Below, one piece after another: positions 1 to 64,000 of a stretch of DNA of 64,000 nt. This stretch comes from Methanoregula sp. (GTDB taxonomy: Archaea; Halobacteriota; Methanomicrobia; Methanomicrobiales; Methanospirillaceae). The position numbers and the translations under genes were made by a program. The notes beneath the pieces are model-generated. The model searched no databases. It worked only from the letters and a program-made list of their open reading frames with translations, and was not told where the DNA came from. The stretch's first letter is position 1; each line of letters begins with the position of its first letter. The stretch is taken from contig NZ_JAJRCG010000009.1 of NCBI RefSeq assembly GCF_028679125.1, forward strand, positions 1-64,000, read 5' to 3'.

Positions 1-3
1 GAT

Positions 4-13
4 CATTTATTAG
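4..13 (+). promoter_or_regulatory. TATA box for tRNA-Phe
   Basis: The AT-rich stretch CATTTATTAG ends about 26 bases before the first base of the tRNA, the usual archaeal TATA-to-start distance. Position and composition are seen; promoter function is inferred. Confidence 0.5.
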
Positions 14-39
14 TCAACAGGAACAACATTTGTATCCCT

Positions 40-113
40 GCCCTAGTAGCTCAGCCCGGGAGAGCGCCAGACTGAAGATCTGGTTGTCGCCTGTTCAAAT
101 CAGGCCTGGGGCA
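40..113 (+). tRNA. tRNA-Phe (GAA anticodon)
   Basis: A full cloverleaf can be folded. The acceptor stem GCCCTAG pairs with CTGGGGC with one G-U pair. The anticodon stem CCAGA/TCTGG encloses loop CTGAAGA with anticodon GAA, and the T stem GCCTG/CAGGC encloses TTCAAAT. The discriminator is A; CCA is not encoded. No intron is seen. Confidence 0.95.
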
Positions 114-282
114 CTTCTTTTCCCGAACTTTGCTGCAGAACACCGGTACATGCCGGGACCATATCAGCATCACCTATCATGAATACGAATTATTCACAAA
201 AAATAAACGGAACATTTCTTTTGGGATCTGACCGTCGCATAATCACGGGAATGAACCGTTTCTTACACGGGATGATGGCCTA

Positions 283-2280
283 ATGGACTTCATGCTTGCT
301 CTTGTCGGTATCGGCATCCTTTCCATCATTCTCCTGTACGTGGGAGCGAAGTACCAGCTGCCGAGCATTGTCAGTTTCCTCATCATCGGCATGTTTGCCG
401 GGCCCTATGGCCTCGCGATCATCACCGACCAGTCCACGATCGAGACGATGGGGGAGATCGGGATCATGCTCCTGCTCTTCACCATTGGCCTCGAGTTCTC
501 GTTTGAAAAACTGCTCAAGTCCTGGCGCATTGTGATCATCGGCGGCCTTGCCCAGCTCTGTACCACGATCGTTGGCATCGCGTTTGCCGCATACATTCTT
601 GGGGTACCGGCCCAGTCAGCCATCGTATTCGGATTCATCATCTCGCTCTCCAGTACAGCAATCGTCATGAAGATCCTGCAGGAACGCCGCGAGGTGGACA
701 CTCTGCAGGGCCGGACCCTTTTTGGGATCCTGCTCTTCCAGGACCTCGCCATCATCCCGATGCTCCTCATCACCCCGGTATTCATGGGTATCGGTGGTAC
801 CGATCTGGGAGACCTTCCCGAGCAGATCACCAAGGTCGCGATGATCCTCATCCTCATCATCATCCTCGCCAAGTGGGTGATCCCGAAGATGCTGTACAAG
901 GTCGCTTCCCAGAAGAACCGGGAACTCTTCTTCATTACGATCGCCGGTATCTGCGTGATCGTTGCCTGGCTCACCAACCAGGCCGGGCTCTCGTACACGC
1001 TCGGGGCATTCGTTGCCGGCCTGATCATCGGGGAATCGGATTACAACATCGATGCGCTCAGCCACATCATCCCGTTCCGGGACATCTTTGCCGCAATCTT
1101 CTTCCTCTCCATCGGGATGCTGCTGGACACAAAAACCATCTTCGCGGACTCGTCGTTCATCACCCTCATCCTGATGATTGTGATCCTGATCATCGGCATC
1201 AAGATCCTGACCGGTATGTTCGCATCGGCCATCCTCGGGATGCCGGCCCGTGTCTCCATCATGACGGGTTTTGCGCTCTGCCAGGTGGGAGAGTTCTCGT
1301 TCGTGCTCGCGAAGACCGGTCTTGACGCGAACTTTATCCCGAACAGGATCTACCAGATCTTCCTTGCGGCAGCCATCGTCACGATGGCCCTCACGCCCTT
1401 CATGATGAACGCCGCCCCCCGGGTGACCGAGTTCTGGTACCGCCATGCGCCCCGACGGGTCCTTCCCGACCCTGCGGGATGCTCTGCTGGTGTCACACCC
1501 GAACGATCGCTCACGGATCATATCATTATCGCAGGATACGGCATCACCGGCAAGAGTGTTGCCCGTGCAGCCGAGATCACCGGCATCCCCTACATGGTCA
1601 TCGAACTGAATCCGGATATCATCCGGAGGGAGAAATCCTCCCGTCGCCCGTTCTTCCTCTTTGGGGATGCAGCCCAGGAGGAACTGCTGGAACATGCCGG
1701 GATCCGCGATGCACGGGCACTGGTTGTCGTTGTGTCCGACCAGGAAGTAATTCCCCGCATCGTCCATTCCGCCCGGCAGCTGGCGCCGGAGATCTATATC
1801 ATCGCCCGGACAACGCACATCCGCCATGCACAATACCTGCTGGATCTCGGAGCCGATGAGGTCGTGTCGGAAGAGTACGAGGCGGCAAAGGAGATCTTCA
1901 CCCGGGCACTGAAGAAGTACCGGCTGCCAGATTCGGAGATTGCAAAAATCGTCTCAAAACTTCAGAACTGGGGCTATGCCAAGTTTATCAAGAACGGGAA
2001 CAACACGCCGACGATGGGCATGGACACGGTCCTCTTATCCCTGCGTATCCATATGCTCACCGTTGAGCCGGGATCCTTTGCTGACGGGAAGACGATTGCG
2101 GACCTGGAACTCAAAAGCAGGTATGGCATATCCGATTTCGGCGTTCGCCGTGATAACAAGACCACCGCCCAGCCGGATGTGAGCACCTGCCTGATAGCGG
2201 GTGACGCGCTCATCATCTTTGCAACAGACCAGACGGCCAAGGATCTCGGCCATTGTTTCTCAAAACAGGAAGAGGCCTGA
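283..2280 (+). CDS. Kef-type monovalent cation:proton antiporter with TrkA domains (copy 1)
   Basis: CPA2-family membrane antiporter of 665 residues. Roughly the first 390 residues form a dozen hydrophobic helices carrying SLSSTAIVMKIL and the LFQDLAIIP motif, where Kef-type proteins place the ion-path Gln-Asp. A cytosolic TrkA-N Rossmann domain follows at about 405-520 with the nucleotide loop GYGITGKS, then a TrkA-C ligand-binding domain to the end. The family exchanges K+ or Na+ for protons under NAD(H) or nucleotide control; the ion cannot be read from sequence. A close paralog lies 240 bases downstream in the same direction, so the pair probably arose by tandem duplication. The ATG start fits the first membrane helix. 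Confidence 0.9.
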   Translation: MDFMLALVGIGILSIILLYVGAKYQLPSIVSFLIIGMFAGPYGLAIITDQSTIETMGEIGIMLLLFTIGLEFSFEKLLKSWRIVIIGGLAQLCTTIVGIAFAAYILGVPAQSAIVFGFIISLSSTAIVMKILQERREVDTLQGRTLFGILLFQDLAIIPMLLITPVFMGIGGTDLGDLPEQITKVAMILILIIILAKWVIPKMLYKVASQKNRELFFITIAGICVIVAWLTNQAGLSYTLGAFVAGLIIGESDYNIDALSHIIPFRDIFAAIFFLSIGMLLDTKTIFADSSFITLILMIVILIIGIKILTGMFASAILGMPARVSIMTGFALCQVGEFSFVLAKTGLDANFIPNRIYQIFLAAAIVTMALTPFMMNAAPRVTEFWYRHAPRRVLPDPAGCSAGVTPERSLTDHIIIAGYGITGKSVARAAEITGIPYMVIELNPDIIRREKSSRRPFFLFGDAAQEELLEHAGIRDARALVVVVSDQEVIPRIVHSARQLAPEIYIIARTTHIRHAQYLLDLGADEVVSEEYEAAKEIFTRALKKYRLPDSEIAKIVSKLQNWGYAKFIKNGNNTPTMGMDTVLLSLRIHMLTVEPGSFADGKTIADLELKSRYGISDFGVRRDNKTTAQPDVSTCLIAGDALIIFATDQTAKDLGHCFSKQEEA

Positions 2281-2519
2281 TCTTTTTCATTGGGGCACGA
2301 AATAGTGCGCCCGGCCAAATCTTTTGTTTTTATTGATCGGCCCGGACCGGATGGCATACGATTCTTTCATTCCTGCTACCGGTCGCAGTAATGATCCTTT
2401 CCTTTCGCAAATGAGTGCTGGTTTTTTTAGCACGTGGTATCGTACCCTGTTGCAGAAAGTATTATATCCGGTTCATCGCCACCTCTACTCAAAGTCTGTA
2501 ATACACCGGAAGATTCTGC

Positions 2520-4505
2520 ATGGATATCCTCGTTGCCAGTGTAAGTGTCCTGATACTTGCCGTCCTCCTCCTCTACTTCGGCCAGCGCCTGAAGATCCCC
2601 AGTATTGTCAGCTACCTGATCATCGGCATCCTGGTCGGGCCGTACAGTTTCGGGATCATCACCAACCAGGATGCCATTGATGCGTTCGGCAATATCGGGA
2701 TTGTCCTGCTCCTCTTTACCATTGGTCTTGAATTCTCGTTCCAGAAACTCCTGCGCTCATGGCGGACGGTGATCATCGGGGGATCCGTACAGGTCCTGGT
2801 CACGATCGTTGCAATCACCCTTCTCACCGAATATCTCGGTATGCCTTTTTCCGAGGCGCTGATCTTCGGGTTCATCGTCTCCCTCTCCAGCACGGCCATT
2901 GTCATGAAGATCCTGCAGGAGAAAGGCGAGGTGGATACTCTCCAGGGCAGGACGCTTCTTGGGATCCTCATCTTCCAGGACCTTGCCATCATTCCCATGA
3001 TGCTTATCGCACCCATGCTTGTCGGGAGCGGGGGCATTGACCTGAATTCACTGCCATTCCAGATAGGAAAAGTCGCCATCATCCTCCTTGTCATCATCGT
3101 CATGGCCCGCTGGGTGATCCCGGCGTTCCTGTACAAAGTGGCATGCGAGAAGAACCGCGAGCTCTTCCTCATCACCCTTGCCGGCATCTGTGTTCTCATC
3201 GCGTGGCTGACAAGCGAAGCGGGGCTCTCGTTCACGCTCGGGGCGTTCATTGCCGGGCTCATCATCGGGGAATCGGATTACAATATCAATGCCCTCGGCC
3301 ACATCATCCCGTTCCGGGATGTCTTTGCTGCAATCTTCTTCCTCTCGATCGGTATGCTCCTCAATACCCAGACTATCTTCTCCGATTTCTATTACGTGGC
3401 CATGATCGTTGTCACCATCATTGTCGTAAAGATCCTTACGGGTGCGGTTGCCGCCGCAGTGATCGGGATGCCGCTGCGGGTCTGTGTTTTTTCGGGCCTT
3501 GCACTCTGCCAGATCGGGGAGTTCTCCTTTGTCCTGGCAAAGACCGGTCTTGACTCCGCACTCATCCCGAACGTGGTCTACCAGATTTTCCTTGCCGCGG
3601 CGATCATCACCATGGCCCTGACCCCCTTTACCATGAATGCAGCACCGAAAACCGTTGATCTCATCTACCGGATCGTGCCGGCCCGGATCCTTAAACAGCG
3701 GGCAGAACCCGCAGAGGAGATAGAGAAGGATCTCTCCAATCACCTCATCATCGCCGGCTATGGCATCACCGGCAAGAGCGTTGCCCGGGCAGCTGCCATT
3801 GCCGGGATTTCCTACATGGTCATCGAGCTGAACCCGGCGATCATCCGGCAGGAGAGGTCAACCTTCCGCCCCAACTTCATGTTCGGGGATGCCGTACAGG
3901 CTGAAGTACTGGAACATGCCGGTATCCGGCGGGCACGGACGCTGGTCATCGTTGTGTCCGATGAGGATGCCATCCCCCGTATTATCAATACCGCACGGGA
4001 ACTTGCGCCCGGCGTGCATATTCTTGCGCGGACACGGCGGGTGCGGGAGGCCCGGGCCCTGCTGGATCTGGGTGCTGATGAAGTGATCTCGGAAGAATTT
4101 GAGGCATCGGTTGAGATCTTCTCCCGGGTACTCCGGAAATACCAGCTTCCCGATGAGGAGATCAATTACATTATAAAAAAGACCAAGGCGATCGGCACTA
4201 CCCTGTTCGCGAAGAGTACCACGGGCGAAGCGGAACTGGAAGATCCCAGCATTCTCTTCAACGACCGGCACGTACACTCATTCCTTATCGAACCCGGTTC
4301 CAAAGCAGACGGGAAGACAATTGGCGAACTGGAGCTGCATACCCGTTTTGGCATAGGAGAGTTCGGCATCCGCAGCGGTGGGCGGACCACCAGCCGGATC
4401 CAGCCCGCACGAAAGCTCAGTGCAGGAGAATCTCTCATCACCTTCATAACAGACGAGACCGCCCGGGAAGTGGCCCCGTTGTTTGCGAAGAAAGTCAACT
4501 CCTGA
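2520..4505 (+). CDS. Kef-type monovalent cation:proton antiporter with TrkA domains (copy 2)
   Basis: A 661-residue paralog of the preceding gene with the same plan: a CPA2 membrane domain (SLSSTAIVMKIL, IFQDLAIIP), a TrkA-N domain with GYGITGKS near residue 415, and a C-terminal TrkA-C domain. Similarity is strong along the whole membrane part and weaker in the linker near residues 385-405 and in the C-terminal domain. This suggests the copies share a transport mechanism but differ in regulation. The 240-base gap before it is long enough for its own promoter, so the two copies may be expressed independently. Ion specificity is not determined. Confidence 0.9.
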   Translation: MDILVASVSVLILAVLLLYFGQRLKIPSIVSYLIIGILVGPYSFGIITNQDAIDAFGNIGIVLLLFTIGLEFSFQKLLRSWRTVIIGGSVQVLVTIVAITLLTEYLGMPFSEALIFGFIVSLSSTAIVMKILQEKGEVDTLQGRTLLGILIFQDLAIIPMMLIAPMLVGSGGIDLNSLPFQIGKVAIILLVIIVMARWVIPAFLYKVACEKNRELFLITLAGICVLIAWLTSEAGLSFTLGAFIAGLIIGESDYNINALGHIIPFRDVFAAIFFLSIGMLLNTQTIFSDFYYVAMIVVTIIVVKILTGAVAAAVIGMPLRVCVFSGLALCQIGEFSFVLAKTGLDSALIPNVVYQIFLAAAIITMALTPFTMNAAPKTVDLIYRIVPARILKQRAEPAEEIEKDLSNHLIIAGYGITGKSVARAAAIAGISYMVIELNPAIIRQERSTFRPNFMFGDAVQAEVLEHAGIRRARTLVIVVSDEDAIPRIINTARELAPGVHILARTRRVREARALLDLGADEVISEEFEASVEIFSRVLRKYQLPDEEINYIIKKTKAIGTTLFAKSTTGEAELEDPSILFNDRHVHSFLIEPGSKADGKTIGELELHTRFGIGEFGIRSGGRTTSRIQPARKLSAGESLITFITDETAREVAPLFAKKVNS

Positions 4506-4833
4506 TACTGAAATGGCCTGGAGATCATTTGATTTTCACCGGTCATGCAATCAGGGTACTTCTGAATCATGTCCGGCCGTTTGATTTGGATCTCACCGCA
4601 TCAATCTTCTCTTCCGGTGACCCGCAGATCCGGAGATGCCATGAGGAGATCTTCCCGTATGTACCGGATAGTGATGGCAGCCCGGTCCTGTCTGAAGATC
4701 AGGCCTCATATCCCGTCATGAGATCCTGTCATGACCGGGATCACCTGCATGTCACGGTCGCCAGGTACAGCCGTGTCCACGTCCCGGACGATTTAAAATA
4801 GGTGAACGATGCTATCTTTGGTGAGTGAACACC
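4506..4833. other. intergenic region with probable promoter for the GerW cluster
   Basis: About 330 bases separate the antiporter from the GerW gene. The 90-codon ORF at 4529-4801 has no recognisable similarity and no ribosome site and is probably chance. The stretch GATTTAAAATAGG at about 4789-4801 is a plausible TATA box, followed by GGTGAG close to the downstream ATG. Confidence 0.4.
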
Positions 4834-5226
4834 ATGTCCAACGAACAGATGCTTCAGGAAACAGCAGCTGAGCTGAAGGGATTCCTATCAGCAAAGAACG
4901 TGATGGGCGAACCGGTTGATTTCGGTGACAAGCTGGTCGTGCCGGTGGCACGCTATGGTTTCGCGTTTGGTGCCGGGGGCAACCATGCGAAGGATGGCGG
5001 CGGACAGGGTGCCGGTGCCGGTGGCGGGATCGAGCCGATAGCACTCGTCATCCTCCACAAGGACGTGAAGGGGCCAGAAGGTGTCCAGGTAATGTCTCTC
5101 AAAAAGGACAGCCAGCTTGCCCAGGTTATCTCTGCCCTCTCCGAGTCGCTGGCCCCGCAGGTGATCGATGCGGTCAAGACGATGACCCGGAACAAGGATG
5201 AAGGCAGCAAGAAAGACGAACTATAA
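4834..5226 (+). CDS. GerW/YtfJ-family protein
   Basis: A 130-residue cytosolic protein matching the GerW (sporulation protein YtfJ) family. The pattern is a helix, then VVPVARYGFAFGAGG, a Gly-rich loop, GGGIEPIALVILHK and a closing strand with VQVMSL. In Bacillus YtfJ is linked to germination, but the family is common in non-sporulating archaea, where its role is unknown. I start at the ATG at 4834, preceded by GGTGAG at 4820, rather than the GTG nine bases upstream. A DUF2953 protein and a shorter GerW-like protein follow. The YtfJ-DUF2953 pairing also occurs in Firmicutes (ytfJ-ytfI), so the link is conserved across domains. Confidence 0.8.
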   Translation: MSNEQMLQETAAELKGFLSAKNVMGEPVDFGDKLVVPVARYGFAFGAGGNHAKDGGGQGAGAGGGIEPIALVILHKDVKGPEGVQVMSLKKDSQLAQVISALSESLAPQVIDAVKTMTRNKDEGSKKDEL

Positions 5227-5244
5227 CCCTGCCATATCTTTTTT

Positions 5245-5940
5245 ATGAACCTCCTCCTCATCCCGGCGTTTATTATCCTCCTGCTCATTGTCCCGCTCCT
5301 TACCCTTACACTCCTGCTGTACGCGATCCCGGTCCGGGCAGCGGCTGCGCTTATCTGGAGCGCAGACCGGCATGAGCCATCCGTGCTCATCTCGTGGGGT
5401 ATCATTGCCATCCGGTCATCGGGTTCTGGGAAGAACCTGGAGACCACGGTACTCGTGTGTGGCCACCGGGTTCTCTCCCATACCGGCCAGATGGAAGCGG
5501 GAAAACCGGAGAGCCCGGGAAATGTGGCGGTACCGGAGCCCAAAGCGGGAGTTGAGGAACCGCTGGATATCGGCGAGCTGGTCCATATCGTGCACCGGAT
5601 GATCGGGCCGGTCGGCACGTTCGGTTCCGCCTTCTGGCAGCAGAGCCGGTTCGTGGATGCACGGGGCACCGTGACACTCGGGCTTGGCGACCCGGTCCTG
5701 ACCGGGGAGACCTATGGCTGTTACTGGGCGTCACGATTCGCCCTTCTCGCGTCCCGCATTGATGTGGAGATGGTGCCGGTCTTTGACCGGGTCGTCTTTG
5801 AACTGGATATCACGGTACGGGTCCGGGTCGAACATCCCCTCCTTGTGCTGATCGCCGGCCTGAACCTTGCAAAGGAACCGGCGATACAGGCAGCAATAGC
5901 ATATGCTGCCCGCAGGAAACCGGGGGTGACCGGGGCATGA
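5245..5940 (+). CDS. DUF2953 membrane-anchored protein
   Basis: A 231-residue protein with a strongly hydrophobic N-terminus (about residues 2-35) that should anchor it in the membrane. A soluble domain follows, with the pattern GSAFWQQSRF and LGLGDPVLTG typical of DUF2953. The family's function is unknown; in Bacillus the homologue YtfI sits beside YtfJ, as here. The gene lies 18 bases after gerW and overlaps the next ORF by ATGA, so the three are very likely one operon. The domain may act with the GerW protein at the membrane face (inference from neighbourhood only). Confidence 0.75.
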   Translation: MNLLLIPAFIILLLIVPLLTLTLLLYAIPVRAAAALIWSADRHEPSVLISWGIIAIRSSGSGKNLETTVLVCGHRVLSHTGQMEAGKPESPGNVAVPEPKAGVEEPLDIGELVHIVHRMIGPVGTFGSAFWQQSRFVDARGTVTLGLGDPVLTGETYGCYWASRFALLASRIDVEMVPVFDRVVFELDITVRVRVEHPLLVLIAGLNLAKEPAIQAAIAYAARRKPGVTGA

Positions 5941-6152
5941 GTAACGAGCTGCGGTTGCAGCAGCCGCAGGTATACGGGAACCGCACTATCATCCCCGTGG
6001 TCAGGGAAAACTCGACCTGTTACGGACACGGGATGATTGCCGCCGTTCACCCGGTAGCACTCCTCATCGGTGAGAACGGGGCGTGGGGGATTGTCCTGCT
6101 CGAAGGCGATTCGGTAGCTGCAATTTTGGAGAAGATCGTCCTGCCGGCCTGA
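5937..6152 (+). CDS. short GerW-like protein
   Basis: A 71-residue protein overlapping the DUF2953 stop by ATGA. Its segment NRTIIPVVRE, then HPVALLIGENG and WGIVLLEGD, follows the same strand order as the GerW protein upstream (VVPVARYGF, IEPIALVILHK, VQVM) but lacks the long Gly-rich insertion. I read it as a minimal divergent GerW-type domain translated with its larger relative. No membrane segment is seen. It could instead be an unrelated small beta protein; only structural comparison would settle that. Confidence 0.55.
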   Translation: MSNELRLQQPQVYGNRTIIPVVRENSTCYGHGMIAAVHPVALLIGENGAWGIVLLEGDSVAAILEKIVLPA

Positions 6153-6307
6153 ACAGTCGATGGGTACCGGGCAAACCGTGGGCTCTCCGGATGCATTTAC
6201 CTGCCAGAACACAGGGGCAATGGCGCCCTGTCCGCCAGGATATATCGCCCTGAAATCGAATCATTTTTCTCTCAAACCACAAAATACTACGATGGAGCAA
6301 GGCGATA

Positions 6308-6463
6308 ATGACCGAACTGTCCGTGGATCTGGGAACTGAAATGAAGAAAGTGGAAGCCGAGCGCCGCAAAGCTGACGTGGACCACCAGATCAGGGAACTC
6401 GAACAGGACATGAACAAGACCGGCCATGCGGTATCAGAAGAGATCAGAAAAACACCGCAGTGA
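6308..6463 (+). CDS. small charged coiled-coil protein
   Basis: An ORF of 51 codons, too short for the supplied track, beginning ATGACCGAACTG with GGAGCAAGG about 7-15 bases upstream. The product (MTELSVDLGTEMKKVEAE...) is almost entirely charged helix with heptad-like spacing and no Cys, Pro or hydrophobic core. It probably forms a small coiled coil. It lies between the GerW cluster and the convergent response regulator. Function unknown. Confidence 0.45.
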   Translation: MTELSVDLGTEMKKVEAERRKADVDHQIRELEQDMNKTGHAVSEEIRKTPQ

Positions 6464-6544
6464 TGCATGCATACCCGGATCCGGAACTCCGCGAACAATG
6501 AGCGGGATGCAATGCACCCTTAAAAAATTATTGCGATTTTTTAT

Positions 6545-6913
6545 TTATTTTCCAAGAAAACGCTCGATGCCGGCCTTCAGATCAGGTACTGATACAGGTT
6601 TTTGCAGCACGCCAAGGTAAGGATCATTCATCTGCCTGATCTTCTCCTCAACAGATGGCGAGGCCGTGAACAAGAGCACCGGCAGTTCCCGGATATTGTA
6701 CTCGGTCCGGAGTTTTTCCAGGAACTCCCAGCCATTGATCGGCGTCATCATGATATCCAGCAGGATGAGTGCCGGGGGATCCCTCTTCACCAGCTCGAGT
6801 GCCTCCAGAACATCCGGGACAAGAACCGGCTCGTACCCGATCTTTCGAAGAAGGATCTCCATCATCTCGAGGATTGGCAGGTCATCTTCAACAAGCATAA
6901 TCTTACGCGTCAT
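6545..6913 (-). CDS. stand-alone response regulator receiver protein
   Basis: A 122-residue CheY-like receiver with no output domain. The acidic pocket EDD follows the first strand, the phospho-acceptor Asp is in LILLDIMM, the conserved Thr is in LLFTAS, and the Lys is in LQKPVS. The ORF track begins earlier, but the start is the ATG at 6913, preceded by GGAGGTG inside the end of the kinase gene and overlapping it by 11 bases. It is the likely phosphotransfer partner of that kinase. With no DNA-binding domain it must act through protein contacts. Confidence 0.9.
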   Translation of the reverse strand: MTRKIMLVEDDLPILEMMEILLRKIGYEPVLVPDVLEALELVKRDPPALILLDIMMTPINGWEFLEKLRTEYNIRELPVLLFTASPSVEEKIRQMNDPYLGVLQKPVSVPDLKAGIERFLGK

Positions 6914-8693
6914 GCTGCACCTCCTTTGGCAGATGAATGGTAAATGTACTGCCGCCATTCACGACACTTTCAACGGTGATATCGCCCCCATGCATCTGGA
7001 CCACTTTCTTTGCAATGGAGAGCGAGAGGCCGAGCCGTTCATACTTACGGGCAAGAACAACGCCATCTGCCAGCTGGAACGGCTCGAAGATCGAACATAA
7101 CTGGCTTGGCGCTATGCCGATGCCATTGTCCCGGATCGCAATGTGATGCTGCCGGTCATCAATCCCCGTCCGGTAGATGATACCGATCTTCCGCGGGGGC
7201 TTGGAATAACTGATGGCATTGGACAGGATGGAATCCAGGATACTGATCATGCGGTCTGCATCGGCCGTGATCATGACAGATTCTCCGACATCAACTGTCA
7301 GATCGGCTTTTGTGCCAAACCCCCCGTCGTCCAGCACTTTCCTGACCATGGGTGCAAGGGCAAAGGTTGAATATTTCAGCTTGATCTTCCCGCTGTCCAG
7401 CACCGAGAGGTCCAGCATCTGGTTGATGATCTGCCGCTCGCGATCCACGCTTGCAAGGCAGCGTTCAAGGATCTTCTTGGTATCCGCGACAATGCCGAAC
7501 CCCTCCGGATCGGAGATCAGGAGATTGAGGTACCCGAGGATGGGCTGAAGGGGCGTCCGCAGCTCGTGAGCAACGGTGATGATGATACCCCGGCGGCGGT
7601 CATTATCCTGGAGGATCTTCTCTTCCAGCCGCTGTTTTTCAGAGATATCGACAAGGTTGATGAGGGTAGCCGGGTTCTCCAGGTGCCGGATAGCGGTAGT
7701 AAAGAGTGCTGCGCCCCGGATCTCGCCGCTCTTTGTCACGAACCGCAATTCCCGGGTTTGTGCTGCGGGAATTTTCTGTGACCATTGTGCCATGAACTCA
7801 TTCAGATTCTCACGATCCCCCGGATCGATGAAGGTCTCCAGGCTTTTACCGGTAATCTCCGCAACCGTATGTCCCAGAAACGCAACAAACGACGGGTTGG
7901 CAAAACGGATGAACCCGTTCTGGATGATGAGGATACTGGTGGGCGAACTCTCGGTGAGCTGCCGGTACTTCATCATGTTGTCGTTGTTGAGTTTCTCGGC
8001 AATCTTGCGGCCATTGATGTTCATCACCGAACAACTGACGGTATTCGCATCGATGTGATCCCACGAGAGGTTCACCCAGCAGGATCCCCCGTCTTTTGTG
8101 GCAAACCGTGTCTCGAAATCCGAGGTGGTCTTCTCCTTTTCGATCCGCTCAAGGAACCGGCTCTTCTCCCGGGGAGTGAGGAAGATATCCAGGAATGATT
8201 TTTCATTCACCTGGCCGGGGGTATAATTCAGCATGCCGGAGAACTTGGTGTTGCTCGTGCGGATGGCGAATGTCGCCGAATCGAAAAGGAGGATCCCGAT
8301 CTGCGAGTGCTCGAAGATAGCCCGGTACCGGACTTCCCCGGAACGGACCCGCTCGTTGAAGAACGTGATGAGTGCCGCGAGAATGATGAAAAAAATTGCT
8401 TCGGATGTAACGCTAATCATTGCCAGGGAATCGGGATAACTGTGATAGTACCCTATGGTCTGGAAAGCGAAGCTGCATATCGCTGCAATATACAGGCCGC
8501 GTCTCGGGAAAAAATATGCCGCATAGATGATCGGTATGAACAGGAGCTGGGAACTGATGAGGCAAAAAGCGCTGGAATACGCCATGGCAGTGATAAGGAT
8601 ACACGAAATGGTCAGCGATGTGACAACGATGATCCGTACCAGTTCTTCATCAGGTACCGGGAAACGGTCAATTGGCAATGCAATCTCACCCAT
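6903..8693 (-). CDS. membrane PAS-sensor histidine kinase
   Basis: A sensor kinase of about 596 residues. Four or five hydrophobic helices fill the first 110 residues. Two PAS domains follow (about 120-230 and 240-360), then a HisKA domain with the phospho-accepting His in AHELRTPLQP, and a HATPase domain with N (ILSNAISYS) and G1 (DNGIGIAP) boxes. The ORF track starts at a TTG; I prefer the ATG at 8693 because a TATA-like TTTTATTTAAAA lies about 25-35 bases upstream and no ribosome site is visible, which fits a leaderless message. The receiver gene overlaps its end. The signal sensed is not known. Confidence 0.88.
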   Translation of the reverse strand: MGEIALPIDRFPVPDEELVRIIVVTSLTISCILITAMAYSSAFCLISSQLLFIPIIYAAYFFPRRGLYIAAICSFAFQTIGYYHSYPDSLAMISVTSEAIFFIILAALITFFNERVRSGEVRYRAIFEHSQIGILLFDSATFAIRTSNTKFSGMLNYTPGQVNEKSFLDIFLTPREKSRFLERIEKEKTTSDFETRFATKDGGSCWVNLSWDHIDANTVSCSVMNINGRKIAEKLNNDNMMKYRQLTESSPTSILIIQNGFIRFANPSFVAFLGHTVAEITGKSLETFIDPGDRENLNEFMAQWSQKIPAAQTRELRFVTKSGEIRGAALFTTAIRHLENPATLINLVDISEKQRLEEKILQDNDRRRGIIITVAHELRTPLQPILGYLNLLISDPEGFGIVADTKKILERCLASVDRERQIINQMLDLSVLDSGKIKLKYSTFALAPMVRKVLDDGGFGTKADLTVDVGESVMITADADRMISILDSILSNAISYSKPPRKIGIIYRTGIDDRQHHIAIRDNGIGIAPSQLCSIFEPFQLADGVVLARKYERLGLSLSIAKKVVQMHGGDITVESVVNGGSTFTIHLPKEVQHDA

Positions 8694-8716
8694 AATTCGT
8701 TTTGGCAATCTGTTTT

Positions 8717-8730
8717 CATTTTATTTAAAA
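8717..8730 (-). promoter_or_regulatory. TATA box for the histidine kinase
   Basis: TTTTATTTAAAATG (plus-strand reading) lies about 25-35 bases upstream of the preferred ATG at 8693 on the minus strand. The spacing suggests a transcript starting at or very near the start codon. Function is inferred from position. Confidence 0.45.
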
Positions 8731-8892
8731 TGAAGCATCTGAATCAGACCGTTTTACGTGAGATGAGTGGCTTTTCACACTAAAAAAGGGGATTTGTTAG
8801 AGAATTGCCCGGGAACAATGCGGGTACCTGAAGAAGGGATCGCACATAAATCAGTGGTTTATTATAACCGGGAGGGCAACCAACGATGGACT

Positions 8893-9576
8893 ATGCGACC
8901 CCATGTGATTGTCAATGTTGCCATGAGTGCTGACGGCAAACTCTCCACCCGCGAACGGCGCCAGGTAAAGATATCCGGGGTCCAGGATTTTAACCGGGTT
9001 GACCGGCTCAAGGCCGGCAGCGATGCGGTCATGGTCGGGATCGGGACGGTCCTTGCGGATGACCCGTCACTGACCGTGAAAGCAGAAGAATGCCGGACCA
9101 ACCGGATACGGCGGGGGGTTGACGAGCACCCGATCCGTATTGTTGTCGACAGCCATGCCCGCACCCCGCCGGATGCATCCATCCTGCTCAAGGGAACGGG
9201 AAAACGGATCATCGCGGTTGCTGAAGAGGCGGACAAAGAGAACGTAGCGCACCTTCAGTCACTCGCAACGGTGATCGTTGCCGGCCGGGACCGGGTGGAC
9301 CTGACGCTTCTTATGGATGAACTGGGCGCGATGGGTATCCAGCGGGTCATGGTGGAGGGGGGCGGTACCCTTATTGCCGGGCTGATCGCGGCCGGGCTGG
9401 TAGATGAGATCTATACCTTCATCGGGAACCTGGTGATTGGCGGGAAGGATGCCCCGACCCTTGCCGATGGCGCAGGATTCCTCAAGGAGTCCGAGTTCTG
9501 CCGGCTCACGCTCCTTGAGACCCGAAAGATCGAAGAGGGAATCCTCCTGCACTGGAACGTGGATCACCAACCATAA
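8893..9576 (+). CDS. arfC: 2,5-diamino-6-ribosylamino-4(3H)-pyrimidinone 5'-phosphate reductase
   Basis: A 227-residue RibD-C family reductase of archaeal riboflavin/F420 precursor synthesis. It reduces the ribosyl side chain of the pyrimidine phosphate with NAD(P)H. Family marks are VNVAMSADGKLSTR near the start, DAVMVGIGTVLADDPSLT, and VEGGGTLIAGL. The length fits the stand-alone archaeal enzyme, without the deaminase domain of bacterial RibD. The start is the ATG at 8893; the longer ORF upstream has no family similarity, and GGGAGGG lies 14-20 bases before this codon. It is divergent from the kinase gene, so the two may share a promoter region. Confidence 0.9.
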   Translation: MRPHVIVNVAMSADGKLSTRERRQVKISGVQDFNRVDRLKAGSDAVMVGIGTVLADDPSLTVKAEECRTNRIRRGVDEHPIRIVVDSHARTPPDASILLKGTGKRIIAVAEEADKENVAHLQSLATVIVAGRDRVDLTLLMDELGAMGIQRVMVEGGGTLIAGLIAAGLVDEIYTFIGNLVIGGKDAPTLADGAGFLKESEFCRLTLLETRKIEEGILLHWNVDHQP

Positions 9577-9585
9577 CTGTGCCAT

Positions 9586-9676
9586 TTTTCCGGAAAATTT
9601 GCAAAAAATAAAAAATTTACCAATTTTCCGAAGAGATTGCGTTTTTTGCGATATTGACCCCGGAAAATTTTTCCGG
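9586..9676. repeat. paired TTTTCCGGAAAA-type palindromes
   Basis: TTTTCCGGAAAA at 9586-9597 is a perfect 12-bp palindrome. CCGGAAAATTTTTCCGG at 9660-9676 has two 8-bp arms around a central T. The 11-mer CCGGAAAATTT is repeated directly at 9590 and 9660, and AATTTTCCG occurs between them. The sites lie just after arfC and before the transporter. They could be a transcription end with AT-rich hairpins or an operator pair. Confidence 0.45.
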
Positions 9677-9776
9677 CCAGACACGCTCGCATCCCCCCAG
9701 TTCTGACAGAATGACAATCCTCATCATCGTGCAGTAAAAGAGATCTGTTACGTACATTCCCATCATCGTACTTGCC

Positions 9777-10985
9777 GTGGTTTTCCTGCTCATTGCGGTC
9801 AGGCAGGTCGGCAGGTTCAATCTCAGGATCTGGCAGATCATGCTCGGCGGAGCGATTGTCGTTCTCCTTACTGGTCAGATCTCGCCATCCGATGCCGTCC
9901 ATGCCATCGATCCCGATGTGATGCTCTTCCTCTTTGGCATGTTCGTGGTCGGGGAGGCGCTGGTTGCAAGCGGCTATCTCTCCTGCATTGCGCACCGCTT
10001 CTTTGCCCGGGCGAAAAATCCCGACCAGGTCGTGCTCTTCATCCTCTTTGGCATGGGCATCCTCTCGGCGCTTTTGATGAACGACACCCTCGCCGTGATC
10101 GGCACGCCGCTCGTCCTTGGTCTTGCAGCGGGTCGCAGAATTTCACCAAAACTCCTCATGCTCACGCTCGCCATCGCGATCACCACCGGCAGCGTCATGA
10201 GCCCGATCGGCAATCCCCAGAACCTGCTCGTTGCCCTCAACTCCGGTATGGCCTCGCCCTTTGTCACGTTCGCACTCTATCTCGCCATCCCGACCCTGCT
10301 CTGTCTCGGGGTCGCGTACGCGGTGCTGCGCTGGCTCTATCCCGGAGAATTCCTGCCACGGGTGTATGAGCAGGAACCGGCCCCGGCCTGCGATGCACGG
10401 CTGATGATCCTTGTAAAGATTGCGCTCGCGATTGTCCTGCTGCTGGCAGCGGCAAACATCATTGCGTCGCTCCTCACCGGCTCCATGCTCGTGACCCTGC
10501 CCTTGATCGCTATCGGTGCCGCCCTTCCCGTTATTCTCTTCTCGCACAGGCGCTTTGAGATTCTCAAAGCGATCGACTGGTATACGCTCGTCTTCTTTGC
10601 CGCGATGTTCGTTCTCATGGAGAGCGTCTGGCTGACGGGATTTTTCCAGTCATTTGTCAGCGGGGCAATGCTCTCATCGGTCCCGCTGCTCCTTGGTACC
10701 AGCGTCATCATCAGCCAGTTCATCTCCAATGTGCCGTTCGTTGCCCTCTTCCAGCCGCTCGTGATGCAGGCTGGAAGCGGCACGGCACAACTCATGGCGC
10801 TTGCGGCCGGCAGCACGATTGCCGGCAATCTCACGATCCTAGGGGCGGCGAGCAACGTGATCATCATCCAGAACGCGGAGAAGCAGGGCGTGACGCTGAC
10901 ATTCTTTGAGTTCATGAAAGTCGGGCTGCCACTCACGGTGTTGCAGGTACTGGTATACTGGGGATGGCTGGCGGTGGTGGGGTAA
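9777..10985 (+). CDS. SLC13/ArsB-type anion transporter
   Basis: An integral membrane protein of 402 residues in the ion transporter superfamily (CitMHS/ArsB/NhaD/SLC13). The internally repeated hairpins GNPQNLLVALNSG and LGAASNVIIIQNAE and the segment LLMNDTLAVIGTPLVL match this family. The substrate (divalent anion, dicarboxylate, arsenite or Na+) cannot be decided. GTG 9777 is the only canonical start, but it cuts into the first helix. The open frame continues upstream as TYIPIIVLAV with no ATG, GTG or TTG, so the real start may be a non-canonical codon near 9747. A decayed copy of its 3' region lies just downstream. Confidence 0.8.
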   Translation: MVFLLIAVRQVGRFNLRIWQIMLGGAIVVLLTGQISPSDAVHAIDPDVMLFLFGMFVVGEALVASGYLSCIAHRFFARAKNPDQVVLFILFGMGILSALLMNDTLAVIGTPLVLGLAAGRRISPKLLMLTLAIAITTGSVMSPIGNPQNLLVALNSGMASPFVTFALYLAIPTLLCLGVAYAVLRWLYPGEFLPRVYEQEPAPACDARLMILVKIALAIVLLLAAANIIASLLTGSMLVTLPLIAIGAALPVILFSHRRFEILKAIDWYTLVFFAAMFVLMESVWLTGFFQSFVSGAMLSSVPLLLGTSVIISQFISNVPFVALFQPLVMQAGSGTAQLMALAAGSTIAGNLTILGAASNVIIIQNAEKQGVTLTFFEFMKVGLPLTVLQVLVYWGWLAVVG

Positions 10986-11025
10986 CAATATTACAACCCG
11001 CGATAAGCCCCGCTCCGGTGTCGGA

Positions 11026-11143
11026 TAGAGATCACGGTCACTTCGTGGCCGGCAGCACGATTACCGGCAACCTCGCGACCCTGGGGGCGACGAACAACGT
11101 GATCATTATCCGGAACAAGGGAGAACCTGGGGGGCAACTGTGA
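11026..11143 (+). pseudogene. remnant of an SLC13/ArsB-type transporter C-terminal region
   Basis: Translating this stretch gives VAGSTITGNLATLGA then TNNVIIIRN, closely matching AAGSTIAGNLTILGA and SNVIIIQN of the transporter just upstream (DNA 10803-10874). The similarity is visible at DNA level too (GGCAGCACGATT shared). The frame has a stop just before the match and ends at TGA 11141. No start or other transporter parts remain. It is best read as the residue of a second transporter copy lost by deletion. Confidence 0.7.
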
Positions 11144-11145
11144 CG

Positions 11146-11408
11146 TTCTCCGACAGAGAAATTGCCCTCTCCGACGTGAGGCCCCCTGCCAAAACTGGGC
11201 TTCTTTTCATTTTCCCGCACCATTGCCCGTTTGGAAGGATATCGGCCATCCAATTGCGTCTATTTACGCCATTTTTGATCTCCGACGGAGAAAAACCAAT
11301 CGGAGCCCGTATAACTCGGTAAAATCTCCCTATTTCGGGGTTTTCCGGGAATTACGCACTTTTGAAGGGGGTCCGGCCGGGTTCCTGGGATCGTTCTCCG
11401 TCGGAGAA
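11146..11408. repeat. three copies of the palindrome TTCTCCGWCGGAGAA
   Basis: The copies lie at 11146-11160 (one mismatch), 11279-11291 (inner 13 bp) and 11394-11408 (perfect). Spacing is about 130 and 115 bases. The region has no supportable gene. Such spaced palindromes can be operator sites, dispersed intergenic repeats or RNA hairpins. Confidence 0.6.
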
Positions 11409-11499
11409 TGGGGTTTGGGAGAATGTATCTTTCCCAGGGTATTTCATAGGGATAACATCCGATGTGAAATATACGTTTACGTCGTAGACTAATCTGTCG

Positions 11500-11550
11500 G
11501 ACCCCCTGTTCAGTGAAAAACTCCAGGAGTTTTGTATCAAACAGGGGGTC
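11500..11550. repeat. nested inverted repeat, candidate structured RNA or element end
   Basis: The outer arms GACCCCCTGTT (11500-11510) and AACAGGGGGTC (11540-11550) are perfectly complementary over 11 bp. Within them AAAACTCC (11517-11524) and GGAGTTTT (11526-11533) form a second perfect 8-bp arm pair around a single A. The two stems are concentric, so the whole could fold as one long interrupted hairpin. Confidence 0.65.
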
Positions 11551-12227
11551 GCTCGATCCCAATCCGGGCACGTACAGGGCTCCGTTCCGGAAAAATCGGG
11601 AATCGGGGCACGTATTGGGGCCGGATAGGGGATGGCCCGAATCCGGAAAAAGGGGGTTCCGGGAGATTGTTTTGAATGGGGGTTTACGGTGTGAGACGCG
11701 GGGATTCCGATGCCGGGTTTCGTTGCGGACCGGGCCATGAAAATTTTTCTGAAAAGTTTTTGAAATTATTTTTGACGTGGAAAAAATTTAGGGAAAAAAA
11801 CTGCGAGAGATCGCGGAATTTTTTACTTATGAGCCACAAGTCTCACAAAATATTTTTGCTGATGGTGTGGGGGTCGCATGAAATATTTCCAAAGAGGGGG
11901 CGGACCTTCCGGGATTAAAAAGAGCAGGCCGGGTCGCGATCGCGGGGCGTCTGTGGGATCGCTACAGGGCCGGACAAAATGATCTCATGCGAGGCCCGGA
12001 GTCCAAGGAGGGGGTGGGCCATGGGCGTGTTCCTGTAAGGGGGAGCAAACACCGGACGATTGCGAGTGCGTTCACAATTTTTCCGGATCAACCCGACCCT
12101 GCTTAAAATTGGTAACCAAATCCTGTCAGAAAACTATCCGGCAGACCCTGGTCGCAAAAAGGTAACCGGTTGTGCATCTCCCCTTCTCGCATATACCGGG
12201 AAAAAAACAAAACCGTTTTAAAAAAAA

Positions 12228-13151
12228 TTACTTGGGTGGTTTTGGCGGTTGGAGAAGCTGGATCTCCCGGATAATCTCGCGGTGGAAAACGAGCAGCATG
12301 TCGCTGATCATGCCGAACATGAAGATCTCGATACCCACGACAATGAGAAGGACCGTAAGAATGGTAAGCGGAATATGCTCGATATTATTGAGCCATTCGA
12401 GCAATACGAAGAGCCCGATGAGCACACCCAGTATGGAGGTAAAAATGCCCATCATGCCGAAGTAGAACATCGGGTTGTTGACCCGTGCGAGCCGGTAGAT
12501 CGTGCTGACGATCTTGATCCCGTCATGGAATGGTGAGAGTTTGGTGGCGGTTCCCGGCCGCTGGGAATACCGGATGGGAACTACCATGACCCGCTGGCCG
12601 TTCCGCACCGATTCGACCGAGATCTCGGTCTCGATCTCGAAGCCGGTCTCTTTTAAGTGCATCTGCTGGATGGCAAGGCGGGTAAATGCCCGGTACCCAG
12701 AGAGAATGTCATGGAGATCCCGGCTATGGGCGATCTTGAAGAGAAGATTGAGCATATGGTTGCCAAAGAGATTGAGCTGGGAGAAGGATCCCTCTTCAGC
12801 ATTGATCAGCCGGTCGCCAATCACCTGGTCGAACCCGAGGAACAGGGGAGTGAGCATCTTCTCGGCATCTTTGGCAGAATATGTGCCGTCCCCGTCAAGC
12901 ATGAGGATGTAGGGCTGCTCAATCACTTCAAATGCCTCGATGATGGCATTCCCTTTCCCTTTTCCGGATTGCGTGCGGACGATGGCACCCGCTTCCCGGG
13001 CAATTTTCACGGAATTGTCCGTGCTCTTGCCATCGATGACAAGAATATGGGTATACCCGAGGGTCTTGAATTCTTTAACCACCCCGCCAACGGTCGGCGC
13101 CTCATTGAGAATGGGAATTAAGATGCAGACCTCATCCTTGTTGAATTTCAT
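12228..13151 (-). CDS. AglJ-like family 2 glycosyltransferase with C-terminal membrane helices
   Basis: A 307-residue GT-A glycosyltransferase. It starts ILIPILNEAPTVGGV, carries the nucleotide-sugar metal motif DGDGTYSA near residue 100, and has the polyprenyl-phosphate transferase pattern DILSGYRAFTR near 150. Two hydrophobic helices at about 240-290 anchor it to the membrane. This plan fits archaeal dolichol-phosphate sugar transferases such as AglJ, which add the first sugar in N-glycan assembly on S-layer proteins and archaellins. The sugar donor is not predictable. It is divergent from the DUF99 gene with only 38 bases between start codons. Confidence 0.85.
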   Translation of the reverse strand: MKFNKDEVCILIPILNEAPTVGGVVKEFKTLGYTHILVIDGKSTDNSVKIAREAGAIVRTQSGKGKGNAIIEAFEVIEQPYILMLDGDGTYSAKDAEKMLTPLFLGFDQVIGDRLINAEEGSFSQLNLFGNHMLNLLFKIAHSRDLHDILSGYRAFTRLAIQQMHLKETGFEIETEISVESVRNGQRVMVVPIRYSQRPGTATKLSPFHDGIKIVSTIYRLARVNNPMFYFGMMGIFTSILGVLIGLFVLLEWLNNIEHIPLTILTVLLIVVGIEIFMFGMISDMLLVFHREIIREIQLLQPPKPPK

Positions 13152-13189
13152 TGGTATAGTATTTTTAATCCAGTGTCATAAGTGCTTCT

Positions 13190-13765
13190 ATGCATCTGCC
13201 CAAGAAAGGGCTGAGGGCACTGGGCATTGCGGAAAGTTATACCGGCAGGACACGGTCGATCCTTGCGGGTGTTGTGATGCGAAAGGATCTCCGCATTGAC
13301 GGCTTCACGTTCGGGACCGCAACGGTCGGGGGATTGGATGCAACCGATGCGATCCTTGCCATGATCCGCGATCTGCACCGTCGGGATCTGAACGTCATCC
13401 TGCTCTCCGGGTGCGTGATCTCGTGGTTCAACGTGATCGACCCGGCCCGGGTAGAACAGGAATCCGGCGTACCGGTCATCTGCGTCACCTATGAGGAGTC
13501 CGATGGACTGGCCGGTGATATTGCACACCATTTCCCGGAGGATCCTGATCGGATTGCCGCGTACCGGCAGCTGGGTGAACGCATGCCGGCCCTGTTGCAG
13601 ACCGGCCAGACCATCTATCTCCGTTCCTGGGGTATCACTCACGAGGATGCGGCGCAGCTCTGCGATGATTTTACCCTGGACGGGAAAATTCCCGAGCCCC
13701 TGCGGGTTGCCCGGCTCTGCGCCCGGAACCTGCCGGTTTTGGAACCGGCGCCCGGTATTCCCTGA
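13190..13765 (+). CDS. DUF99 (UPF0215) family protein
   Basis: A 191-residue protein matching archaeal DUF99, a family with an endonuclease V-like fold but unproven activity. Recognisable parts are LRALGIAES, VVMRKDLRIDGFTFGTATVGGLDAT, LLSGCVISWFNVID and the late PEPLRVARL segment typical of the family C-terminus. Acidic residues equivalent to endonuclease V metal ligands are plausible in IDGFTFG and GGLDAT, but catalysis is not established. The start is ATG 13190, shortly after the divergent promoter region shared with the glycosyltransferase. Confidence 0.8.
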   Translation: MHLPKKGLRALGIAESYTGRTRSILAGVVMRKDLRIDGFTFGTATVGGLDATDAILAMIRDLHRRDLNVILLSGCVISWFNVIDPARVEQESGVPVICVTYEESDGLAGDIAHHFPEDPDRIAAYRQLGERMPALLQTGQTIYLRSWGITHEDAAQLCDDFTLDGKIPEPLRVARLCARNLPVLEPAPGIP

Positions 13766-13862
13766 TACCCGGGGGATTGCCCTGAAGGGTGAATTCATAT
13801 AACCGCAGGAAAAAGGAGAATATGTAATATACAAAAATCTCTTGTTACGGAGTTGTTTGACA

Positions 13863-14054
13863 TTGACACAGGTTACAAAACTTGCACGATGGGTATGCCT
13901 CGAGTGCCACTATATCTATGATCCTGAAAAAGGCGATCCGAAGAATGGTATACCTGCAGGAACCCCCTGGGAACAGGTGCCGGATACGTGGCGGTGTCCC
14001 GAATGTAAAGTTCTCAAGGCAAAGAAAGGCGTGTTCAAGCGCCTTGATGACTGA
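13863..14054 (+). CDS. rubredoxin
   Basis: A small redox protein of about 63 residues with the two iron-binding pairs WVCLECHYIYDP and WRCPECK separated by the usual acidic loop and Trp. Four Cys ligands should hold one iron. In methanogens rubredoxins pass electrons to oxygen and peroxide detoxifying enzymes; the partner is not in this window. The ORF opens at TTG 13842, but CGGAG at 13848-13852 is well spaced for the TTG at 13863, which I prefer. No ATG or GTG is available. Its last 20 bases overlap the convergent pilin-like gene. Confidence 0.88.
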   Translation: MTQVTKLARWVCLECHYIYDPEKGDPKNGIPAGTPWEQVPDTWRCPECKVLKAKKGVFKRLDD

Positions 14055-14604
14055 GAAATAATTTCATCATTCTTTCCTGATTCGTTTCTTCGGTATGTGG
14101 CCAGGTGTCGGTGGACAGGATCTGGTTGGTGTCCCGGTCATACACCTCGAACCGGACGTTGTCCCCCGGATAAAATGTCCGGTCAGAATAATCAATGAAA
14201 ATGGAGGCATCCGGCGACCATGCATAATCGTCCGTACCAAACCCCCCGATGGTCTGGATCCCGTACGGTTTATCCCGGATATACTTGTTGAAATTTATGT
14301 ACGGGATGACGCAGGGAAGGAGTTCCCCGTTCCTGTACGTTTTTGCATATAATTTTGTGTTGTCATACGCGGTGGTTCCGCGGTTCTTTACCACCATATA
14401 ACTATCATAATTCAGGACTCCGTTCTCTCCGGTATGACGGAGTTTCGTGATCTCGAATATTGTCGGGACCGGGGGATCAAACCCCAACTTAGGCATCTGG
14501 ATGATCAGGGCCAGCACAAGTGCTGCAAGTGCGATGGTGACAACTACCAGAAGTATGACACCAATCGGGTTTGATTGTCCGCTGTCCGAGGAGTCCCGGG
14601 TCAC
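14035..14604 (-). CDS. archaeal pilin-like type IV protein
   Basis: A 189-residue protein with a type IV pilin N-terminus: a short charged leader, then SNPIGVILLVVVTIALAALVLALII, which matches the archaeal pilin/archaellin N-terminal domain. The rest is a soluble beta-rich domain with no family I recognise. The product is probably processed by a PibD/FlaK-type prepilin peptidase at the leader and assembled or anchored at the cell surface. The only usable start is GTG 14604. It stands alone, away from other pilus genes, and overlaps the rubredoxin end by 20 bases. Confidence 0.75.
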   Translation of the reverse strand: MTRDSSDSGQSNPIGVILLVVVTIALAALVLALIIQMPKLGFDPPVPTIFEITKLRHTGENGVLNYDSYMVVKNRGTTAYDNTKLYAKTYRNGELLPCVIPYINFNKYIRDKPYGIQTIGGFGTDDYAWSPDASIFIDYSDRTFYPGDNVRFEVYDRDTNQILSTDTWPHTEETNQERMMKLFLSHQGA

Positions 14605-14771
14605 AAAGAGAAGATCATTTTTAATAAATATATTGTTTACTATTCTATCAAAAAAACAAAATGATCATTGTTTTATAGTTAAAAATATAAGCCATTTTAT
14701 GCTCTGTTTCCGGAACCCGGACCGATCAATTTTCACCAATACATTAACATAAATATCACGTATACAAATCA

Positions 14772-15776
14772 GTGGTAAGGATAAGCGCCTTGTCACCGGG
14801 ATCAGGTCCCGTGTTCTCTATGCCGGATTTTGCAGACAGTACTGGTTTTCGAAATAAAGGCAGGGAGTACTATTATGAAGGTCTCGCACTCGGGCGTGAC
14901 CGTCGGCATGACGATGCCCTGAAGTCGTTCTCTCTTGCCCTTGAAGCCGATCCAACGCTCGCCCTTGCATGGGTGGGCAGGGGATTTGCCCTGGGGAAAC
15001 TGGGCCGGTACGAGGAAGAGATCGAATGCTGTGACAAGGCAATCGTACTGGATCCCGGGTGTGCTGATGCATGGATTGGCAGGGGATTTGCCTGTGGCAT
15101 GCTCGGCAGGTTTGACGACAAAGTAACATGCTGTGACCAGGCACTGCAGATCGATCCGGAGAATGCAACGGCCTGGAACAACAAGGGCGTTGCGCTGGGC
15201 ATGCTGGGGAAATACGAATCGGAGATCCGGTGCTGTGACCGGGCCCTTGAAATCCGTCCCCGGTATCTTTCCGCATGGGTGAACAAGGGATTTGCCTGCG
15301 GGAAACTGAAGCGCTATGAGGACGAGATTGCCTGTTATGACCGGGCACTCCGGGTGTACCCGTTCTTCCATTCTGCGCTCATCAAGAAAGGAATCGGCCT
15401 CATCAACCTGAAAAAATATGTACCGGCCGTTGAGGTACTGGACCGGGCGCTCGCCATTGAACCGGAGCATGCAAAGGCCCTGTACCGGAAAGGACTGGCG
15501 CTCTCCTTTCTGGGAAGGCACACGGAAGCGATTGCCTGCCTGGAAAAAGCGCTGGCGCTTGATCCTACGATCGCCGATGCATGGGTGGTGATGAGTAACT
15601 CCTGTTTCATGGTAGGACGGCTGGAGGATTCCGCCCGTGCATTCGACCAGGCGTATTATATTGATGCCAAAGATGTCCGCACGGGCATTGTGAAAGGCCT
15701 GTCGCTCCTGAAGAACGGGAAGGTTGACGATGCCCTTCATTGCCTTTCTGATGTCCTGGGAATTCTTCTCCGGTAG
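14772..15776 (+). CDS. tetratricopeptide repeat protein
   Basis: A protein of up to 334 residues made of about eight TPR units of 34 residues. Each has a pattern such as AWVGRGFALGKLGRYEEEIECCDKAIVLDP or variants with AW.NKG.A. TPR stacks bind protein partners; no catalytic domain is present and no membrane segment is seen. Many units carry an ECCDKAL-type double Cys, unusual for TPRs and suggestive of recent unit duplication. The start is uncertain: GTG 14772 lies about 20 bases after ACATAAATAT and could be leaderless, while ATG 14820 gives a protein 16 residues shorter. Confidence 0.8.
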   Translation: MVRISALSPGSGPVFSMPDFADSTGFRNKGREYYYEGLALGRDRRHDDALKSFSLALEADPTLALAWVGRGFALGKLGRYEEEIECCDKAIVLDPGCADAWIGRGFACGMLGRFDDKVTCCDQALQIDPENATAWNNKGVALGMLGKYESEIRCCDRALEIRPRYLSAWVNKGFACGKLKRYEDEIACYDRALRVYPFFHSALIKKGIGLINLKKYVPAVEVLDRALAIEPEHAKALYRKGLALSFLGRHTEAIACLEKALALDPTIADAWVVMSNSCFMVGRLEDSARAFDQAYYIDAKDVRTGIVKGLSLLKNGKVDDALHCLSDVLGILLR

Positions 15777-15838
15777 TCCCCTGCATCCCGGGATCCGGGT
15801 ACTCCGCCTTTTTATGCCTGTTTCACGAACAGAAAAGT

Positions 15839-17182
15839 ATGGATGTTGAGGAGTATGCCCGCAGGGGAATTGCGGAAGGTACTGATGAGCAGACCCTGCA
15901 GAATAACCTGGCAGATCATATTGTCCGTCTGAAAAATACCAATCCCTCCTATGCATCCGCATTTGCCCGCGCCGTTATCGAGGAAGTAAAGAACACGCAG
16001 GGGTTGTCCGGTGATTTTTTTACGTTTGAACCGGCCGGCGTCCATATGGGTGAGTTCGGTGTGGGTTCCCGGGGAAAGGGGGATTTTTTTGCCCACCGCC
16101 AGATCGCACGGATCATCGGCAAGACCTCTGCGTCCGTTGGTGTCGATGAGATGGACGATGCCGGTGCGGTTGCGGCCGGGGGAAAATATATCATCTGCAC
16201 GGTCGACGGCATGCACTCCCGGCTCTCCGATTTCCCGTACCTTGCCGGGTTTCACGTGACCCGCGCAACGCTGCGTGACGCGTACGTGATGGGGGCAAAA
16301 CCTGTCATGCTCTTCTCCGATATCCATGTTGCCGATGACGGTGATGTGGCAAAAATTTTTGAATATACTGCCGGCATCACGACTGTTGGTGAAGCAATGG
16401 ACGTGCCGCTTGTTACCGGCTCCACCCTGCGCATCGGCGGGGATATGGTGCTGGGCAGCCGGCTCACCGGGTGTGTTGGTGCAGTGGGTGTGGCCGAGCA
16501 TCTCACGGCCCGGAAATCCACGCAGCCCGGGGATGTGCTGCTGATGACGGAAGGTGCCGGGGGCGGCACGATAGCGACCGCCGCGATCTATTCCGGGTTC
16601 CCGGAGGTTGTCGAACAGACCATCAACCTGAATTTCCTGATGGCCTGCGAGACCCTGATGAAGAGCGATGTCTTTACGCAGATCCATGCCATGACCGATG
16701 TGACGAATGGCGGGCTCCGGGGCGATGCCTTCGAGATGGCGGAGACGGCGGGGTGCCGGATCCTGATCGATGAACCTGCCATCGGGAGCCTTGTCGAGCC
16801 CCATGTCATGTCCATGCTTGAGAACCTCAAGATCGATTATCTCGGGGTATCGCTGGACGCACTCCTTGTTGTGGCGCCCCGAAAAGCCGCGGATGCGATC
16901 TGCCGGACGGTTGCATCGGCAGGTGTTGTCATGAAAGAGATCGGGCACGTGGAGATGGGAAAGCCCGAGTCCGTGCTTGTTGCGGACGGGAAAGAGCATG
17001 ACTTCTCCCCCCGGTTCCGGGAATCTGCATATACCCCGGTCAAGAAAGTCGCGGATACAGAAAACCGTGACTTTGAGGAGATGAAGGAGGGCGTTGTCCG
17101 CGCCTCCGAGGCCGCGATCCAGAAAAAGCAGCGGGTACTGCAACGGTTACGGGCAAAGACCGGCAAGACCGGCGCTGCTTAA
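15839..17182 (+). CDS. AIR synthase-related (HypE/PurM-like) protein
   Basis: A 447-residue protein of the PurM/HypE/SelD ATP-binding superfamily, closest in plan to the methanogen HypE-like AIR synthase-related group (COG1973). The N-terminal ATP-binding half includes VGVDEMDDAGAVAAGGKYIICTVDG, with metal-binding acids, and LSDFPYLAGFHVTRATLRDAYVMGAKPV. The C-terminal half has MTEGAGGGTIATAA and MTDVTNGGLRGDAFEMAE. Its role is probably cofactor or hydrogenase maturation but is not proven. The start ATG 15839 is in a new unit; the stop overlaps the convergent methyltransferase by 4 bases. Confidence 0.75.
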   Translation: MDVEEYARRGIAEGTDEQTLQNNLADHIVRLKNTNPSYASAFARAVIEEVKNTQGLSGDFFTFEPAGVHMGEFGVGSRGKGDFFAHRQIARIIGKTSASVGVDEMDDAGAVAAGGKYIICTVDGMHSRLSDFPYLAGFHVTRATLRDAYVMGAKPVMLFSDIHVADDGDVAKIFEYTAGITTVGEAMDVPLVTGSTLRIGGDMVLGSRLTGCVGAVGVAEHLTARKSTQPGDVLLMTEGAGGGTIATAAIYSGFPEVVEQTINLNFLMACETLMKSDVFTQIHAMTDVTNGGLRGDAFEMAETAGCRILIDEPAIGSLVEPHVMSMLENLKIDYLGVSLDALLVVAPRKAADAICRTVASAGVVMKEIGHVEMGKPESVLVADGKEHDFSPRFRESAYTPVKKVADTENRDFEEMKEGVVRASEAAIQKKQRVLQRLRAKTGKTGAA

Positions 17183-17910
17183 TCTTCGGGTTTTTTCGCG
17201 CTCACGAAAATATTGTAGGCAAGCTGGGGAACCCGTTTCTCGACAAAGGGCTCGATCTTCGTGGCGATGTTGAAGAGCGGATCGATCATATCGATGTGGG
17301 CAAACGAGCACCACCGGGTGTTGACACGGGTGAACCCGGCATCGGAGAAGAGGCGGGTCATCTCCTCCTCATCGTAATAGTGCTCGCCGAAATCCTTCAT
17401 GACCACGTGCTTCACCTGCATCTTCTCACTGATCTGGTATAACAGGGGAATTCCTTTGGTCAGGAGTTTCTTGCCGAGGGTTAAGAGAGCAATTGAACCG
17501 CCCGGCTTCAGCACCCGGTACGCTTCACTGAGCATGGCATCGGGTTCCTTGACATAACTGAATACCAGCAGGCTGGAGACGGCATCAAACGAATTGTCCC
17601 GGAAGGGGAGGGCATCGCCATTTCCTTCGGCAAAGTTGCACATTGCGCACCGGCAGCGTGCCCGCTCCACCATCTTCCGGCTGATGTCTATACCTACCGC
17701 GGTTCCCCCGTGACGGATATATTTCTCGACAAAGAGGCCGGTCCCGCAGCCGATATCGAGCAGATCGCCCTTTTCGGGAAGGGCCTTGATCAGGTAATTA
17801 CTGATATGGGTATGGTAGTTCCGGCCCCGGGGGTGATCGTAGTGGTGATCGTACGTGCCGGCAACCGAATCATAGTGGGTGCGGATCTTATCTTCTTTTA
17901 TCGTGCTCAT
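17179..17910 (-). CDS. class I SAM-dependent methyltransferase (UbiE-like)
   Basis: A 243-residue methyltransferase with the SAM loop LLDIGCGTGLFVEKY near residue 50, the acidic second motif AVGIDIS, and the later motifs DALPFRDNSFDAVSSLLVFSYV and LKPGGSIALLTLGK. The fold resembles UbiE/COQ5 and other small-molecule methyltransferases; the substrate is unknown. It is last in the long leftward cluster and overlaps the upstream RFC-like gene by ATGA, so it is probably co-transcribed. This does not imply a replication role. Confidence 0.85.
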   Translation of the reverse strand: MSTIKEDKIRTHYDSVAGTYDHHYDHPRGRNYHTHISNYLIKALPEKGDLLDIGCGTGLFVEKYIRHGGTAVGIDISRKMVERARCRCAMCNFAEGNGDALPFRDNSFDAVSSLLVFSYVKEPDAMLSEAYRVLKPGGSIALLTLGKKLLTKGIPLLYQISEKMQVKHVVMKDFGEHYYDEEEMTRLFSDAGFTRVNTRWCSFAHIDMIDPLFNIATKIEPFVEKRVPQLAYNIFVSAKKPED

Positions 17911-18902
17911 GGAAAAATTCCCTGTATCCCCGAGGTAAATGCCCCCAGTTGTACATATTCGTTGTTTGCATGCCGCATCCGGAACTCTGCATCGGCAAGT
18001 GCGGTTGCAAGGGCCGGGTGATTGTATTCCCGCTTCAGCACAGCCCGGATCTCAAACAGGACTTCGCTGCCGGAGAGGCCGTAATCGATCATCAGGGATT
18101 CGAGGCGGCGCTGCGCCCCCCGGCTGTCACCCCCTTTGAGCAGGTTTACTGCTGCTGTTGCAATGGTTGCTGTCTCGGATTGTGAAATTGCGTTCAGTTC
18201 ATTGCATCTTCCGGTGGTGAGGGCAACCTGCATCAACAGGATTGCCTGGCGCAGATCCCCCCCGGCAGCCTGCACGATCAGATCCAGGTCGTCAGCAGAA
18301 CAGGTCCCGTTCCCCGGTTTTTCCTGTTCTTTTATCTTCGTCAGGTACTGAAGCATGGTGTCGTGATCGACCGGGGCAAAGAAGAGCGGCAGGCAGCGCG
18401 AGCTGATCGCGGGAATGATGGCGCTCTGGTTGGTGGTGGTAAAGATGAACCGGCAGGTCCCGCTGGTCTGCTCCATGATGCGCCGCAGTCCCTGCTGGGC
18501 ATCGCGGGTGAGGGCATGCGCATCCTCGAATATCAGGAGCTTGAATTCCGCGTCAAGGGGGCGGAGCGATGCATACCACCTGATGATGTACTTGAAGTTG
18601 GTGATCAGGGACTGGTTCTTCTGGTACAGGTGCGTGTACCGCTCATCCTGTTCGAGCAGTGCCTTTCCCTGCTGGAAGATATCCGAAGTCTGGAAGACCG
18701 TGGTGTTCTGCTCCCAGTTCTCCTGGTACAGGTCCTTTGCGAAACATTCGATCGCAACACTCTTGCCGGTCCCGTGCGGACCGGTGAGAATAAGGTGAGG
18801 CACGGTCCTGGACCCGGCAAAGGAGGTGAGGTGGCGGATGATCACATCCTGTCCCACGATCTCCGGTGATGAGCGCGGCCGGTATTTCTCAGTCCAGAGC
18901 AT
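17907..18902 (-). CDS. RFC small subunit-like AAA+ ATPase (second copy)
   Basis: A 331-residue clamp-loader-type AAA+ protein. It has the RFC start LWTEKYRPRSSPEIVGQD, Walker A GPHGTGKS, the arginine-finger region ISSRCLPLFF, and a C-terminal collar domain. The Walker B region reads LLIFEDAHAL, where the canonical small subunit in this window (27297-28265) has DEADAL. ATP hydrolysis may therefore be altered. Methanomicrobia often encode two RFC small subunits plus a large one; this copy may be the more divergent subunit in the clamp-loading complex. It overlaps both neighbours. Confidence 0.8.
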   Translation of the reverse strand: MLWTEKYRPRSSPEIVGQDVIIRHLTSFAGSRTVPHLILTGPHGTGKSVAIECFAKDLYQENWEQNTTVFQTSDIFQQGKALLEQDERYTHLYQKNQSLITNFKYIIRWYASLRPLDAEFKLLIFEDAHALTRDAQQGLRRIMEQTSGTCRFIFTTTNQSAIIPAISSRCLPLFFAPVDHDTMLQYLTKIKEQEKPGNGTCSADDLDLIVQAAGGDLRQAILLMQVALTTGRCNELNAISQSETATIATAAVNLLKGGDSRGAQRRLESLMIDYGLSGSEVLFEIRAVLKREYNHPALATALADAEFRMRHANNEYVQLGAFTSGIQGIFP

Positions 18903-19620
18903 GGGAGAGCCTCAGTGTAATCTCACGTATTGCTTCCGACAAAAGATAATGGTTATCAAGTGAAGCGAGCAGGCGGTTGCGATCAGCAGGTGAGAGTTCA
19001 AGGCAGGCTTTTGCTATCTCCGGAAGGGCCCGGGTGACTTCATCGACGACCGTGAGCGTGGCCGTCTTTGCCGTGCGCGAGAGCGGGTTGAGATCAACGG
19101 CGATGACCTTCTTTCCCATGCCAATGAGTGCCTCGCAGCGATCCCCGTCTTCCAGAGGAACGAGGATTACATCTGCGGAGTACATGCCCTCCCTCCGGCA
19201 CCATGCCCGGTCGTGGGTGAGCGGGAGCAACCGTTCGGCCTCGCCGGAATAAACATCAGCGCCCGCATTCCGGAGGATCTCTTCTATCTGCAAAACGCGC
19301 TGCCCGGTCCGGTGGAAGAGGTTCACTTCAACAAGTGCACCACAGGCCTTCTGCAATGCTGCGATCTCCGGTGCGGCAAGTGCTGCCGTGTTCCCGTTGA
19401 CCGATATGACGGGATGCCGGGCGGACATCAGCATGGCCGCTGCGGTCTGCTCGGCAAGCCGGGCGGTTGCGGTTGTCTGTTCGCCGATCAGGTAATCGAA
19501 GGCCTCGCCCCTGCCATGGGATGTGAGACCTTCCATTGCCACGACACCGGACCGGGCATATTCTGCAAGCCGTTCACGCGTTACCAGGGAGCGGTACCGG
19601 GGATGATCGGGAGGTATCAC
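18889..19620 (-). CDS. 4-phosphopantoate--beta-alanine ligase
   Basis: An archaeal phosphopantothenate synthetase (COG1701) of 243 residues. It joins 4-phosphopantoate and beta-alanine with ATP. Family features include IPPDHPRYRSLVTRERL at the start, SVNGNTAALAAPEI, VEVNLFHRT, and IAVDLNPLSRTA. The track starts 15 residues earlier, but I choose GTG 19620: it forms a GTGA overlap with the pantoate kinase stop, and it puts the conserved IPPDHPRY right at the N-terminus. It acts directly after the product of that kinase in CoA synthesis. Confidence 0.9.
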   Translation of the reverse strand: MIPPDHPRYRSLVTRERLAEYARSGVVAMEGLTSHGRGEAFDYLIGEQTTATARLAEQTAAAMLMSARHPVISVNGNTAALAAPEIAALQKACGALVEVNLFHRTGQRVLQIEEILRNAGADVYSGEAERLLPLTHDRAWCRREGMYSADVILVPLEDGDRCEALIGMGKKVIAVDLNPLSRTAKTATLTVVDEVTRALPEIAKACLELSPADRNRLLASLDNHYLLSEAIREITLRLSHALD

Positions 19621-20483
19621 GGGGACACCCCGGTAATCCGGGCTCCGGAGCGTGCCATGCCGCATTCGCAGACCCCGCCGAATTGCGAAAGGATGTCGCG
19701 GGCCTCCGTGCCATAGGCGAATACGCCGTTGCCCAGCATGGTCATGCTTGCCGGGACATCCCGTGCCGTGCAGAGTTCAAGGACCTTCCGGACTTCCGGC
19801 GTGGCAAGCCCGCTGTGCAGGGAGAACTGCCGGGAGATCTGGAAGAAATCCTCAACATTCTTCGGGGACCTGCGGGGAAATGCTGATGCTACCTGTTCCA
19901 TCTGGCGGGGCGATCCGAGAACGGTCGGGGTGTGGATGGGCCCGAAGCTGATCGTGTACACCGGTTCCGTGAGATCGTATCGCCGCTCGATCCGGCCATC
20001 GATTCCCGGGCCTCTCCGCACGACCCGCCCGCCGCCCTGGCATGCGGCAACATCCCCGAGACCCGTGCGATGCTCGACTTCGGCTTCGTGGGCGTACAGG
20101 GCAATAGCATGATCGGTCAGGTCCAGGCTGTATAACCGGTTCAGTGCAGTCAGCGTTGAAAGGAGCGCTGCTGCCGAGAGGCCGAAGCCGGCGCCGATAG
20201 GGAGCTGGCATTCGGTGACAATGGAGGCGGTGACACCGAGCCGGTCCATGACCGAGACGATAAGCGGCGATCCGGTGCTCCTCTCCAACAGCTTGCCCCG
20301 GGCATCGTTCCGGTTGACGATAACGGATGTTTTACCGGATGCAGTGACTTTGGCCAAAACCCCTTTGTCGATGACAATACCCGCACCGATGCTTCCGGTC
20401 CCGGCCCGGGTATTTCCGCTGATGCGCTTGAAATATCCCGAGATATGACCCGGGCAGAACGCGGTGACAGTACCTGGTTTCAT
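19617..20483 (-). CDS. pantoate kinase
   Basis: A 288-residue GHMP-superfamily kinase that phosphorylates pantoate at the 4-hydroxyl in archaeal CoA synthesis. The phosphate-binding glycine loop is LPIGAGFGLSAAA, and the N-terminus TAFCPGHISGYF is typical of COG1829. The C-terminal half carries the usual late GHMP segment near MTMLGNGVFAYG. Upstream is CoaBC and downstream, overlapping by GTGA, is the ligase that uses its product. A 97-base gap before it contains ACTATAAGG, which could be an internal promoter. Confidence 0.9.
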   Translation of the reverse strand: MKPGTVTAFCPGHISGYFKRISGNTRAGTGSIGAGIVIDKGVLAKVTASGKTSVIVNRNDARGKLLERSTGSPLIVSVMDRLGVTASIVTECQLPIGAGFGLSAAALLSTLTALNRLYSLDLTDHAIALYAHEAEVEHRTGLGDVAACQGGGRVVRRGPGIDGRIERRYDLTEPVYTISFGPIHTPTVLGSPRQMEQVASAFPRRSPKNVEDFFQISRQFSLHSGLATPEVRKVLELCTARDVPASMTMLGNGVFAYGTEARDILSQFGGVCECGMARSGARITGVSP

Positions 20484-20580
20484 GGATGGCCCCTCGTATA
20501 CTTACTATTGGTCTTTTCTGACTATAAGGAATCCTGACAGATTTGACGGCCGTTAACCGCCAGGAGAAAAAAGTGTATCA

Positions 20581-21741
20581 TCAACTGAATTTACCGGTCC
20601 GAAGTACCTCGTTCCAGATGGTTACGGCAACGTCCTCTTTTGTACCCTTGACCCGCACCTTTTTTTCGGATGTGAGCAGCTCGTAATCGCCGGTGCAGTT
20701 TCCCATGGTCTCCGGGTGATTCATCAGGACCAGGGAGACGCCGTTCCGGATCATGGCCTTTGCCTGCTTCTCCGGCTTCCGGTCGATCTTGAAGGCAACC
20801 GTGAAGGGAGCATAGCGCTCCATGACCTCGCCCAGCAGTTTTTTGAGGGGAAGGAGATCGATTGTTGCGGGCGTCCCGCTCGCGATCTTTCCCTCTTTTC
20901 TCACCGGTGCGAAATCCGAGATTGCGGCGGCGCTGATGTAGATATCCGCTCCCCGGTGTTCCGCAAGATGGTCGAGGACTGCGTGTCGCATCTCGTCTGC
21001 GGTGCCTGAAGGGATATTGTGCACGCACGGGAAGGTATCCTGGTGCACCACCGTCACGTCCGCTCCCAGTCGGAATGCCCGGTGGGCAAGTTCCCGGCCC
21101 ATCTGCCCGCTGGACCGGGTGGTAAGGATTCGCACATCATCCACCGGTTCGCGGCAGGGACCGCTGGTGATGAGCACCGACTTTCCTGCAAGGGGTTTAC
21201 CCATCACCGCCCGCTCGGACCAGAGCACGATCTCTTCGATATTTGCGATCTTTGCCTTTCCCTCTTCAATGCGGGGTGACAAAACTTCGATTCCCCAGCC
21301 TTCCAGTTTCCTGATATTTTCTGTAAGGCCCGGGTGCCGGAACATGCTGTGGTGCATTGCCGGGACGACCAGCACCGGCATGCCGCTGCCGATGGCGGTT
21401 GTGGCAAATGTCGTGACGGGCGTGTCGTCGATGCCGCAGGCGATCTTGCTGATGGTGTTCGCGGTGCAGGGTGCAATGAGCAGGAGATCGGCGCTGCCGT
21501 CATCCCCGCAGTAGGTCACATGCTCAACGAGACCGGAGATCCGGGTGATGACCGGCCTGCCGCTGGCATAGGCAAGGGCATCGGGAGTGATGATGCCCGC
21601 TGCCGCTTCGCTCATCACCGCCTGCACAACCGCACCCTTCCGTCGCAGTGCATGGATGAGCTTCACGCATTCAACCGCAGCGATGCTCCCGGTAACCGCT
21701 ACGACAACCTGTTTTCCGGCAAGGGTCTCTCCAAGCGTCAT
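20581..21741 (-). CDS. coaBC: bifunctional phosphopantothenoylcysteine decarboxylase / phosphopantothenate--cysteine ligase
   Basis: A 386-residue fusion enzyme. The N-terminal flavoprotein decarboxylase (CoaC, about 1-190) shows VVVAVTGSIAAVECVKL, the cofactor and active-site stretch APCTANTISKIACGI, and the substrate motif PAMHHSMF. The CoaB ligase domain (about 200-386) has VLITSGPCREPVDDVRILTTRSSGQMG and AAISDFAP. It makes 4'-phosphopantetheine from phosphopantothenate and cysteine. The track start is ten residues too early; ATG 21741 overlaps the upstream stop by ATGA. With the two genes downstream it nearly completes the archaeal CoA route. Confidence 0.92.
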   Translation of the reverse strand: MTLGETLAGKQVVVAVTGSIAAVECVKLIHALRRKGAVVQAVMSEAAAGIITPDALAYASGRPVITRISGLVEHVTYCGDDGSADLLLIAPCTANTISKIACGIDDTPVTTFATTAIGSGMPVLVVPAMHHSMFRHPGLTENIRKLEGWGIEVLSPRIEEGKAKIANIEEIVLWSERAVMGKPLAGKSVLITSGPCREPVDDVRILTTRSSGQMGRELAHRAFRLGADVTVVHQDTFPCVHNIPSGTADEMRHAVLDHLAEHRGADIYISAAAISDFAPVRKEGKIASGTPATIDLLPLKKLLGEVMERYAPFTVAFKIDRKPEKQAKAMIRNGVSLVLMNHPETMGNCTGDYELLTSEKKVRVKGTKEDVAVTIWNEVLRTGKFS

Positions 21742-22616
21742 GAGATCGTCACATCGTGAACCACATGCCATGCATGCGGCCGGTATTTCTTCACTTTATG
21801 TACCCGGATAGTAGCAGAAAAACCTGCTCCTTCCACCATCGCCCGGATCCGTTCATCTGCCGGGCCGATGGTGTGGAGATGGAGAATGGTCCCGTTCTTC
21901 ACGTGAGCCAGCGCTTCGGGAAGCATGTTCAGCGCGTCAAAATGCCCCATCACGATCCGGTCATAAGTGCCGGTGAGAGACGTGCGGCAGTCTCCTAACA
22001 TTGCAATGATCCGATCGGTGAGTCGGTTCTTACGGATATTCCGTTCCAGGTATCCGAATGCCACGGGATTGATCTCCATGGCATGGACGTTGGCACCGGC
22101 GCCAGCCATGGGCAGGGTGAAGTATCCGATGCCGGCAAACATGTCCGCCACGCGTTCCGTCCCGGAACCGGATCGGATCATCGCGACCATACGGGCTTTC
22201 TCGTTCCGGTTGCCCATCGAGAACATGACCTGCTGCGGATCCAGGATGTACGTGATCCCGCTCTCTTTGTGGAGTACCTCCCCGCATGTTCCAAAAAGAA
22301 TCTCTGTCTCGGGTGTCCGTGTCACATCCCGGAGTTCTGCAATCCGGATAATGCCGCGAGGGTGGCGGAACCGGATGATCTCCTCAAGGTCCGCAGGTGA
22401 CGGTTTATCGCCGTGGATCACCGCAACATCGCCCATCAGGTAGTAGCCCGGGCCGGAGTAGCGTCTCCGCTCAGGAATCTCTGCATCGCACGGTTCGCCC
22501 GGGTGTACCGGTACCCAGGCAACATCTCCCTCAATATACGGAGCACGTGCAGGATCCACCCACCCGGCATTGCTGATCAGGGGAAGATCAGCCCGTGCGA
22601 TTTTCCGTACCCGCAT
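21738..22616 (-). CDS. Taw2/Trm5-like tRNA methyltransferase-fold enzyme
   Basis: A 292-residue class I SAM enzyme of the Trm5/Taw2 group. Its Rossmann motif is VADMFAGIGYFTLPMA, followed by AMEINPVAFGYLERNI, an NPxA pattern typical of this group. The preceding segment ITYILDPQQVMFSMGNRNEKARM looks more like Taw2, which moves the aminocarboxypropyl group of SAM during wybutosine synthesis at tRNA-Phe G37. Trm5, the G37 N1-methyltransferase, cannot be excluded. ATG 22616 starts 2 bases after the NMD3 stop; the longer track start is unsupported. Confidence 0.65.
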   Translation of the reverse strand: MRVRKIARADLPLISNAGWVDPARAPYIEGDVAWVPVHPGEPCDAEIPERRRYSGPGYYLMGDVAVIHGDKPSPADLEEIIRFRHPRGIIRIAELRDVTRTPETEILFGTCGEVLHKESGITYILDPQQVMFSMGNRNEKARMVAMIRSGSGTERVADMFAGIGYFTLPMAGAGANVHAMEINPVAFGYLERNIRKNRLTDRIIAMLGDCRTSLTGTYDRIVMGHFDALNMLPEALAHVKNGTILHLHTIGPADERIRAMVEGAGFSATIRVHKVKKYRPHAWHVVHDVTIS

Positions 22617-22618
22617 TC

Positions 22619-23659
22619 TTATCTGACAATGACGATCTGGTCGCCATCCCGAAGGATGCTGACATGATCCCCGGCCTGGATCGCGACCCACCCGGGTTTT
22701 GCAAGTTCAACGGTCTTCCCGGAGGCCGGATCGAGGACCCCGACCCCGGCATGTTCGGAGAATGCGATGAGCGCAGACTCGGCGCTCCGGGCGTTCCCGA
22801 TGATACGTTCGATCACATCGTCACGCAGGGTCTTGGAGGTCCCGTCCCGGAGATCGGTCACCCGCACAGAGTGCGTTTCAACGCGTTCAACCTCGTAATA
22901 CCGGTTCGCCGCCCGGACCACATCGAATTTCTGGAACCGGGGAAGGCGCACCGAATAGGTGATCCGGTACAGCTGCCGGCCATTCTTCTCTCCCACCAGT
23001 TTGGGGTGCGTTGTGTATCTCCCGCCCAGCTGGGCAACAATGCCCTGCGAGATCATAAGGCCGATATGCTGGGATCCGATGATGATGTCGATGCCGTCAT
23101 GGATCTCGTTCATGTCCGAGATGAACGAGAGCCGCTCCCCCCCGGACTGGAGATGGTCCTCGATCTGCTGGGCGATGGATGCCGACATCTGGAGCTCAAA
23201 GGTGCTGGGAATCCGATCTTCTGCCCGGACCTGCACAACGCCCTCGTAATAACTCCCGCTGATCCGGTTGCACCGGTCGCATTGCTCCTTGTGCCAGACG
23301 ATCTCGACCGTGCAGGATCCTTCGACCGCGGTCTTGTACATGGTGCCGTGGATCGTCAGGTAGGCACGGGACCGGTTCTGGGTCACGTCCACCACGCTCA
23401 CGTCGATTGACGGCTTCTTGACATCCGGGTGGAAATGCACAGCGGATCGTGCAAGTTCCGGTCCCAGTTCGTCCCGTCCCCGGATATTATCGGTCCAGGT
23501 GTTCACCTGTTTTACCGCATCGCAACTGGGGCACTGGACGTTCTGGACGCGGTTTTCACATGTGAACCATGGCGTGCTGCCGATCTGGCACTGTTTGCAC
23601 AGTCCGTCGGTATCAGAAGGTTTGCCACATTTCGGGCAGAAATTATCACGGATACTCAT
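22619..23659 (-). CDS. NMD3 family protein
   Basis: A 346-residue archaeal homologue of the eukaryotic 60S export adaptor NMD3. The N-terminus has zinc-binding Cys pairs FCPKCGKPS and CKQC, then CPSCD, and a later CDRCN, matching the treble-clef region of the family. The remainder holds the OB-like and SH3-like domains. Archaea have no nuclear export, so the protein is thought to act in large-subunit maturation or release of an assembly factor. It overlaps the DUF424 gene by ATGA. Confidence 0.9.
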   Translation of the reverse strand: MSIRDNFCPKCGKPSDTDGLCKQCQIGSTPWFTCENRVQNVQCPSCDAVKQVNTWTDNIRGRDELGPELARSAVHFHPDVKKPSIDVSVVDVTQNRSRAYLTIHGTMYKTAVEGSCTVEIVWHKEQCDRCNRISGSYYEGVVQVRAEDRIPSTFELQMSASIAQQIEDHLQSGGERLSFISDMNEIHDGIDIIIGSQHIGLMISQGIVAQLGGRYTTHPKLVGEKNGRQLYRITYSVRLPRFQKFDVVRAANRYYEVERVETHSVRVTDLRDGTSKTLRDDVIERIIGNARSAESALIAFSEHAGVGVLDPASGKTVELAKPGWVAIQAGDHVSILRDGDQIVIVR

Positions 23660-23949
23660 AGCTGGTAGATTTGTGCATGTGGCACGTTGCCGATCATGAT
23701 GCAGTCGGCTTTTGTCAGGAGTCCCATCTCAATGGCGATCCGGATCGTCCGCTCTCCAATGAGGTTGACATTTCCTGCATTCTTCAGTGCTTCCCTGACC
23801 TCTTCTTCGGTGACGGGAGTTTTTCCATAGAATGAATCGTGGATTATGACCTTCATCGTGTCATTGGTGATCGTGGTGTTGATGAGTTCGCGATCGCAGA
23901 CTGCCACGACATCCGCCGTTTCCCGGGAACGGTGAATTTTGAGGAACAT
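23656..23949 (-). CDS. DUF424 family protein
   Basis: A 97-residue archaeal DUF424 protein, recognised by the N-terminal segment MFLKIHRSRETADVVAVCDRELI, the middle IIHDSFYG and the closing NLIGERTIRIAIEMGL with DCIMIGNVPHAQIY. It is often found beside NMD3, as here, with a 4-base overlap. That gives it a likely but unproven role in translation or ribosome assembly. No catalytic residues are evident. Confidence 0.85.
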   Translation of the reverse strand: MFLKIHRSRETADVVAVCDRELINTTITNDTMKVIIHDSFYGKTPVTEEEVREALKNAGNVNLIGERTIRIAIEMGLLTKADCIMIGNVPHAQIYQL

Positions 23950-24006
23950 TGATCACTCATTGGCGGGCGGGGATAAAAAAAGGTAAGTCGGTACCAGCAC
24001 CGGGGC

Positions 24007-24837
24007 TTATTCCAGGGTAATTGACACGCCATACACGTTCTGGATGGTTTCGGCATGGATCCGGAAGCAGTCTTCCTCGGTCATCTGCCCGGATTCGAGG
24101 AGTTTGTTGGTATACCGGGGCACGGATTTGGGGCCGATCACGGCACCCGGCCGCTCGTTTTCGTCCATGTAATCGCTCTCCATAGTGAATGCCCTGCCCG
24201 ACCGGATCAGTTCCGGTATTGCCTCGTGTTTTGCGATAAGCGATGGGTGCAGGGGAGTGTCGGGCGCCCCGTAATGTTTTATCACGCGCTCTTTTGGGAT
24301 GCCGGCCCTTCGTGCCATATCGACGATGTCGCTGCAAGGGCCGGTCTCGGCATGCACCTGGAGAGCGCACCCGCAGTCGGCAGTAGCGTCCAGGGCATGC
24401 ATGAGCACCTCATTGGAGGCAGCGAGCAGTTCCGGGCTCACCTCGTAATGAGGTCTCCCGCTCTTCAGCGCAACGGCTTTTCCCTCGCGGACATAGCGTG
24501 CAGCACAATCGATCCCTCCCTTCATGATCTCAACGGCAGCTGCAAGCGGCATGCGCTCGGTGAGATGCGTGATCTCGGCAGGGTGGACACCGAGTACGGG
24601 GAAGGCGACTACGCCGGTCTCCGGAATCAGTTCCGCGATCCGGATTGTCTCATCGAATACCCGGGCATAGTCTTCGCCCGTGACCGGGTGAACTGACAGT
24701 GACCAGGAAGGTTTTGACACGAGAAAAATGTGCGTGCCCCCGACCCGGGAAAAATCCTTCACCGCTTCGAGACCCCGGCCATTGATCGGATCGATATGGA
24801 TATGATCGTCAGTTATGGGAATTGTTCTGGATTTCAT
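24007..24837 (-). CDS. TatD-like metal-dependent hydrolase
   Basis: A 276-residue TIM-barrel amidohydrolase-type protein of archaeal COG1099. The first metal motif is DDHIHID near residue 11, followed by PVLGVHPAEI, a Lys in VALKSGRPHYEV, QVHAETG, KHYGAP, and an Asp-bearing strand TMESDYMD. These metal ligands suggest an active hydrolase or deoxyribonuclease-like enzyme; the substrate is unknown. The ATG lies 29 bases inside the end of mptD, so the two are translationally linked. Confidence 0.75.
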   Translation of the reverse strand: MKSRTIPITDDHIHIDPINGRGLEAVKDFSRVGGTHIFLVSKPSWSLSVHPVTGEDYARVFDETIRIAELIPETGVVAFPVLGVHPAEITHLTERMPLAAAVEIMKGGIDCAARYVREGKAVALKSGRPHYEVSPELLAASNEVLMHALDATADCGCALQVHAETGPCSDIVDMARRAGIPKERVIKHYGAPDTPLHPSLIAKHEAIPELIRSGRAFTMESDYMDENERPGAVIGPKSVPRYTNKLLESGQMTEEDCFRIHAETIQNVYGVSITLE

Positions 24838-25162
24838 GGCAGTCCACGATCTTCATGAGGGGATATCCTTTGTCCGGTGAGAGTCGGGCCCGACAGTAGG
24901 CAAAGCCGACCCGAGTCACGATCTCGGCATCGAACATCATGCCCGAGAGTTCGCTGTACCCGAACCGGTTCTCGGTCATCAGGCTCCGGTCAAGCCTGAC
25001 GGTGATAGCCTCAACGCATGGCTGGAGGATGACTGCCTTCTCGATCGCCGACTCTATGCTTGCTGCGGATGCACGGGAGATGGGAGTTCCCACCCACTGG
25101 TGGTAGAGCGCCCCGAGTTTTATCCCTGCTTCGAATACTGCATGTTCCCTGTCGCCTGTCAT
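24809..25162 (-). CDS. mptD: dihydroneopterin aldolase, archaeal MptD type
   Basis: A 117-residue member of the DUF372/MptD family. The diagnostic segments are EAGIKLGALYHQWVGTPISRASA at the N-terminus, the middle VRLDRSLM, and the later EIVTRVGFAYCRARL. The enzyme cleaves 7,8-dihydroneopterin to 6-hydroxymethyl-7,8-dihydropterin in tetrahydromethanopterin synthesis. This supports the methanogen identity. It lies 12 bases after mcm and overlaps the TatD-like gene. Confidence 0.88.
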   Translation of the reverse strand: MTGDREHAVFEAGIKLGALYHQWVGTPISRASAASIESAIEKAVILQPCVEAITVRLDRSLMTENRFGYSELSGMMFDAEIVTRVGFAYCRARLSPDKGYPLMKIVDCHEIQNNSHN

Positions 25163-25174
25163 ACGTTGCCACTC

Positions 25175-27286
25175 CTAAATCAGCTGGATGATGCCCTGCT
25201 TCGGCTCCATTGCCTCTCCCTGGCGGAGGAGCATATCAATCCCTTCCCGCACCTTCTCCTGCGGGAATCCTTTGAGACTGACCGTCTCGATAACCTTGTC
25301 GATACCGGCCCGGCGGCTCTCCCCGCCAATCTCGCGGATGGCATCCTTGATGACCCGCACGATATCGCGCTTCTCCTTGGAGATGCCGGTGACAACCTTG
25401 TCGATATCGAACGTCCCGGTCTTGGCATCATAGGCGATCTGCCGGAGGCAGGCATCGACGATGGTGATCACGCGCTCGGCATCGCTCTTCTCGATGGTGT
25501 TCGAGAGACGGATGCGTGCGCTGGCTTCCGCAAGCCGGACGAGCGCCTCGAGCTGGCGGGCGGTCACCGGCACCGGTTTGTTGGGTGCCGCAAAGCCCCT
25601 GAGTTTCAGGTAATACCCCACGAGCCCGTCCTGTGCTTCCTGGGAGAGACGCGGGAAACAGGAACGCTTTGCATATGCCACGTACTTACGGAAGATGCCC
25701 GGCTCGATATCTGGCATGACGGGAGCCAGCTGCTGCTGGATGTACTCGTCCGTAACCCCGGGAATCGGGGTCTTCTTATGCTGCGCGATCAGTTCCCCGG
25801 TGCTGTGCGCCTTCAGGATATGTTCCGCAATGGCCAGGTCCAGTTTCTGGTCCGGCTGGTCGGTCATGATGAAGATGAGATCGAACCGGGAGAGCAGGGA
25901 CGGGGGCATGTTGATCTGCTCGGAAAGGTCCCCGAACATATCGAACCGGCCGTACTTCGGGTTCGCCGCGCCAAGGAGGGCACACCGGGATTTGAGCGTG
26001 GCCGTGATGCCGGCCTTTGCAACGCTGATGGACTGCTGTTCCATTGCTTCGTGCAGTGCGGAGCGGTCGCCCTTCTCCATCTTGTCCATCTCATCGACCG
26101 CCGCAATACCCATATCGGCAAGCACGAGTGCGCCGGCTTCGAGCGTCCACCGCCCCTCGCCAAATTCGTCCTTGACTGCGGTTGCCGTCAGGCCTGCGGC
26201 AGTGGAAGACTGCCCGCTCGTGTAGATGGCGCGGGGCGAGAGTTTCACGATATACCTGAGCAGCTGACTTTTTGCAATACCCGGGTCACCGATCAGGAGG
26301 ACATGGATATCCCCGCGGAGGCGGCTCCCGTCCGGCATCTCCTTGGCAATCCCGCCGAACAATTGCAGGGCGATCGCCTGCTTCACGTTCTCGCTGCCGT
26401 AGATGGTGGGGGCAATCGAGTGGGTGATCATACGGTAGATCATCGGATCTTTGCTCAGCCTCTGGATCTCGTCCTCGTCCTTTTCATCGATCTCGACCTC
26501 CTCGAACTCCTTCTCGGCAACCTCGATGGAGTTGCATTCAAGGAAGATATCGAAGACCGTGTGTTTCTCGCCCTTGACCACCCGCTGCATGGAGCGCAGG
26601 ATGCCGTTGATGATCACCCGGTCGCCGGGGGAGACCATGCCGGAGAGATCGTCCGTGACATCGATATCCAGTGTCTGCGGCTGTTCGCCGCCGCGAAGGC
26701 CTTCCGGCTGCTCCTGTATCCGGAGTTTCTGGGAGTCGATGAATTTCGATCGCTTGGGCATCAGTTCGAGTTTCTTGAACGTACAGCCATCCGTGGCACA
26801 CCCGTCCGGCTCGATGAATTTCCCGTATTTCTGCGGTACTACCGTGAAATGGCCCGCAGGGCAGCGGAAGACCGCCTCCACGATCCGGGGCCGGACTTCC
26901 GTGGTCTTGCGCAGGATCCCCTCAACGGAAATATACGTGTTGATATCGTCGGATCGTATGTACCGGATACCGGTTTTCCTGGGGAGATTGGTGAACCGGA
27001 TGTTGATCCGTTTTGGCTCTTTCCCGTCCTTGGTACGGATCAGCTGGCCCTGCTTGACCGCGTCCCAGACATCTTCCAGCACCTTCCCGGGGTTCTCGAG
27101 GAGCTCATCGGCAAGGGCAATTCCCACCTTCCCGAATTTCTCGACATCCCGGTAATCGATATAGAGCGATCGCTTATGGGGGTATTCACGCGAGATCTCC
27201 CCCAGTTCCTTCTTGTACCGTGTCTTGAGCAGACGGCTCCAGTCACCGGTCCGGTCGCCATCGTGGAGGTCTGGTTCTTTTTCCAT
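25175..27286 (-). CDS. mcm: replicative DNA helicase MCM
   Basis: A 703-residue MCM. The N-terminal part has a DNA-binding OB fold, and its zinc-type region reads FRCPAGHF and DGCATDGCTF. The AAA+ core carries Walker A GDPGIAKSQLL, Walker B LADMGIAAVDEMDKM, and the arginine finger SRFDLIF. A C-terminal winged-helix segment ends the protein. It forms the hexameric replicative helicase. I start at ATG 27286 with GGAGG just upstream; the track start lies inside the preceding gene. It follows rfcS by 10 bases, a replication operon. No intein is seen. The 769-codon ORF on the opposite strand is a shadow. Confidence 0.95.
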   Translation of the reverse strand: MEKEPDLHDGDRTGDWSRLLKTRYKKELGEISREYPHKRSLYIDYRDVEKFGKVGIALADELLENPGKVLEDVWDAVKQGQLIRTKDGKEPKRINIRFTNLPRKTGIRYIRSDDINTYISVEGILRKTTEVRPRIVEAVFRCPAGHFTVVPQKYGKFIEPDGCATDGCTFKKLELMPKRSKFIDSQKLRIQEQPEGLRGGEQPQTLDIDVTDDLSGMVSPGDRVIINGILRSMQRVVKGEKHTVFDIFLECNSIEVAEKEFEEVEIDEKDEDEIQRLSKDPMIYRMITHSIAPTIYGSENVKQAIALQLFGGIAKEMPDGSRLRGDIHVLLIGDPGIAKSQLLRYIVKLSPRAIYTSGQSSTAAGLTATAVKDEFGEGRWTLEAGALVLADMGIAAVDEMDKMEKGDRSALHEAMEQQSISVAKAGITATLKSRCALLGAANPKYGRFDMFGDLSEQINMPPSLLSRFDLIFIMTDQPDQKLDLAIAEHILKAHSTGELIAQHKKTPIPGVTDEYIQQQLAPVMPDIEPGIFRKYVAYAKRSCFPRLSQEAQDGLVGYYLKLRGFAAPNKPVPVTARQLEALVRLAEASARIRLSNTIEKSDAERVITIVDACLRQIAYDAKTGTFDIDKVVTGISKEKRDIVRVIKDAIREIGGESRRAGIDKVIETVSLKGFPQEKVREGIDMLLRQGEAMEPKQGIIQLI

Positions 27287-27296
27287 AGTCCCTCCG

Positions 27297-28265
27297 TCAC
27301 GGCCCTTTCTGCGAGGAGAGTACGAACCGCGCAATCAGTGCTTCCATCTGGATGTCGCTGTTTGCCCCTTCTGAGAGCCGGAAATCTGTTTCCCCGAGAT
27401 GATCGATGAGCTGCACTTTCAAGCCCCGGTCCATCTCCCGCTTCAGGAGCGCGCGGTAACACTGGTTGATCAGCTCGTTCGGGGCGATCCCCCGGTCATG
27501 GAGGAGCTGGGCAAGGAGGAATTCCGCGCCATCGAAATCCCCTTTGAGGGAGAGGGTGAGCAGCTCATTGATCTCGTCCGGCCGGGCCGTCGAGGTGATC
27601 GAATACACCCGCTTCTCATCAATGGTCGGGCTGATGATGGCGGCACCCTGCACCGCATTGATCGCTTTGCGCATGTCTCCCTGCGCGATATAGATGATCG
27701 CCTCCATTGCGCCATCGCTGATGTTCAGCCCTTCGCGGGAGGCAATCCGGCGCACCTCTTCCCGGATTGCCCCGGCCCCGAGCGGCTTGAACCGGTAGAT
27801 GGCACACCGGCTCTGGATGGGATCGATGATCTTGGAGGAATAATTGCAGGAGAGAATGAACCGGCAGGTCAGCGCATAACTCTCCATGGTCCTGCGCAGG
27901 GCAGCCTGCGCGTCCGTGGTCAGCGCATCGGCCTCATCAAGGAAAAGGATCTTGAAGGGCACATCCCCATCCCGTCCCGTCCGGGCGAACTCCTTGATCT
28001 GGTTCCGGACAACGTCGATCCCCCGCTCATCGGAGGCGTTCATCTCCCGGAAGTTCCTCTGCCAGTTGTTGGGAAAAAATTCCCGGGCCAGGGTGACGGC
28101 AGCGGTTGTCTTTCCCACACCGGCGCTGCCGGTGAAGAGAAGGTGGGGGAGATTGCCGCTTTTTACATAGGATGACAGGCGTTCTACTATCTCGTCCTGC
28201 CCGACGATATCGGCAAGTCTCTGCGGCCGGTATTTCTCGATCCAGATCGTGTGGCTCTCATCCAT
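27297..28265 (-). CDS. rfcS: replication factor C small subunit
   Basis: The canonical 322-residue clamp-loader small subunit. It starts [21 protein letters not shown] and has Walker [13 protein letters not shown], the family motif [12 protein letters not shown], Walker [11 protein letters not shown], and the sensor and arginine finger region [11 protein letters not shown]. Together with a large subunit it loads the PCNA ring onto DNA. It is first in the long leftward cluster, directly before mcm. Divergent transcription of the exported protein gene begins about 150 bases away. Confidence 0.95.
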
Positions 28266-28411
28266 GGTGTATCATCCCGCCAGAAAGGGGACACGTGTTC
28301 CCGTGTGGATAGTATTGGTGATCTCTTTATGAGAACTCTTGCGTCCCGGGTTAAGCGCTGTGACTAATGAATGTCATAACGTTTATCATAAGGGTTTTGA
28401 AATTACTTTTC

Positions 28412-29440
28412 ATGCAAAGAAAATATATTTTATCTGTTCTCGTGATTATTCTCATGGTCTGCCTGCCCGTTGCAGCCACGACGAATAAAATTGCTGCGGG
28501 CGCCCCGGTCTTTATTGGTGAGAGCAATCTCGTTATCACTTCGGCAATAAAGGACTGCCATGTTATTGCCTGGTGGGCGGATGAGGGAAATATGACCGGC
28601 CCTGCAGATAAGAACCTCACGGTAAAACAACTGAACGAGGGGGCGGGTCTTGCCACGCATTTCAATGTCAGCCCGGATATCTTTGAAGGGCATGCCGGAA
28701 ACTGGTATTGTGAGGATGTCAAGCCGACGTTTGTTGTCTTAAGGGTACTGGAGCCCAATCTCACTATCCGTGTATGGGATACGGACAATGATATGGATGT
28801 TACCGGCCAGTCCGTTCCCATTTCGACAAATGTGACCTACCGGATTGATACGAACCTGGACCAGGCCATGGTATATTACAATCGTACCGATCTGACCCCC
28901 CTGGACGGGATCTTCACCATCAAACTAATCGATCCCAGTGGCAAACAGATATCCAATTTTTATACTGGCAGCGTTGGTGCGACAACCACGGAGATCCTTT
29001 CCTTTGACAGCACCCCGTTCATTTCAACCCCGATATACATGGGCAAGAAGATGGGCTCGTGGAACCACCTTGCCCGGGATGGCAGCGGAAGTCTCCTCTA
29101 TCCTGCCGGGACCTATACGTTTACGGTCAGCCAGAACCTGAATAACATGCAGGGACTGCTCACGGCATCGGGAGCAGACCTCAATGGTAAAACCACCGCT
29201 TCGGCTTCCGTAACGTTCCTCCCCCAGGAATCCTTCACCTCCGCCACGGTTTCAACCGTGCAGACGGAGCCTGTCGCAACCGTTCCTGAAACCGCTGAGC
29301 CGACAAAGACTATCCAGAAAGTAACCATAGCGACAACCGTGCCGGTGACCACAAAGACCACTTACTCTCCCCTGCCGGCATGGATTACTGTTGTCGGGCT
29401 TGTCGGCGCCGGGCTCCTTGTTGCAAAAAAGATGCCGTAA
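28412..29440 (+). CDS. DUF3821 exported, membrane-anchored protein
   Basis: A surface protein of about 342 residues with an N-terminal signal segment (YILSVLVIILMVCLPVAA). A DUF3821 domain follows (NKIAAGAPVFIGESNLVIT and the WW motif in VIAWWADEGN). Next come beta-rich domains, a Thr-rich low-complexity linker (about residues 275-320) and a C-terminal helix LPAWITVVGLVGAGLLVAKK. This plan, common in Methanomicrobiales, suggests display at the cell surface; the Thr/Ser stalk is likely glycosylated. I prefer ATG 28412 because the track start adds 15 residues before the signal, and TTTATCATAAGG lies a TATA distance upstream. Confidence 0.75.
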   Translation: MQRKYILSVLVIILMVCLPVAATTNKIAAGAPVFIGESNLVITSAIKDCHVIAWWADEGNMTGPADKNLTVKQLNEGAGLATHFNVSPDIFEGHAGNWYCEDVKPTFVVLRVLEPNLTIRVWDTDNDMDVTGQSVPISTNVTYRIDTNLDQAMVYYNRTDLTPLDGIFTIKLIDPSGKQISNFYTGSVGATTTEILSFDSTPFISTPIYMGKKMGSWNHLARDGSGSLLYPAGTYTFTVSQNLNNMQGLLTASGADLNGKTTASASVTFLPQESFTSATVSTVQTEPVATVPETAEPTKTIQKVTIATTVPVTTKTTYSPLPAWITVVGLVGAGLLVAKKMP

Positions 29441-29527
29441 TTCCTGAAGTGTAATACCGATCCCCCTTTTTTCATTTATCCACGTTATTATAGGATGAAC
29501 GTATAACATACATGACGGAGAAATACA

Positions 29528-30154
29528 ATGCAGTTTCGGATTCTTGTGCTCGCTGCGGTCGCAGCGCTGATGGTTGTCTCGCCCGTGCTGGCAGCAAACG
29601 CTACCGAGTCCTTTGATGCAGCCGCAACGCTCTATTCGCAAAGTGTCGATCTGGCAAATGCGGGAAAATACCAGCAGGCTCTCGATGCTGCTGACAAGGC
29701 TCTTGCCCTGAACAGTACTTCGATGACCGGTCTTATCCAATCCAACCGGGCCGGGATCCTGGTGATGCTGAACCGCAATGATGAGGCGATTGCCGCAGCA
29801 GATGCCGCACTTGCGGTCGAGGGGAACCTGACCACGGTTCATTCCATTGCATGGTACAACAAGGGAAATGCCCTTTATGCCCAGGGGAAGATGAGTGAAG
29901 CAAAGGCCGCGTATGCAAAAGCATCTGAACTTGATCCTACCCTGGTTTCACCGGTTAAATTCGCTGATACCGAATCACCGGTTGTCACGACGGTTACCGG
30001 AGTATCGCAGAGCCCGTCTTCCGCAGCAGTGTCCGTTCAGTCAACTGCCCCGGCAACGGTCCCCACTACCGCCCGCTCGCCAGTCCCGGTTACGGTAATC
30101 CTCGGGGCACTCTTCATTGCGTTTGCCTGTTGCCGGTACGGCCGGTCCGGATAA
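29528..30154 (+). CDS. exported TPR protein with C-terminal anchor
   Basis: A 208-residue protein with a cleavable-looking signal peptide (LVLAAVAALMVVSPVLAANA) and about three TPR units (YQQALDAADKALALNS, NDEAIAAADAALAV, AWYNKGNALYAQGKMSEAKAAYAKASELDP). A Thr/Ser/Pro-rich stalk and a C-terminal hydrophobic helix VPVTVILGALFIAFACC with basic residues follow. It should sit outside the cell tethered to the membrane. The start has ACGGAG 7-12 bases upstream. Its plan resembles the DUF3821 protein before it (signal, domain, Thr-rich stalk, anchor), and the two may be expressed together. Confidence 0.8.
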   Translation: MQFRILVLAAVAALMVVSPVLAANATESFDAAATLYSQSVDLANAGKYQQALDAADKALALNSTSMTGLIQSNRAGILVMLNRNDEAIAAADAALAVEGNLTTVHSIAWYNKGNALYAQGKMSEAKAAYAKASELDPTLVSPVKFADTESPVVTTVTGVSQSPSSAAVSVQSTAPATVPTTARSPVPVTVILGALFIAFACCRYGRSG

Positions 30155-30797
30155 TTTTTTATTTCTAAAAAAATTCAATCCGTTGTCCACTCTGATTTTT
30201 GTGCTCTGTAGAAAACCTTTTTTGAAATAACATTCCTCCCTCCCCCTGTTTGTACACCATGCGACCCCCCCTCCCCCATGGTGCCTGGACAATCCCTTTA
30301 TTCATCTTGTAAAACTGCACGAATCCGGCACGGAAATGGGAGGGCCCTGGAGGGGTCTGGCGGTGTACTTTGATACTTTGTCGTCCGTGACCAACAGATC
30401 CGGGGGAAAATTCCCGATAGTACTTACCTGAATTACATTGGTTTGTTCGCACTGGAAGTACACCGCCCGACCCCCCCCCACTGTATGCAACGTAAGCCCG
30501 GGAGCGTTAGCATTTCGAAATGATTTCTGCAGAGCAGATTTTTGTTAACAAATCCAAAATTCGGAATCCTTTTCCAGAATCTCCGTGTCTGATACCCGGA
30601 CTGCGCTTAACAACCATGTCCGCCGGGAAAATATCCCGGATGATCTGCCAGTACAGGTTTTTTTCCATGCGTCAGCAAAAAACCTGACTTTTCAAAAGAG
30701 AAGAACCCGGATACAACGATCATTGCCCTGGCAATCCGCACGCCCATGTCACGGGCTATATCTTGAAGTTCTCCGCCCAACAATTCTGTAACGGATT
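30155..30797. other. 640-bp intergenic region with inverted repeats
   Basis: No gene is supportable here. A perfect 12-bp inverted repeat (GGCGGTGTACTT / AAGTACACCGCC) is listed separately. CACCATG and CATGGTG flank a C-rich tract near 30256-30292, and there are runs of C on both sides. Short ORFs in the track have no ribosome sites or recognisable domains. Confidence 0.5.
30359..30467. repeat. 12-bp inverted repeat, 85-base spacer
   Basis: GGCGGTGTACTT at 30359-30370 and AAGTACACCGCC at 30456-30467 are perfectly complementary. They could be the stem of an RNA, paired protein sites, or ends of a small non-autonomous element. No target duplication was found by eye. Confidence 0.55.
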
Positions 30798-31574
30798 ATG
30801 GAAGGAGCGGTCAGGGTATTTGCCGGGGAGTTCTCGCGGTCGTCACTCTTTGTGCCATCACCGGATCCGGGTACCCCGGGGTGGGTCGTGACCCCGGGCG
30901 GGGCATGGTGCCGGCAGGTGTACATTTCCGGAGCCCTGACTGAAATAACCGAAAGCGGCGATATGATCCGGTGCCGGATGGCCGACCCCACCGGCGCATT
31001 CGATGTGGTCTGTAATGGGAGGAACGCACAACTGGTTCTTTCCCTCCAGAAGATCCCGGTCCCCTCGTTTGTGGCGGTACAGGGAACTGCCCAGATGTAC
31101 CAGCGGAACGGTAACTGCATCCTCTCCATCCGCCCGGAGACCGTGCAGGCGATCGACCGCCCGTACCGTGACCGGCTCTTTCTCATCACTGCGGAATACA
31201 CGCTGCGCCGGCTTGAGCTGGTGCACCAGGCCGTCACCGGAACCTGCACGGACGAGCAGATCCTGCGTGCGGCCCGGCATTATTCCCCTGACATTGCCTG
31301 TATACGGGAGATGACCGGTATGGTTGAAGGCGTTGTGCAGGGAGTGCGCCCGCAGGAACCCCTTGCACCCCCGCCCGGACAGGAGGAGATGCGCCAGATT
31401 GTGATGGAACTGGTGCAGTCCACTGCAGGACCCCGGGGAATTGCCGTAGAAGAACTCATCGATACCCTTGCTTCAAAAGGGATGAAGAAGGAAGATGTGC
31501 TGGCCGCGGTGGAATCGCTCATCATGGACGACGAGTGCTACCAGCCCCAGAAAGGATATGTCAAACTGCTATGA
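30798..31574 (+). CDS. RPA-associated OB-fold protein (COG3390-like)
   Basis: A 258-residue protein with an OB fold in the first half (VYISGALTEITESGDMIRCRMADPTGAFDVV, VPSFVAVQGTAQMYQ). A helical and winged-helix-like C-terminal part is rich in EEMRQIVMELVQ and VEELIDTLASKGMKKEDVLAAVESL. This matches the archaeal RPA-associated protein group, which in haloarchaea is encoded with RPA and a COG1407 phosphoesterase. The same phosphoesterase follows here with an ATGA overlap. It probably binds single-stranded DNA or assists RPA. No separate RPA gene is in the window, so this protein may itself supply the OB function. Confidence 0.7.
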   Translation: MEGAVRVFAGEFSRSSLFVPSPDPGTPGWVVTPGGAWCRQVYISGALTEITESGDMIRCRMADPTGAFDVVCNGRNAQLVLSLQKIPVPSFVAVQGTAQMYQRNGNCILSIRPETVQAIDRPYRDRLFLITAEYTLRRLELVHQAVTGTCTDEQILRAARHYSPDIACIREMTGMVEGVVQGVRPQEPLAPPPGQEEMRQIVMELVQSTAGPRGIAVEELIDTLASKGMKKEDVLAAVESLIMDDECYQPQKGYVKLL

Positions 31575-32326
31575 ACCTTGAATTTATCAGCGAAGGTCCC
31601 GCGCTCGTTATCGAGGGGGAACAGCGCCTGCTCATTGTTGCCGATCTCCATTTCGGGATCGAGGCGGATCTTGCTGCGCATGGCCTGCACTTCAGGAGCC
31701 GGAGTGCCGGGCGGCTGGAACGGCTGATGCGGGTCATTGACCTTGCAGACCCGGATGCTCTCGTCCTTCTGGGGGACATCAAGCACAGCATCCCCTCCCT
31801 CACCCGGCAGGAATATTACGAGATGCCCGGCATCCTTGATGCCCTCCGCGCCCGGGTCCCGCTCATCGTCTTCCCCGGGAACCACGACATCGGTATCGAA
31901 CGATTCGTTCGCGAGGAAGAGCTCCGACCCCGGGACGGGGCACTGGTGGACGGGGTGGCATACCTGCACGGGCACATGAACCCGGCGCCGTCCCTGTTCG
32001 GGAACCTCATGGTTATCGGCCACCACCATCCGCTCATCTCCCTCCGGGACGAGGTGGGGTATGCCATGCAGGCACCGGCATACATCCGTGCGGATATCGA
32101 ACCGGGCGAGCATGGCGTGCCGGTTCCCCCGGGTTCTCCCGGAAAGACGCGTGTCCTGTTCATGCCTGCGTTCAACGAGCTGGCCGGTTATGATATTGTG
32201 AAAATCCTCAAAGATCCCTTCTCGCCGCTCTCGCGGAGCATGAATGCGGACCGTGCAGAGATCATCCTTGCCGATGGGACACTCATCGGCCCTGTGAGTG
32301 CACTGAATCTCGATGAAGACGACTGA
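31571..32326 (+). CDS. COG1407 calcineurin-like metallophosphoesterase
   Basis: A 251-residue metallophosphoesterase with the motifs VADLHFGIE, LLGDIKHS, FPGNHDIG, and VIGHHHP, giving a full two-metal site. In haloarchaea this family is coupled with RPA and its associated protein and is presumed to act on nucleic acid or nucleotide phosphoesters. The start is ATG 31571 in the ATGA overlap with the OB-fold gene; the track start is earlier. It overlaps the Lhr helicase gene by 14 bases, so the three likely form a DNA-repair operon. Confidence 0.85.
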   Translation: MNLEFISEGPALVIEGEQRLLIVADLHFGIEADLAAHGLHFRSRSAGRLERLMRVIDLADPDALVLLGDIKHSIPSLTRQEYYEMPGILDALRARVPLIVFPGNHDIGIERFVREEELRPRDGALVDGVAYLHGHMNPAPSLFGNLMVIGHHHPLISLRDEVGYAMQAPAYIRADIEPGEHGVPVPPGSPGKTRVLFMPAFNELAGYDIVKILKDPFSPLSRSMNADRAEIILADGTLIGPVSALNLDEDD

Positions 32327-35009
32327 ACGGCTGGACCCCCGGGTCCTTGCCTGCATCAAAAAACGCGGCTTCACCTCCCTCTCGGATGCCCAGAAGCAGG
32401 CAATCCCCCTTATCCTTGACGGGAAACATATCGTCCTTATCGCCCCGACCGGCACCGGCAAGACCGAGAGCGCAATGTTCCCGGTCTTCAACGGTCTCCT
32501 CTCGCTGCCCGGCGGGGGAGGGTTCAAGGCGCTCTATATCACGCCGCTGCGATCGCTGAACCGCGACATCCTCTCCCGCATGCAGTGGTGGTGCGCAGAG
32601 CTCGGTCTTACCGTCGGGGTCAGGCACGGAGATACGCCCATGGGGGAACGGCGCAAACAGGCGCTCTCACCCCCGGACCTGCTGATCACAACCCCCGAGA
32701 CATTCCAGGCGCTCTTCATGGGGAAACGGCTCCGGCAGCACCTGGCCCACGTGAAGTACGTTATCGTTGATGAAATTCACGAGCTGGCCGGCAGCAAGCG
32801 GGGGGCCCAGCTTGCAGTGGGGCTCGAGCGGCTCCACGTGTATGCCGGCGAGTTCCAGCGTATCGGCCTGTCAGCAACGGTCGGGAACCCGGAGGATATC
32901 GCGGGATACCTCTGCGGTGCCCGGCCCTGTTCCATTGTCCAGGTGCCGGTGGCAAAGCAGCTGGAACTCTCCGTGCAGTACGTTGGCGATGATTTCCGAC
33001 ACCAGACCGAAGTCCTCAAAAAACATCTCAAATGCGAGGGATCGACGCTCATCTTTGTCAACACGAGGGTGACAGCCGAAGCACTCGGTCATGCACTCTT
33101 CTCGCATGGCGATGTAGAAGTGCACCACGGGTCGCTCTCCAGGGAAGTCCGGATCGATGCCGAGGATCGGTTCAAGAAAGGCGAGATCCGAACACTCATC
33201 TGCACTTCGTCCATGGAACTGGGCATTGATATCGGCCGCGTGGATCATGTCATCCAGTTCGGCTCTCCCCGCGAGGTTGCCCGCCTTGTCCAGCGGGTTG
33301 GCCGGGCCGGCCACCAGCTCAACACCATATCCCGCGGGACGATCCTTGCAACCGGGTTCGATGATCTCCTGGAATCTCTCGTCATTGCGAAGAAGGCCCG
33401 GGCAAACGAGATCGAGCGTGTCACGCCTCCCCGGCATGCAGCGGATGTTCTGGCAAACCAGGTGGCTGCTATTGCAGTTGAGTATGGCGAGATCGAGCGT
33501 TCGAAGATCAGGGAGATCTGCGAGCGGACATCGCTCTATCCTGACTGCGGTACTCTCCTTGACGATGTCTGCCGGCAGATGGAGGATCACCGCCTTATCC
33601 GGATTGACGGGAGCCGCATTATCACTACAGCACGGGCCCGGCGTTATCTCGCGGGCAACCTCTCGATGATCCATGATGAGCGCAAGGTGCCGATCTTCGA
33701 CATCGTTTCCCGGCGCACGGTCGGGACGCTGGATGAATCGTTCGTTGTCGGCTGGGTGCACACCGGCGTTGTCTTCATCACCAAGGGCCAGCTCTGGCGC
33801 GTACTGGAGATCGCCGATGGCAGACTTACCGTAGAGCCGGCAAAGAAGGCTATTGGCGAACTGCCCTCCTGGGAAGGGGAGCAGATCCCGGTACCGTTCC
33901 CGGTTGCACAGGAGGCGGGTATGATGCGGCGGACGCGGGACATTGCGGCATATCACCCGGAACCCGACGGTCTTTCCTATGCCGAAGGATTCCTGCGCGA
34001 GATGGACAGGAACCGATCGCTTGTCCCCACCGATGAACTGATCACGCTCGAAAATACCGAGGATGGGGTTGTCTGCAATGTCTGTGCCGGCCACAAGGCC
34101 AACGAGGCGCTCGGGCGTGTCATATCGATCCTGGTATCCGCCCGCTACGGGACAACCGTTGGTCTTGAACTGGATGCGTACCGCATGCTCCTGCGCCTCC
34201 CCTTCTCAATCCGTGCCGCGGACATCCGGGACATCCTTCTCTCGCTCGACCCGGCGCACATGCCCGGTATCCTCAAGCTTGCCCTGAAAAGGACTGCGCT
34301 TTTCAAGTGGAAACTGGTCCAGATCGCAAAGAAGTTCGGCGCTATCGACCCTGATGCCGATTACGAGCGTATCAGTATCCAGCGCCTGCTCGATTTCTTC
34401 GATAACACGGTTGTCCAGCAGGAAGCGTACCGCGAGCTGCTCTCGGAGTACATGGACATCGATACTGCTGCGGGAATTGTAAGCCTCGTACAGTCCGGGA
34501 AGATCCGTGTGGAACTGGGCCCCCTCTCGCTGATCGGGGCCGGGGGACTCCTCTCCTCCCGCGACCAGATCCCGCCGCCCACCGCTGACAGTGCCGTGCT
34601 TGCTACCCTGAAGCGCCGGCTCAGCCAGGATGATGTGCTGCTGGCCTGTATGAACTGCCGGGACTGGAAGAGCCGCACGGTCGTCTCCCGGGTGGACGAT
34701 CACCCCCAATGCCCGAAATGCGGTGCCCGGCTTATTGCCGCACTCAAACCCTATGAGGAAGAACAGTATGCCCTCCTGAAAAAACCCAAGAAGAATGCGG
34801 AAGAGCGGGCAACGGAGCAGCGGCTCATGAAGAACGCGAACATCGTCCTCTCCAGCGGAAAGAAAGCCATCATCGCCCTCTCGGCACGCGGTGTCGGGCC
34901 CGAGAATGCATCCCGCATACTTGCAACGCTGACTGAAGATGATGCATTCTACCGGGAGATCCTCAAGGCCGAACGGACCTTTGTCCAGACGCACCGGTAC
35001 TGGGCATAA
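32313..35009 (+). CDS. Lhr-type superfamily 2 helicase
   Basis: An 898-residue ATP-dependent helicase of the large helicase-related family. Motif I is APTGTGKTESAMFP, the DEAH-type motif II is VDEIHELAG, motif III is LSATVGNPED, and motif VI is QRVGRAGHQ. The long C-terminal part carries a winged-helix region and a Cys cluster (CMNC near 770 and CPKCGARL near 800) that could bind zinc, plus a DNA-repair type tail. Lhr proteins unwind DNA:RNA and forked DNA with 3'-5' polarity. Overlap with the phosphoesterase gene suggests one transcript. Confidence 0.9.
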   Translation: MKTTERLDPRVLACIKKRGFTSLSDAQKQAIPLILDGKHIVLIAPTGTGKTESAMFPVFNGLLSLPGGGGFKALYITPLRSLNRDILSRMQWWCAELGLTVGVRHGDTPMGERRKQALSPPDLLITTPETFQALFMGKRLRQHLAHVKYVIVDEIHELAGSKRGAQLAVGLERLHVYAGEFQRIGLSATVGNPEDIAGYLCGARPCSIVQVPVAKQLELSVQYVGDDFRHQTEVLKKHLKCEGSTLIFVNTRVTAEALGHALFSHGDVEVHHGSLSREVRIDAEDRFKKGEIRTLICTSSMELGIDIGRVDHVIQFGSPREVARLVQRVGRAGHQLNTISRGTILATGFDDLLESLVIAKKARANEIERVTPPRHAADVLANQVAAIAVEYGEIERSKIREICERTSLYPDCGTLLDDVCRQMEDHRLIRIDGSRIITTARARRYLAGNLSMIHDERKVPIFDIVSRRTVGTLDESFVVGWVHTGVVFITKGQLWRVLEIADGRLTVEPAKKAIGELPSWEGEQIPVPFPVAQEAGMMRRTRDIAAYHPEPDGLSYAEGFLREMDRNRSLVPTDELITLENTEDGVVCNVCAGHKANEALGRVISILVSARYGTTVGLELDAYRMLLRLPFSIRAADIRDILLSLDPAHMPGILKLALKRTALFKWKLVQIAKKFGAIDPDADYERISIQRLLDFFDNTVVQQEAYRELLSEYMDIDTAAGIVSLVQSGKIRVELGPLSLIGAGGLLSSRDQIPPPTADSAVLATLKRRLSQDDVLLACMNCRDWKSRTVVSRVDDHPQCPKCGARLIAALKPYEEEQYALLKKPKKNAEERATEQRLMKNANIVLSSGKKAIIALSARGVGPENASRILATLTEDDAFYREILKAERTFVQTHRYWA

Positions 35010-35071
35010 CGTATTTTTGGAGATTCTCTTGAAAAAAAGAACTGATAACGGAATTATTGAAATTATTGAAA

Positions 35072-35626
35072 TTACAGTATGCTTTCGAGCTTCTTCTCGA
35101 GGAAGTCGAGGCCTTTCTTGATGTCCTCGATGGTCTTGCCCCCTGTGAGGATGATCTTTCCTGAGGAGAAGAGAAGCGCAACGATCTTGGGTTCCTTGAT
35201 GCGGTAGACGAGGCCGGGAAACTGTTCGGGCTCGTACTCGATATTCTCAAGGTTCAAGGTGATGACAACCTTGTTGAGATTGATGTATTTGCCGATATCG
35301 TATGAGCAGACGATGTTGGTGACTGCCACGTTGGGCTTCTCGAGCGTGTCAACGCCGGCTTCTTTGAGGTTTTTCATGATGATCGCAAGACCGTCACTCA
35401 GTGCCTTATCGTTACGGCCGCCGGTCAGCACAATCTTGCCCGAAGAAAAGATCAGGGAGGCAATCTTGGGATTCTCGATACGGTAGACTGCACCGGGGAA
35501 CCGTTTCGTATTGAGTTCGCAGCTCTTGATCCTGCTGGAGACTTCGGCGAGGTCAATGGATTCAGCAATAACGCCGGAGGCTACGATGTTCTCAATTTTC
35601 AATGAAGCGTACTTCTTATCTTCCAT
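35072..35626 (-). CDS. tbp: TATA-box-binding protein
   Basis: A 184-residue TBP made of two direct repeats. Each has the core FPG.VYRI..PKI..L.FSSGKI.LTGG; the first begins IENIVASGVIAES, the second VTNIVCSYDIGK. It binds the archaeal TATA box and recruits TFB. The start ATG 35626 is supported by alignment of the first repeat. It is convergent with Lhr. A short inverted repeat sits 10-30 bases upstream of the start codon. Confidence 0.97.
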   Translation of the reverse strand: MEDKKYASLKIENIVASGVIAESIDLAEVSSRIKSCELNTKRFPGAVYRIENPKIASLIFSSGKIVLTGGRNDKALSDGLAIIMKNLKEAGVDTLEKPNVAVTNIVCSYDIGKYINLNKVVITLNLENIEYEPEQFPGLVYRIKEPKIVALLFSSGKIILTGGKTIEDIKKGLDFLEKKLESIL

Positions 35627-35635
35627 CCACTATAC

Positions 35636-35656
35636 TATGATTTTCCGTGAATCATA
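35636..35656. promoter_or_regulatory. inverted repeat upstream of tbp
   Basis: TATGATT (35636-35642) and AATCATA (35650-35656) are perfectly complementary around 7 bases. They lie about 10-30 bases before the tbp start codon on the minus strand, where transcription would start. It could be an operator or a 5' hairpin that affects translation. Confidence 0.45.
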
Positions 35657-35838
35657 ATACTAATGGAGAACCTTTATGTTCCTTCCTTATCCCTGTGATG
35701 ACGAGATATTCCTGTTTTTTATGGCAGGTAACCCGGATCCGATCCCGTCACAATACCCCGGTGGCCGGCAGGAATCCGGTTGCAGGCCAAAAAAAGACAG
35801 ATTGATGAAGAACCGGATGTAACATACTATCCGATTCT

Positions 35839-37506
35839 ATGAAGAAGACCGGGCATGCAGCGGACGGATACGGGAAGATGTGCGAACACTTCTCCATCAC
35901 GGTCCCGGAATACTATAATTTCGGATTCGACGTGATCGATGCGTGGGCAAAGAAGGATCGCAACAAGCTCGCCATGATCTGGGTAAACCAGCAGGGTGAA
36001 GAGAAGAAATATAGTTTCCTGGATCTTGCCAATCTCTCCAACAAGGCAGCCAATATCCTCCTGAAGTACGGGATAAACAAGGGCGACCGTGTCCTGGTTA
36101 TGCTCCCGCGTATCCCGGAGTGGTGGATCTTTGCGATAGCGCTCATCAAACTCGGGGCAGTCTTTGCACCATGCCCGACGATGCTGACCCCCCGTGATAT
36201 CAAGTACCGCGTGAACATGGGAAAATTCAGGCTGATCATCACCGACCTGGAGAATTCCTCTAAGGTCGAGGAGATCTGTAACGAGTGCCCGACCCTCACC
36301 GCCAGGATGCTGGCTGACGGGGAACTTCCCGGCTGGGCAAGTTTCCCGTACGAACTGCTCTACCCGGCACCGGTCTCCCACCGTTCAGTCAGCATTCCGG
36401 ATGATCGCAAGACGAAAAGTACCGACCCGATGCTGATCTATTTCACGTCCGGCACCACGGGCGAGCCGAAGATGGTGCTCCATAACAACGGGTACCCGCT
36501 CGGGCACACCGTCACTGCAAGACTCTGGCAGGATCTCCGGCACAACGACCTGCACTTCACGGTCTCCGATACCGGCTGGGCAAAATGTGCGTGGGGCAAG
36601 ATCTTCGGCCAGTGGATAGAGGGGGCATGCCTCTTTGTGTACCATTTCACCGGGAAATTCCAGGCAACCGAAGTCCTTCCCCTGCTGGAGAAATACCAGA
36701 TCACCACCTTCTGCTGCCCGCCCACCATCTACCGGATGCTGATCCTGGCCGACCTGGAACGGTTCGATCTCTCCTCGCTGCGCCACTGCACCAGTGCCGG
36801 CGAACCGCTCAATCCTGAGGTGATCCGGGTCTGGAAGGAAGGAACGGGTCTCACGATCTGTGAGGGATATGGCCAGACCGAGACGGTCTGCTGTCTTGCC
36901 TCGTTCCCCTGTGTCGACCCCCGCCCGGGCTCCATGGGAAAACCTTCCCCGGGATGGAAGGTCGAGCTCCACGATGATGACGGGAAACCGCTGGGTCCTC
37001 ACGAGGAGGGACGCATTGCCATATCCTGCAAGCCCAAGCCCCCGGGACTTTTTGTCGAATACATCGACAACCCGGAAGAGAACAGGAAATCCTTTGTCAA
37101 TGGCTGGTATTATACCGGCGACAAGGCGTACTATGACGAGGACGGGTACTTCTGGTTTGTCGGGCGCAGCGATGATGTGATCAAGAGTTCAGGGTACCGC
37201 ATCGGGCCGTTCGAGGTCGAGAGCGCCCTGCTGGAGCACCCGGCGGTGCAGGAAGCGGCCGTGGTCGGTTCGCCCGACCGGATCCGTGGCCTGATTGTCA
37301 AGGCATTCGTGGTCCTCAACAAAGGGTACGATCCTTCCGAATCGCTGGTCCGCGAGATCAAGAATTATGTCAAGAGCACCACCGCACCGTACAAATATCC
37401 CCGGGAGATCGAGTTTGTCACGGAGCTCCCCAAGACAATCTCCGGGAAGATCAAGCGTAATGAGCTCCGGGCTGCCGAACTGAAAAAATACGTGAACCAG
37501 AAATAA
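35839..37506 (+). CDS. AMP-forming acyl-CoA synthetase
   Basis: A 555-residue adenylate-forming enzyme that activates a carboxylic acid as acyl-AMP and then acyl-CoA. Motifs are the P-loop-like IYFTSGTTGEPKMV near 200, EGYGQTETV near 345, the hinge and Asp in YYTGDKAYYDEDGYFWFVGRSDD, and the catalytic Lys in PKTISGKIKR. The length and N-terminus (VPEYYNFGFDVIDAW) fit medium-chain type synthetases rather than acetyl-CoA synthetase. The acid is not predicted. The closely related gene downstream carries an added DNA-binding domain. The start is the ATG, with no strong ribosome site. Confidence 0.88.
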   Translation: MKKTGHAADGYGKMCEHFSITVPEYYNFGFDVIDAWAKKDRNKLAMIWVNQQGEEKKYSFLDLANLSNKAANILLKYGINKGDRVLVMLPRIPEWWIFAIALIKLGAVFAPCPTMLTPRDIKYRVNMGKFRLIITDLENSSKVEEICNECPTLTARMLADGELPGWASFPYELLYPAPVSHRSVSIPDDRKTKSTDPMLIYFTSGTTGEPKMVLHNNGYPLGHTVTARLWQDLRHNDLHFTVSDTGWAKCAWGKIFGQWIEGACLFVYHFTGKFQATEVLPLLEKYQITTFCCPPTIYRMLILADLERFDLSSLRHCTSAGEPLNPEVIRVWKEGTGLTICEGYGQTETVCCLASFPCVDPRPGSMGKPSPGWKVELHDDDGKPLGPHEEGRIAISCKPKPPGLFVEYIDNPEENRKSFVNGWYYTGDKAYYDEDGYFWFVGRSDDVIKSSGYRIGPFEVESALLEHPAVQEAAVVGSPDRIRGLIVKAFVVLNKGYDPSESLVREIKNYVKSTTAPYKYPREIEFVTELPKTISGKIKRNELRAAELKKYVNQK

Positions 37507-37617
37507 TCCCGGTTCACCGGTCAGCATCTTTTTTGTGAAACCCCGATTCTGGTGTCTCTGTTATTTCATCGTGGAACCTGCGTGGGCGTTCATGGTTCTG
37601 GGCACTTTTCCGATAAT

Positions 37618-37656
37618 GTGGTGCACTTAAAACGAAAACTGTAATAAGTGCACCAC
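37618..37656. promoter_or_regulatory. inverted repeat bracketing the TATA box of the RHH-acyl-CoA synthetase gene
   Basis: GTGGTGCACTTA (37618-37629) and TAAGTGCACCAC (37645-37656) are perfect 12-bp arms around 15 bases. Each arm holds the palindrome GTGCAC, centred 27 bp apart. The stretch TTAAAAC lies at the inner edge of the left arm at a TATA-like distance from the start codon at 37670. Such paired half-sites fit ribbon-helix-helix repressors, and the gene begins with such a domain. An RNA hairpin is the alternative. Confidence 0.65.
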
Positions 37657-37669
37657 CAAATGGATCCCT

Positions 37670-39526
37670 ATGGTGCGATACTCCATCACAATGGATGATT
37701 CCCTGGCAGATTCGATTGACAATTCTGCCAAAGAAGAAAAAATGTCACGGTCCGAATGGATCAGCGATGTGTGCGAGGAAAAACTTGCCGTATCGTCCGG
37801 TACCGCACGTCCTTCCACGCTGCCGGTAATCGTGCCGGCTCCGGGTAAAGACCACCATAATATCGGGGACTATGATACTGTATACAAGGACTTCCACATC
37901 GATGTTCCCGAGTATTTCAATTTCGGGTTCGATGTCGTTGATGCCTGGGCACTGAAAGACCGGAACCGTCTGGCAATGATCTGGGTGAACCAGAAGGGCG
38001 AGGAGAAGAAGTTCACGTTCTGGGACCTGATGCGCCTCTCCAACCAGATCGTGAACATGCTGATCAAGTACGGTGTCAACAAAGGGGACCGTGTCCTGAT
38101 CATGCTCCCCCGCGTTCCTGAATGGTGGACCTCCACCCTCGCCCTTATCAAGCGTGGTGCAGTGTACTGTCCCGCTCCCACGATGCTCACCGCAAAAGAC
38201 CTGAAATACCGGATCAACCTTGCCGAGATCAAGATGGTCATCACGGATATGGAGCATGCCGATACGATCGATGCGATCATAAAGGACTGCCCTTCCCTCA
38301 CGTGCCGGCTGATGATTGACGGGAAGCGCGATGGCTGGATCAGTTATCCGGTGGAGCTGGATTACCCGGCTCCGGTCTCGGCGAAACTGGTCACCATGCC
38401 GGGAACCAAGAAGACCCGGAGCACCGATCCGCTGGTGATCTTCTTTACCTCCGGCACCACCGGGGAACCCAAGATGGTGCTGCATGACCACAGTTACCCG
38501 CTGGGGCACATCATCACCGTGCGGTACTGGCATGATGTGCGGTCAACCGATCTCCACTTCACGCTCTCCGATACCGGGTGGGCAAAGAGCGCGTGGGGTA
38601 AGTTCTACGGCCAGTGGCTCGAAGGTGCAGCGTTCTTTGTCTATGATATCCGTGGCCGGTTCAATGCGACCGAGGTACTTCCCCTGATAGAAAAATACGG
38701 GATCAATACCTTCTGCTGCCCCCCGACTATCTACCGGATGCTGATCCTGGCCGATCTCGACAAGTTTGATTTCTCGGAACTCCGACACTGCGTGAGTGCA
38801 GGGGAACCGCTCAATCCCGAAGTGATCAAGGCATGGAAAGATGCGACCGGCCTGACCATCTACGAAGGGTACGGGCAGACCGAGACGGTGCTCTGCGTGG
38901 GAACCTTCCCCGGCATGCAGCCCAAGTTCGGTTCCATGGGAAGACCTTCGCCCGGCTGGCACATAGAGTTGCATGACGATAACGGCAAACCGGTTCCGGA
39001 TAATGAAGAAGGCAGGATCGCGATCCGGACCAATCCCCGCCCGGTTGGCATGTTCCGCGAGTACCTGAACAATCCGGAAGAAAACCAGAAATCCTTCACC
39101 GGTGACTGGTATTACACCGGGGACAAGGCATACCGTGACAAGGACGGCTACCTCTGGTTCATTGGCCGGGACGATGACGTGATCAAGGCTTCGGGATACC
39201 GTATCGGCCCGTTCGAAGTTGAGAGTGCCCTGATGGAACACCCTGCGGTGCAGGAAGCCGCCGTTGTTGGATCCCCCGATGATATCCGTGGCCTGATCGT
39301 CAAGGCGTTCATCATCCTCAAGCCGGATTACAAGCCATCAGAGACCCTCGTGCGCGAGATCCAGACCTATGTGAAGAAAGTCACTGCGCCTTACAAGTAC
39401 CCGCGTGCGATTGAGTTCGTGGATTCCCTTCCCAAGACCATCTCCGGTAAGATCCGCAGGAACGAGTTGCGGGAACGCGAGATGAAGAAATCCCAGGCCG
39501 AATCGAACGGCCAGAAGAGGGTGTAA
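37670..39526 (+). CDS. acyl-CoA synthetase with N-terminal ribbon-helix-helix domain
   Basis: A 618-residue fusion. Residues 2-44 (RYSITMDDSLADSIDNSAKE, then SRSEWISDVCEEKLA) fit the CopG/RHH_1 pattern: a strand that forms the DNA-contacting sheet in a dimer, then two helices. After a linker to about residue 70, the enzyme aligns throughout with the preceding synthetase, including FFTSGTTGEPKMV, EGYGQTETV, YYTGDKAYRDKDGYLWF and the Lys in PKTISGKIRR. The RHH part is in frame from ATG 37670. I see no stop or frameshift at the junction. It may regulate its own promoter in response to acyl substrate (inference). See the inverted repeat upstream. Confidence 0.88.
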   Translation: MVRYSITMDDSLADSIDNSAKEEKMSRSEWISDVCEEKLAVSSGTARPSTLPVIVPAPGKDHHNIGDYDTVYKDFHIDVPEYFNFGFDVVDAWALKDRNRLAMIWVNQKGEEKKFTFWDLMRLSNQIVNMLIKYGVNKGDRVLIMLPRVPEWWTSTLALIKRGAVYCPAPTMLTAKDLKYRINLAEIKMVITDMEHADTIDAIIKDCPSLTCRLMIDGKRDGWISYPVELDYPAPVSAKLVTMPGTKKTRSTDPLVIFFTSGTTGEPKMVLHDHSYPLGHIITVRYWHDVRSTDLHFTLSDTGWAKSAWGKFYGQWLEGAAFFVYDIRGRFNATEVLPLIEKYGINTFCCPPTIYRMLILADLDKFDFSELRHCVSAGEPLNPEVIKAWKDATGLTIYEGYGQTETVLCVGTFPGMQPKFGSMGRPSPGWHIELHDDNGKPVPDNEEGRIAIRTNPRPVGMFREYLNNPEENQKSFTGDWYYTGDKAYRDKDGYLWFIGRDDDVIKASGYRIGPFEVESALMEHPAVQEAAVVGSPDDIRGLIVKAFIILKPDYKPSETLVREIQTYVKKVTAPYKYPRAIEFVDSLPKTISGKIRRNELREREMKKSQAESNGQKRV

Positions 39527-39557
39527 GAGATCGATTGAGCCGATCTTTTACCTCACC

Positions 39558-39567
39558 TTTATTAAAT
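39558..39567 (+). promoter_or_regulatory. TATA box for tRNA-Leu
   Basis: TTTATTAAAT ends about 23 bases before the first base of the tRNA, which fits an archaeal promoter. Function is inferred from position. Confidence 0.55.
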
Positions 39568-39589
39568 CCGGCGGGTAATCAATATAGGC

Positions 39590-39674
39590 GCGAGGGTAGC
39601 CAAGCCAGGTCAACGGCGCTAGGTTCAGGGCCTAGTCGTGCAGACGTTCATGGGTTCGAATCCCACCCCTCGCA
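39590..39674 (+). tRNA. tRNA-Leu (CAG anticodon)
   Basis: The acceptor stem GCGAGGG pairs with CCCTCGC. The anticodon stem CTAGG/CCTAG encloses TTCAGGG with anticodon CAG. A long variable arm (TCGTGCAGACGTTCATG region) marks a type II tRNA, and the T arm is GTGGG-type with TTCGAAT. The discriminator is A and CCA is not encoded. No intron. An AT-rich accessory region begins 11 bases after it. Confidence 0.93.
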
Positions 39675-39684
39675 TTCCTCCCGC

Positions 39685-39734
39685 GGGTTATAGGTATCCT
39701 GAAAAAATGCCACTGTTCTAAAATCGCTTTCACT
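39685..39734 (+). repeat. left copy of a 50-bp imperfect inverted repeat
   Basis: Begins GGGTTATAGGTATC and ends CTTTCACT. It matches the reverse complement of 44700-44749 at 45 of 50 positions with no gap. Differences are a CT/TC pair, two bases in GTTC/CTTG and one G/A. It lies just after tRNA-Leu and outside the accessory operon. Confidence 0.85.
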
Positions 39735-39779
39735 CAAGAGCAATCGCTCTATAATTGCGGCGCGCTGGTCTAAAAAGTT

Positions 39780-40781
39780 TTATCCCACTTCACGACAGGG
39801 AATCAACCGAATTAAGTTATGAATTGCCCCTTCGGATAAGATCGGCTGTCTGGAAGTAATGTATGTGCACAGCCGGGAGGGGTAGACTATATCAATATAC
39901 TTATCAATTCTCTGGCCATGCTGGGCACCATGCATCGAAACGAGAACGCTTTGGACTCTTGGCATTTTCTCAAAAAAATAATGGCCTTTCATGTAGTACC
40001 AGAGTGCATAACTCGCTCTTCGAATTTGATGTTTCAAGTCATCTGCTTTTATTCCTATTTCAGAGGTTTTCCATTTTTTCGTTTCGATTAAAAAAATACC
40101 TGTGGGGCCTATGACGATATGGTCAATTTGACAAGTTTTGATATGCTCATTTCTTTCTCTCCAGTAAATGTACTTAGGAAAAGAGAGATTTACATCATTC
40201 AGTACATGATATTCATCAGGCAATTGGGCAAGAATGTTGATTACAGATTCTTCTCCCATTGCTCCAATCACAAACGAAGAATTATTTGAGAGAAAATTCT
40301 GTGTATCTGTGATATTCTTACAAGTATTTTTTATGACTTGTGGTTTATGCGCAATGTGATGATTTTTTTGTGATTTGGTATTATGCAGGTTTTTTCGGAT
40401 ATGTTTAAAAGGGCTATTAATTCTGTAGTTTCTCAACGATACCTCAATCCAATATTGAATTCTATATTTAAATTTCAGGAAAATACCATCAGCAATCTCG
40501 GCGTTTATTTGTATTTCGGAGATATGTGCATCCACCTCAACAGTTCGATATGAAAGACCTTCCATAAGCCGGCTTTCAAGTTTTTCCTCTTCTTCACTTA
40601 ATGAAATGATGATCTCATCTTCTTGTTTTGAAACAGTAAGTTCTGTATCAGCAAGAATTTTTTCATAATTCTTGTGAAAATGCATAACTTCTTCGAATGT
40701 AGTGAGTCTTTTTCCTGATATCGGTTTAGTTCCATTCAGTAAATATCGAGTACTTCCGGAAATTCCATGAATCTTAGCCAT
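39780..40781 (-). CDS. NERD-domain protein
   Basis: A 333-residue protein with a nuclease-related domain (NERD) at about 171-290. The pattern IGAMGEESVINIL, then QIDHIVIGPTGIFLIETKKW, retains the acidic and Lys residues expected of a nuclease-like active site. The N-terminal 150 residues are charged and unlike any family I know. NERD proteins occur with helicases and defence genes, but activity is rarely proven. AT-rich codon use differs sharply from the flanks. Its start overlaps the TPR-RDD stop by several bases. It is last in the operon and 45 bases inside the left inverted repeat. Confidence 0.75.
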   Translation of the reverse strand: MAKIHGISGSTRYLLNGTKPISGKRLTTFEEVMHFHKNYEKILADTELTVSKQEDEIIISLSEEEEKLESRLMEGLSYRTVEVDAHISEIQINAEIADGIFLKFKYRIQYWIEVSLRNYRINSPFKHIRKNLHNTKSQKNHHIAHKPQVIKNTCKNITDTQNFLSNNSSFVIGAMGEESVINILAQLPDEYHVLNDVNLSFPKYIYWRERNEHIKTCQIDHIVIGPTGIFLIETKKWKTSEIGIKADDLKHQIRRASYALWYYMKGHYFFEKMPRVQSVLVSMHGAQHGQRIDKYIDIVYPSRLCTYITSRQPILSEGAIHNLIRLIPCREVG

Positions 40782-41562
40782 TTGTTAATTCTCCCTCGGC
40801 AATGGTATCATGTAAAACTCTCGTTTTTGCGATACTATCGTGAATTGTCTCCTTTTCAGGTCTATTATTCATTAAAAATGCACTAATAATATTGATGAAT
40901 GGGATGAATTTTATGAAATTCCTTATCAGTGAATAAGAAAAAGCAATCCGATTGCCATTTGGATCGGTTACATGAAGATTCATGATTTTTTTTCCAGGTG
41001 TTGCACTGAAATGTGAGCTTTCCAACCAAGCAAAAATCATCCAACCTCCAATAAAAATGTAGAATACCAAGAAAAATCCAAAAATTGCATTAATAATTGA
41101 ATTTACCCCAAATATTACGCGTATGAGCATTCCGGGTATGAACAAGATAAATAATAAAATCCACCAGCATAATGCATCAATGATCCATGCCTTAAAACGA
41201 GCATCGAGTCCGGCATAGTGCATCTCTTTTAGCGTAGTAGATTCCTTAATGGAGGTTGCATTTATCGATGAGGGGGATTGGGGTAATTCTTGAACATTGA
41301 CAACATTTAAAATTTTTTTAGTTTCAACAGACCCTTTTTCCTTTATTCTTGTTATTTGCGTTTTACATTTTTCCGCCTCTTCAAATAATCCCATCTTGAT
41401 TAAAAGGAATGCTATGTGTGTCCATGCATCAAGATAATCAGGACTCAATTCAGTGGCGTGAGTAAAACATCGGATAGCATTAGTGTAATCCCGCTGTGTT
41501 TCATATTCTCTTCCAGCTTGATCCCATGCAATAGGATCATTGATGTTTTTTGGATCGGTCAT
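40774..41562 (-). CDS. TPR-RDD membrane protein
   Basis: A 262-residue fusion. The first 80 residues hold one or two TPR units (AIRCFTHATELSPDYLDAWTHIAFLLIKMGLFEEAEKC). A linker follows, then an RDD domain (YAGLDARFKAWIIDALCWWILLFILF, with later GKKIMNLHVTDPNGNRI) spanning three or four membrane helices. RDD proteins are poorly understood and some transport ions. The TPR part would face the cytosol and could recruit the neighbouring NERD protein. It overlaps both neighbours by a few bases and shares their AT-rich composition. Confidence 0.75.
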   Translation of the reverse strand: MTDPKNINDPIAWDQAGREYETQRDYTNAIRCFTHATELSPDYLDAWTHIAFLLIKMGLFEEAEKCKTQITRIKEKGSVETKKILNVVNVQELPQSPSSINATSIKESTTLKEMHYAGLDARFKAWIIDALCWWILLFILFIPGMLIRVIFGVNSIINAIFGFFLVFYIFIGGWMIFAWLESSHFSATPGKKIMNLHVTDPNGNRIAFSYSLIRNFIKFIPFINIISAFLMNNRPEKETIHDSIAKTRVLHDTIAEGELTNG

Positions 41563-42221
41563 ATTTCAGAAACCTTTGGCTGTTGGTGTTTCACAATTCG
41601 GCCATTGTTGTATTCCCACCATTCATAGTTTGTACGTGATTCCTTGTTTGACATATCAATAAATTCTCTTTCGAATTCACTAATCCAATCACCATTTTCC
41701 CTCTGATTATCATCTCTAAAAACAATGCACCAATCTACTTTTTTTGCATAATTATGAGCATCAGCGTTAGTTATGAAAAAAGTGTTATGGGCTTTCCCAT
41801 AACTGATTGTATAAACTACAAAATGGGTATATCCTTCAAATTCCTCGTTTGCTTTTCTTCTCTTATGTGGTTCATGAAATTTTTCGGGATTTTGTGATGA
41901 GAAGTTCCATTCTTTCCGCACACCATAACGTCCGAGTCGATCATAGCCAAGGTCTAAATTGAAATTATTCAGATTTACTTCAAAAACCGCAACAGGTTCG
42001 TGGAATGAGGCTCGCTGTGCTTCTGTAAATGCTCTTTTTTTTGAACTAAATTCTTTGGTTGGGGGAGAGTCCCATCCACTCTCGCCCAAGTAAACCACAA
42101 CATACCCGATGCGGTTTTTGTAATATTGATTTTGTTTCTCTTCAATTGATTTGATGTCAGAATAATACTTTTTTTGACCATCTTTAAAATCGGAAAAAAA
42201 TTTTCTAATCCAATTGATCAT
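41559..42221 (-). CDS. uncharacterised protein of the accessory operon
   Basis: A 220-residue soluble protein I do not recognise. It is rich in aromatic and charged residues (VVVYLGESGWDSPPTKEF, WEYNNGRIV) and has no signal, membrane helix or obvious catalytic motif. I start at ATG 42221, with GGGAGA upstream, six codons inside the track ORF; this gives an ATGA overlap with the Nudix stop. The N-terminus is basic and amphipathic (MINWIRKFFSDFKDGQKK). Translational coupling on both sides argues it is a working part of the unit. Confidence 0.7.
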   Translation of the reverse strand: MINWIRKFFSDFKDGQKKYYSDIKSIEEKQNQYYKNRIGYVVVYLGESGWDSPPTKEFSSKKRAFTEAQRASFHEPVAVFEVNLNNFNLDLGYDRLGRYGVRKEWNFSSQNPEKFHEPHKRRKANEEFEGYTHFVVYTISYGKAHNTFFITNADAHNYAKKVDWCIVFRDDNQRENGDWISEFEREFIDMSNKESRTNYEWWEYNNGRIVKHQQPKVSEI

Positions 42222-42583
42222 GATTTCTCCCTGGTGCAATACATTTCTATAATTTTCTTCGTGTTATGCGATACGGGCAATGAGGAGCCTAAAGAATAAT
42301 AGCCAATTTGGGAGATCTCATGTCGTGGTTTCGGTATACCCTCTGCTTGTATTAAGAAAACTTTCGATTGATGAAAAGTAAAGAGATATTTTACTTCGTA
42401 TGCAATCAATCCGGTCTCTTCCCGTAACTCCCTAATCGCGGCTTCAATTCTTGATTCATTGTTTTTTGTCCCTCCCCCCGGAAGAAGAAATGGTGCAATG
42501 CCCTGACGCACAACAAGAATTCCCTTGGAAGTATCAACAATTGCAGTCCCCCTTCTCCGATCATAAGCTCCAGTCGTAATTAT
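42218..42583 (-). CDS. Nudix hydrolase, start codon unclear
   Basis: The Nudix box is intact: GGGTKNNESRIEAAIRELREETGL follows GX5EX7REUXEEXGU. The first GTG (42511) leaves out a needed strand; the open frame continues upstream as RRRGTAIVDTSKGILVVRQG, a normal Nudix N-terminus, back to an in-frame TGA at 42584-42586. No ATG, GTG or TTG lies there, but GGGGTGA directly precedes ATA-ATT codons. The gene either uses a non-canonical start, has lost its start, or holds a sequence error. I mark the full open frame. Nudix enzymes cleave nucleoside diphosphate-X bonds; the substrate is unknown. Confidence 0.65.
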   Translation of the reverse strand: MITTGAYDRRRGTAIVDTSKGILVVRQGIAPFLLPGGGTKNNESRIEAAIRELREETGLIAYEVKYLFTFHQSKVFLIQAEGIPKPRHEISQIGYYSLGSSLPVSHNTKKIIEMYCTREKS

Positions 42584-42626
42584 TCACCCCGTTGGATTCG
42601 AATTATCACGATGAAAAGTGCGTTCT

Positions 42627-43400
42627 TCATTTTCTTAGTGGTTGGCTATCAATAGTCTGCATCTTCTGAATGGTATCCAAATCAAGAGCCAGGATTTGAT
42701 CGATGCTCACCGGTTTGTATCCCGTCAACTCTACACTTACATTGATGGTTTTATTCTCTCCATTGATGAACGGATATTTTCCCATACTGTTGTTGTGCTT
42801 GTGTCCGTGGATAATCCATTCAGACCAATCTTTTGGGATTCGATCAGGATCATGGGGATTATGCACAAGCAGAAAATCCCGGTTCCTGTAATTCAAAACG
42901 ACAGAATCATATGAATTGGGTGGGCGGGGCTCATCGTGAGATGGTCCGATAATAAATTGAATCGTTCCGTTGAGTTGAGCCAGCCAATAACTTATCGGGC
43001 GATGTTTCTTCCCCCACGCCATATCCCCTAAGAAAAAAACTGTTTCGTTATTCTTTATGATAGAGTTCCAGTTTTTTAATATTGTTTGATTCATCTGTTC
43101 GAGACTAGAAAAAGGTCGGTTACAATATTCAATGATATTCTTATGATCAAAATGAGTGTCCGAAACCAAGAAAAAAGAGGATTCCAGTTCAAATCTTGGA
43201 ATAGTTGCTTTGGTAAAAAATGATGGCGTGTCAGAATATTGTTTTGATAGATCTTCCGTTATGTGATATTGACGCGGATCCTTTGCTTCCTCACGGGTAA
43301 GCAAGCGTCTCTGGAAAAAATCATACTCTACGAGGATGCGACTGTTCTTGACAATAGTAATCCTGCTGATAAAAATACTCGGATGAATCGTAGTGTTCAT
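42627..43400 (-). CDS. calcineurin-like metallophosphoesterase
   Basis: A 257-residue metallophosphoesterase with the motifs SDTHFDHKN (residues 80-88), LGDMAW (124-129), GPSHDE (152-157) in place of the usual GNHD, a His in LLVHNPHD (180), and HGHKH (198-202). The metal set is nearly complete, but Asn is replaced in the third motif, and that could alter activity. About 75 residues precede the domain and have no known fold. The ATG lies 80 bases inside the preceding 2H gene, an unusually long overlap; a TTG further in is an alternative start. Confidence 0.8.
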   Translation of the reverse strand: MNTTIHPSIFISRITIVKNSRILVEYDFFQRRLLTREEAKDPRQYHITEDLSKQYSDTPSFFTKATIPRFELESSFFLVSDTHFDHKNIIEYCNRPFSSLEQMNQTILKNWNSIIKNNETVFFLGDMAWGKKHRPISYWLAQLNGTIQFIIGPSHDEPRPPNSYDSVVLNYRNRDFLLVHNPHDPDRIPKDWSEWIIHGHKHNNSMGKYPFINGENKTINVSVELTGYKPVSIDQILALDLDTIQKMQTIDSQPLRK

Positions 43401-44292
43401 TTTTCACATATTCCTGAATTTTTTTGAATTTTAGTTCTGGTACATTCAGAGTAAGCGTTGAATGAAATACAAACTCTTCCTTGCCATCGAAATCAAAGGG
43501 TTTCAATTTGCAGAATATTTTCAGACGCTGGGAGAGATCAAACCTGAATTGTTTAAGGTTTTCACAAGGATTGATATCAAAATAAATAACTCGTTTTGGC
43601 TCTTCAAATGCACTGAATCCTTTGATTTGAAATTTCATTACAGGAGTTTTTGAGCAGAGATCTGTGAAAACGGAAATTAGCTGTTTCTCATTTGAAGTAC
43701 TTAGTCCCCCAGCAAGAGAAATATGAGGTACAAATCGGTATTGCTTAATTCCAAATTCATTGACTATTTCGTCTTCAAGTCCTTTGATCTTAGTTTTTAA
43801 TCTCCTGTCAACAATTCGGATTTCTATTAGGTAACTATCATTGCCACTCTTTGGAAAATAGAAATCAGGAATATGTTTTTTGAAGATGCTAGGTTTTGTT
43901 GGATGGCTTTGATGTTTCTCCGGAGTTTTCTTTTTTGATAGTGGGGATACAGTACGAAAAATACTGGAGAGTATAAATATTCCCGTACCAGCAAGCAAGC
44001 AATATTCAAGACCATTTACAATCCCGATTAATTGTAAAAGAGTTCTACTCATCCAAAATGCGATAGTCGATATGATTACCCAATAGACAAAATCACCATC
44101 GATCCTGAAGGTATTATGCCGCGTAACGGTTCGGACACTCTTTGCGATAATTGTTATGCCAAGGCCAGATCCAAGTGTAAATATTATTATATTCGGGATA
44201 GCGGCCAATAACAGACCCGAAAGAAATACTGATAACGAATGGACAAGTATCCAGAATATAGTCCATTCCACGGATAGAGATCTCGCTCTCAT
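43321..44292 (-). CDS. membrane-anchored 2H phosphoesterase
   Basis: A 323-residue fusion. The N-terminal 120 residues hold three or four hydrophobic helices (ILVHSLSVFLSGLLLAAIPNII and later LEYCLLAGTGIFILSSIF). The C-terminal half is a 2H (LigT/cyclic phosphodiesterase-like) domain with both signature motifs: PHISLAGG (His190, Ser192) and FHSTLTL (His277, Thr279). Such enzymes act on 2',3'-cyclic phosphates, 2'-5' linkages or cyclic nucleotides. Tethering to the membrane is unusual. It is first in the leftward operon and AT-rich like the rest; the next gene starts within its end. Confidence 0.78.
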   Translation of the reverse strand: MRARSLSVEWTIFWILVHSLSVFLSGLLLAAIPNIIIFTLGSGLGITIIAKSVRTVTRHNTFRIDGDFVYWVIISTIAFWMSRTLLQLIGIVNGLEYCLLAGTGIFILSSIFRTVSPLSKKKTPEKHQSHPTKPSIFKKHIPDFYFPKSGNDSYLIEIRIVDRRLKTKIKGLEDEIVNEFGIKQYRFVPHISLAGGLSTSNEKQLISVFTDLCSKTPVMKFQIKGFSAFEEPKRVIYFDINPCENLKQFRFDLSQRLKIFCKLKPFDFDGKEEFVFHSTLTLNVPELKFKKIQEYVKNEHYDSSEYFYQQDYYCQEQSHPRRV

Positions 44293-44474
44293 TAGTAGTT
44301 TTTGTTAATATTTATAATATTTAATGATAAAGAAATGATTTTTTCTGACTCTGCAATTCTTATTCCTCTCTCAACGTTCTTATCACTATCAATCCTCTAC
44401 TGATTCGCAAGAAATCAACAAAAATCAGCGTTGATTAGCATCAATATCCGCATCAATCTATGCTTATCAGCGGA

Positions 44475-44852
44475 TCATCCGACCTGATCAGCATCCAGAT
44501 CCCACTGATCCAGACGAGTCATCACCTGCTTTTGAAGGTAAAACTGCAGATCTCCGTCAGTTTGCTTTTTCAGATGATGCAACGTGCCTTTAGAGAATCC
44601 GCGTTTCTTCCACTCAACATAAGGGATGCTCAATATCTTTTTCCGGATATCATCCGCATCCTGACGGTTGATCGCATAATCCGGGTAGTATAGCAGAACA
44701 GTGAAAGTGATTTTACAAGAGTGGCATTTTTTCGAGATACCTATAACCCCGCATTCATCCCGCCGGGCCAAGTCTCTTCTGAAAATATTTTGGGTTTTAT
44801 GATACCGTTCAAGAATACCCGCACGACACAACGTACTGTGACAAGCATTCAA
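44475..44852 (-). pseudogene. possible Cas1 C-terminal fragment
   Basis: An ORF of 125 codons. Its second half (RKKILSIPYVEWKKRGFSKG, then TLHHLKK) resembles, from memory, the C-terminal tail of Cas1 from CRISPR adaptation modules of methanogens. The first half (a CxxC-like CHSCK stretch) does not look like Cas1 and includes the right inverted repeat. If correct, only about a fifth of Cas1 remains and the ORF is a scar. It has no strong ribosome site. It could instead be an unknown small protein. It lies 27 bases after the toxin gene. Confidence 0.35.
44700..44749 (-). repeat. right copy of the 50-bp imperfect inverted repeat
   Basis: On the minus strand it begins GGGTTATAGGTATC and ends CTTTCACT, matching the left copy at 39685-39734 at 45 of 50 positions. 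It lies inside the Cas1-like ORF and about 400 bases beyond the operon start. The pair encloses about 5 kb. Confidence 0.85.
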
Positions 44853-44879
44853 ACGGCCCGGGTATCCGGATAACGATTA

Positions 44880-45155
44880 TCAGAAATCCCTGTATGCCTG
44901 TTTTCTGGACTCAATTTCAAGAACATGAATGATCAGGACATCATCATGAATTGAGAGCAGTGCTCGAACGTCTCTCCTTATCCGAAGAGAGTAGATCGGA
45001 TGGTTCGGATTTGACGCCATCATCTTTTTGATGAACCGGTAGGGATCTTCTCTGATAGCATGGATCAAACCAACAACATTCCGGGCAATCTCTTGCGGTA
45101 ATTTTTCCAGATCCCGGTCGGCAAGATGGGTGTACTTCACCCGGTACGGACTCAC
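44880..45155 (-). CDS. RelE/ParE-type toxin
   Basis: A 91-residue type II toxin of the RelE/ParE superfamily. Segments YRVKYTHLADRDLEKLPQEI and PIYSLRIRRDVRALLSIHDDVLIIHVLEIESRKQAYR fit the fold, including basic residues in the RRDVRAL strand and near the C-terminus. RelE members cleave mRNA on the ribosome; ParE members hit gyrase. The start is GTG 45155, overlapping the antitoxin stop by GTGA, the usual antitoxin-first arrangement. Confidence 0.82.
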   Translation of the reverse strand: MSPYRVKYTHLADRDLEKLPQEIARNVVGLIHAIREDPYRFIKKMMASNPNHPIYSLRIRRDVRALLSIHDDVLIIHVLEIESRKQAYRDF

Positions 45156-45388
45156 TCAACTTCGTATTTCTTCTTGATATCCTTTTCCGAAATCAGGTTC
45201 CCTTTTTTGATATCCTCAAGACCCTCTTCCAGACCTCTGATAGCATCCGCACTGAGTGGTTCATCATCAATGGAAAGATTCACCAGGCGCTCGATAACAT
45301 CGTTGTATGATTCCTTCGGGTTGCGCTTCAGGTTGTTCAACTGGGTTTTGAGATCTTCCCGGATATAAATTGAACTTGCGGCCTGCAT
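45152..45388 (-). CDS. antitoxin of the RelE-type pair
   Basis: A 78-residue protein with a short N-terminal strand and helix (SSIYIREDLKTQLNNLKRN and YNDVIERLVNLS) like ribbon-helix-helix/VapB-type antitoxins. An acidic C-terminal tail (LEEGLEDIKKGNLISEKDIKKKYEVE) would wrap the toxin. The pair probably autoregulates from the AT-containing promoter upstream. The start is the ATG at 45388. Confidence 0.78.
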   Translation of the reverse strand: MQAASSIYIREDLKTQLNNLKRNPKESYNDVIERLVNLSIDDEPLSADAIRGLEEGLEDIKKGNLISEKDIKKKYEVE

Positions 45389-46007
45389 ATTGACACCAAT
45401 CGGTAACTATAGGTATTAAACCAGATCCCTTATTTTCCACCCTGTACTTCTCTCATAATTCCACCATGAATATCAGTAGTGAACGCTACCTGCCAAAACC
45501 TGAGTTAATAGTTGCAACAGTATCAGCATCGCAACCGATCTCCGGCAAAAAAATTTCAACCACCCCCTCACCCCCTGCTCATTTTTTTTCACGCAGGGTC
45601 TGGTTGATCAGCAAACCTTCTCCCGCCGGCAAATCAAAAATTTTGTAGCATGTACATGCATTTGGTAGCATAATTACCCGATTGTAGCCTCATCAACTTA
45701 CACCTCATGATCGCGATTGAAAATTTTTCAGCAGAGTCTGCTTGAAAAAAAGCTCTTAATATCCCACAATCCGAACAACTTGTGGGAACCCCGTACGCTT
45801 CTGAAATGTCCTTCGTGAATAGTGGATAGTCAGCAACCCGTAACCCCTTCCCATCACCGGACACTTCGAAGAACCGTATCAAAAGGAACGGATTTGAGTT
45901 TCTTTAAAATCACCCTGCATCAGAGCACAGAACCTCTGACGAATTCCGCTCTCTTGTAACAGAAATCTGTTGTCAGAGAAAAATGGTTCACGAAAAAAAG
46001 GACGGGT
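45389..46007. other. 620-bp intergenic region with short hairpins
   Basis: The 82-codon ORF at 45634-45882 has no recognisable domain or ribosome site. GCATGTACATGC at 45648-45659 is a perfect 12-bp palindrome. TCCCACAA (45763-45770) and TTGTGGGA (45781-45788) make a clean 8-bp stem with a 10-base loop. CTCTGAC and GTCAGAG near 45933-45979 form another arm pair. No function can be assigned. Confidence 0.45.
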
Positions 46008-47540
46008 CTATACCAGCATAAAGGTGAAGAAGTAAAACACGATCATCGGGATGAAGAGCGCCAGGTAAACGCTGCGGTTCCATCTCCAGATGGCACCACC
46101 GTCCATGGTCGAGATGGGTATCAGGCTGTAGACTGCCGTGATAAGATTGATCACAAACCCGATCCCTCCGGCAATTGCCCAGAGGCCACCCAGCTGCACC
46201 ATGCCAAGGAAGATGATCATCAGGATGATGCTTACCACCGGCCCAGCAACCATCTCGATTCCTATCTCGCGGGTCTCGGCCTGTTCGGATTTTGCATCGC
46301 GGTTCACGAGATTGCGGTAGGGCTGGGCAAAGGCGCTCCCATAGAGCCATGCAGTCAGGAACATGATGATGGTTCCAAGACCCCAGAACCGGATATCTGC
46401 GTCACACCCGTGTTTTGTGGCAAAATACCGGTGGCCGAAATCGTGGAGCACGACGGAGACTGCACCGACTGCAATGTAGATAAGCACGACCTGCAGCGTC
46501 AGTTCGGCACGGTCTGCGAGGATATACGCGATTGCCACCATGAGAACCGCTGCCTCGACAATGATCACTTCACCTGGGGACAGGCCGAAGAAATGCCGCT
46601 CCATCTTCCGGGCTGCAATATTCCGGGCCTCGATCTCCTTCTCGCTGAGCTTCTCGACCGCATGTCCCCCGGCAAGATCCGCGAGGAACTTCGCAGCCTT
46701 CAACCCGATCTGGGAGAGCGTCCCGATATTAGCGAGCAGGATCTGGATGACGACAACCCCCATGCTTGTCAGCACCGCGGCAAGCGCCATGAACTGCGGC
46801 GGGATGAATGCGGCAGTAGGCAGGTTCTTCTCGGTGGTCCCCTTCGCTTCCTGGATCAGGCCGATGATTCCCCCCGGCTTCTCCTTCACCGGTTCAGCGG
46901 GGACGGTCACTGCAACCGGTACGGGGCTGCTGGCATTGATGTACGCGGTCTGCGACAGGGCGTTGCTGCCGAAATGATTGGACACGCTCAGCCGGACCGG
47001 GTATATTCCTGCCTGGGTGTAGGTATGCGAGGGATTCTGTTCGGCCGATGTGGCGCCATCGCCAAAGTCCCAGAGCCAGGTGTCCGGCTTGTTCGTTGAG
47101 CTGTCCGTGAACGAAACAGTCAGGGGGATTGTGCCATCGCGCGGCGTGGCGGTGAAATCCGCTACCGGGGGACTGCCGGCACCGATGTATGCAGGCACGG
47201 TTTTGGTATTCGAGCCGTACTGGTTCGTGACCGTCAGGCTGACCGTGTATTCCCCGTCGTTGCGGTACGTGTGCGTGGGATTCTGTTCAGCAGACCCGGA
47301 CCCGTCACCGAAATCCCACTGGTAGGACATCGGGGCGTATCCCCGCGAGGTATCCGCAAAACTCACCGTGAACGGGGCATGTCCGTATCGGATGCTGGTA
47401 AAAAAATCCGCTACCGGCGGATTGGTTACCGTGATATACCCCGGGCCGGTTTCATTGCCCGTGCCTGCGCCCACGGGAACCGGCAGGAGAAGTATGCCGG
47501 TGGCAATAAGGAGCAGGAAGATCTGTGCGAGGCGTTTCAT
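46008..47540 (-). CDS. PKD-repeat protein with site-2-protease-like membrane domain
   Basis: A 510-residue fusion. A signal segment (residues 1-25) is followed by two PKD domains at about 42-115 and 125-203, each with WDFGDG and HTY. A helix near 250-270, a cytosolic stretch and then a multi-helix membrane domain follow. That domain has HDFGH at 366-370, where M50 site-2 proteases have HExxH, plus AGP near 433 and the MDGG motif near 479-482. The Glu-to-Asp change leaves activity open. Externally placed PKD domains could sense or bind surface substrates. The start ATG 47540 leads straight into the signal. Confidence 0.75.
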   Translation of the reverse strand: MKRLAQIFLLLIATGILLLPVPVGAGTGNETGPGYITVTNPPVADFFTSIRYGHAPFTVSFADTSRGYAPMSYQWDFGDGSGSAEQNPTHTYRNDGEYTVSLTVTNQYGSNTKTVPAYIGAGSPPVADFTATPRDGTIPLTVSFTDSSTNKPDTWLWDFGDGATSAEQNPSHTYTQAGIYPVRLSVSNHFGSNALSQTAYINASSPVPVAVTVPAEPVKEKPGGIIGLIQEAKGTTEKNLPTAAFIPPQFMALAAVLTSMGVVVIQILLANIGTLSQIGLKAAKFLADLAGGHAVEKLSEKEIEARNIAARKMERHFFGLSPGEVIIVEAAVLMVAIAYILADRAELTLQVVLIYIAVGAVSVVLHDFGHRYFATKHGCDADIRFWGLGTIIMFLTAWLYGSAFAQPYRNLVNRDAKSEQAETREIGIEMVAGPVVSIILMIIFLGMVQLGGLWAIAGGIGFVINLITAVYSLIPISTMDGGAIWRWNRSVYLALFIPMIVFYFFTFMLV

Positions 47541-47670
47541 GGTTCACCCGGGAACGAGGCCTGCATGAGAAGTATGCAGGGTGCGTTCCCATTGTACCTG
47601 TTCTGGTTTCCTCTCCCGCTTCTTAAAGAAATGGGTACCATGATGGCATGCATCTCCGTTCGTCCCCCGT

Positions 47671-48675
47671 TCAGGTGATGAGGATGCCCTCTTTCCTGAA
47701 CCGCTCAACTATCTGGACATTCATGTAATCCTGGATGATGCTGTTGTACAGGAAACCGGAAGCAAAGACGGTCACCATAAAGGACATGCCCGTCTTGTCG
47801 ATCTTCATGAGATAGATTGTCGGGTGCGGTGTGGCTGCGATCACATCGGTCCTTGTCTTCACCGCTTCATCACAGATCTCCGAAAGAATCCGTTTGATGT
47901 GGGCGATATCTTCCGTATATGCTATGGTTACCGGGATCTGGATCCGGACCTGGGGATTGGGCAGCGAATAATTGTGCACCACGCTGGTTGCGATCTTCGT
48001 GTTGGGAATGGTGACGATATCGGAATCGAGCGTGATGATCCGGGTACTCCGTGGCCCGATATGGATCACATCGCCCAGCACATCGTTGATAAGGACGCGG
48101 TCACCGGTCTTGAACGGCTGGTCGGTGACAATGACTGCACCGCCAAAAAAGTTGGAGAAGAGATCCTGTGCAGCCAGCGCAATGGCGATACCGACCACTC
48201 CCGCCCCGGCAATGAGCGGTGTGACATTGATGTTGTAGATGGTAAGGATGTAGAGAAGCCCCATGAACCATATGATGTATTTGCCGATCTGCTGGAGGAC
48301 CTCGACGATCCTGTCATCGAGATCGGTATCGGTTGATTCGGCCAGTGCCTTGCCGTAGATCCGGAGGAACTCATCAAGGAATGTGGCAACAATCCATGTC
48401 CCGACAATGATGTATGCCGAAGTCAGGATGTTGGCATCGGAGAGCCACAGGTACTGGGGGTAGAGGTCAATAAGGTGGCGGATCGCAAAGAAGAACGGAA
48501 TGAAAAATGCCAGGATGGTAAGGGGCGCTCCCAGCGAGTGCACCACCAGGTCATCGATCATCGTTTCTGTTTTCTCGGCCTGTTTCTTGAGAAAGGCAAA
48601 GACAAAATGGACAACAACGGCGGCGACAATGCCCGCCGCAAGGAACATGAGGGTATCGGAAATTGCTGTCTCCAT
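47671..48675 (-). CDS. MscS-family mechanosensitive channel
   Basis: A 334-residue small-conductance channel. Three or four N-terminal helices lead to the pore helix GVVGIAIALAAQDLFSNFFGGAVIVTDQPF, then the beta domain with FKTGDRVLIN, TIPNTKIATSVVHNYSLP, and the mixed C-terminal domain. Such channels open under hypo-osmotic stress. It is followed in the same direction of transcription order by other envelope genes, and MscL lies just upstream, so both osmotic valves are neighbours. Confidence 0.9.
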   Translation of the reverse strand: METAISDTLMFLAAGIVAAVVVHFVFAFLKKQAEKTETMIDDLVVHSLGAPLTILAFFIPFFFAIRHLIDLYPQYLWLSDANILTSAYIIVGTWIVATFLDEFLRIYGKALAESTDTDLDDRIVEVLQQIGKYIIWFMGLLYILTIYNINVTPLIAGAGVVGIAIALAAQDLFSNFFGGAVIVTDQPFKTGDRVLINDVLGDVIHIGPRSTRIITLDSDIVTIPNTKIATSVVHNYSLPNPQVRIQIPVTIAYTEDIAHIKRILSEICDEAVKTRTDVIAATPHPTIYLMKIDKTGMSFMVTVFASGFLYNSIIQDYMNVQIVERFRKEGILIT

Positions 48676-48754
48676 GTGGGATCAGTATCTGCTGTGCAGG
48701 TTCATGAAGATACAGTATAACCGGCCAGGAACCGGGAAAAAAAGAACGAGAGTA

Positions 48755-49132
48755 TCAGACTTTCTTCGTTGTGTCGCCTTTCATGATGTACTTGACGAGA
48801 AGGAAGATGACGAGTGCAATGATCACGAAGTCAATGATCGCTCCCAGGTAGTCGCCGACAAGGAATTTCAGGGGTCCGATATCCAGTTCAGCTGCTCTCC
48901 AGTTGCCTCCCGGAACCACGACTGCGATGATCGGCATGATGATGTCGCTGACCGTTGAATTGACCAGTTTCGTTGCAGCTGTTCCTATAACAAACGCCAC
49001 CGCCAGGCCGATGACCTGGTATTTCTGCAAAAAATCCATGAATTCCTTGCTGAATCCCTCTGCGCCTTTCCCCAGGGTCGAAACTCCTCCCCCGATCAAT
49101 TTTTCAGTACTGCCAAGTGTTTTGTCAACCAT
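48755..49132 (-). CDS. mscL: large-conductance mechanosensitive channel
   Basis: A 125-residue MscL. It has a charged N-terminus, TM1 (VIGLAVAFVIGTAATKLVNSTVSDIIMPII), a periplasmic loop and TM2 (YLGAIIDFVIIALVIFLLVKYIM) with a short charged tail. The pentamer releases solutes under extreme turgor. The N-terminal amphipathic segment FSKEFMDFLQKY is conserved. It lies about 80 bases upstream of mscS in the same direction, so they may share a transcript. Confidence 0.9.
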   Translation of the reverse strand: MVDKTLGSTEKLIGGGVSTLGKGAEGFSKEFMDFLQKYQVIGLAVAFVIGTAATKLVNSTVSDIIMPIIAVVVPGGNWRAAELDIGPLKFLVGDYLGAIIDFVIIALVIFLLVKYIMKGDTTKKV

Positions 49133-49272
49133 CAGAGATCACCAGATAGCATCTGAAACGGTTCGTTCCGTCTCATAATGGACGATAGATGTTGATCCTG
49201 ATTAGTGTTTGGGCTGGGGTGGAGATGCGATGGATTCCCCGGAAAAATAAAAAAAATGGCGTGTTGGGGTTT

Positions 49273-50133
49273 TTATATGAGCGGGTCCGGCTGGCTCTCT
49301 CCCAGCGAAGGGAGCTTTGTGGGCTTGACCAGCACCGGTTCATTGGCCTGCCGTATCTTCTCGATGATGAGTTCCTTGCCCCTTTTTGACATCGCAAAGA
49401 TCGGGATTGCGATGCCGGCCTGGACGAGCGCCCGGGGTCCGGCAGCATCGCGGATCGTCTTTGAGGCGCAGGAGGTCACGAGATCGGATGCCGATACCAG
49501 CCGGTCAGCCTCGTCCCGGGTAAGGCCGGTGACGTGGACTCCGAAGATGAAGGTATCCGGGTGGATCCTCCGGATGGTCTCTGCGGCATCCGGCCCGGCG
49601 ACCGTGACCGCAATTTTCCGGAACCCTTTGCCGGCCGCGAGGGTAACGCCGGCAACTGCGTCCATTGCTGCATGCTTCCGGTCAAGGACATACCCGCCGT
49701 CTTTTTCGATCCGGTCCATGACCTGCGGGTAGGGGCAGGTAGAGGCGAGGCCGGACATCCTGCCGCCGATGCCCTGTGCCATTGCCGGCTTCGTGACAAC
49801 GACCGTCCCGGCTCCGTCGCAGGCAAGAACCGCTGCATCGATGAGACCCGCCTTAAGGCCGAAACTCAGGAGTTCCGAAGCCCCGAACCCGACAAACTCC
49901 CGGTTGTCGAGGACTTCGCGGTCCGGTGTGCACATGCCGAATGCTTTTATCCGGTGCTTAATGTTGGCTTTCACGGACTCGGGTTTGATGTCAGGAATCG
50001 GGTATGCAAACCGTTTGGCCAGCGGGCAGTCTTTTATCTTCGGTTCGCCGACTTCCACAACCTTTCCATTCCTGATCACGATCCGGCACCGGCCGATCGC
50101 TTCGATGATGTGCTCGTCCCTGTCGTGTGTCAT
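49273..50133 (-). CDS. methanogenesis marker protein 8 (DUF2099)
   Basis: A 286-residue protein of a family found in essentially all methanogens. Recognisable parts are HIIEAIGRCRIVIRNGKVVEVGEP at the N-terminus, DCPLAKRFAYP, FGASELLSFGLKAGLIDAAVLACDGAGTVV, and DLVTSCASKTIRD. Function is not established; several Cys residues could hold metal or a cofactor. The track ORF extends 150 codons upstream, but the family start matches ATG 50133, with CCTGAGAACG just before it. It is divergent from the DUF1624 gene. Confidence 0.85.
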   Translation of the reverse strand: MTHDRDEHIIEAIGRCRIVIRNGKVVEVGEPKIKDCPLAKRFAYPIPDIKPESVKANIKHRIKAFGMCTPDREVLDNREFVGFGASELLSFGLKAGLIDAAVLACDGAGTVVVTKPAMAQGIGGRMSGLASTCPYPQVMDRIEKDGGYVLDRKHAAMDAVAGVTLAAGKGFRKIAVTVAGPDAAETIRRIHPDTFIFGVHVTGLTRDEADRLVSASDLVTSCASKTIRDAAGPRALVQAGIAIPIFAMSKRGKELIIEKIRQANEPVLVKPTKLPSLGESQPDPLI

Positions 50134-50235
50134 ATACTCGTTCTCAGGAGAATTTACGGTCAGATGCTTAATGATATCCCTGTAGATGCGGGCCAATCCG
50201 TTATGCATATCACGCCATGAGGTGAATGATGGAGC

Positions 50236-50976
50236 ATGAATTCCGCATCGCGCCTGTGGGAGATCGATTCTGCCCGCGGGATCGCGATCCTCATGATGAT
50301 CGTCTTTCACACGGTCTTCGATCTCAGCTTCTTTGCGATCTATCCGGTTGATGTTGCAACCGGGTTCTGGCGGTATTTTGCCTATGCGACCGCGTCGCTC
50401 TTTCTCATGATCGTGGGAGTCTCGCTCGTTGTCAGCTACGCAAAGGCCAGCGCACGGTTGTCCGGATTTCCTCTTGCAAAAAAATTTATCCTTCGCGGTG
50501 CCGGTATTTTTGCGCTGGGGCTTCTCGTCACCCTTGCCACGTGGTTCTACCTGCACGAAGGATACGTGATCTTCGGCATCCTGCACCTCATCGGGGTTGC
50601 GGTGATCCTCTCGCCCCTCTTCTTCCGCTTCAAAACGCTGAATATCCTGCTCGGGCTCGCGTGCATCCCTGCCGGTTTCCTGATCTCGCAGGTGAGCGGC
50701 CCGGCCTTCCTGCTCCCGCTGGGGATTATGCCCGCTGGTTTTACGTCCGTTGATTACACGCCGCTCCTGCCATGGTTCGGCATGGTGCTGATCGGCCTGG
50801 GTCTTGGAGAATTCCTGTACGCGGGGGGCGTCCGGCAGTTCTCCCTCCGGTCATTGCCGGACTTCGTTGTCTCTCCGCTCTCGTTCCTGGGCCGGCACTC
50901 GCTGGTGATCTATCTTGTCCACCAGCCGGTGATCATTCTCCTGCTTGCCGCGATTACCGGCACGAAGGTCTTGTAA
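50236..50976 (+). CDS. DUF1624 (HGSNAT-like) membrane acyltransferase
   Basis: A 246-residue integral membrane protein with about seven helices. The N-terminal motif RLWEIDSARGIAILMMIVFHTVFDL, with its charged pair and His, matches the heparan-alpha-glucosaminide N-acetyltransferase catalytic domain. The C-terminal LSFLGRHSLVIYLVHQPV is the usual last-helix signature. These proteins probably move acyl groups across the membrane to sugars. In this organism the target may be cell-surface glycan (inference). Confidence 0.85.
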   Translation: MNSASRLWEIDSARGIAILMMIVFHTVFDLSFFAIYPVDVATGFWRYFAYATASLFLMIVGVSLVVSYAKASARLSGFPLAKKFILRGAGIFALGLLVTLATWFYLHEGYVIFGILHLIGVAVILSPLFFRFKTLNILLGLACIPAGFLISQVSGPAFLLPLGIMPAGFTSVDYTPLLPWFGMVLIGLGLGEFLYAGGVRQFSLRSLPDFVVSPLSFLGRHSLVIYLVHQPVIILLLAAITGTKVL

Positions 50977-51828
50977 TTCTGCCGGTGAATGGTACCTGGC
51001 CTCCATCGTACCCCCCTTGAAGACCAGTACTATTTGGAGCCCAAATCAGCCTCCGTTTGTCAAAAGGACGATTTGCATTTCCGGTTGGAATGGAACCGTT
51101 GTCCACGCCAATGGAATATCCCGCAATTTGGGCGTATTTTTAAAAACGGGGCAAAATTAACCCCACTTGAACCTGCATTACAGCGAGCGTCCAGCGCCCC
51201 CTTTTTTCAGACAGGTTTCGGGACGTGAAAAAATATCCTCTGGCCGGAGGCCGCTATGGCCGTTTTAGAGGGGGGTGCCAGATTTCACGCCGGAGACTGG
51301 GACGCGACCTGTCTGCACTCTCAAGGATTCATGGACGGGACATTTCAAAGAAAATCCGTGCAGCACAATCGTTCCTGGCCGGCTTAAAATAAAAAAAAGG
51401 TGATTGTGTAACATCCACCAAAAGTGCGATAAACCTGAACCTAAATTTTCATTACCGCTCTTGGGGGCTCCGGCAAGCCTCCGCCCCCGTCGCTCGGGCA
51501 TCTCCCAGTTGCGATAGTGCCGTATTACCTGTACCTGTGTGTGCCCCAAATTAAGGTAATGCCGAGGCATCGCAATGCGCCCCGTCCCCCTTGGGGGACT
51601 GGCGGCGCAAGAGGGGGGCTGTATTTTTGTGTGCTCCGGAGCGCAAATCTAAAAAAAACTGTATTGGCTCAATACTATCCATGGGTTAGTAGTGGACTTT
51701 ACTTAATCACCAAAAAAGTACTGAACATCATTTCTCCCCCGGGTTTTCCTCACACTTCAGCGTGCAGTACTTCAGGACTCACCCAAAACTACATTTTTTC
51801 CAGACACGCATACATCAGAATACAACCC
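50977..51828. other. 850-bp intergenic region with several hairpins
   Basis: No gene is supportable upstream of the lipoprotein start. There are C-rich and G-rich tracts and two strong hairpins, listed separately. The track ORFs here lack domains and ribosome sites; one is only the upstream extension of the lipoprotein frame. Confidence 0.5.
51509..51599. repeat. two-part interrupted hairpin followed by a GC hairpin
   Basis: TTGCGAT (51509-51515) pairs with ATCGCAA (51569-51575), and ATTACCT (51524-51530) pairs with AGGTAAT (51554-51560). Both intervening spacers are 8 bases, giving a symmetric interrupted stem. GTCCCCC (51584-51590), TT and GGGGGAC (51593-51599) form a perfect 7-bp hairpin immediately after. 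This order looks like a structured RNA with a terminator-like end, but no transcript is known. Confidence 0.5.
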
Positions 51829-52671
51829 ATGCCCCAGCTTCTCCGAACCCTCTCAATCCTGCTCCTCATCAGTGTCATCCTTTTTTCCGGATGCACAACG
51901 ATCCATGAGGGAAAAAAGACCGATGGTAACCTATCGCAGACTCCCGGAGTTCCCGCTGCGTCCTACAAGGCCACCCTCAACCAGCCCAATGCGCAATCCG
52001 GGTACATAAAAATGGACTCGGATGTGTACAATATCGGCGAGGTTGTTGAATTCACGGTTACGAATGACGGCTCCGGCACGCTTGCGTGTGCGGGCAATCA
52101 GCCCTCGTTCTCGGTAAAATTCCAGACCGGCAATGGAAAGTGGGCAACGCGGATGGGAACGGAGCAGCCCAATGAAACAGAAAAGTCCTCGCTTGCTTTT
52201 GGGAATTCCACGCAGGTGTACCGTTTTGTGACGGAAGGATGGGAACCGGGCCGGTACCGGATCGTACACGACTGTGGTGTCGAGCGCGAGATCCTGATAC
52301 GGGCATTGCCGGTTTCAACACCTGCCCCTGCTGCCTGCCTCACCGGTAATACCACTAACACGACGCCATGGATTACCATTGATCCTCCCGGCGACCAGTA
52401 CGAATCCCGCTCGTTTACCCTTCAGGGAACGACAAACCTCCCGGCCGGGCAGGAACTGGACTGTGCGATCTTCTCTGTCCTGCCGGAGGATCCGGATAAT
52501 GCTCTTGCCCGGGAGGCGTCGTTCACAACCCGGGTGGAGGAGGGGAGTTGCGGCACCAACACGTGGAGTGCATCGGGAGAGATCCAGACAACCGGGGAGT
52601 TTTTCTTCTGGATCTCCGATGCCGGGCGGAACACGACCGCTATCAAACGGTTCACGGTACTTTCCGTCTGA
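51829..52671 (+). CDS. surface lipoprotein with Ig-like domains
   Basis: A 280-residue lipoprotein. The signal LRTLSILLLISVILFSGC ends in a lipobox Cys near residue 21. One beta-sandwich domain (VYNIGEVVEFTVTNDGSGTL) spans about 65-165 and a second (ITIDPPGDQYESRSFTLQGTT) about 185-280. The two resemble immunoglobulin-like folds found in archaeal surface proteins. The track ORF begins 104 codons earlier; ATG 51829 is the first start that leads directly into a signal peptide. Function unknown. Confidence 0.75.
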   Translation: MPQLLRTLSILLLISVILFSGCTTIHEGKKTDGNLSQTPGVPAASYKATLNQPNAQSGYIKMDSDVYNIGEVVEFTVTNDGSGTLACAGNQPSFSVKFQTGNGKWATRMGTEQPNETEKSSLAFGNSTQVYRFVTEGWEPGRYRIVHDCGVEREILIRALPVSTPAPAACLTGNTTNTTPWITIDPPGDQYESRSFTLQGTTNLPAGQELDCAIFSVLPEDPDNALAREASFTTRVEEGSCGTNTWSASGEIQTTGEFFFWISDAGRNTTAIKRFTVLSV

Positions 52672-52746
52672 ACCGTGATATCCAAAAAGTCAGTTGAACA
52701 GGTAATCCCTTATTTCCCCGGGCATCCCTGTTGTATGTGAACGTGC

Positions 52747-53427
52747 ATGATCCTTCCTGTCTTCACTCTGGTTCTCGAACCCGCAAATCCCCTCCAGTTC
52801 TCCTTACCTGACTTCCGGTCGTGCCTGAACCGGCACCTGGCGGAGTACCAGGCTTCCGGGCAGGCGGGTCTTCCTGAATCGTGCATTCACCGGTACCCTG
52901 CCATCATGTGCAAGCAGGTAAGGAACGATCTTATGCTGATCGGTATCTGCCAGGGTGCACGATTTCTCATGACGCTGGCCGGAGAAAATGCAGAAATTAT
53001 ACCCGGCACAAATGGCTGCAGGATTGTTTCACGCGATGAGGCAATACGTGATGAGGAGTTCGGGACGTCCGGCGCGAGCTGCGAATATGAATTTCTGACT
53101 CCCTGGATTGCCCTGAACCAGCAGAATGCAAAAAAATTCTATGACCTGAAAGGCAAGCCCGCGCGCGACGCCTTCATGCAGAAGATCCTCACCACGCACC
53201 TGAACACGCTTGCAAAATCCCTTGACTATTCCCCTGGTGAACCGGTTACCTGCGTGCCCCACATCCGTTTCATACGGCAGCGGATCGATCGCGAGAACGT
53301 GATCGTATTCCTGGGAAAATTCCGGACAAACCTTCGCATTCCGGAGTATCTTGGGATTGGCCAGTCGGTTTCTCAGGGGTACGGGACGGTGCGGGCGGTT
53401 CTGGAAATACATGAAATGTCCCTGTGA
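52747..53427 (+). CDS. Cas6b-like CRISPR RNA endoribonuclease (orphan)
   Basis: A 226-residue protein resembling Cas6b, the repeat-RNA-cutting protein of some methanogen type I systems. The N-terminal ferredoxin-like half begins LPVFTLVLEP-like, and the middle YEFLTPWIALNQQNAKKFYDL is typical. The C-terminal IVFLGKFRTNLRIPEYLGIGQSVSQGYGTV carries the Gly-rich loop of Cas6 proteins. No CRISPR repeat array or other complete cas gene is visible within 10 kb. It may be an orphan acting in trans on an array elsewhere, or repurposed for another RNA. The start is the ATG at 52747. Confidence 0.6.
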   Translation: MILPVFTLVLEPANPLQFSLPDFRSCLNRHLAEYQASGQAGLPESCIHRYPAIMCKQVRNDLMLIGICQGARFLMTLAGENAEIIPGTNGCRIVSRDEAIRDEEFGTSGASCEYEFLTPWIALNQQNAKKFYDLKGKPARDAFMQKILTTHLNTLAKSLDYSPGEPVTCVPHIRFIRQRIDRENVIVFLGKFRTNLRIPEYLGIGQSVSQGYGTVRAVLEIHEMSL

Positions 53428-53524
53428 ACGCGGGCACATTCAAGGATTCTCTGTCTCCGCCCTCATAGATCCGTGAGGGAAAGGTCCTGCTTTTTTCTCC
53501 TTGCAGCAAATACTATTCTTATCC

Positions 53525-54006
53525 ATGATCACCATCCGCCCGCTCCGGCCGGACGATATTTCCCGCATCAAGTCCTGGCCCCCCTATCCATTGGAATTTG
53601 CCATGCTCGATTACTCGCTCCGTGACGGTGGCTGGCTCGATCTCTATTACCCGGTTACCGGAACGGTTGTTTTTGTTGCTGAAGATGATCGCGATCTGGC
53701 CGGGTTCTCGATCCTGACCCGCGAACCCGATGGAACCGCGGAATTCCGGATCGCGCTCCACCCGCAACGGCTCGGGCATGGACTGGGAAAGACCATCGCC
53801 CGGCTCACCCTTGAACGCGGGTTCGCCGACCCGGCCCTGCATGCGATCCGGCTCATTGTCAGGAAGAATAATCCCCGGGCAGAACGATTGTACGAATCAC
53901 TCGGGTTCCGCCCGGATGGCGAGTGCACAGAGATTGTTCACGGAGACCCCGTGGCATTCCGGCGGATGCTTATCGACCGGGCAACCTTTGAGGGAGCGGA
54001 CACACC

Positions 54007-54010
<4 letters not shown>
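53525..54010 (+). CDS. GNAT-family N-acetyltransferase
   Basis: A 161-residue GNAT enzyme. It starts [17 protein letters not shown] and has the acetyl-CoA binding motif [16 protein letters not shown] with the usual R/Q-x-x-G-x-G/A pattern, then [22 protein letters not shown]. The target amine is unknown. ATG 53525 is favoured over the track TTG. The stop is overlapped by the isochorismatase-like gene (ATGA), so the two are co-translated. Confidence 0.85.
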
Positions 54011-54567
<557 letters not shown>

Positions 54568-54651
54568 CCGGCCCTGCCCGTGCTTCTTTTCCTGCCCGGA
54601 CAACAAACCCGATAATCATCAACTGCCAATAAGTCACCGGATAGTTCCGCC

Positions 54652-55572
54652 ATGTTCTGGGCATTTCTTTCCGGTATTGGTGCGTGTGCCGATGCTGCAT
54701 ACTATATCGTCAATAAAAAATTCTTGCAAACCGTGGAACCGGACCTGCTGGCGGCGTCCGGATTCCTCTTTACAGGAGTGTTTCTCCTGGCAATTGCGGT
54801 TGCCCGGGGTATTCCCCTGCTTGGCCCGGACTTCTTCATTGCCGTTGCGGCCACCTGTGCTATCAATGTTGCCGGTACCACGCTCGCGTTCCGTGCGCTG
54901 AAATCCACGGATATTTCCCTGGCCGTGCCGATGCTCTCGTTCACGCCGCTCTTCCTTGTCGTCACCGCGGCGCTGATGCTTCACGAGATTCCGTCCCTTA
55001 TCGGGATTCTGGGGATCGTGATCATCGTTGCCGGATCGTATGTCCTCAACACATCTGCGGAACATACCCGGATTTTTGATCCCTTCCGGGACATGGTCTC
55101 GCACCCGGGCATTTTTGCTATGCTCGTGGTCTCGTTCCTGTACGCCATTGCCATCGGGTTTGACAAGATGGTGGTGCTGAACTCCGACACGGTCTTTGGA
55201 TCCGGCGTGGTATTCTTTATCCTCGGGTCTGCGTTTCTTGCAATCTTTCTCCTGAAGCATCTCATCCGGAGAAACCCTTCGGAAACCCGTACCGGTGAAT
55301 CCGGTTCTTTCGCCGGCTTCCCTGTCCACCAGTCACGCAGTCTCCTTACGGCAGGGATAGTAATCGCTCTGTTCCTGACCCTGGAATCCATTGTCATCAA
55401 CACGGCATACCTCGACCAGATCGTTCCCTATGTCAGTGCCATCAAACGGATGAGTATCATCATCACGGTGCTGTATGGTGCCCTGGTCTTCCGGGAAGAA
55501 GAGATCCTGCGGCGGGTATCCGGGGCCGGCCTGATGGTATTTGGCGTGGTGTTGATCCTGCTCTTCCCGTGA
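54652..55572 (+). CDS. EamA/DMT-superfamily transporter
   Basis: A 306-residue protein with ten hydrophobic helices arranged as two EamA repeats. The first ends near residue 140 with the pattern PMLSFTPLFLVVTAALMLHEIPSLIGILGIVIIVAGSYVL; the second ends with VSAIKRMSIIITVLYGALVFREEEILRRVSGAGLMVFGVVLILL. These match drug/metabolite exporters. The substrate is unknown. The ATG 54652 starts with FWAFLSGIGACADAAYYI, the expected first helix. Confidence 0.88.
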   Translation: MFWAFLSGIGACADAAYYIVNKKFLQTVEPDLLAASGFLFTGVFLLAIAVARGIPLLGPDFFIAVAATCAINVAGTTLAFRALKSTDISLAVPMLSFTPLFLVVTAALMLHEIPSLIGILGIVIIVAGSYVLNTSAEHTRIFDPFRDMVSHPGIFAMLVVSFLYAIAIGFDKMVVLNSDTVFGSGVVFFILGSAFLAIFLLKHLIRRNPSETRTGESGSFAGFPVHQSRSLLTAGIVIALFLTLESIVINTAYLDQIVPYVSAIKRMSIIITVLYGALVFREEEILRRVSGAGLMVFGVVLILLFP

Positions 55573-55609
55573 TCGTCAGAATCCGTCAATGAAGTACTTG
55601 AGGGATCAC

Positions 55610-57283
55610 TCAAATGAACAGGGAAACATCCCGGAACATGGCGCTGTCGAAGACACCCCGGTTGGTGATGCGCAGGGACGGGATCACGGTAAGGGCAAGG
55701 AACGAGAGGTACATAAACGGATTCCTGATGCCACCCATACGGCCGGTTACTTCACTCAGATCGCTGAGCCTCCGGACAACATCCTCATAGGGAAGTGTTG
55801 ACATAAGCCCGGCACAGTCGAGGGGCAGGACTGAACTATCCGGGCCGAGAATTGCGACCATGGCCCCCTGTGCCCCGATCACTTCACGTATCGCGTTCCG
55901 GATTGCATCATCGCTGGTGCCGACAGCAACAATATTGTGCGTATCGTGGGAGATGCTGCATGCGATGGCGCCATTACGGAATCCGAAGCCATGGACCAGG
56001 CCGACTCCCGCGGGAAGATCGCGGTACCGGCTGCAGACAACGACTTTGAGAATGTCCCGGTCAAGGTCCGGTATATCATCGGCATTGCAGTCGTACGTGA
56101 GGGATTCGGTTACGATCTGGCCGGGTACAAGGCCGATCACCCGCGCCATGCCATGGCCGGTGATCCGGATGGTCCCGGGGCCGGAGGGAGAACAGCGGAT
56201 GGTGGGGGGAAACGCGGACTGTGGTGCCGGTGACGCAGCGGTTACTGCTGCACCCTTTACGAAAACCTCCCGGATTCCGAACTTCTCCGGGTCATCGATG
56301 ATACAGAGATCCGCACGTCGCCCGGGGGCAAGTGCGCCCCGGTCTGCAAGACCGAACCGGTCAGCAGGGGACAGCGTTGCCATGCGGATGGCGAGTCCTG
56401 GGTCGAGCCCGCAGGCTATCGCTTTCCGGATGCACCGGTCGATATGCCCCTCATCCATGAGCAGGTCTGCGTGGCAGTCATCGGTGGCAAAACAACACCG
56501 TGAGACCGTTGCAGCGGTTACCAGGGGGATGAGCGCCTCGATATTCTGTTCTGCGGAACCTTCGCGGATATAGATATACATCCCTTTTTTGAGTTTCTCC
56601 TCTGCCTCTGCAAAAGTTGTACATTCATGATCGCTCTGGAGACCGGCGAGGATGTAGGCATTGAGGTTTTTTCCGGAAAGACCCGGGGCATGCCCGTCAC
56701 GGATCGATGAGAGTGCGAGTTTCTCCGAAATAGCGCGATCTGCTGCAAGTATTCCGGGGACATTCATCATCTCGCCAAGTCCGAGGATGCCCTCTTTTCC
56801 CATGAACCGGTGCAGGTCTGCTGCTTCAAGCACAGCCCCGCCAACATCGGCCGGGGTTGACGGGACGCAGGACGGGAGCATGTACTGGATATCGATCGCC
56901 GCGTTCTGCCGTGCAGCCCGCATATATTCAATACCCTCCGCCCCGGCAACATTGGCGATCTCGTGAGGGTCCGCGATGACCGTTGTCGTCCCGTGCAGGG
57001 CGACGAGCCGGGCATATTCGGGAGGAGTGAGCAGGGAACTCTCGATATGGACATGGGCATCGATCAGTCCCGGGACGATATATAATCCTGAACAGTCCCG
57101 GGTCTTTTTTCCCTCATAGTCCCCGATTCCGAGGATAGTACCGTTTTTTATCGCAAGGGTACCCGTATCCCATGATCCGGTAAACACGTTGTAGAGAAAT
57201 GCATCGTCAAGAACCAGATCTGCGGGTTTCATGCCGCAGGCGGCATCGATCATATCTTTTGAAAAAGGTTCCATGGCAATCAT
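55610..57283 (-). CDS. ade: adenine deaminase
   Basis: A 557-residue amidohydrolase-family adenine deaminase that makes hypoxanthine and ammonia for purine salvage. It has the metal motif GLIDAHVHIESSLLTP near 70-85, TTVIADPHEIANV, the substrate loop LGLGEMMNVPG, FATDDCHADLL, and the C-terminal signature SHDTHNIVAVGTSD. Length fits the family. The ATG 57283 is within an ATGA overlap with the small lipoprotein upstream. Confidence 0.93.
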   Translation of the reverse strand: MIAMEPFSKDMIDAACGMKPADLVLDDAFLYNVFTGSWDTGTLAIKNGTILGIGDYEGKKTRDCSGLYIVPGLIDAHVHIESSLLTPPEYARLVALHGTTTVIADPHEIANVAGAEGIEYMRAARQNAAIDIQYMLPSCVPSTPADVGGAVLEAADLHRFMGKEGILGLGEMMNVPGILAADRAISEKLALSSIRDGHAPGLSGKNLNAYILAGLQSDHECTTFAEAEEKLKKGMYIYIREGSAEQNIEALIPLVTAATVSRCCFATDDCHADLLMDEGHIDRCIRKAIACGLDPGLAIRMATLSPADRFGLADRGALAPGRRADLCIIDDPEKFGIREVFVKGAAVTAASPAPQSAFPPTIRCSPSGPGTIRITGHGMARVIGLVPGQIVTESLTYDCNADDIPDLDRDILKVVVCSRYRDLPAGVGLVHGFGFRNGAIACSISHDTHNIVAVGTSDDAIRNAIREVIGAQGAMVAILGPDSSVLPLDCAGLMSTLPYEDVVRRLSDLSEVTGRMGGIRNPFMYLSFLALTVIPSLRITNRGVFDSAMFRDVSLFI

Positions 57284-57636
57284 ACCGTAATATCGCGGAT
57301 CACGGCGGTCTTCCGATCGCCGTCTTTGAGGATATACACATAGAGTTTGTAATTACCGGGTGAAAGTCCCACAGGTACTGCAACCGTGTTCTCCCCCGTT
57401 AAAAGAGATGCCGGTGCACTGACCACGCCATACGGTTCCTGCGTCAGGCCGGTAATCCGGTAGATGGTCACCTGAACGTGGACATCCGCCGGATTTCCCG
57501 TATTGCTGATGTTCACGAGAACCGACCGGTTGTCGTACCACGTATCACCGATGCCGGTTGAAACGCAGCCGGCACAGAGAATAAGTACCATGAGTGCAGC
57601 GGTTCCGGCAAGTACGGCAGATGGGTGACCTGTCAT
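57280..57636 (-). CDS. small beta-rich lipoprotein
   Basis: A 118-residue lipoprotein. The signal ends in a lipobox (ALMVLILCAGC), followed by a single beta domain (VLVNISNTGNPADVHVQVTIY, VPVGLSPGNYKLYVYIL) resembling CARDB-like surface modules. It overlaps ade by ATGA, an unlikely functional partner, so the link may only be positional. Function unknown. Confidence 0.7.
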   Translation of the reverse strand: MTGHPSAVLAGTAALMVLILCAGCVSTGIGDTWYDNRSVLVNISNTGNPADVHVQVTIYRITGLTQEPYGVVSAPASLLTGENTVAVPVGLSPGNYKLYVYILKDGDRKTAVIRDITV

Positions 57637-57871
57637 TAACCAGATGTACCCGTGCTATCATAAAAATCCTGTCGGGTGTCTACCCGGCCCGGTCAAGTCA
57701 ACATGGAATACCACCGGATACACGGGGAAAAAACCATATCACAAGAATGATAAAAAGTATAGTGTCATGCGAATCGTGTCAATTATGTATAAAAAAGCAA
57801 AATCTTTAGTGAATATTTAAAAAAATGCGTAATTGACATTCAAAAAAAATCCATATCTTATTATAGTATGG

Positions 57872-57896
57872 TATATTAAAATCACAATCAGGTGAT
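57872..57896 (+). promoter_or_regulatory. promoter and ribosome site of the ParA-like gene
   Basis: TATATTAAAA at 57872-57881 and CTTATTATAG near 57857 are both TATA-like. AGGTGAT at 57890-57896 is a strong match to the archaeal anti-Shine-Dalgarno. No ATG, GTG or TTG follows in the right frame; the nearest codon with normal spacing is ATA at 57900. Confidence 0.5.
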
Positions 57897-57899
57897 ATC

Positions 57900-58796
57900 A
57901 TACCCGTCATTACTTTTTCCCACCACAAGGGTGGCACTGGCAAGACCACTTCCTGTCTTAACATTGCCGGTTTCTTAGTTAAGGCTGGGAAAAAGGTCCT
58001 TGTTGTAGATTGTGATCCGCAGGCAAACGCTACCGCCGGTCTGGGGTACAGTACCCAGTCAGCGGGCAGGAATATGTATGATGTGTTCCTGAGCGGCTTT
58101 GAGGAGTTTCCCGAGACAAAAATGTCGGATATCATCCGGAAAACCCCGTCGGGAATCGATCTCGCCCCGTCGCACCTGGATCTTGTTGGTGCCGATCCCT
58201 GCCTTTACCGCAGGGAAGGGCGTGCCGGCATCCTCAAGGCAGCGCTTGCTCCACTTAAGGATCAGTATGACTTCATCTTTGTGGATACACCCCCGAGCAT
58301 GGGGCAGCTGGTAATCAATGGTCTCTTTGCGTCCGATCGCGTCATCGTTACCCTTGATTCCGGAACCTTTGCCCTAGACGGGGTGTCGACATTATCAACC
58401 ATCTTTGGGGACATGAAAGAGGATCTGGGCAGGGAAATCCAGCCGGATATTGCCATCGTCACCCGGTGGGGTGAGGGTGGAGCCTCTTCTGTCTCCCCTA
58501 ATGAGACTCCGGAGAAAAAGGATATCTTCCTGTATCTGCGGGATCTCTTTTACAAAACACCCGCGCCGACACCGGAGGAAATCCGGACGGCTGACGAACA
58601 GAAAGCCGAACACGAACGGTTGCTCTCGATGCTCGTTGAGATCAAGAGGCTGTTCCGGACGGTATATACCGTGCCGTACTCTCCCCTCATTTATGAAGCA
58701 CAGAAACGGGGACTTCCGATCTCTCATTTTGCACCGGATAGTAGTGCAGGTGCGGCTTACAAGACCATAATGGACGACGTGATACAATGGAATTGA
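57900..58796 (+). CDS. ParA-family ATPase of the chemosensory cluster, non-canonical start
   Basis: A ParA/MinD-type ATPase of about 298 residues. The deviant Walker A is [16 protein letters not shown], and the Asp of Walker A' is in [13 protein letters not shown]. Walker B is [11 protein letters not shown]. The track ORF starts at 58074 and omits Walker A; the real frame runs back to 57867 without an ATG, GTG or TTG. SD AGGTGAT at 57890 points to ATA 57900. It overlaps the chemoreceptor gene by 10 bases. By analogy to PpfA of Rhodobacter sphaeroides it may position soluble receptor clusters (inference). Confidence 0.8.
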
Positions 58797-61150
58797 ACGA
58801 GTTAGAGGCAATTCTTGCACGAGCGAATAAAGGCGATTTTTCAAAGAAGATCGATGAACGGAGTGTTGACCCCGAATTACGATCACTTGCACAGCAGATA
58901 AACCGTGCAATTGACAATCTTTCAGAAGCTGCGGATACCAAACGAAAATCCGATGTGATGATCCGGGACAATCCCCTGGCAATCGCAGTACTCCGGAAAG
59001 ATAAGAGCCGGATCTCCATCAATAAACAATATGAGATCGCATGGCGGGGAACCAACGAAGAGTTGATGAAGAAGAAGCTCTACGACTTCGACATCACGGT
59101 TCTGTCCGGTGAGCATTTCTATGCCTGTTTCGAGACCAAGAAACTTGCCGTAACAGAAGCGATGGTCAAGTTCCCGGATGGCGTCAAGAGTTACCTCACG
59201 CTCTACGCGATCCCTATCCTTGATGATGCCGGCGAGATTGATGGTGCGTTCTACGTCTGGGTGGATTACACGGATCTCCACGAGAAGATGGATGCCGTAA
59301 AGGAGATGGAGCACCGCGTCGATACGATGATCCGGGACAACCCGCTTGCAATTGCCGTGCTTCGGAAGGACAAGAGCCGGATCTCGATCAACAAACAGTA
59401 TGAGAAAGCATGGCGGGGAACCAATGAAGAGCTGATGAAGAAGAAGCTCTATGACTTCGACATCACGGTTCTGTCCGGCGAGCATTTCTATGCCTGTTTT
59501 GAGACCAGGAAACTTGCCGTAACAGAAGCGATGGTCAAGTTCCCGGATGGCGTCAGGAGTTACCTCACGCTCTACGCGATCCCGATTCTCGATAATGCCG
59601 GTGAGATTGATGGTGCGTTCTATGTCTGGGTGGATTACACGGATCTCCACGAGAAGATGGACGCTGTCAAGAAGATGGAATACCGCGTCGATACCATGAT
59701 CCAGAGCAACCCGCTTGCGATTGCCGTGCTCCGGAAGGATAAGAGCCGGATCTCCATCAATAAGCAATATGAGATTGCATGGCGGGGAACCAACGAAGAG
59801 CTGATGAAGAAGAAGCTCTATGACTTCAATATCACCGTTCTTTCGGGGGAAGACTTCTATGCCTGTTTCACGACAAAACGCCTGGCAATTACCGAGGCGC
59901 TGGTCACGTTCCCTGACGGAGTGAAGAAATATCTCACCCTTAATGCGATCCCGATTCTTGATGAGGCCGGAGAGATCGACGGTGCATTCTATGTCTGGGT
60001 TGATTATACCGACGCTCACCTGAAGATGGAAGAGATCAAGCAGCTGATGGACAGTTCACAGAAGCAGTCCGAACTCCTTTCCCGGAGTGCGAGCGACCTG
60101 GGCAAATCCATGAACCTGATGGCACAGGGAGACCTCCGTGTGCATGCCGATGTCCATGAGGGAGATCCGCTGGGTGCACTCAAGACCGATTTCAATAAGG
60201 CCATTGATTCGATCCGGACGGTAATCCTCGAACTGGAGAAGGCAGTAGCCCAGATGGAAGCCACCATGAAGGATACGGGCCGGAGTACCGCCGAGATCAC
60301 CAAGTCTACGGAACAGGTGGCCGTCCAGACCCAGAAGTCAGTTGAAGGCTCAAAGAACCAGCTCGACGGGATCGAGAAAGTCGGCAAGGAAGTATCGGAT
60401 CTCTCGGCATCGATTGAGGAGATTGCCAGCACTACGCACACCCTGATGGAGCATTCCCAGAAGGCAGCGAAGGAAGGCAACCATGCTGCCGAACTCGGGA
60501 AGACCGCCACTACAAAGATGAAGATGGTGGAGCAGATCTCCGGGGAGAGTGTCACGGAGATCAATGCCCTGAACGATCGGATGAAGGAGATCTCCAATAT
60601 CGTCAAGATGATTGCGGATATCTCCAGCCAGACCAACCTGCTTGCGCTGAATGCTGCCATTGAAGCGGCCCGGGCCGGTGAACACGGGCGCGGATTTGCG
60701 GTTGTTGCCGGTGAAGTGCGTAACCTTGCAGGAGAATCCAAGAGTGCAACAAACCAGATCGGGGAGCTCATTGGATCCATCCAGGACAACAGCAACAAGA
60801 CCGCTGATGCCATCAAGAGCTCGTATCATGAGATCCAGTCGGGTATCGAGAGCGTAAACAAGACCATCGAGGCACTCAACCAGATCACCTCCGAATCAAA
60901 TATTGTTGCGCAGGGTGTGACCGAGATCACCAAGGCCACTGAAGAGCAGGCCAACGCCACCACCCGGGTCATGGAAGGTATGGAGACCACCCGCACGATC
61001 ACCCGTGAGAACCAGGAACGGATGGAAGACATGGCCGCACTCGCTGAAGAAACCAGCGCATCTACCGAAGAGATTGCCAGTGCGGCAGCGGAACTTACTT
61101 CAATGGCCGAAAGACTAAAGAAGTTAATGGGACAGTTCAAGCTGAGGTGA
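58787..61150 (+). CDS. soluble methyl-accepting chemotaxis protein with three tandem PAS repeats
   Basis: A 787-residue cytosolic chemoreceptor: no membrane helix is visible. A short HAMP-like start is followed by three nearly identical 123-residue PAS domains beginning [12 protein letters not shown] at DNA 58958 and 59327 and [12 protein letters not shown] at 59696, an exact 369-bp period. A second HAMP-like linker ([21 protein letters not shown]) leads to the MCP signalling domain with [20 protein letters not shown] and paired glutamates for methylation in the flanking helices. The ligand of the PAS domains is unknown. Start ATG 58787 is inside the ParA stop. Confidence 0.92.
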
Positions 61151-61153
61151 ATC

Positions 61154-61624
61154 GTGGCGGCAACAGTTGATATCGTAGAATTCGAACTGGGTGGCGAGAG
61201 GTATGCCCTCGACATCCAGCTGGCGCGGGAGATCGTGGAGATGATCCCCATCACCCCGATTCCCCGCGCCCCTGCTTACATCTCCGGGGTCATCAACCTC
61301 CGTGGTGAGATTACCAATATTATGAATCTCAATACGCTGCTTGGCCTTCCGGACCAGGAGATCCGGAACAACCAGAAGATTATCGTCCTGGTTCCTGAAG
61401 CGGCCGGCGGGAGCAATATTGGTATCATTGTCGATGATGTGAGCAGTGTCATCCAGATCTCCGAGGCAGATGTGGATAAGATCGGCCAGGGCTTTTCATC
61501 CGAGTTCTCGTCATTTGTAAAAGGGATCATCAAGATGAAGGCTGAAGATCAGGATGAAACAAAAAAGAACCTCATTATCTGGATCGACATGGAGAAGGTC
61601 ATAAAAGATCTCGTAGAGAAATAA
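61154..61624 (+). CDS. CheW coupling protein
   Basis: A 156-residue CheW. It begins [49 protein letters not shown], with the conserved NLRG contact to receptors and kinase, and ends with [10 protein letters not shown] and a helical tail. It links the receptors on both sides to CheA, which is not in the window. The start is GTG 61154, with GAGGTGAAT immediately upstream. Confidence 0.92.
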
Positions 61625-61697
61625 TCCTTCACGAATTTGTAGTTATCAGGTACTGGAAGGTACAGATGATTTTTCAAAATACGGGGGTGGCATTGAT

Positions 61698-64000
61698 TTG
61701 ACAGAACGACCAGGAAGAAAAGCCCTTTTCAGCGGAGCGGTAACCCCGCCATCGTCGCCGGAACCATCAGGATCAACAGAAGAGATTGCCGAGCATGTCC
61801 GCCAGCTGAATGAGGAGATCGCAGCAGGTCTCTCATCAGCCGTGGCTGGAAGAGAGGTAAACCCTCTGGATGCCGTGAAGTTCGGAACCGAATATGCCAC
61901 GCTCATCGGTGCGGTGAATGCAGCCTTTGAAAAACTGAAGGCCGACCGGATCTCTCCGCTGCCACAACCTGCCGAATCGCCCATGCCCCGGGAAGTGTCC
62001 GAGCCAGCGGCACCTGCGGTGCCGGTGGCGGATTTCAGCAGAGAGTCAGCTCAGTATGAAGCGATCATCCGCGAACTGAGGAGCAGTCTTGAAACGATGG
62101 TTGACCGGAACCCCGTCCCGATGCTGGTCACCACGCCGTCATTTGTTATCACCGGGGCCAACGATGCGTATGTCCAGATGAGCGGCCTGCAAAAAGAGGA
62201 GTTGGTGAACACCAGCCTCTCCTCATTCCGGCTCAGTTCCCAGACCGGGGAGGGCGCAAAGATCGCACTCACAGAAAAACGCCGCTCGTTTGGCGAAGTT
62301 GTTGTTGAACTGCCCTCAGGTCTGCATGTTCTGGAACAGTACGCTCTTCCCATGATCGGGGATGATGGATCAGTTTCGTCCCTGCTCTTTGTCTACTGGG
62401 ATGTGACTGCGCAGAAGAAAAAGAATGACGAGATTGAGCAGCTCCGTCACCGCTCCGAGACTATTGTCCAGCAGAACCCGATGCCAATCCTCCTTGTTGA
62501 CAAGGCATTCAACATCCGTGTCGTGAACGAGGCCTATATCACGTTCAGCGGGATCAAGCGGAACGATCTCCTGAAGATGAACCTGCGCGATTTCAGGATC
62601 CTTGAACAGACCGGGGAAGGTCTGAAACGGGTGATCAGTGACCGGCAACGCTCCAAAGGGGAGGTGCTGGTGGAGTTCCCGTCAGGCATACGGAGGCTCC
62701 AGCAGTACGGTATTCCCATCCAGGATGCGGGCGGGAGTATTTCCAGTATCCTGATCGTGTACAATGATATCACGGAAGATCGCAGGAAACTCGATGAGAT
62801 CAATGCAATGGTTGCGAGCCAGCAGAAGAGCCAGCAGGATCTCCAGAAGAAGATGGATGAGGTCGCCACCCTCAAACAGCGTTCCGATATCATCATCAAA
62901 CAGAACCCGATGCCCATCATGCTGATGGATACCTCGTTTAAGATCTTCATGGTGAACGAGGCTTATATCCAGCTCTCGGGTATCCCGAAGGAACGGCTCA
63001 TCGGCATGAGTGCCAAGGATTTCCATATCTCCAGCCAGAAAGGTGACGGCTTAAAGAAAGTCATCAATGAGAAGAAACGGTGTTTCGGTGAGGTTACCAT
63101 CGAGTTCCCCTCAGGGATGCGGATCCTTGAACAATATGGTATCCCGATCCAGGACGCGAAAGGAGATCTCACGAGCATTCTTTGCGTGTATAATGATGTA
63201 ACGCAGCAGCGCGGGCAGGAAGTAAAGATCCGGGAGATGATGGATGCGGCAAAATCCAATGCCGAGCTGCTCACGGTCAGTGCCGCGGAATTGCAGACAG
63301 CGCTCGCACAGATCGCAGCGGGGGACCTCACTTATCGCGTGAGCATTGACGAAGCCGATCCCCTCATCAGACTGAAGGTCGATTACAATTCTGCCGCAGA
63401 AGCGATCTACACGGTTTTAACCGGCCTTGTCGATGCCATCAGCCGGCTCGATGGTACAATCAAGGAAACCATCAAGAGTACAGAAGAGATCGCAAAAGCA
63501 ACGGAGCAGGTTGCACTCTCAAGCCAGAAATCCGCGGACAATGCAAAAACGCAGATTGACAGCATCCAGAAGATCTCCAACGAGGTCTCCGAGATCTCCG
63601 CATCTATCGAACAGATCGCGAGCACGTCTCATGATGTCATGACCCATGCGGAACAGGCTTCCAAGGAGGGGGCGGACGCTGCCGGGATTGGCAAACTTGC
63701 GACCAGCAAGATGCAGATCGTGGAGAAGATCTCCAAGCAGAGCGTGGACGAGATTATTGCGCTCAATGATCAGATGCGCCAGATCTCAAAAATTGTTAAT
63801 CTTATTGCGGATATCGCCAACCAGACCAACCTGCTGGCCCTCAATGCTGCGATCGAAGCGGCCCGGGCCGGCGAACACGGCCGGGGTTTTGCGGTTGTTG
63901 CCGGTGAAGTGAAGAACCTTGCCGGTGAATCCAAGAAGGCGAGCGGCCAGATCGAGACGCTCATCCGTTCCATCCAGGCGCAGAGCGAACAGACCTCGAC
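61698..64000 (+). CDS. second soluble PAS chemoreceptor (partial, runs off the window)
   Basis: The frame opens at TTG 61698, with GGGGGTGG 8 bases upstream, and stays open to the window end, so it is missing from the track. After a Pro-rich, low-complexity start it has three PAS domains beginning [20 protein letters not shown] and [15 protein letters not shown]-like linker ([15 protein letters not shown]) and most of the MCP signalling domain, including [20 protein letters not shown], follow. No membrane helix is seen. It resembles the upstream receptor in plan, but its PAS units are more divergent from each other. The 3' end lies beyond 64000. Confidence 0.9.

Follow-up and report, generated by a model that had tools for sequence, protein, structure and literature searches.

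An AT-rich operon at a tRNA-Leu gene of Methanoregula sp. as the very probable cargo of a decaying non-autonomous casposon

Casposons are mobile DNA elements that are thought to be the origin of the CRISPR integrase Cas1 and have been proposed as the source of the CRISPR adaptation module. Site-specific parking by an essential gene, with exchangeable cargo that includes defence genes, is known from Tn7-like elements and from defence islands at tRNA hotspots; Tn7-like elements use another recombinase, whereas the element described here would depend on an integrase of the Cas1 family.

The M. mazei casposon MetMaz-C1 (casposase PDB 6OPM) is about 10 kb long, with Cas1 and PolB intact. Its terminal inverted repeat (TIR) reads GGGATATAGGTAACTCAAAAAAACGCAACGC and its 14-nt target site duplication (TSD) reads ATAATCTTAATGCG (PMC10359463). 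The TSDs of M. mazei are 14 bp, begin with CGCA and include the last 4 bp of tRNA-Leu, and integration depends on a C-terminal HTH extension of the casposase at residues 342-406 (PMC6977970). Laboratory mini-casposons of M. mazei, in which TIRs bound a cargo without casposase, were moved in trans (PMC10359463). Thaumarchaeal casposons carry accessory genes of NERD, OLD and HEPN type (PMC6563490). In the literature searched, which did not extend to subscription papers, no work linking casposons with Methanoregula was found, nor, in what was read on non-autonomous, truncated or cargo-bearing casposons, any account of natural non-autonomous examples.

The window analysed here was a 64,000-nt stretch of Methanoregula sp. 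DNA (GCF_028679125.1, NZ_JAJRCG010000009.1:1-64000). The original prediction had pointed to a mobile-type element beside a tRNA gene, with accessory cargo that might serve in defence. The unit proved to be discrete, while its casposon identity, to which the relic, the TIRs and the TSD point, had been missed: the block at 39685-44749 is very probably a decaying non-autonomous family 2 (M. mazei-type) casposon with cargo.

Terminal repeats, target site and casposase relic

The block was bounded by two 50-nt arms, TIR-L at 39685-39734 (plus strand) and TIR-R at 44700-44749 (minus strand), complementary at 45/50 positions (90%); the positions and match count given in the original prediction were confirmed. 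The chance expectation for such an arm pair in 12 kb was about 3e-14. TIR-L shared 22/31 and TIR-R 25/31 identical positions with the M. mazei TIR, and beyond TIR-R the TIR-type sequence common to other casposon ends extended to 44682. A genome-wide repeat search found only two copies of the arms in the whole 2.67-Mb genome, both at this locus, which ruled out a common dispersed repeat, an origin named beforehand as part of what would count against the prediction. Viral contigs contained no exact copy of the window TIRs.

The integration target was an intact tRNA-Leu(CAG) gene at 39590-39674 (plus strand, ARAGORN), which ended 10 bases before the left arm, so the tRNA-Leu neighbour had been named correctly. 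A TSD scan showed that a 14-bp direct repeat, CGCATTC(C/A)TCCCGC, flanked the inverted repeat, with the left copy (CGCATTCCTCCCGC) at 39671-39684 and the right copy (CGCATTCATCCCGC) at 44750-44763 (both plus strand); the two copies matched at 13/14 positions (chance about 1.6e-7). Bases 1-4 of the left copy were the final 4 bases of tRNA-Leu(CAG), and the repeat began CGCATT in the same orientation as in M. mazei, in line with the TSD rule of that species (PMC6977970).

The GC content was 33-43% inside the element, 54-60% in the left flank and 43-46% in the right flank up to about 46 kb. The contrast in composition was therefore sharp only at the left side, and the predicted difference from both flanks held there and not on the right. 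This AT-rich right flank was unlike that of relatives with an empty site, which indicates a nearby rearrangement beyond a single clean insertion.

Directly inside the right TIR lay a casposase relic (44475-44693, minus strand) of about the last 75 codons, with no start codon of its own within the element. The ORF had no match in Pfam; its homologues in other Methanomicrobiales were the C-termini of Cas1 proteins of about 413-421 aa. Along its entire length, C-terminal extension included, a full-length relative of 413 aa from the same genus (genome G064) matched the M. mazei casposase (6opm_A) at 1.8e-175; its best match to a CRISPR Cas1 reached 9.5e-42. The relic covered residues about 335-410, in position close to the M. 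mazei HTH extension, and represents the C-terminal HTH part of family 2 casposases. A fragment of a CRISPR cas1 was rejected as its source, since the relic represents the HTH extension and the full-length protein most similar to it is a casposase encoded next to PolB; CRISPR-associated Cas1, which occurs with cas2 or CRISPR and lacks the HTH extension, does not describe it.

The original prediction had stated that no integrase or transposase was present. This was right for intact genes and overlooked the relic just within the right arm. Domain searches inside the element revealed no tyrosine integrase, no IS transposase and no Pfam domain of Family B DNA polymerase, HNH or HTH type. In this genome (assembly 94% complete), no intact casposase was found and casposon PolB had no match anywhere, so the element would be unable to move by itself; by analogy, a casposase supplied from elsewhere might mobilise it in trans. 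At 94% completeness a casposase acting in trans might have been missed from the assembly.

Compared with MetMaz-C1, the locus was alike in its TIR, its 14-bp CGCA TSD, its target in the last 4 bp of tRNA-Leu and its casposase family including the C-terminal extension, and differed in its length of 5.1 kb, in retaining only a relic and in carrying a foreign operon. The mini-casposons likewise lack a casposase between their TIRs, but they are man-made and carry resistance markers (PMC10359463), whereas the window element is natural and degenerate. Thaumarchaeal casposons differ in having kept casposase and polymerase (PMC6563490).

Complete, shortened and empty sites in relatives

Genome G064 contained a complete 14.9-kb casposon (C1:1964119-1978982) with matching TIRs at tRNA-Leu(GAG) and a perfect TSD (CGCATACGTTTCTT). 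It encoded casposase, PolB, HTH and HNH (the latter two recognised by ORF inspection). The window element shared with it the TIR family, the tRNA-Leu target, the casposase C-terminus and an AT-rich cargo located 3' of cas1; in G064 cas1, polB, HTH and HNH were intact, and the cargo consisted of GmrSD-like and HEAT-repeat proteins. In this casposon cas1 and polB faced outward, and accessory genes lay between them and the TIRs. With such a layout, deletion of the core would leave the cargo on the side of one TIR and a 3' relic of either cas1 or polB on the side of the other.

This arrangement was seen in the window and also in G059, G175, G156, G125, G109 and G150, often with one end eroded. G109 and G150 carried shorter derivatives at tRNA-Leu with perfect 14-bp TSDs (CGCATATTTAGTCA and CGCATTTTTATCAA, respectively); in G109 a casposase relic lay directly beside one TIR, and in G150 a PolB relic was present. 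In G059, G175, G156 and G125 no second TIR was found to accompany the casposase relics, which were counted as one-ended. The relic of G157 was identical to that of Methanoregula sp. fen_80 (L214), a match that assigns the genus of the window to Methanoregula. A search with the same motif found no TIR/TSD pairs in Methanolobus and other genera; single TIR-like ends abutted tRNA-Leu genes there.

The proposed search for an empty site in related strains was successful: G168 and G125 lacked the element at the same locus, where the order was a PKD-domain gene, tRNA-Leu(CAG), ACS2 and ACS1, with no TIR after the tRNA. G171 kept this order with a TIR-like relic at the tRNA. G064 and G154 had the PKD gene and the tRNA-Leu end in common with the window locus and showed TIR-like relics, and the elements of G059 and G175 adjoined the same PKD gene. 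Occupied, relic and empty versions of the PKD/tRNA-Leu locus thus mark it as a recurrent insertion site.

Of the features of an autonomous family 2 casposon, the TIRs and the CGCA TSD of about 14 bp at the 3' end of tRNA-Leu were present, and an intact casposase and the PolB, HNH and HTH genes were absent; casposon TIRs and TSD enclosing DNA without core genes characterise a non-autonomous derivative. In the proposed course of events, a casposase would have recognised the 3' end of tRNA-Leu(CAG), and the casposon ends would have been joined to staggered cuts 14 bp apart, giving a TSD that begins with CGCA. The core (the 5' part of cas1 and the HTH, HNH and polB genes) would have been lost later, when a deletion ran from the inner side of the right TIR into casposase sequence and left the last codons of that gene by the TIR, and the AT-rich operon would be the cargo segment remaining between the TIRs. 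The mismatches in TSD and TIRs, together with the broken genes described below, indicate an old insertion.

The 1/14 and 5/50 mismatches in TSD and TIRs, the shortness of the relic, the rearranged AT-rich right flank and the incompleteness of the assembly count against the casposon reading. Many elements have inverted repeats and target a tRNA gene, and the block might be an anonymous transposon or a tRNA-targeting integrase element whose TIRs resemble casposon ends by chance. We consider this very improbable: TIR sequence, TSD length and CGCA rule, choice of tRNA-Leu and casposase relic all agree with casposons, the relic and the complete G064 casposon contradict a non-casposon origin, and neither integrase nor transposase of another kind lay within the element. 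A different question is whether the solo C-terminal (HTH) fragment was retained for a function, as a regulator or inhibitor of insertion or as a DNA anchor for cargo exchange. Among 17 casposase relics across the genus, 15 reached the C-terminus and none (0/17) the N-terminus, and these relics correspond to the extension that casposase requires for integration (PMC6977970). The C-terminal bias is predicted by the intact layout, however, in which the position of cargo on the cas1 3' side is alone enough to leave 3' relics. Moreover, the window relic has no start codon, several relics contain stops, and there was no sign of extra constraint, the codon-position conservation of the relics (0.74/0.83/0.50) being no better than that of intact genes (0.80/0.90/0.54). 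Retention for a function is accordingly judged unlikely, and the relic is better regarded as a remnant of the deleted casposon core.

Cargo genes of the window element

The domains named in the original prediction were recovered by the domain search. All cargo genes were on the minus strand. From left to right they encoded a NERD-domain protein of 333 aa (39780-40781; PF08378, 7.5e-14), a TPR and RDD membrane protein of 262 aa (40774-41562; PF06271, 3.5e-19; TPR_8, 1.9e-8), an orphan protein of about 220 aa without a family match (41559-42221; ATG at 42221, a longer TTG start at 42239 being possible), a Nudix hydrolase (42218-42511; PF00293, 3.9e-9), a calcineurin-like phosphoesterase (42627-43400, aligned with fused relatives) and a 2H phosphoesterase with N-terminal hydrophobic helices (43321-44292; PF13563, 1.1e-12).

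The last two had been predicted to be separate genes of a translationally coupled set. In relatives, 2H and calcineurin form a single gene (e.g., 406 aa in G093), and alignment with these fused proteins placed the parting of the two frames, by one base, at a five-base run (T5 on the coding strand, 43371-43375). On sequence grounds, the two ORFs are thus read as a single ancestral gene that a one-base indel has broken in two, in place of the two genes predicted; a single-base indel in a homopolymer could also be an assembly error. Both H-x-S/T motifs of the 2H half were intact, and the GNHD motif of the calcineurin half was altered to GPSHD. The Nudix frame was open upstream to about 42589 with no ATG, GTG or TTG before the internal GTG at 42511, and its start may have been lost. 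The split gene, the altered GNHD motif and the missing Nudix start suggest that decay has already set in for some of the cargo. The NERD, TPR-RDD and orphan ORFs were intact, about 815 codons together, and overlapped head to tail.

For the orphan protein, searches of Pfam, NCBIfam, PADLOC and PHROG gave no match, no relatives were found in 295 genomes of the phylum, GTDB species contigs or viral contigs, and structure prediction gave a mean pLDDT of 38 and no usable model. Within the order, a further 11 genomes encoded NERD relatives (8 full-length, 40-51% identity), and the neighbouring genes that were inspected were unrelated. The RDD and 2H-calcineurin relatives also had other neighbours, 2H-calcineurin fusions being widespread without the other cargo genes. 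The six genes had been proposed as a conserved signalling or defence module, with co-occurrence in other genomes as the check. After phylum-wide and order-wide searches such a module was rejected, and co-occurrence was seen only once, for Nudix beside a 2H-calcineurin gene in G357, the sole hint that two of the genes work together. The known substrates of 2H and calcineurin-like enzymes are 2',3'-cyclic phosphate or phosphodiester ends, and those of Nudix enzymes are nucleotide diphosphate compounds; repair of RNA ends or nucleotides is the simplest guess for the pair by analogy.

Defence genes in sister elements and the role of the cargo

The AT-rich operon probably has an accessory role, which is possibly antiviral or one of RNA/nucleotide repair. 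Ten cargo proteins of sister elements, picked by eye, were compared with PADLOC, a scan that is suggestive and gives no formal enrichment. The cargo slot held Avs2 in G059 (E=0), a SIR2 protein in G156 that matched the N-terminal part of Dsr2 (8e-81), ApeA-HEPN in G175 (PDC-S58, 3e-56) and a GmrSD protein in G064 (7.5e-28), and there were weak matches to STAND in G125 (4.8e-5) and RiboL-PSP-HEPN in G150 (3.9e-5). Defence genes of Avs2, Dsr2-type, ApeA and GmrSD families therefore occupied the equivalent position in relatives. In a rough control with the 28 host proteins of the window, each PADLOC family matched at 1e-15 was matched by one protein, under helicase-type names.

By association with these sister elements, a defence role of the window cargo is plausible and falls a little short of being probable. 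Both accounts of its present state are compatible with the casposon reading. The cargo could be a functional antiviral operon in a casposon-derived island, in which the phosphoesterase and Nudix proteins would process nucleotides or RNA ends, NERD would cut nucleic acid and the membrane proteins would sense or execute; the contents of the sister slots and the host-protein control lend this account a tentative, nearly even standing. It must be set against the operon itself, in which only weak RDD and Nudix matches to known defence proteins were found and none at a convincing score, against the near absence of co-occurrence elsewhere, against the frameshift, the change in an active-site motif and the loss of the Nudix start, and against G109, where a surface-type protein is the cargo instead of a defence gene; the sister proteins were, besides, chosen by eye. 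That the cargo is a fossil, a random collection of genes caught in a dead casposon, decaying throughout and now without function, would account for the same frameshift, the GPSHD replacement and the missing Nudix start, for the low GC of the block and for a genome without a casposase to move it. This is the somewhat less likely account; against it stand three ORFs that are still intact and overlapping, and the homopolymer indel may be an assembly error.

On a broader and more tentative level, somewhat below the defence role itself, the natural non-autonomous casposons of Methanoregula may be casposon-derived defence islands that use tRNA-Leu sites as an exchangeable antiviral slot, in which case the window cargo (orphan, NERD, TPR-RDD and 2H-calcineurin/Nudix) would be a previously unknown system. 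The signature of TIR, TSD and relic would make it easy to search for such islands and for new candidate defence genes. In the leading scenario for the origin of CRISPR, a casposon lands beside an innate immunity locus and loses its polymerase (PMC6452270). Natural casposon derivatives without core genes and with immune genes (Avs2, Dsr2-type, ApeA) would parallel that step, and would form a testable set for a Cas1-family integrase moving defence cargo in trans.

Other genes in the window and a relic within the G064 casposon

A RelE/ParE-like toxin and antitoxin pair was located on the reverse strand at 44880-45388 of the window, directly beyond the right TSD of the casposon derivative; in G073:C24 (locus L196), a homologue of this pair lay within about 2 kb of a gene for a TPR-RDD protein. 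At positions 283-4502, the window carried two paralogous membrane proteins side by side, with 61% identity in the alignment, which are likely cation/proton antiporters.

The cargo of the intact casposon of genome G064 contained a PolB 3' relic (about 7366-7509 in locus L042, G064:C1:1966365-1966508), flanked by two accessory genes. This cargo looks as if two casposons had merged.

Casposase C-terminal pieces

In Methanolobus and relatives (L198, L201, L208, L212, L215, and L219), each locus had multiple separate casposase C-terminal pieces, with a full casposase alongside or absent. One such C-terminal relic of a casposase stood at the beginning of L197 (IMGVR_UViG_3300032098_000016), a contig catalogued as viral.

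TIRs and tRNA genes

The TIRs of three genomes [L071 (G167), L075 (G150), and L080 (G157)] formed a subfamily with approximately 70 bp of inner sequence (CCTAAGAAAGATTCATTA...) in common. In L043 (G059), L079 (G175), and L046 (G125), the TIRs were adjoined by tRNA-Leu 3'-half fragments, not complete tRNA genes, and these fragments are possibly remnants of earlier insertions. TIR-like ends with casposase relics nearby immediately adjoined tRNA-Leu genes in L204, L211, and L216 (also L220), and a tRNA-Gly gene in L226; the pattern therefore extends outside Methanoregula.

Follow-up and report, generated by a model that had tools for sequence, protein, structure and literature searches.

Two adjoining open reading frames (ORFs) on the minus strand of the window, which is the whole 64,000-nucleotide stretch of Methanoregula sp. 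DNA that we analyzed (contig NZ_JAJRCG010000009.1, positions 1 to 64,000), were separated by a one-base frameshift that was either a real lesion or an assembly error. We consider it somewhat better than an even bet that the real gene runs from 44292 down to 42627 and comprises three modules (membrane, 2H, and calcineurin-like). The calcineurin-like ORF was taken to be the second half of the 2H gene because of the frame in which a conserved strand block is found in relatives and because fusion of the two enzyme domains is usual in relatives. The parts of the split gene were as follows.

43930-44292, minus strand: N-terminal membrane (TM) module, residues 1-121, with about four hydrophobic helices; identified by hydropathy and by similarity (37-43% identity) to the two copies of another Methanoregula genome (G001:C92)
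43390-43840, minus strand: 2H phosphoesterase domain with H190 and H277; identified by PF13563, an own-genome match at 43387-43740, and the conserved histidines
43371-43375, minus strand: T5 run (A5 on the plus strand) at which the frame changes; with one T less, the ORFs are joined
43303-43370, minus strand: final pair of beta strands of the 2H fold (ISRITIVKNSRILVEYDFFQRR), displaced into the reading frame of the calcineurin ORF; identified by alignment and a predicted hairpin
42627-43170, minus strand: calcineurin-like (phage-type) phosphoesterase domain, the C-terminal half of the split gene; identified by phrog_547, Foldseek (1xm7), and motifs

The upstream ORF, 43321-44292(-), had an ATG start and encoded 323 amino acids. 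The Pfam family PF13563 (2_5_RNA_ligase2) matched residues 185-301 with 48.7 bits (cut-off, 27; E 1.1e-12). The initial annotation described both H-x-S/T motifs of this ORF as intact, and we could confirm this: H190-I-S192 and H277-S-T279 had the expected spacing. That annotation named a lack of His conservation in homologues as grounds for rejecting the 2H assignment; both histidines were unchanged in all 12 of the aligned relatives, which belong to the same taxonomic order and in which the S/T positions of the two motifs were exclusively S or T. Judged from its sequence, the domain is a genuine member of the 2H phosphoesterase superfamily. The two motifs were the same as those of the PF13563 or ThpR-LigT-like RNA 2',3'-cyclic phosphodiesterases; the window ORF differed from these enzymes in its preceding membrane module, its fused phosphatase domain, and, as read, its missing last strands. 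The ThpR equivalog TIGR02258 scored 16.3 bits, which is under its cut-off of 65.7. Standalone 2H relatives in Methanoregula were 35-46% identical to the window 2H domain, no 2H-domain relatives were found among phages or in IMG/VR, and no relatives of the whole ORF were found in the genome contigs or IMG/VR. An AF2 model of the ORF that was made from the single sequence, with no alignment, had a pLDDT of 44.7, which was too low for a reading of the fold.

As read, this ORF did not contain a complete 2H core fold. It ended inside the 2H domain, without the last two conserved strands (RITIVKNSRILVEYDF), and the RITIVKNSRILVEYDF strand block was located in another frame at the N terminus of the adjoining calcineurin-like ORF, 42627-43400(-). 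This second ORF overlapped the first by 80 bases and began with a short lead followed by ISRITIVKNSRILVEYDFFQRR. In 30 of the 30 relatives that were compared, the strand block followed the second histidine motif and was in frame with both motifs, and the window was one frame off. When one T was deleted from the T5 run, an uninterrupted 554-residue TM-2H-calcineurin protein was obtained. In addition, when a profile of seven fused proteins was matched to window positions 42630-43370, the match began no earlier than profile position 196, at the strand block. The AlphaFold model of the downstream ORF (36-row alignment; mean pLDDT, 73.8; the alignments for folding did not include relatives from the genome search) had a beta hairpin formed by residues 11-17 and 21-26, within a region of lower confidence, and a hairpin is what the displaced terminus of a 2H fold should form. 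Unless the extra base was introduced during assembly, this copy is probably not active as a fusion, because its 2H domain as read is without its last two strands.

If the split is an error of assembly or sequencing, the TM-2H-calcineurin gene is intact in the organism itself. A one-base change in a homopolymer is consistent with such an error, as are the otherwise good conservation of both halves and the assembly of the window's genome, a draft of 33 contigs that was 94% complete. However, five T is not a long run for short-read data, and we regard an error as a possible but rather unlikely source of the split.

As for the membrane module, three or four N-terminal helices had been proposed to precede the H-x-S/T motifs, and Kyte-Doolittle hydropathy agreed: the first 115 residues were hydrophobic and contained about four helical segments. 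The AF2 model placed low-confidence helices at residues 8-30, 44-58, 66-88, and 94-114. Seven K/R residues were located within residues 116-145, directly past the last hydrophobic helix, and this basic stretch suggests that the enzyme domains of the TM-2H-calcineurin protein probably face the cytoplasm. A three-row profile of the membrane module was searched against 39 genus genomes, 394 phylum genomes, and IMG/VR. The module was found in 2 of the 39 genus genomes and 1 of the 394 phylum genomes, with no match in IMG/VR; among the genomes searched, it was limited to the window's genome and the Methanoregula MAG JAUSBW010000087 (G001). In G001, the module was joined straight to a calcineurin domain in a 335-amino-acid protein that had no 2H domain. 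Thus, a search for the TM-2H fusion in other genomes, which the initial annotation had recommended, recovered the membrane module but with calcineurin as its partner in place of 2H, and the TM-2H-calcineurin combination was seen solely in the window, in broken form. The TM-calcineurin gene of this MAG (L061:2695-3702) resembled the window gene in its membrane module (43%), its calcineurin type (47%), and the Nudix gene alongside it; it differed in that it lacked a 2H domain, the Nudix gene was upstream rather than downstream, and its other neighbors were LemA-like and CAP genes. The membrane module occurred a second time in G001:C92, in truncated form (L045:13648-14127), upstream of the LemA-Nudix-TM-calcineurin genes.

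The calcineurin-like domain was matched by phrog_547 with an E value of 1.5e-39, and a Foldseek search with the model of the calcineurin ORF yielded 1xm7 from Aquifex (E 1.8e-9), with weaker matches to Vps29, the archaeal phosphodiesterase 1s3l, and LpxH. The metal-ligand motifs DxH, GD, H, and GHxH were retained, and GNHD was changed to GPSHD. Because the metal-site Asn is thus replaced by Ser, with an inserted Pro, the activity of the domain appears uncertain. The 43 IMG/VR members of phrog_547 that were examined differed from the window gene in being standalone proteins without 2H, and their GNHD is GPSHD in the window. A standalone calcineurin protein in G053 (L048:9063-9668), which has GSHDD instead of GNHD, was the closest kin of the window's calcineurin domain, and the two may possibly form a subfamily with an altered metal site.

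Proteins that combine 2H and calcineurin domains occur widely in Methanoregula and in archaea related to it. A calcineurin match was listed for 89 genomes; in 82 of these, the frame that encoded the domain was at least 415 amino acids long, and both 2H motifs were found by pattern in 15 of 16 such ORF records examined, some of which were repeat copies of one gene. In 32 of the 394 phylum genomes, the seven-protein fused profile gave an unbroken match spanning the two domains, at about 33 places in all. No description of a 2H-calcineurin fusion was found in the literature searched. The fusions had the same domain order as the window gene, and the calcineurin part of the window gene was 53-55% identical to three of them (L044, L046, and L047), but the fusions lacked a membrane module and were unbroken. 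The genes next to the common fusion (HAD, MBL-rhodanese, arginine decarboxylase, and MFS) gave no functional clue. The window 2H domain was 41-46% identical to standalone 2H proteins versus about 35% to fused ones, and the window calcineurin domain was nearest to the fused type and L048. Since the 2H domain is nearer the standalone type and the calcineurin domain nearer the fused type, the window gene looks like a mosaic of the two.

In two genomes (G033 and G027), the 2H and calcineurin genes were separate but adjacent, and the strand block remained with the 2H ORF. These unfused pairs bear on the idea that the window gene makes two polypeptides on purpose, either because translation starts anew at the ATG at 43400 or by programmed frameshifting, and that the products reassemble via the displaced strands. 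The separate genes fit this idea, as do this in-frame ATG, which precedes the displaced strands, and the predicted hairpin, but the strands stay with the 2H ORF in G033 and G027 and no +1 programmed-frameshift signal was recognized at the site by eye. We therefore judged deliberate synthesis of two polypeptides to be highly improbable, and a single gene split by one base remained the preferred reading. The G027 pair was located in a small integrative element (L050:836-4578; G027:C185), in which a tRNA-Leu (GAG) gene, an integrase gene, and an HNH-like gene were followed by the neighboring unfused 2H and calcineurin genes.

The split gene was found in an AT-rich island of about 36-40% GC at approximately 39.7 to 46 kb, across which the values ranged from 34% to 44%, versus about 55% in the surrounding DNA. 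The gene block, which contained the NERD, TPR-RDD, unknown-family, and Nudix genes and the split gene, was flanked by a 50-nt inverted repeat with 90% complementary arms, and these were the only two copies in the genome. The remaining features in and beside the island were as follows.

39590-39674, plus strand: tRNA-Leu (CAG), left border of the island
39685-39734, plus strand: left arm of the inverted repeat
39780-40781, minus strand: NERD-domain protein (PF08378, 52.6 bits)
40774-41562, minus strand: TPR-RDD membrane protein (PF06271, 69.9 bits)
41559-42239, minus strand: gene of an unknown family, probable true start at ATG 42221
42218-42580, minus strand: Nudix hydrolase gene (PF00293, 44.3 bits), probable ATT start at 42578-42580
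44475-44735, minus strand: 3' remnant of cas1, 71-76% identical to the C terminus of Cas1 in G033 and G013
44700-44749, minus strand: right arm of the inverted repeat

No direct repeat of the tRNA-Leu end was found at the island, no integrase was recognized among the island ORFs scanned, and the tRNA was the only Rfam RNA in the island. Integrases were present near the counterparts in G001 and G027, and the 2H and calcineurin genes of G027 were also located beside a tRNA-Leu gene. The best reading of these data was that the split gene belongs to the accessory cargo of this AT-rich island at tRNA-Leu and has the Nudix gene as its neighbor. The gene at 41559-42239(-) had no match in Pfam, NCBIfam, PHROG, or PADLOC and no relative in the 38 other genus genomes. 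On the right side of the island, 44880-45389(-) was likely to encode a ParD-like antitoxin (approximately 45155-45389) and a ParE toxin (44880-45155).

The initial annotation listed Nudix and calcineurin-like partners for the 2H protein. The Nudix partner held up, and a Nudix gene was also found beside the TM-calcineurin gene of G001; the supposed calcineurin partner turned out to be the C-terminal half of the split gene itself. The window Nudix protein was 68.7% identical to that of the adjoining Nudix gene in G001, where LemA-like and CAP genes flanked the Nudix/TM-calcineurin pair and a phage-type integrase was nearby. Thus, a Nudix gene was next to a TM-bearing gene in two genomes, with the gene order swapped. 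Most Nudix relatives elsewhere had no adjoining calcineurin gene. When the start region was read directly, the window Nudix frame had no ATG, GTG, or TTG at the expected start and had an ATT after a GGGGTGA stretch. Its start was therefore either a rare ATT, probably the one at 42578-42580, or a lost start codon.

The state of these neighbors is relevant to whether the split gene is a decaying pseudogene, that is, cargo of a mobile island that has lost its frame, has no present function, and lies beside an ATG-less Nudix gene and a truncated cas1. Such decay would account for a frameshift that disrupts the 2H core, for a Nudix frame in which only ATT precedes the truncated start, and for the cas1 remnant, which was 71% identical to the C-terminal end of a 413-amino-acid Cas1 and had no upstream cas1 part that could be recognized; the second membrane-module copy in G001 was likewise a truncated fragment. 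However, the frameshift was a single lesion in 1.67 kb, both halves kept their catalytic residues except for one Asn, and ATT is usable as a rare start. Moreover, GPSHD resembles the GSHDD of the nearest relative, L048, and hence is not obvious decay. On balance, we place decay a little short of an even chance, and the sole known TM-2H-calcineurin copy may be a pseudogene.

With regard to function, the best reading of the split gene was that of an accessory, membrane-held enzyme that would process cyclic-phosphate or nucleotide ends in two steps, with the substrate and the order of the steps being inferred. The membrane module would hold the enzyme at the cytoplasmic face, given the proposed topology. 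The 2H site would produce a phosphomonoester from a 2',3'-cyclic phosphate (on an RNA end, a cyclic nucleotide, or ADP-ribose>P) in a metal-free reaction, and the calcineurin domain would next remove or further hydrolyze the phosphate left by the 2H step, so that the fused enzyme would carry out two consecutive steps in one chain. The Nudix enzyme would hydrolyze a related nucleoside-diphosphate product. Because the window's genome contained no KptA gene, the ADP-ribose route would be without a source here.

2H enzymes open a 2',3'-cyclic phosphate to a 2'-phosphate, and such ends, or ADPr>P, have been proposed as substrates of 2H, calcineurin-like, and Nudix enzymes (PMC9503650). The phage RNA-repair or ADP-ribose cassettes for which this was proposed (PMC9503650) share these three enzyme types with the window; in the window, the domains are fused and membrane-anchored, and no RNA ligase, KptA, or sirtuin was recognized among the island ORFs scanned. 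Vertebrate CNPase is a membrane-linked 2H enzyme (PMC3290555), and in STS/UBASH3 an esterase domain classed as 2H is joined to a phosphatase domain (PMC10252698). These proteins are eukaryotic, have a lipid anchor or none, and have another phosphatase fold, so they serve as analogies only.

The initial annotation had read the membrane tethering and the partner genes as a hint of nucleotide-signal turnover, and this proposal was not supported. An enzyme that is tethered to the membrane and breaks down a cyclic-nucleotide or 2'-5' oligonucleotide signal, in regulation of defense or in counter-defense, would suit the mobile-island setting and the Nudix neighbor, and a role in countering the nucleotide signaling of hosts has been predicted for phage and plasmid 2H enzymes (PMC5512222). 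However, no signal synthase, signal receptor, or known defense gene was recognized among the island ORFs tested, and PADLOC matched neither the 2H nor the calcineurin ORF and gave only weak matches for the Nudix and RDD neighbors. Standalone 2H proteins and 2H-calcineurin fusions are, moreover, common in the order without such a context, and 2H enzymes use RNA 2',3'-cyclic phosphate ends as readily as nucleotide signals. For these reasons, we considered signal destruction very unlikely, and two-step processing of cyclic-phosphate or nucleotide ends remained the preferred function. A broader proposal, which we consider quite unlikely, is that of a mobile archaeal module in which a four-helix anchor is swapped among calcineurin proteins with or without 2H, together with Nudix, and whose task at the membrane would be the processing of cyclic-phosphate ends or nucleotide signals in an undescribed conflict or RNA-damage response.

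The window also carries a caution: two ORFs that look like a pair of genes can be halves of one gene that a single base has split. The presence of a 2H domain and a second phosphoesterase in one chain suggests two-step processing of cyclic phosphates, and the membrane-held, Nudix-linked, island-borne form described here would put the processing of RNA ends or nucleotides at the membrane.
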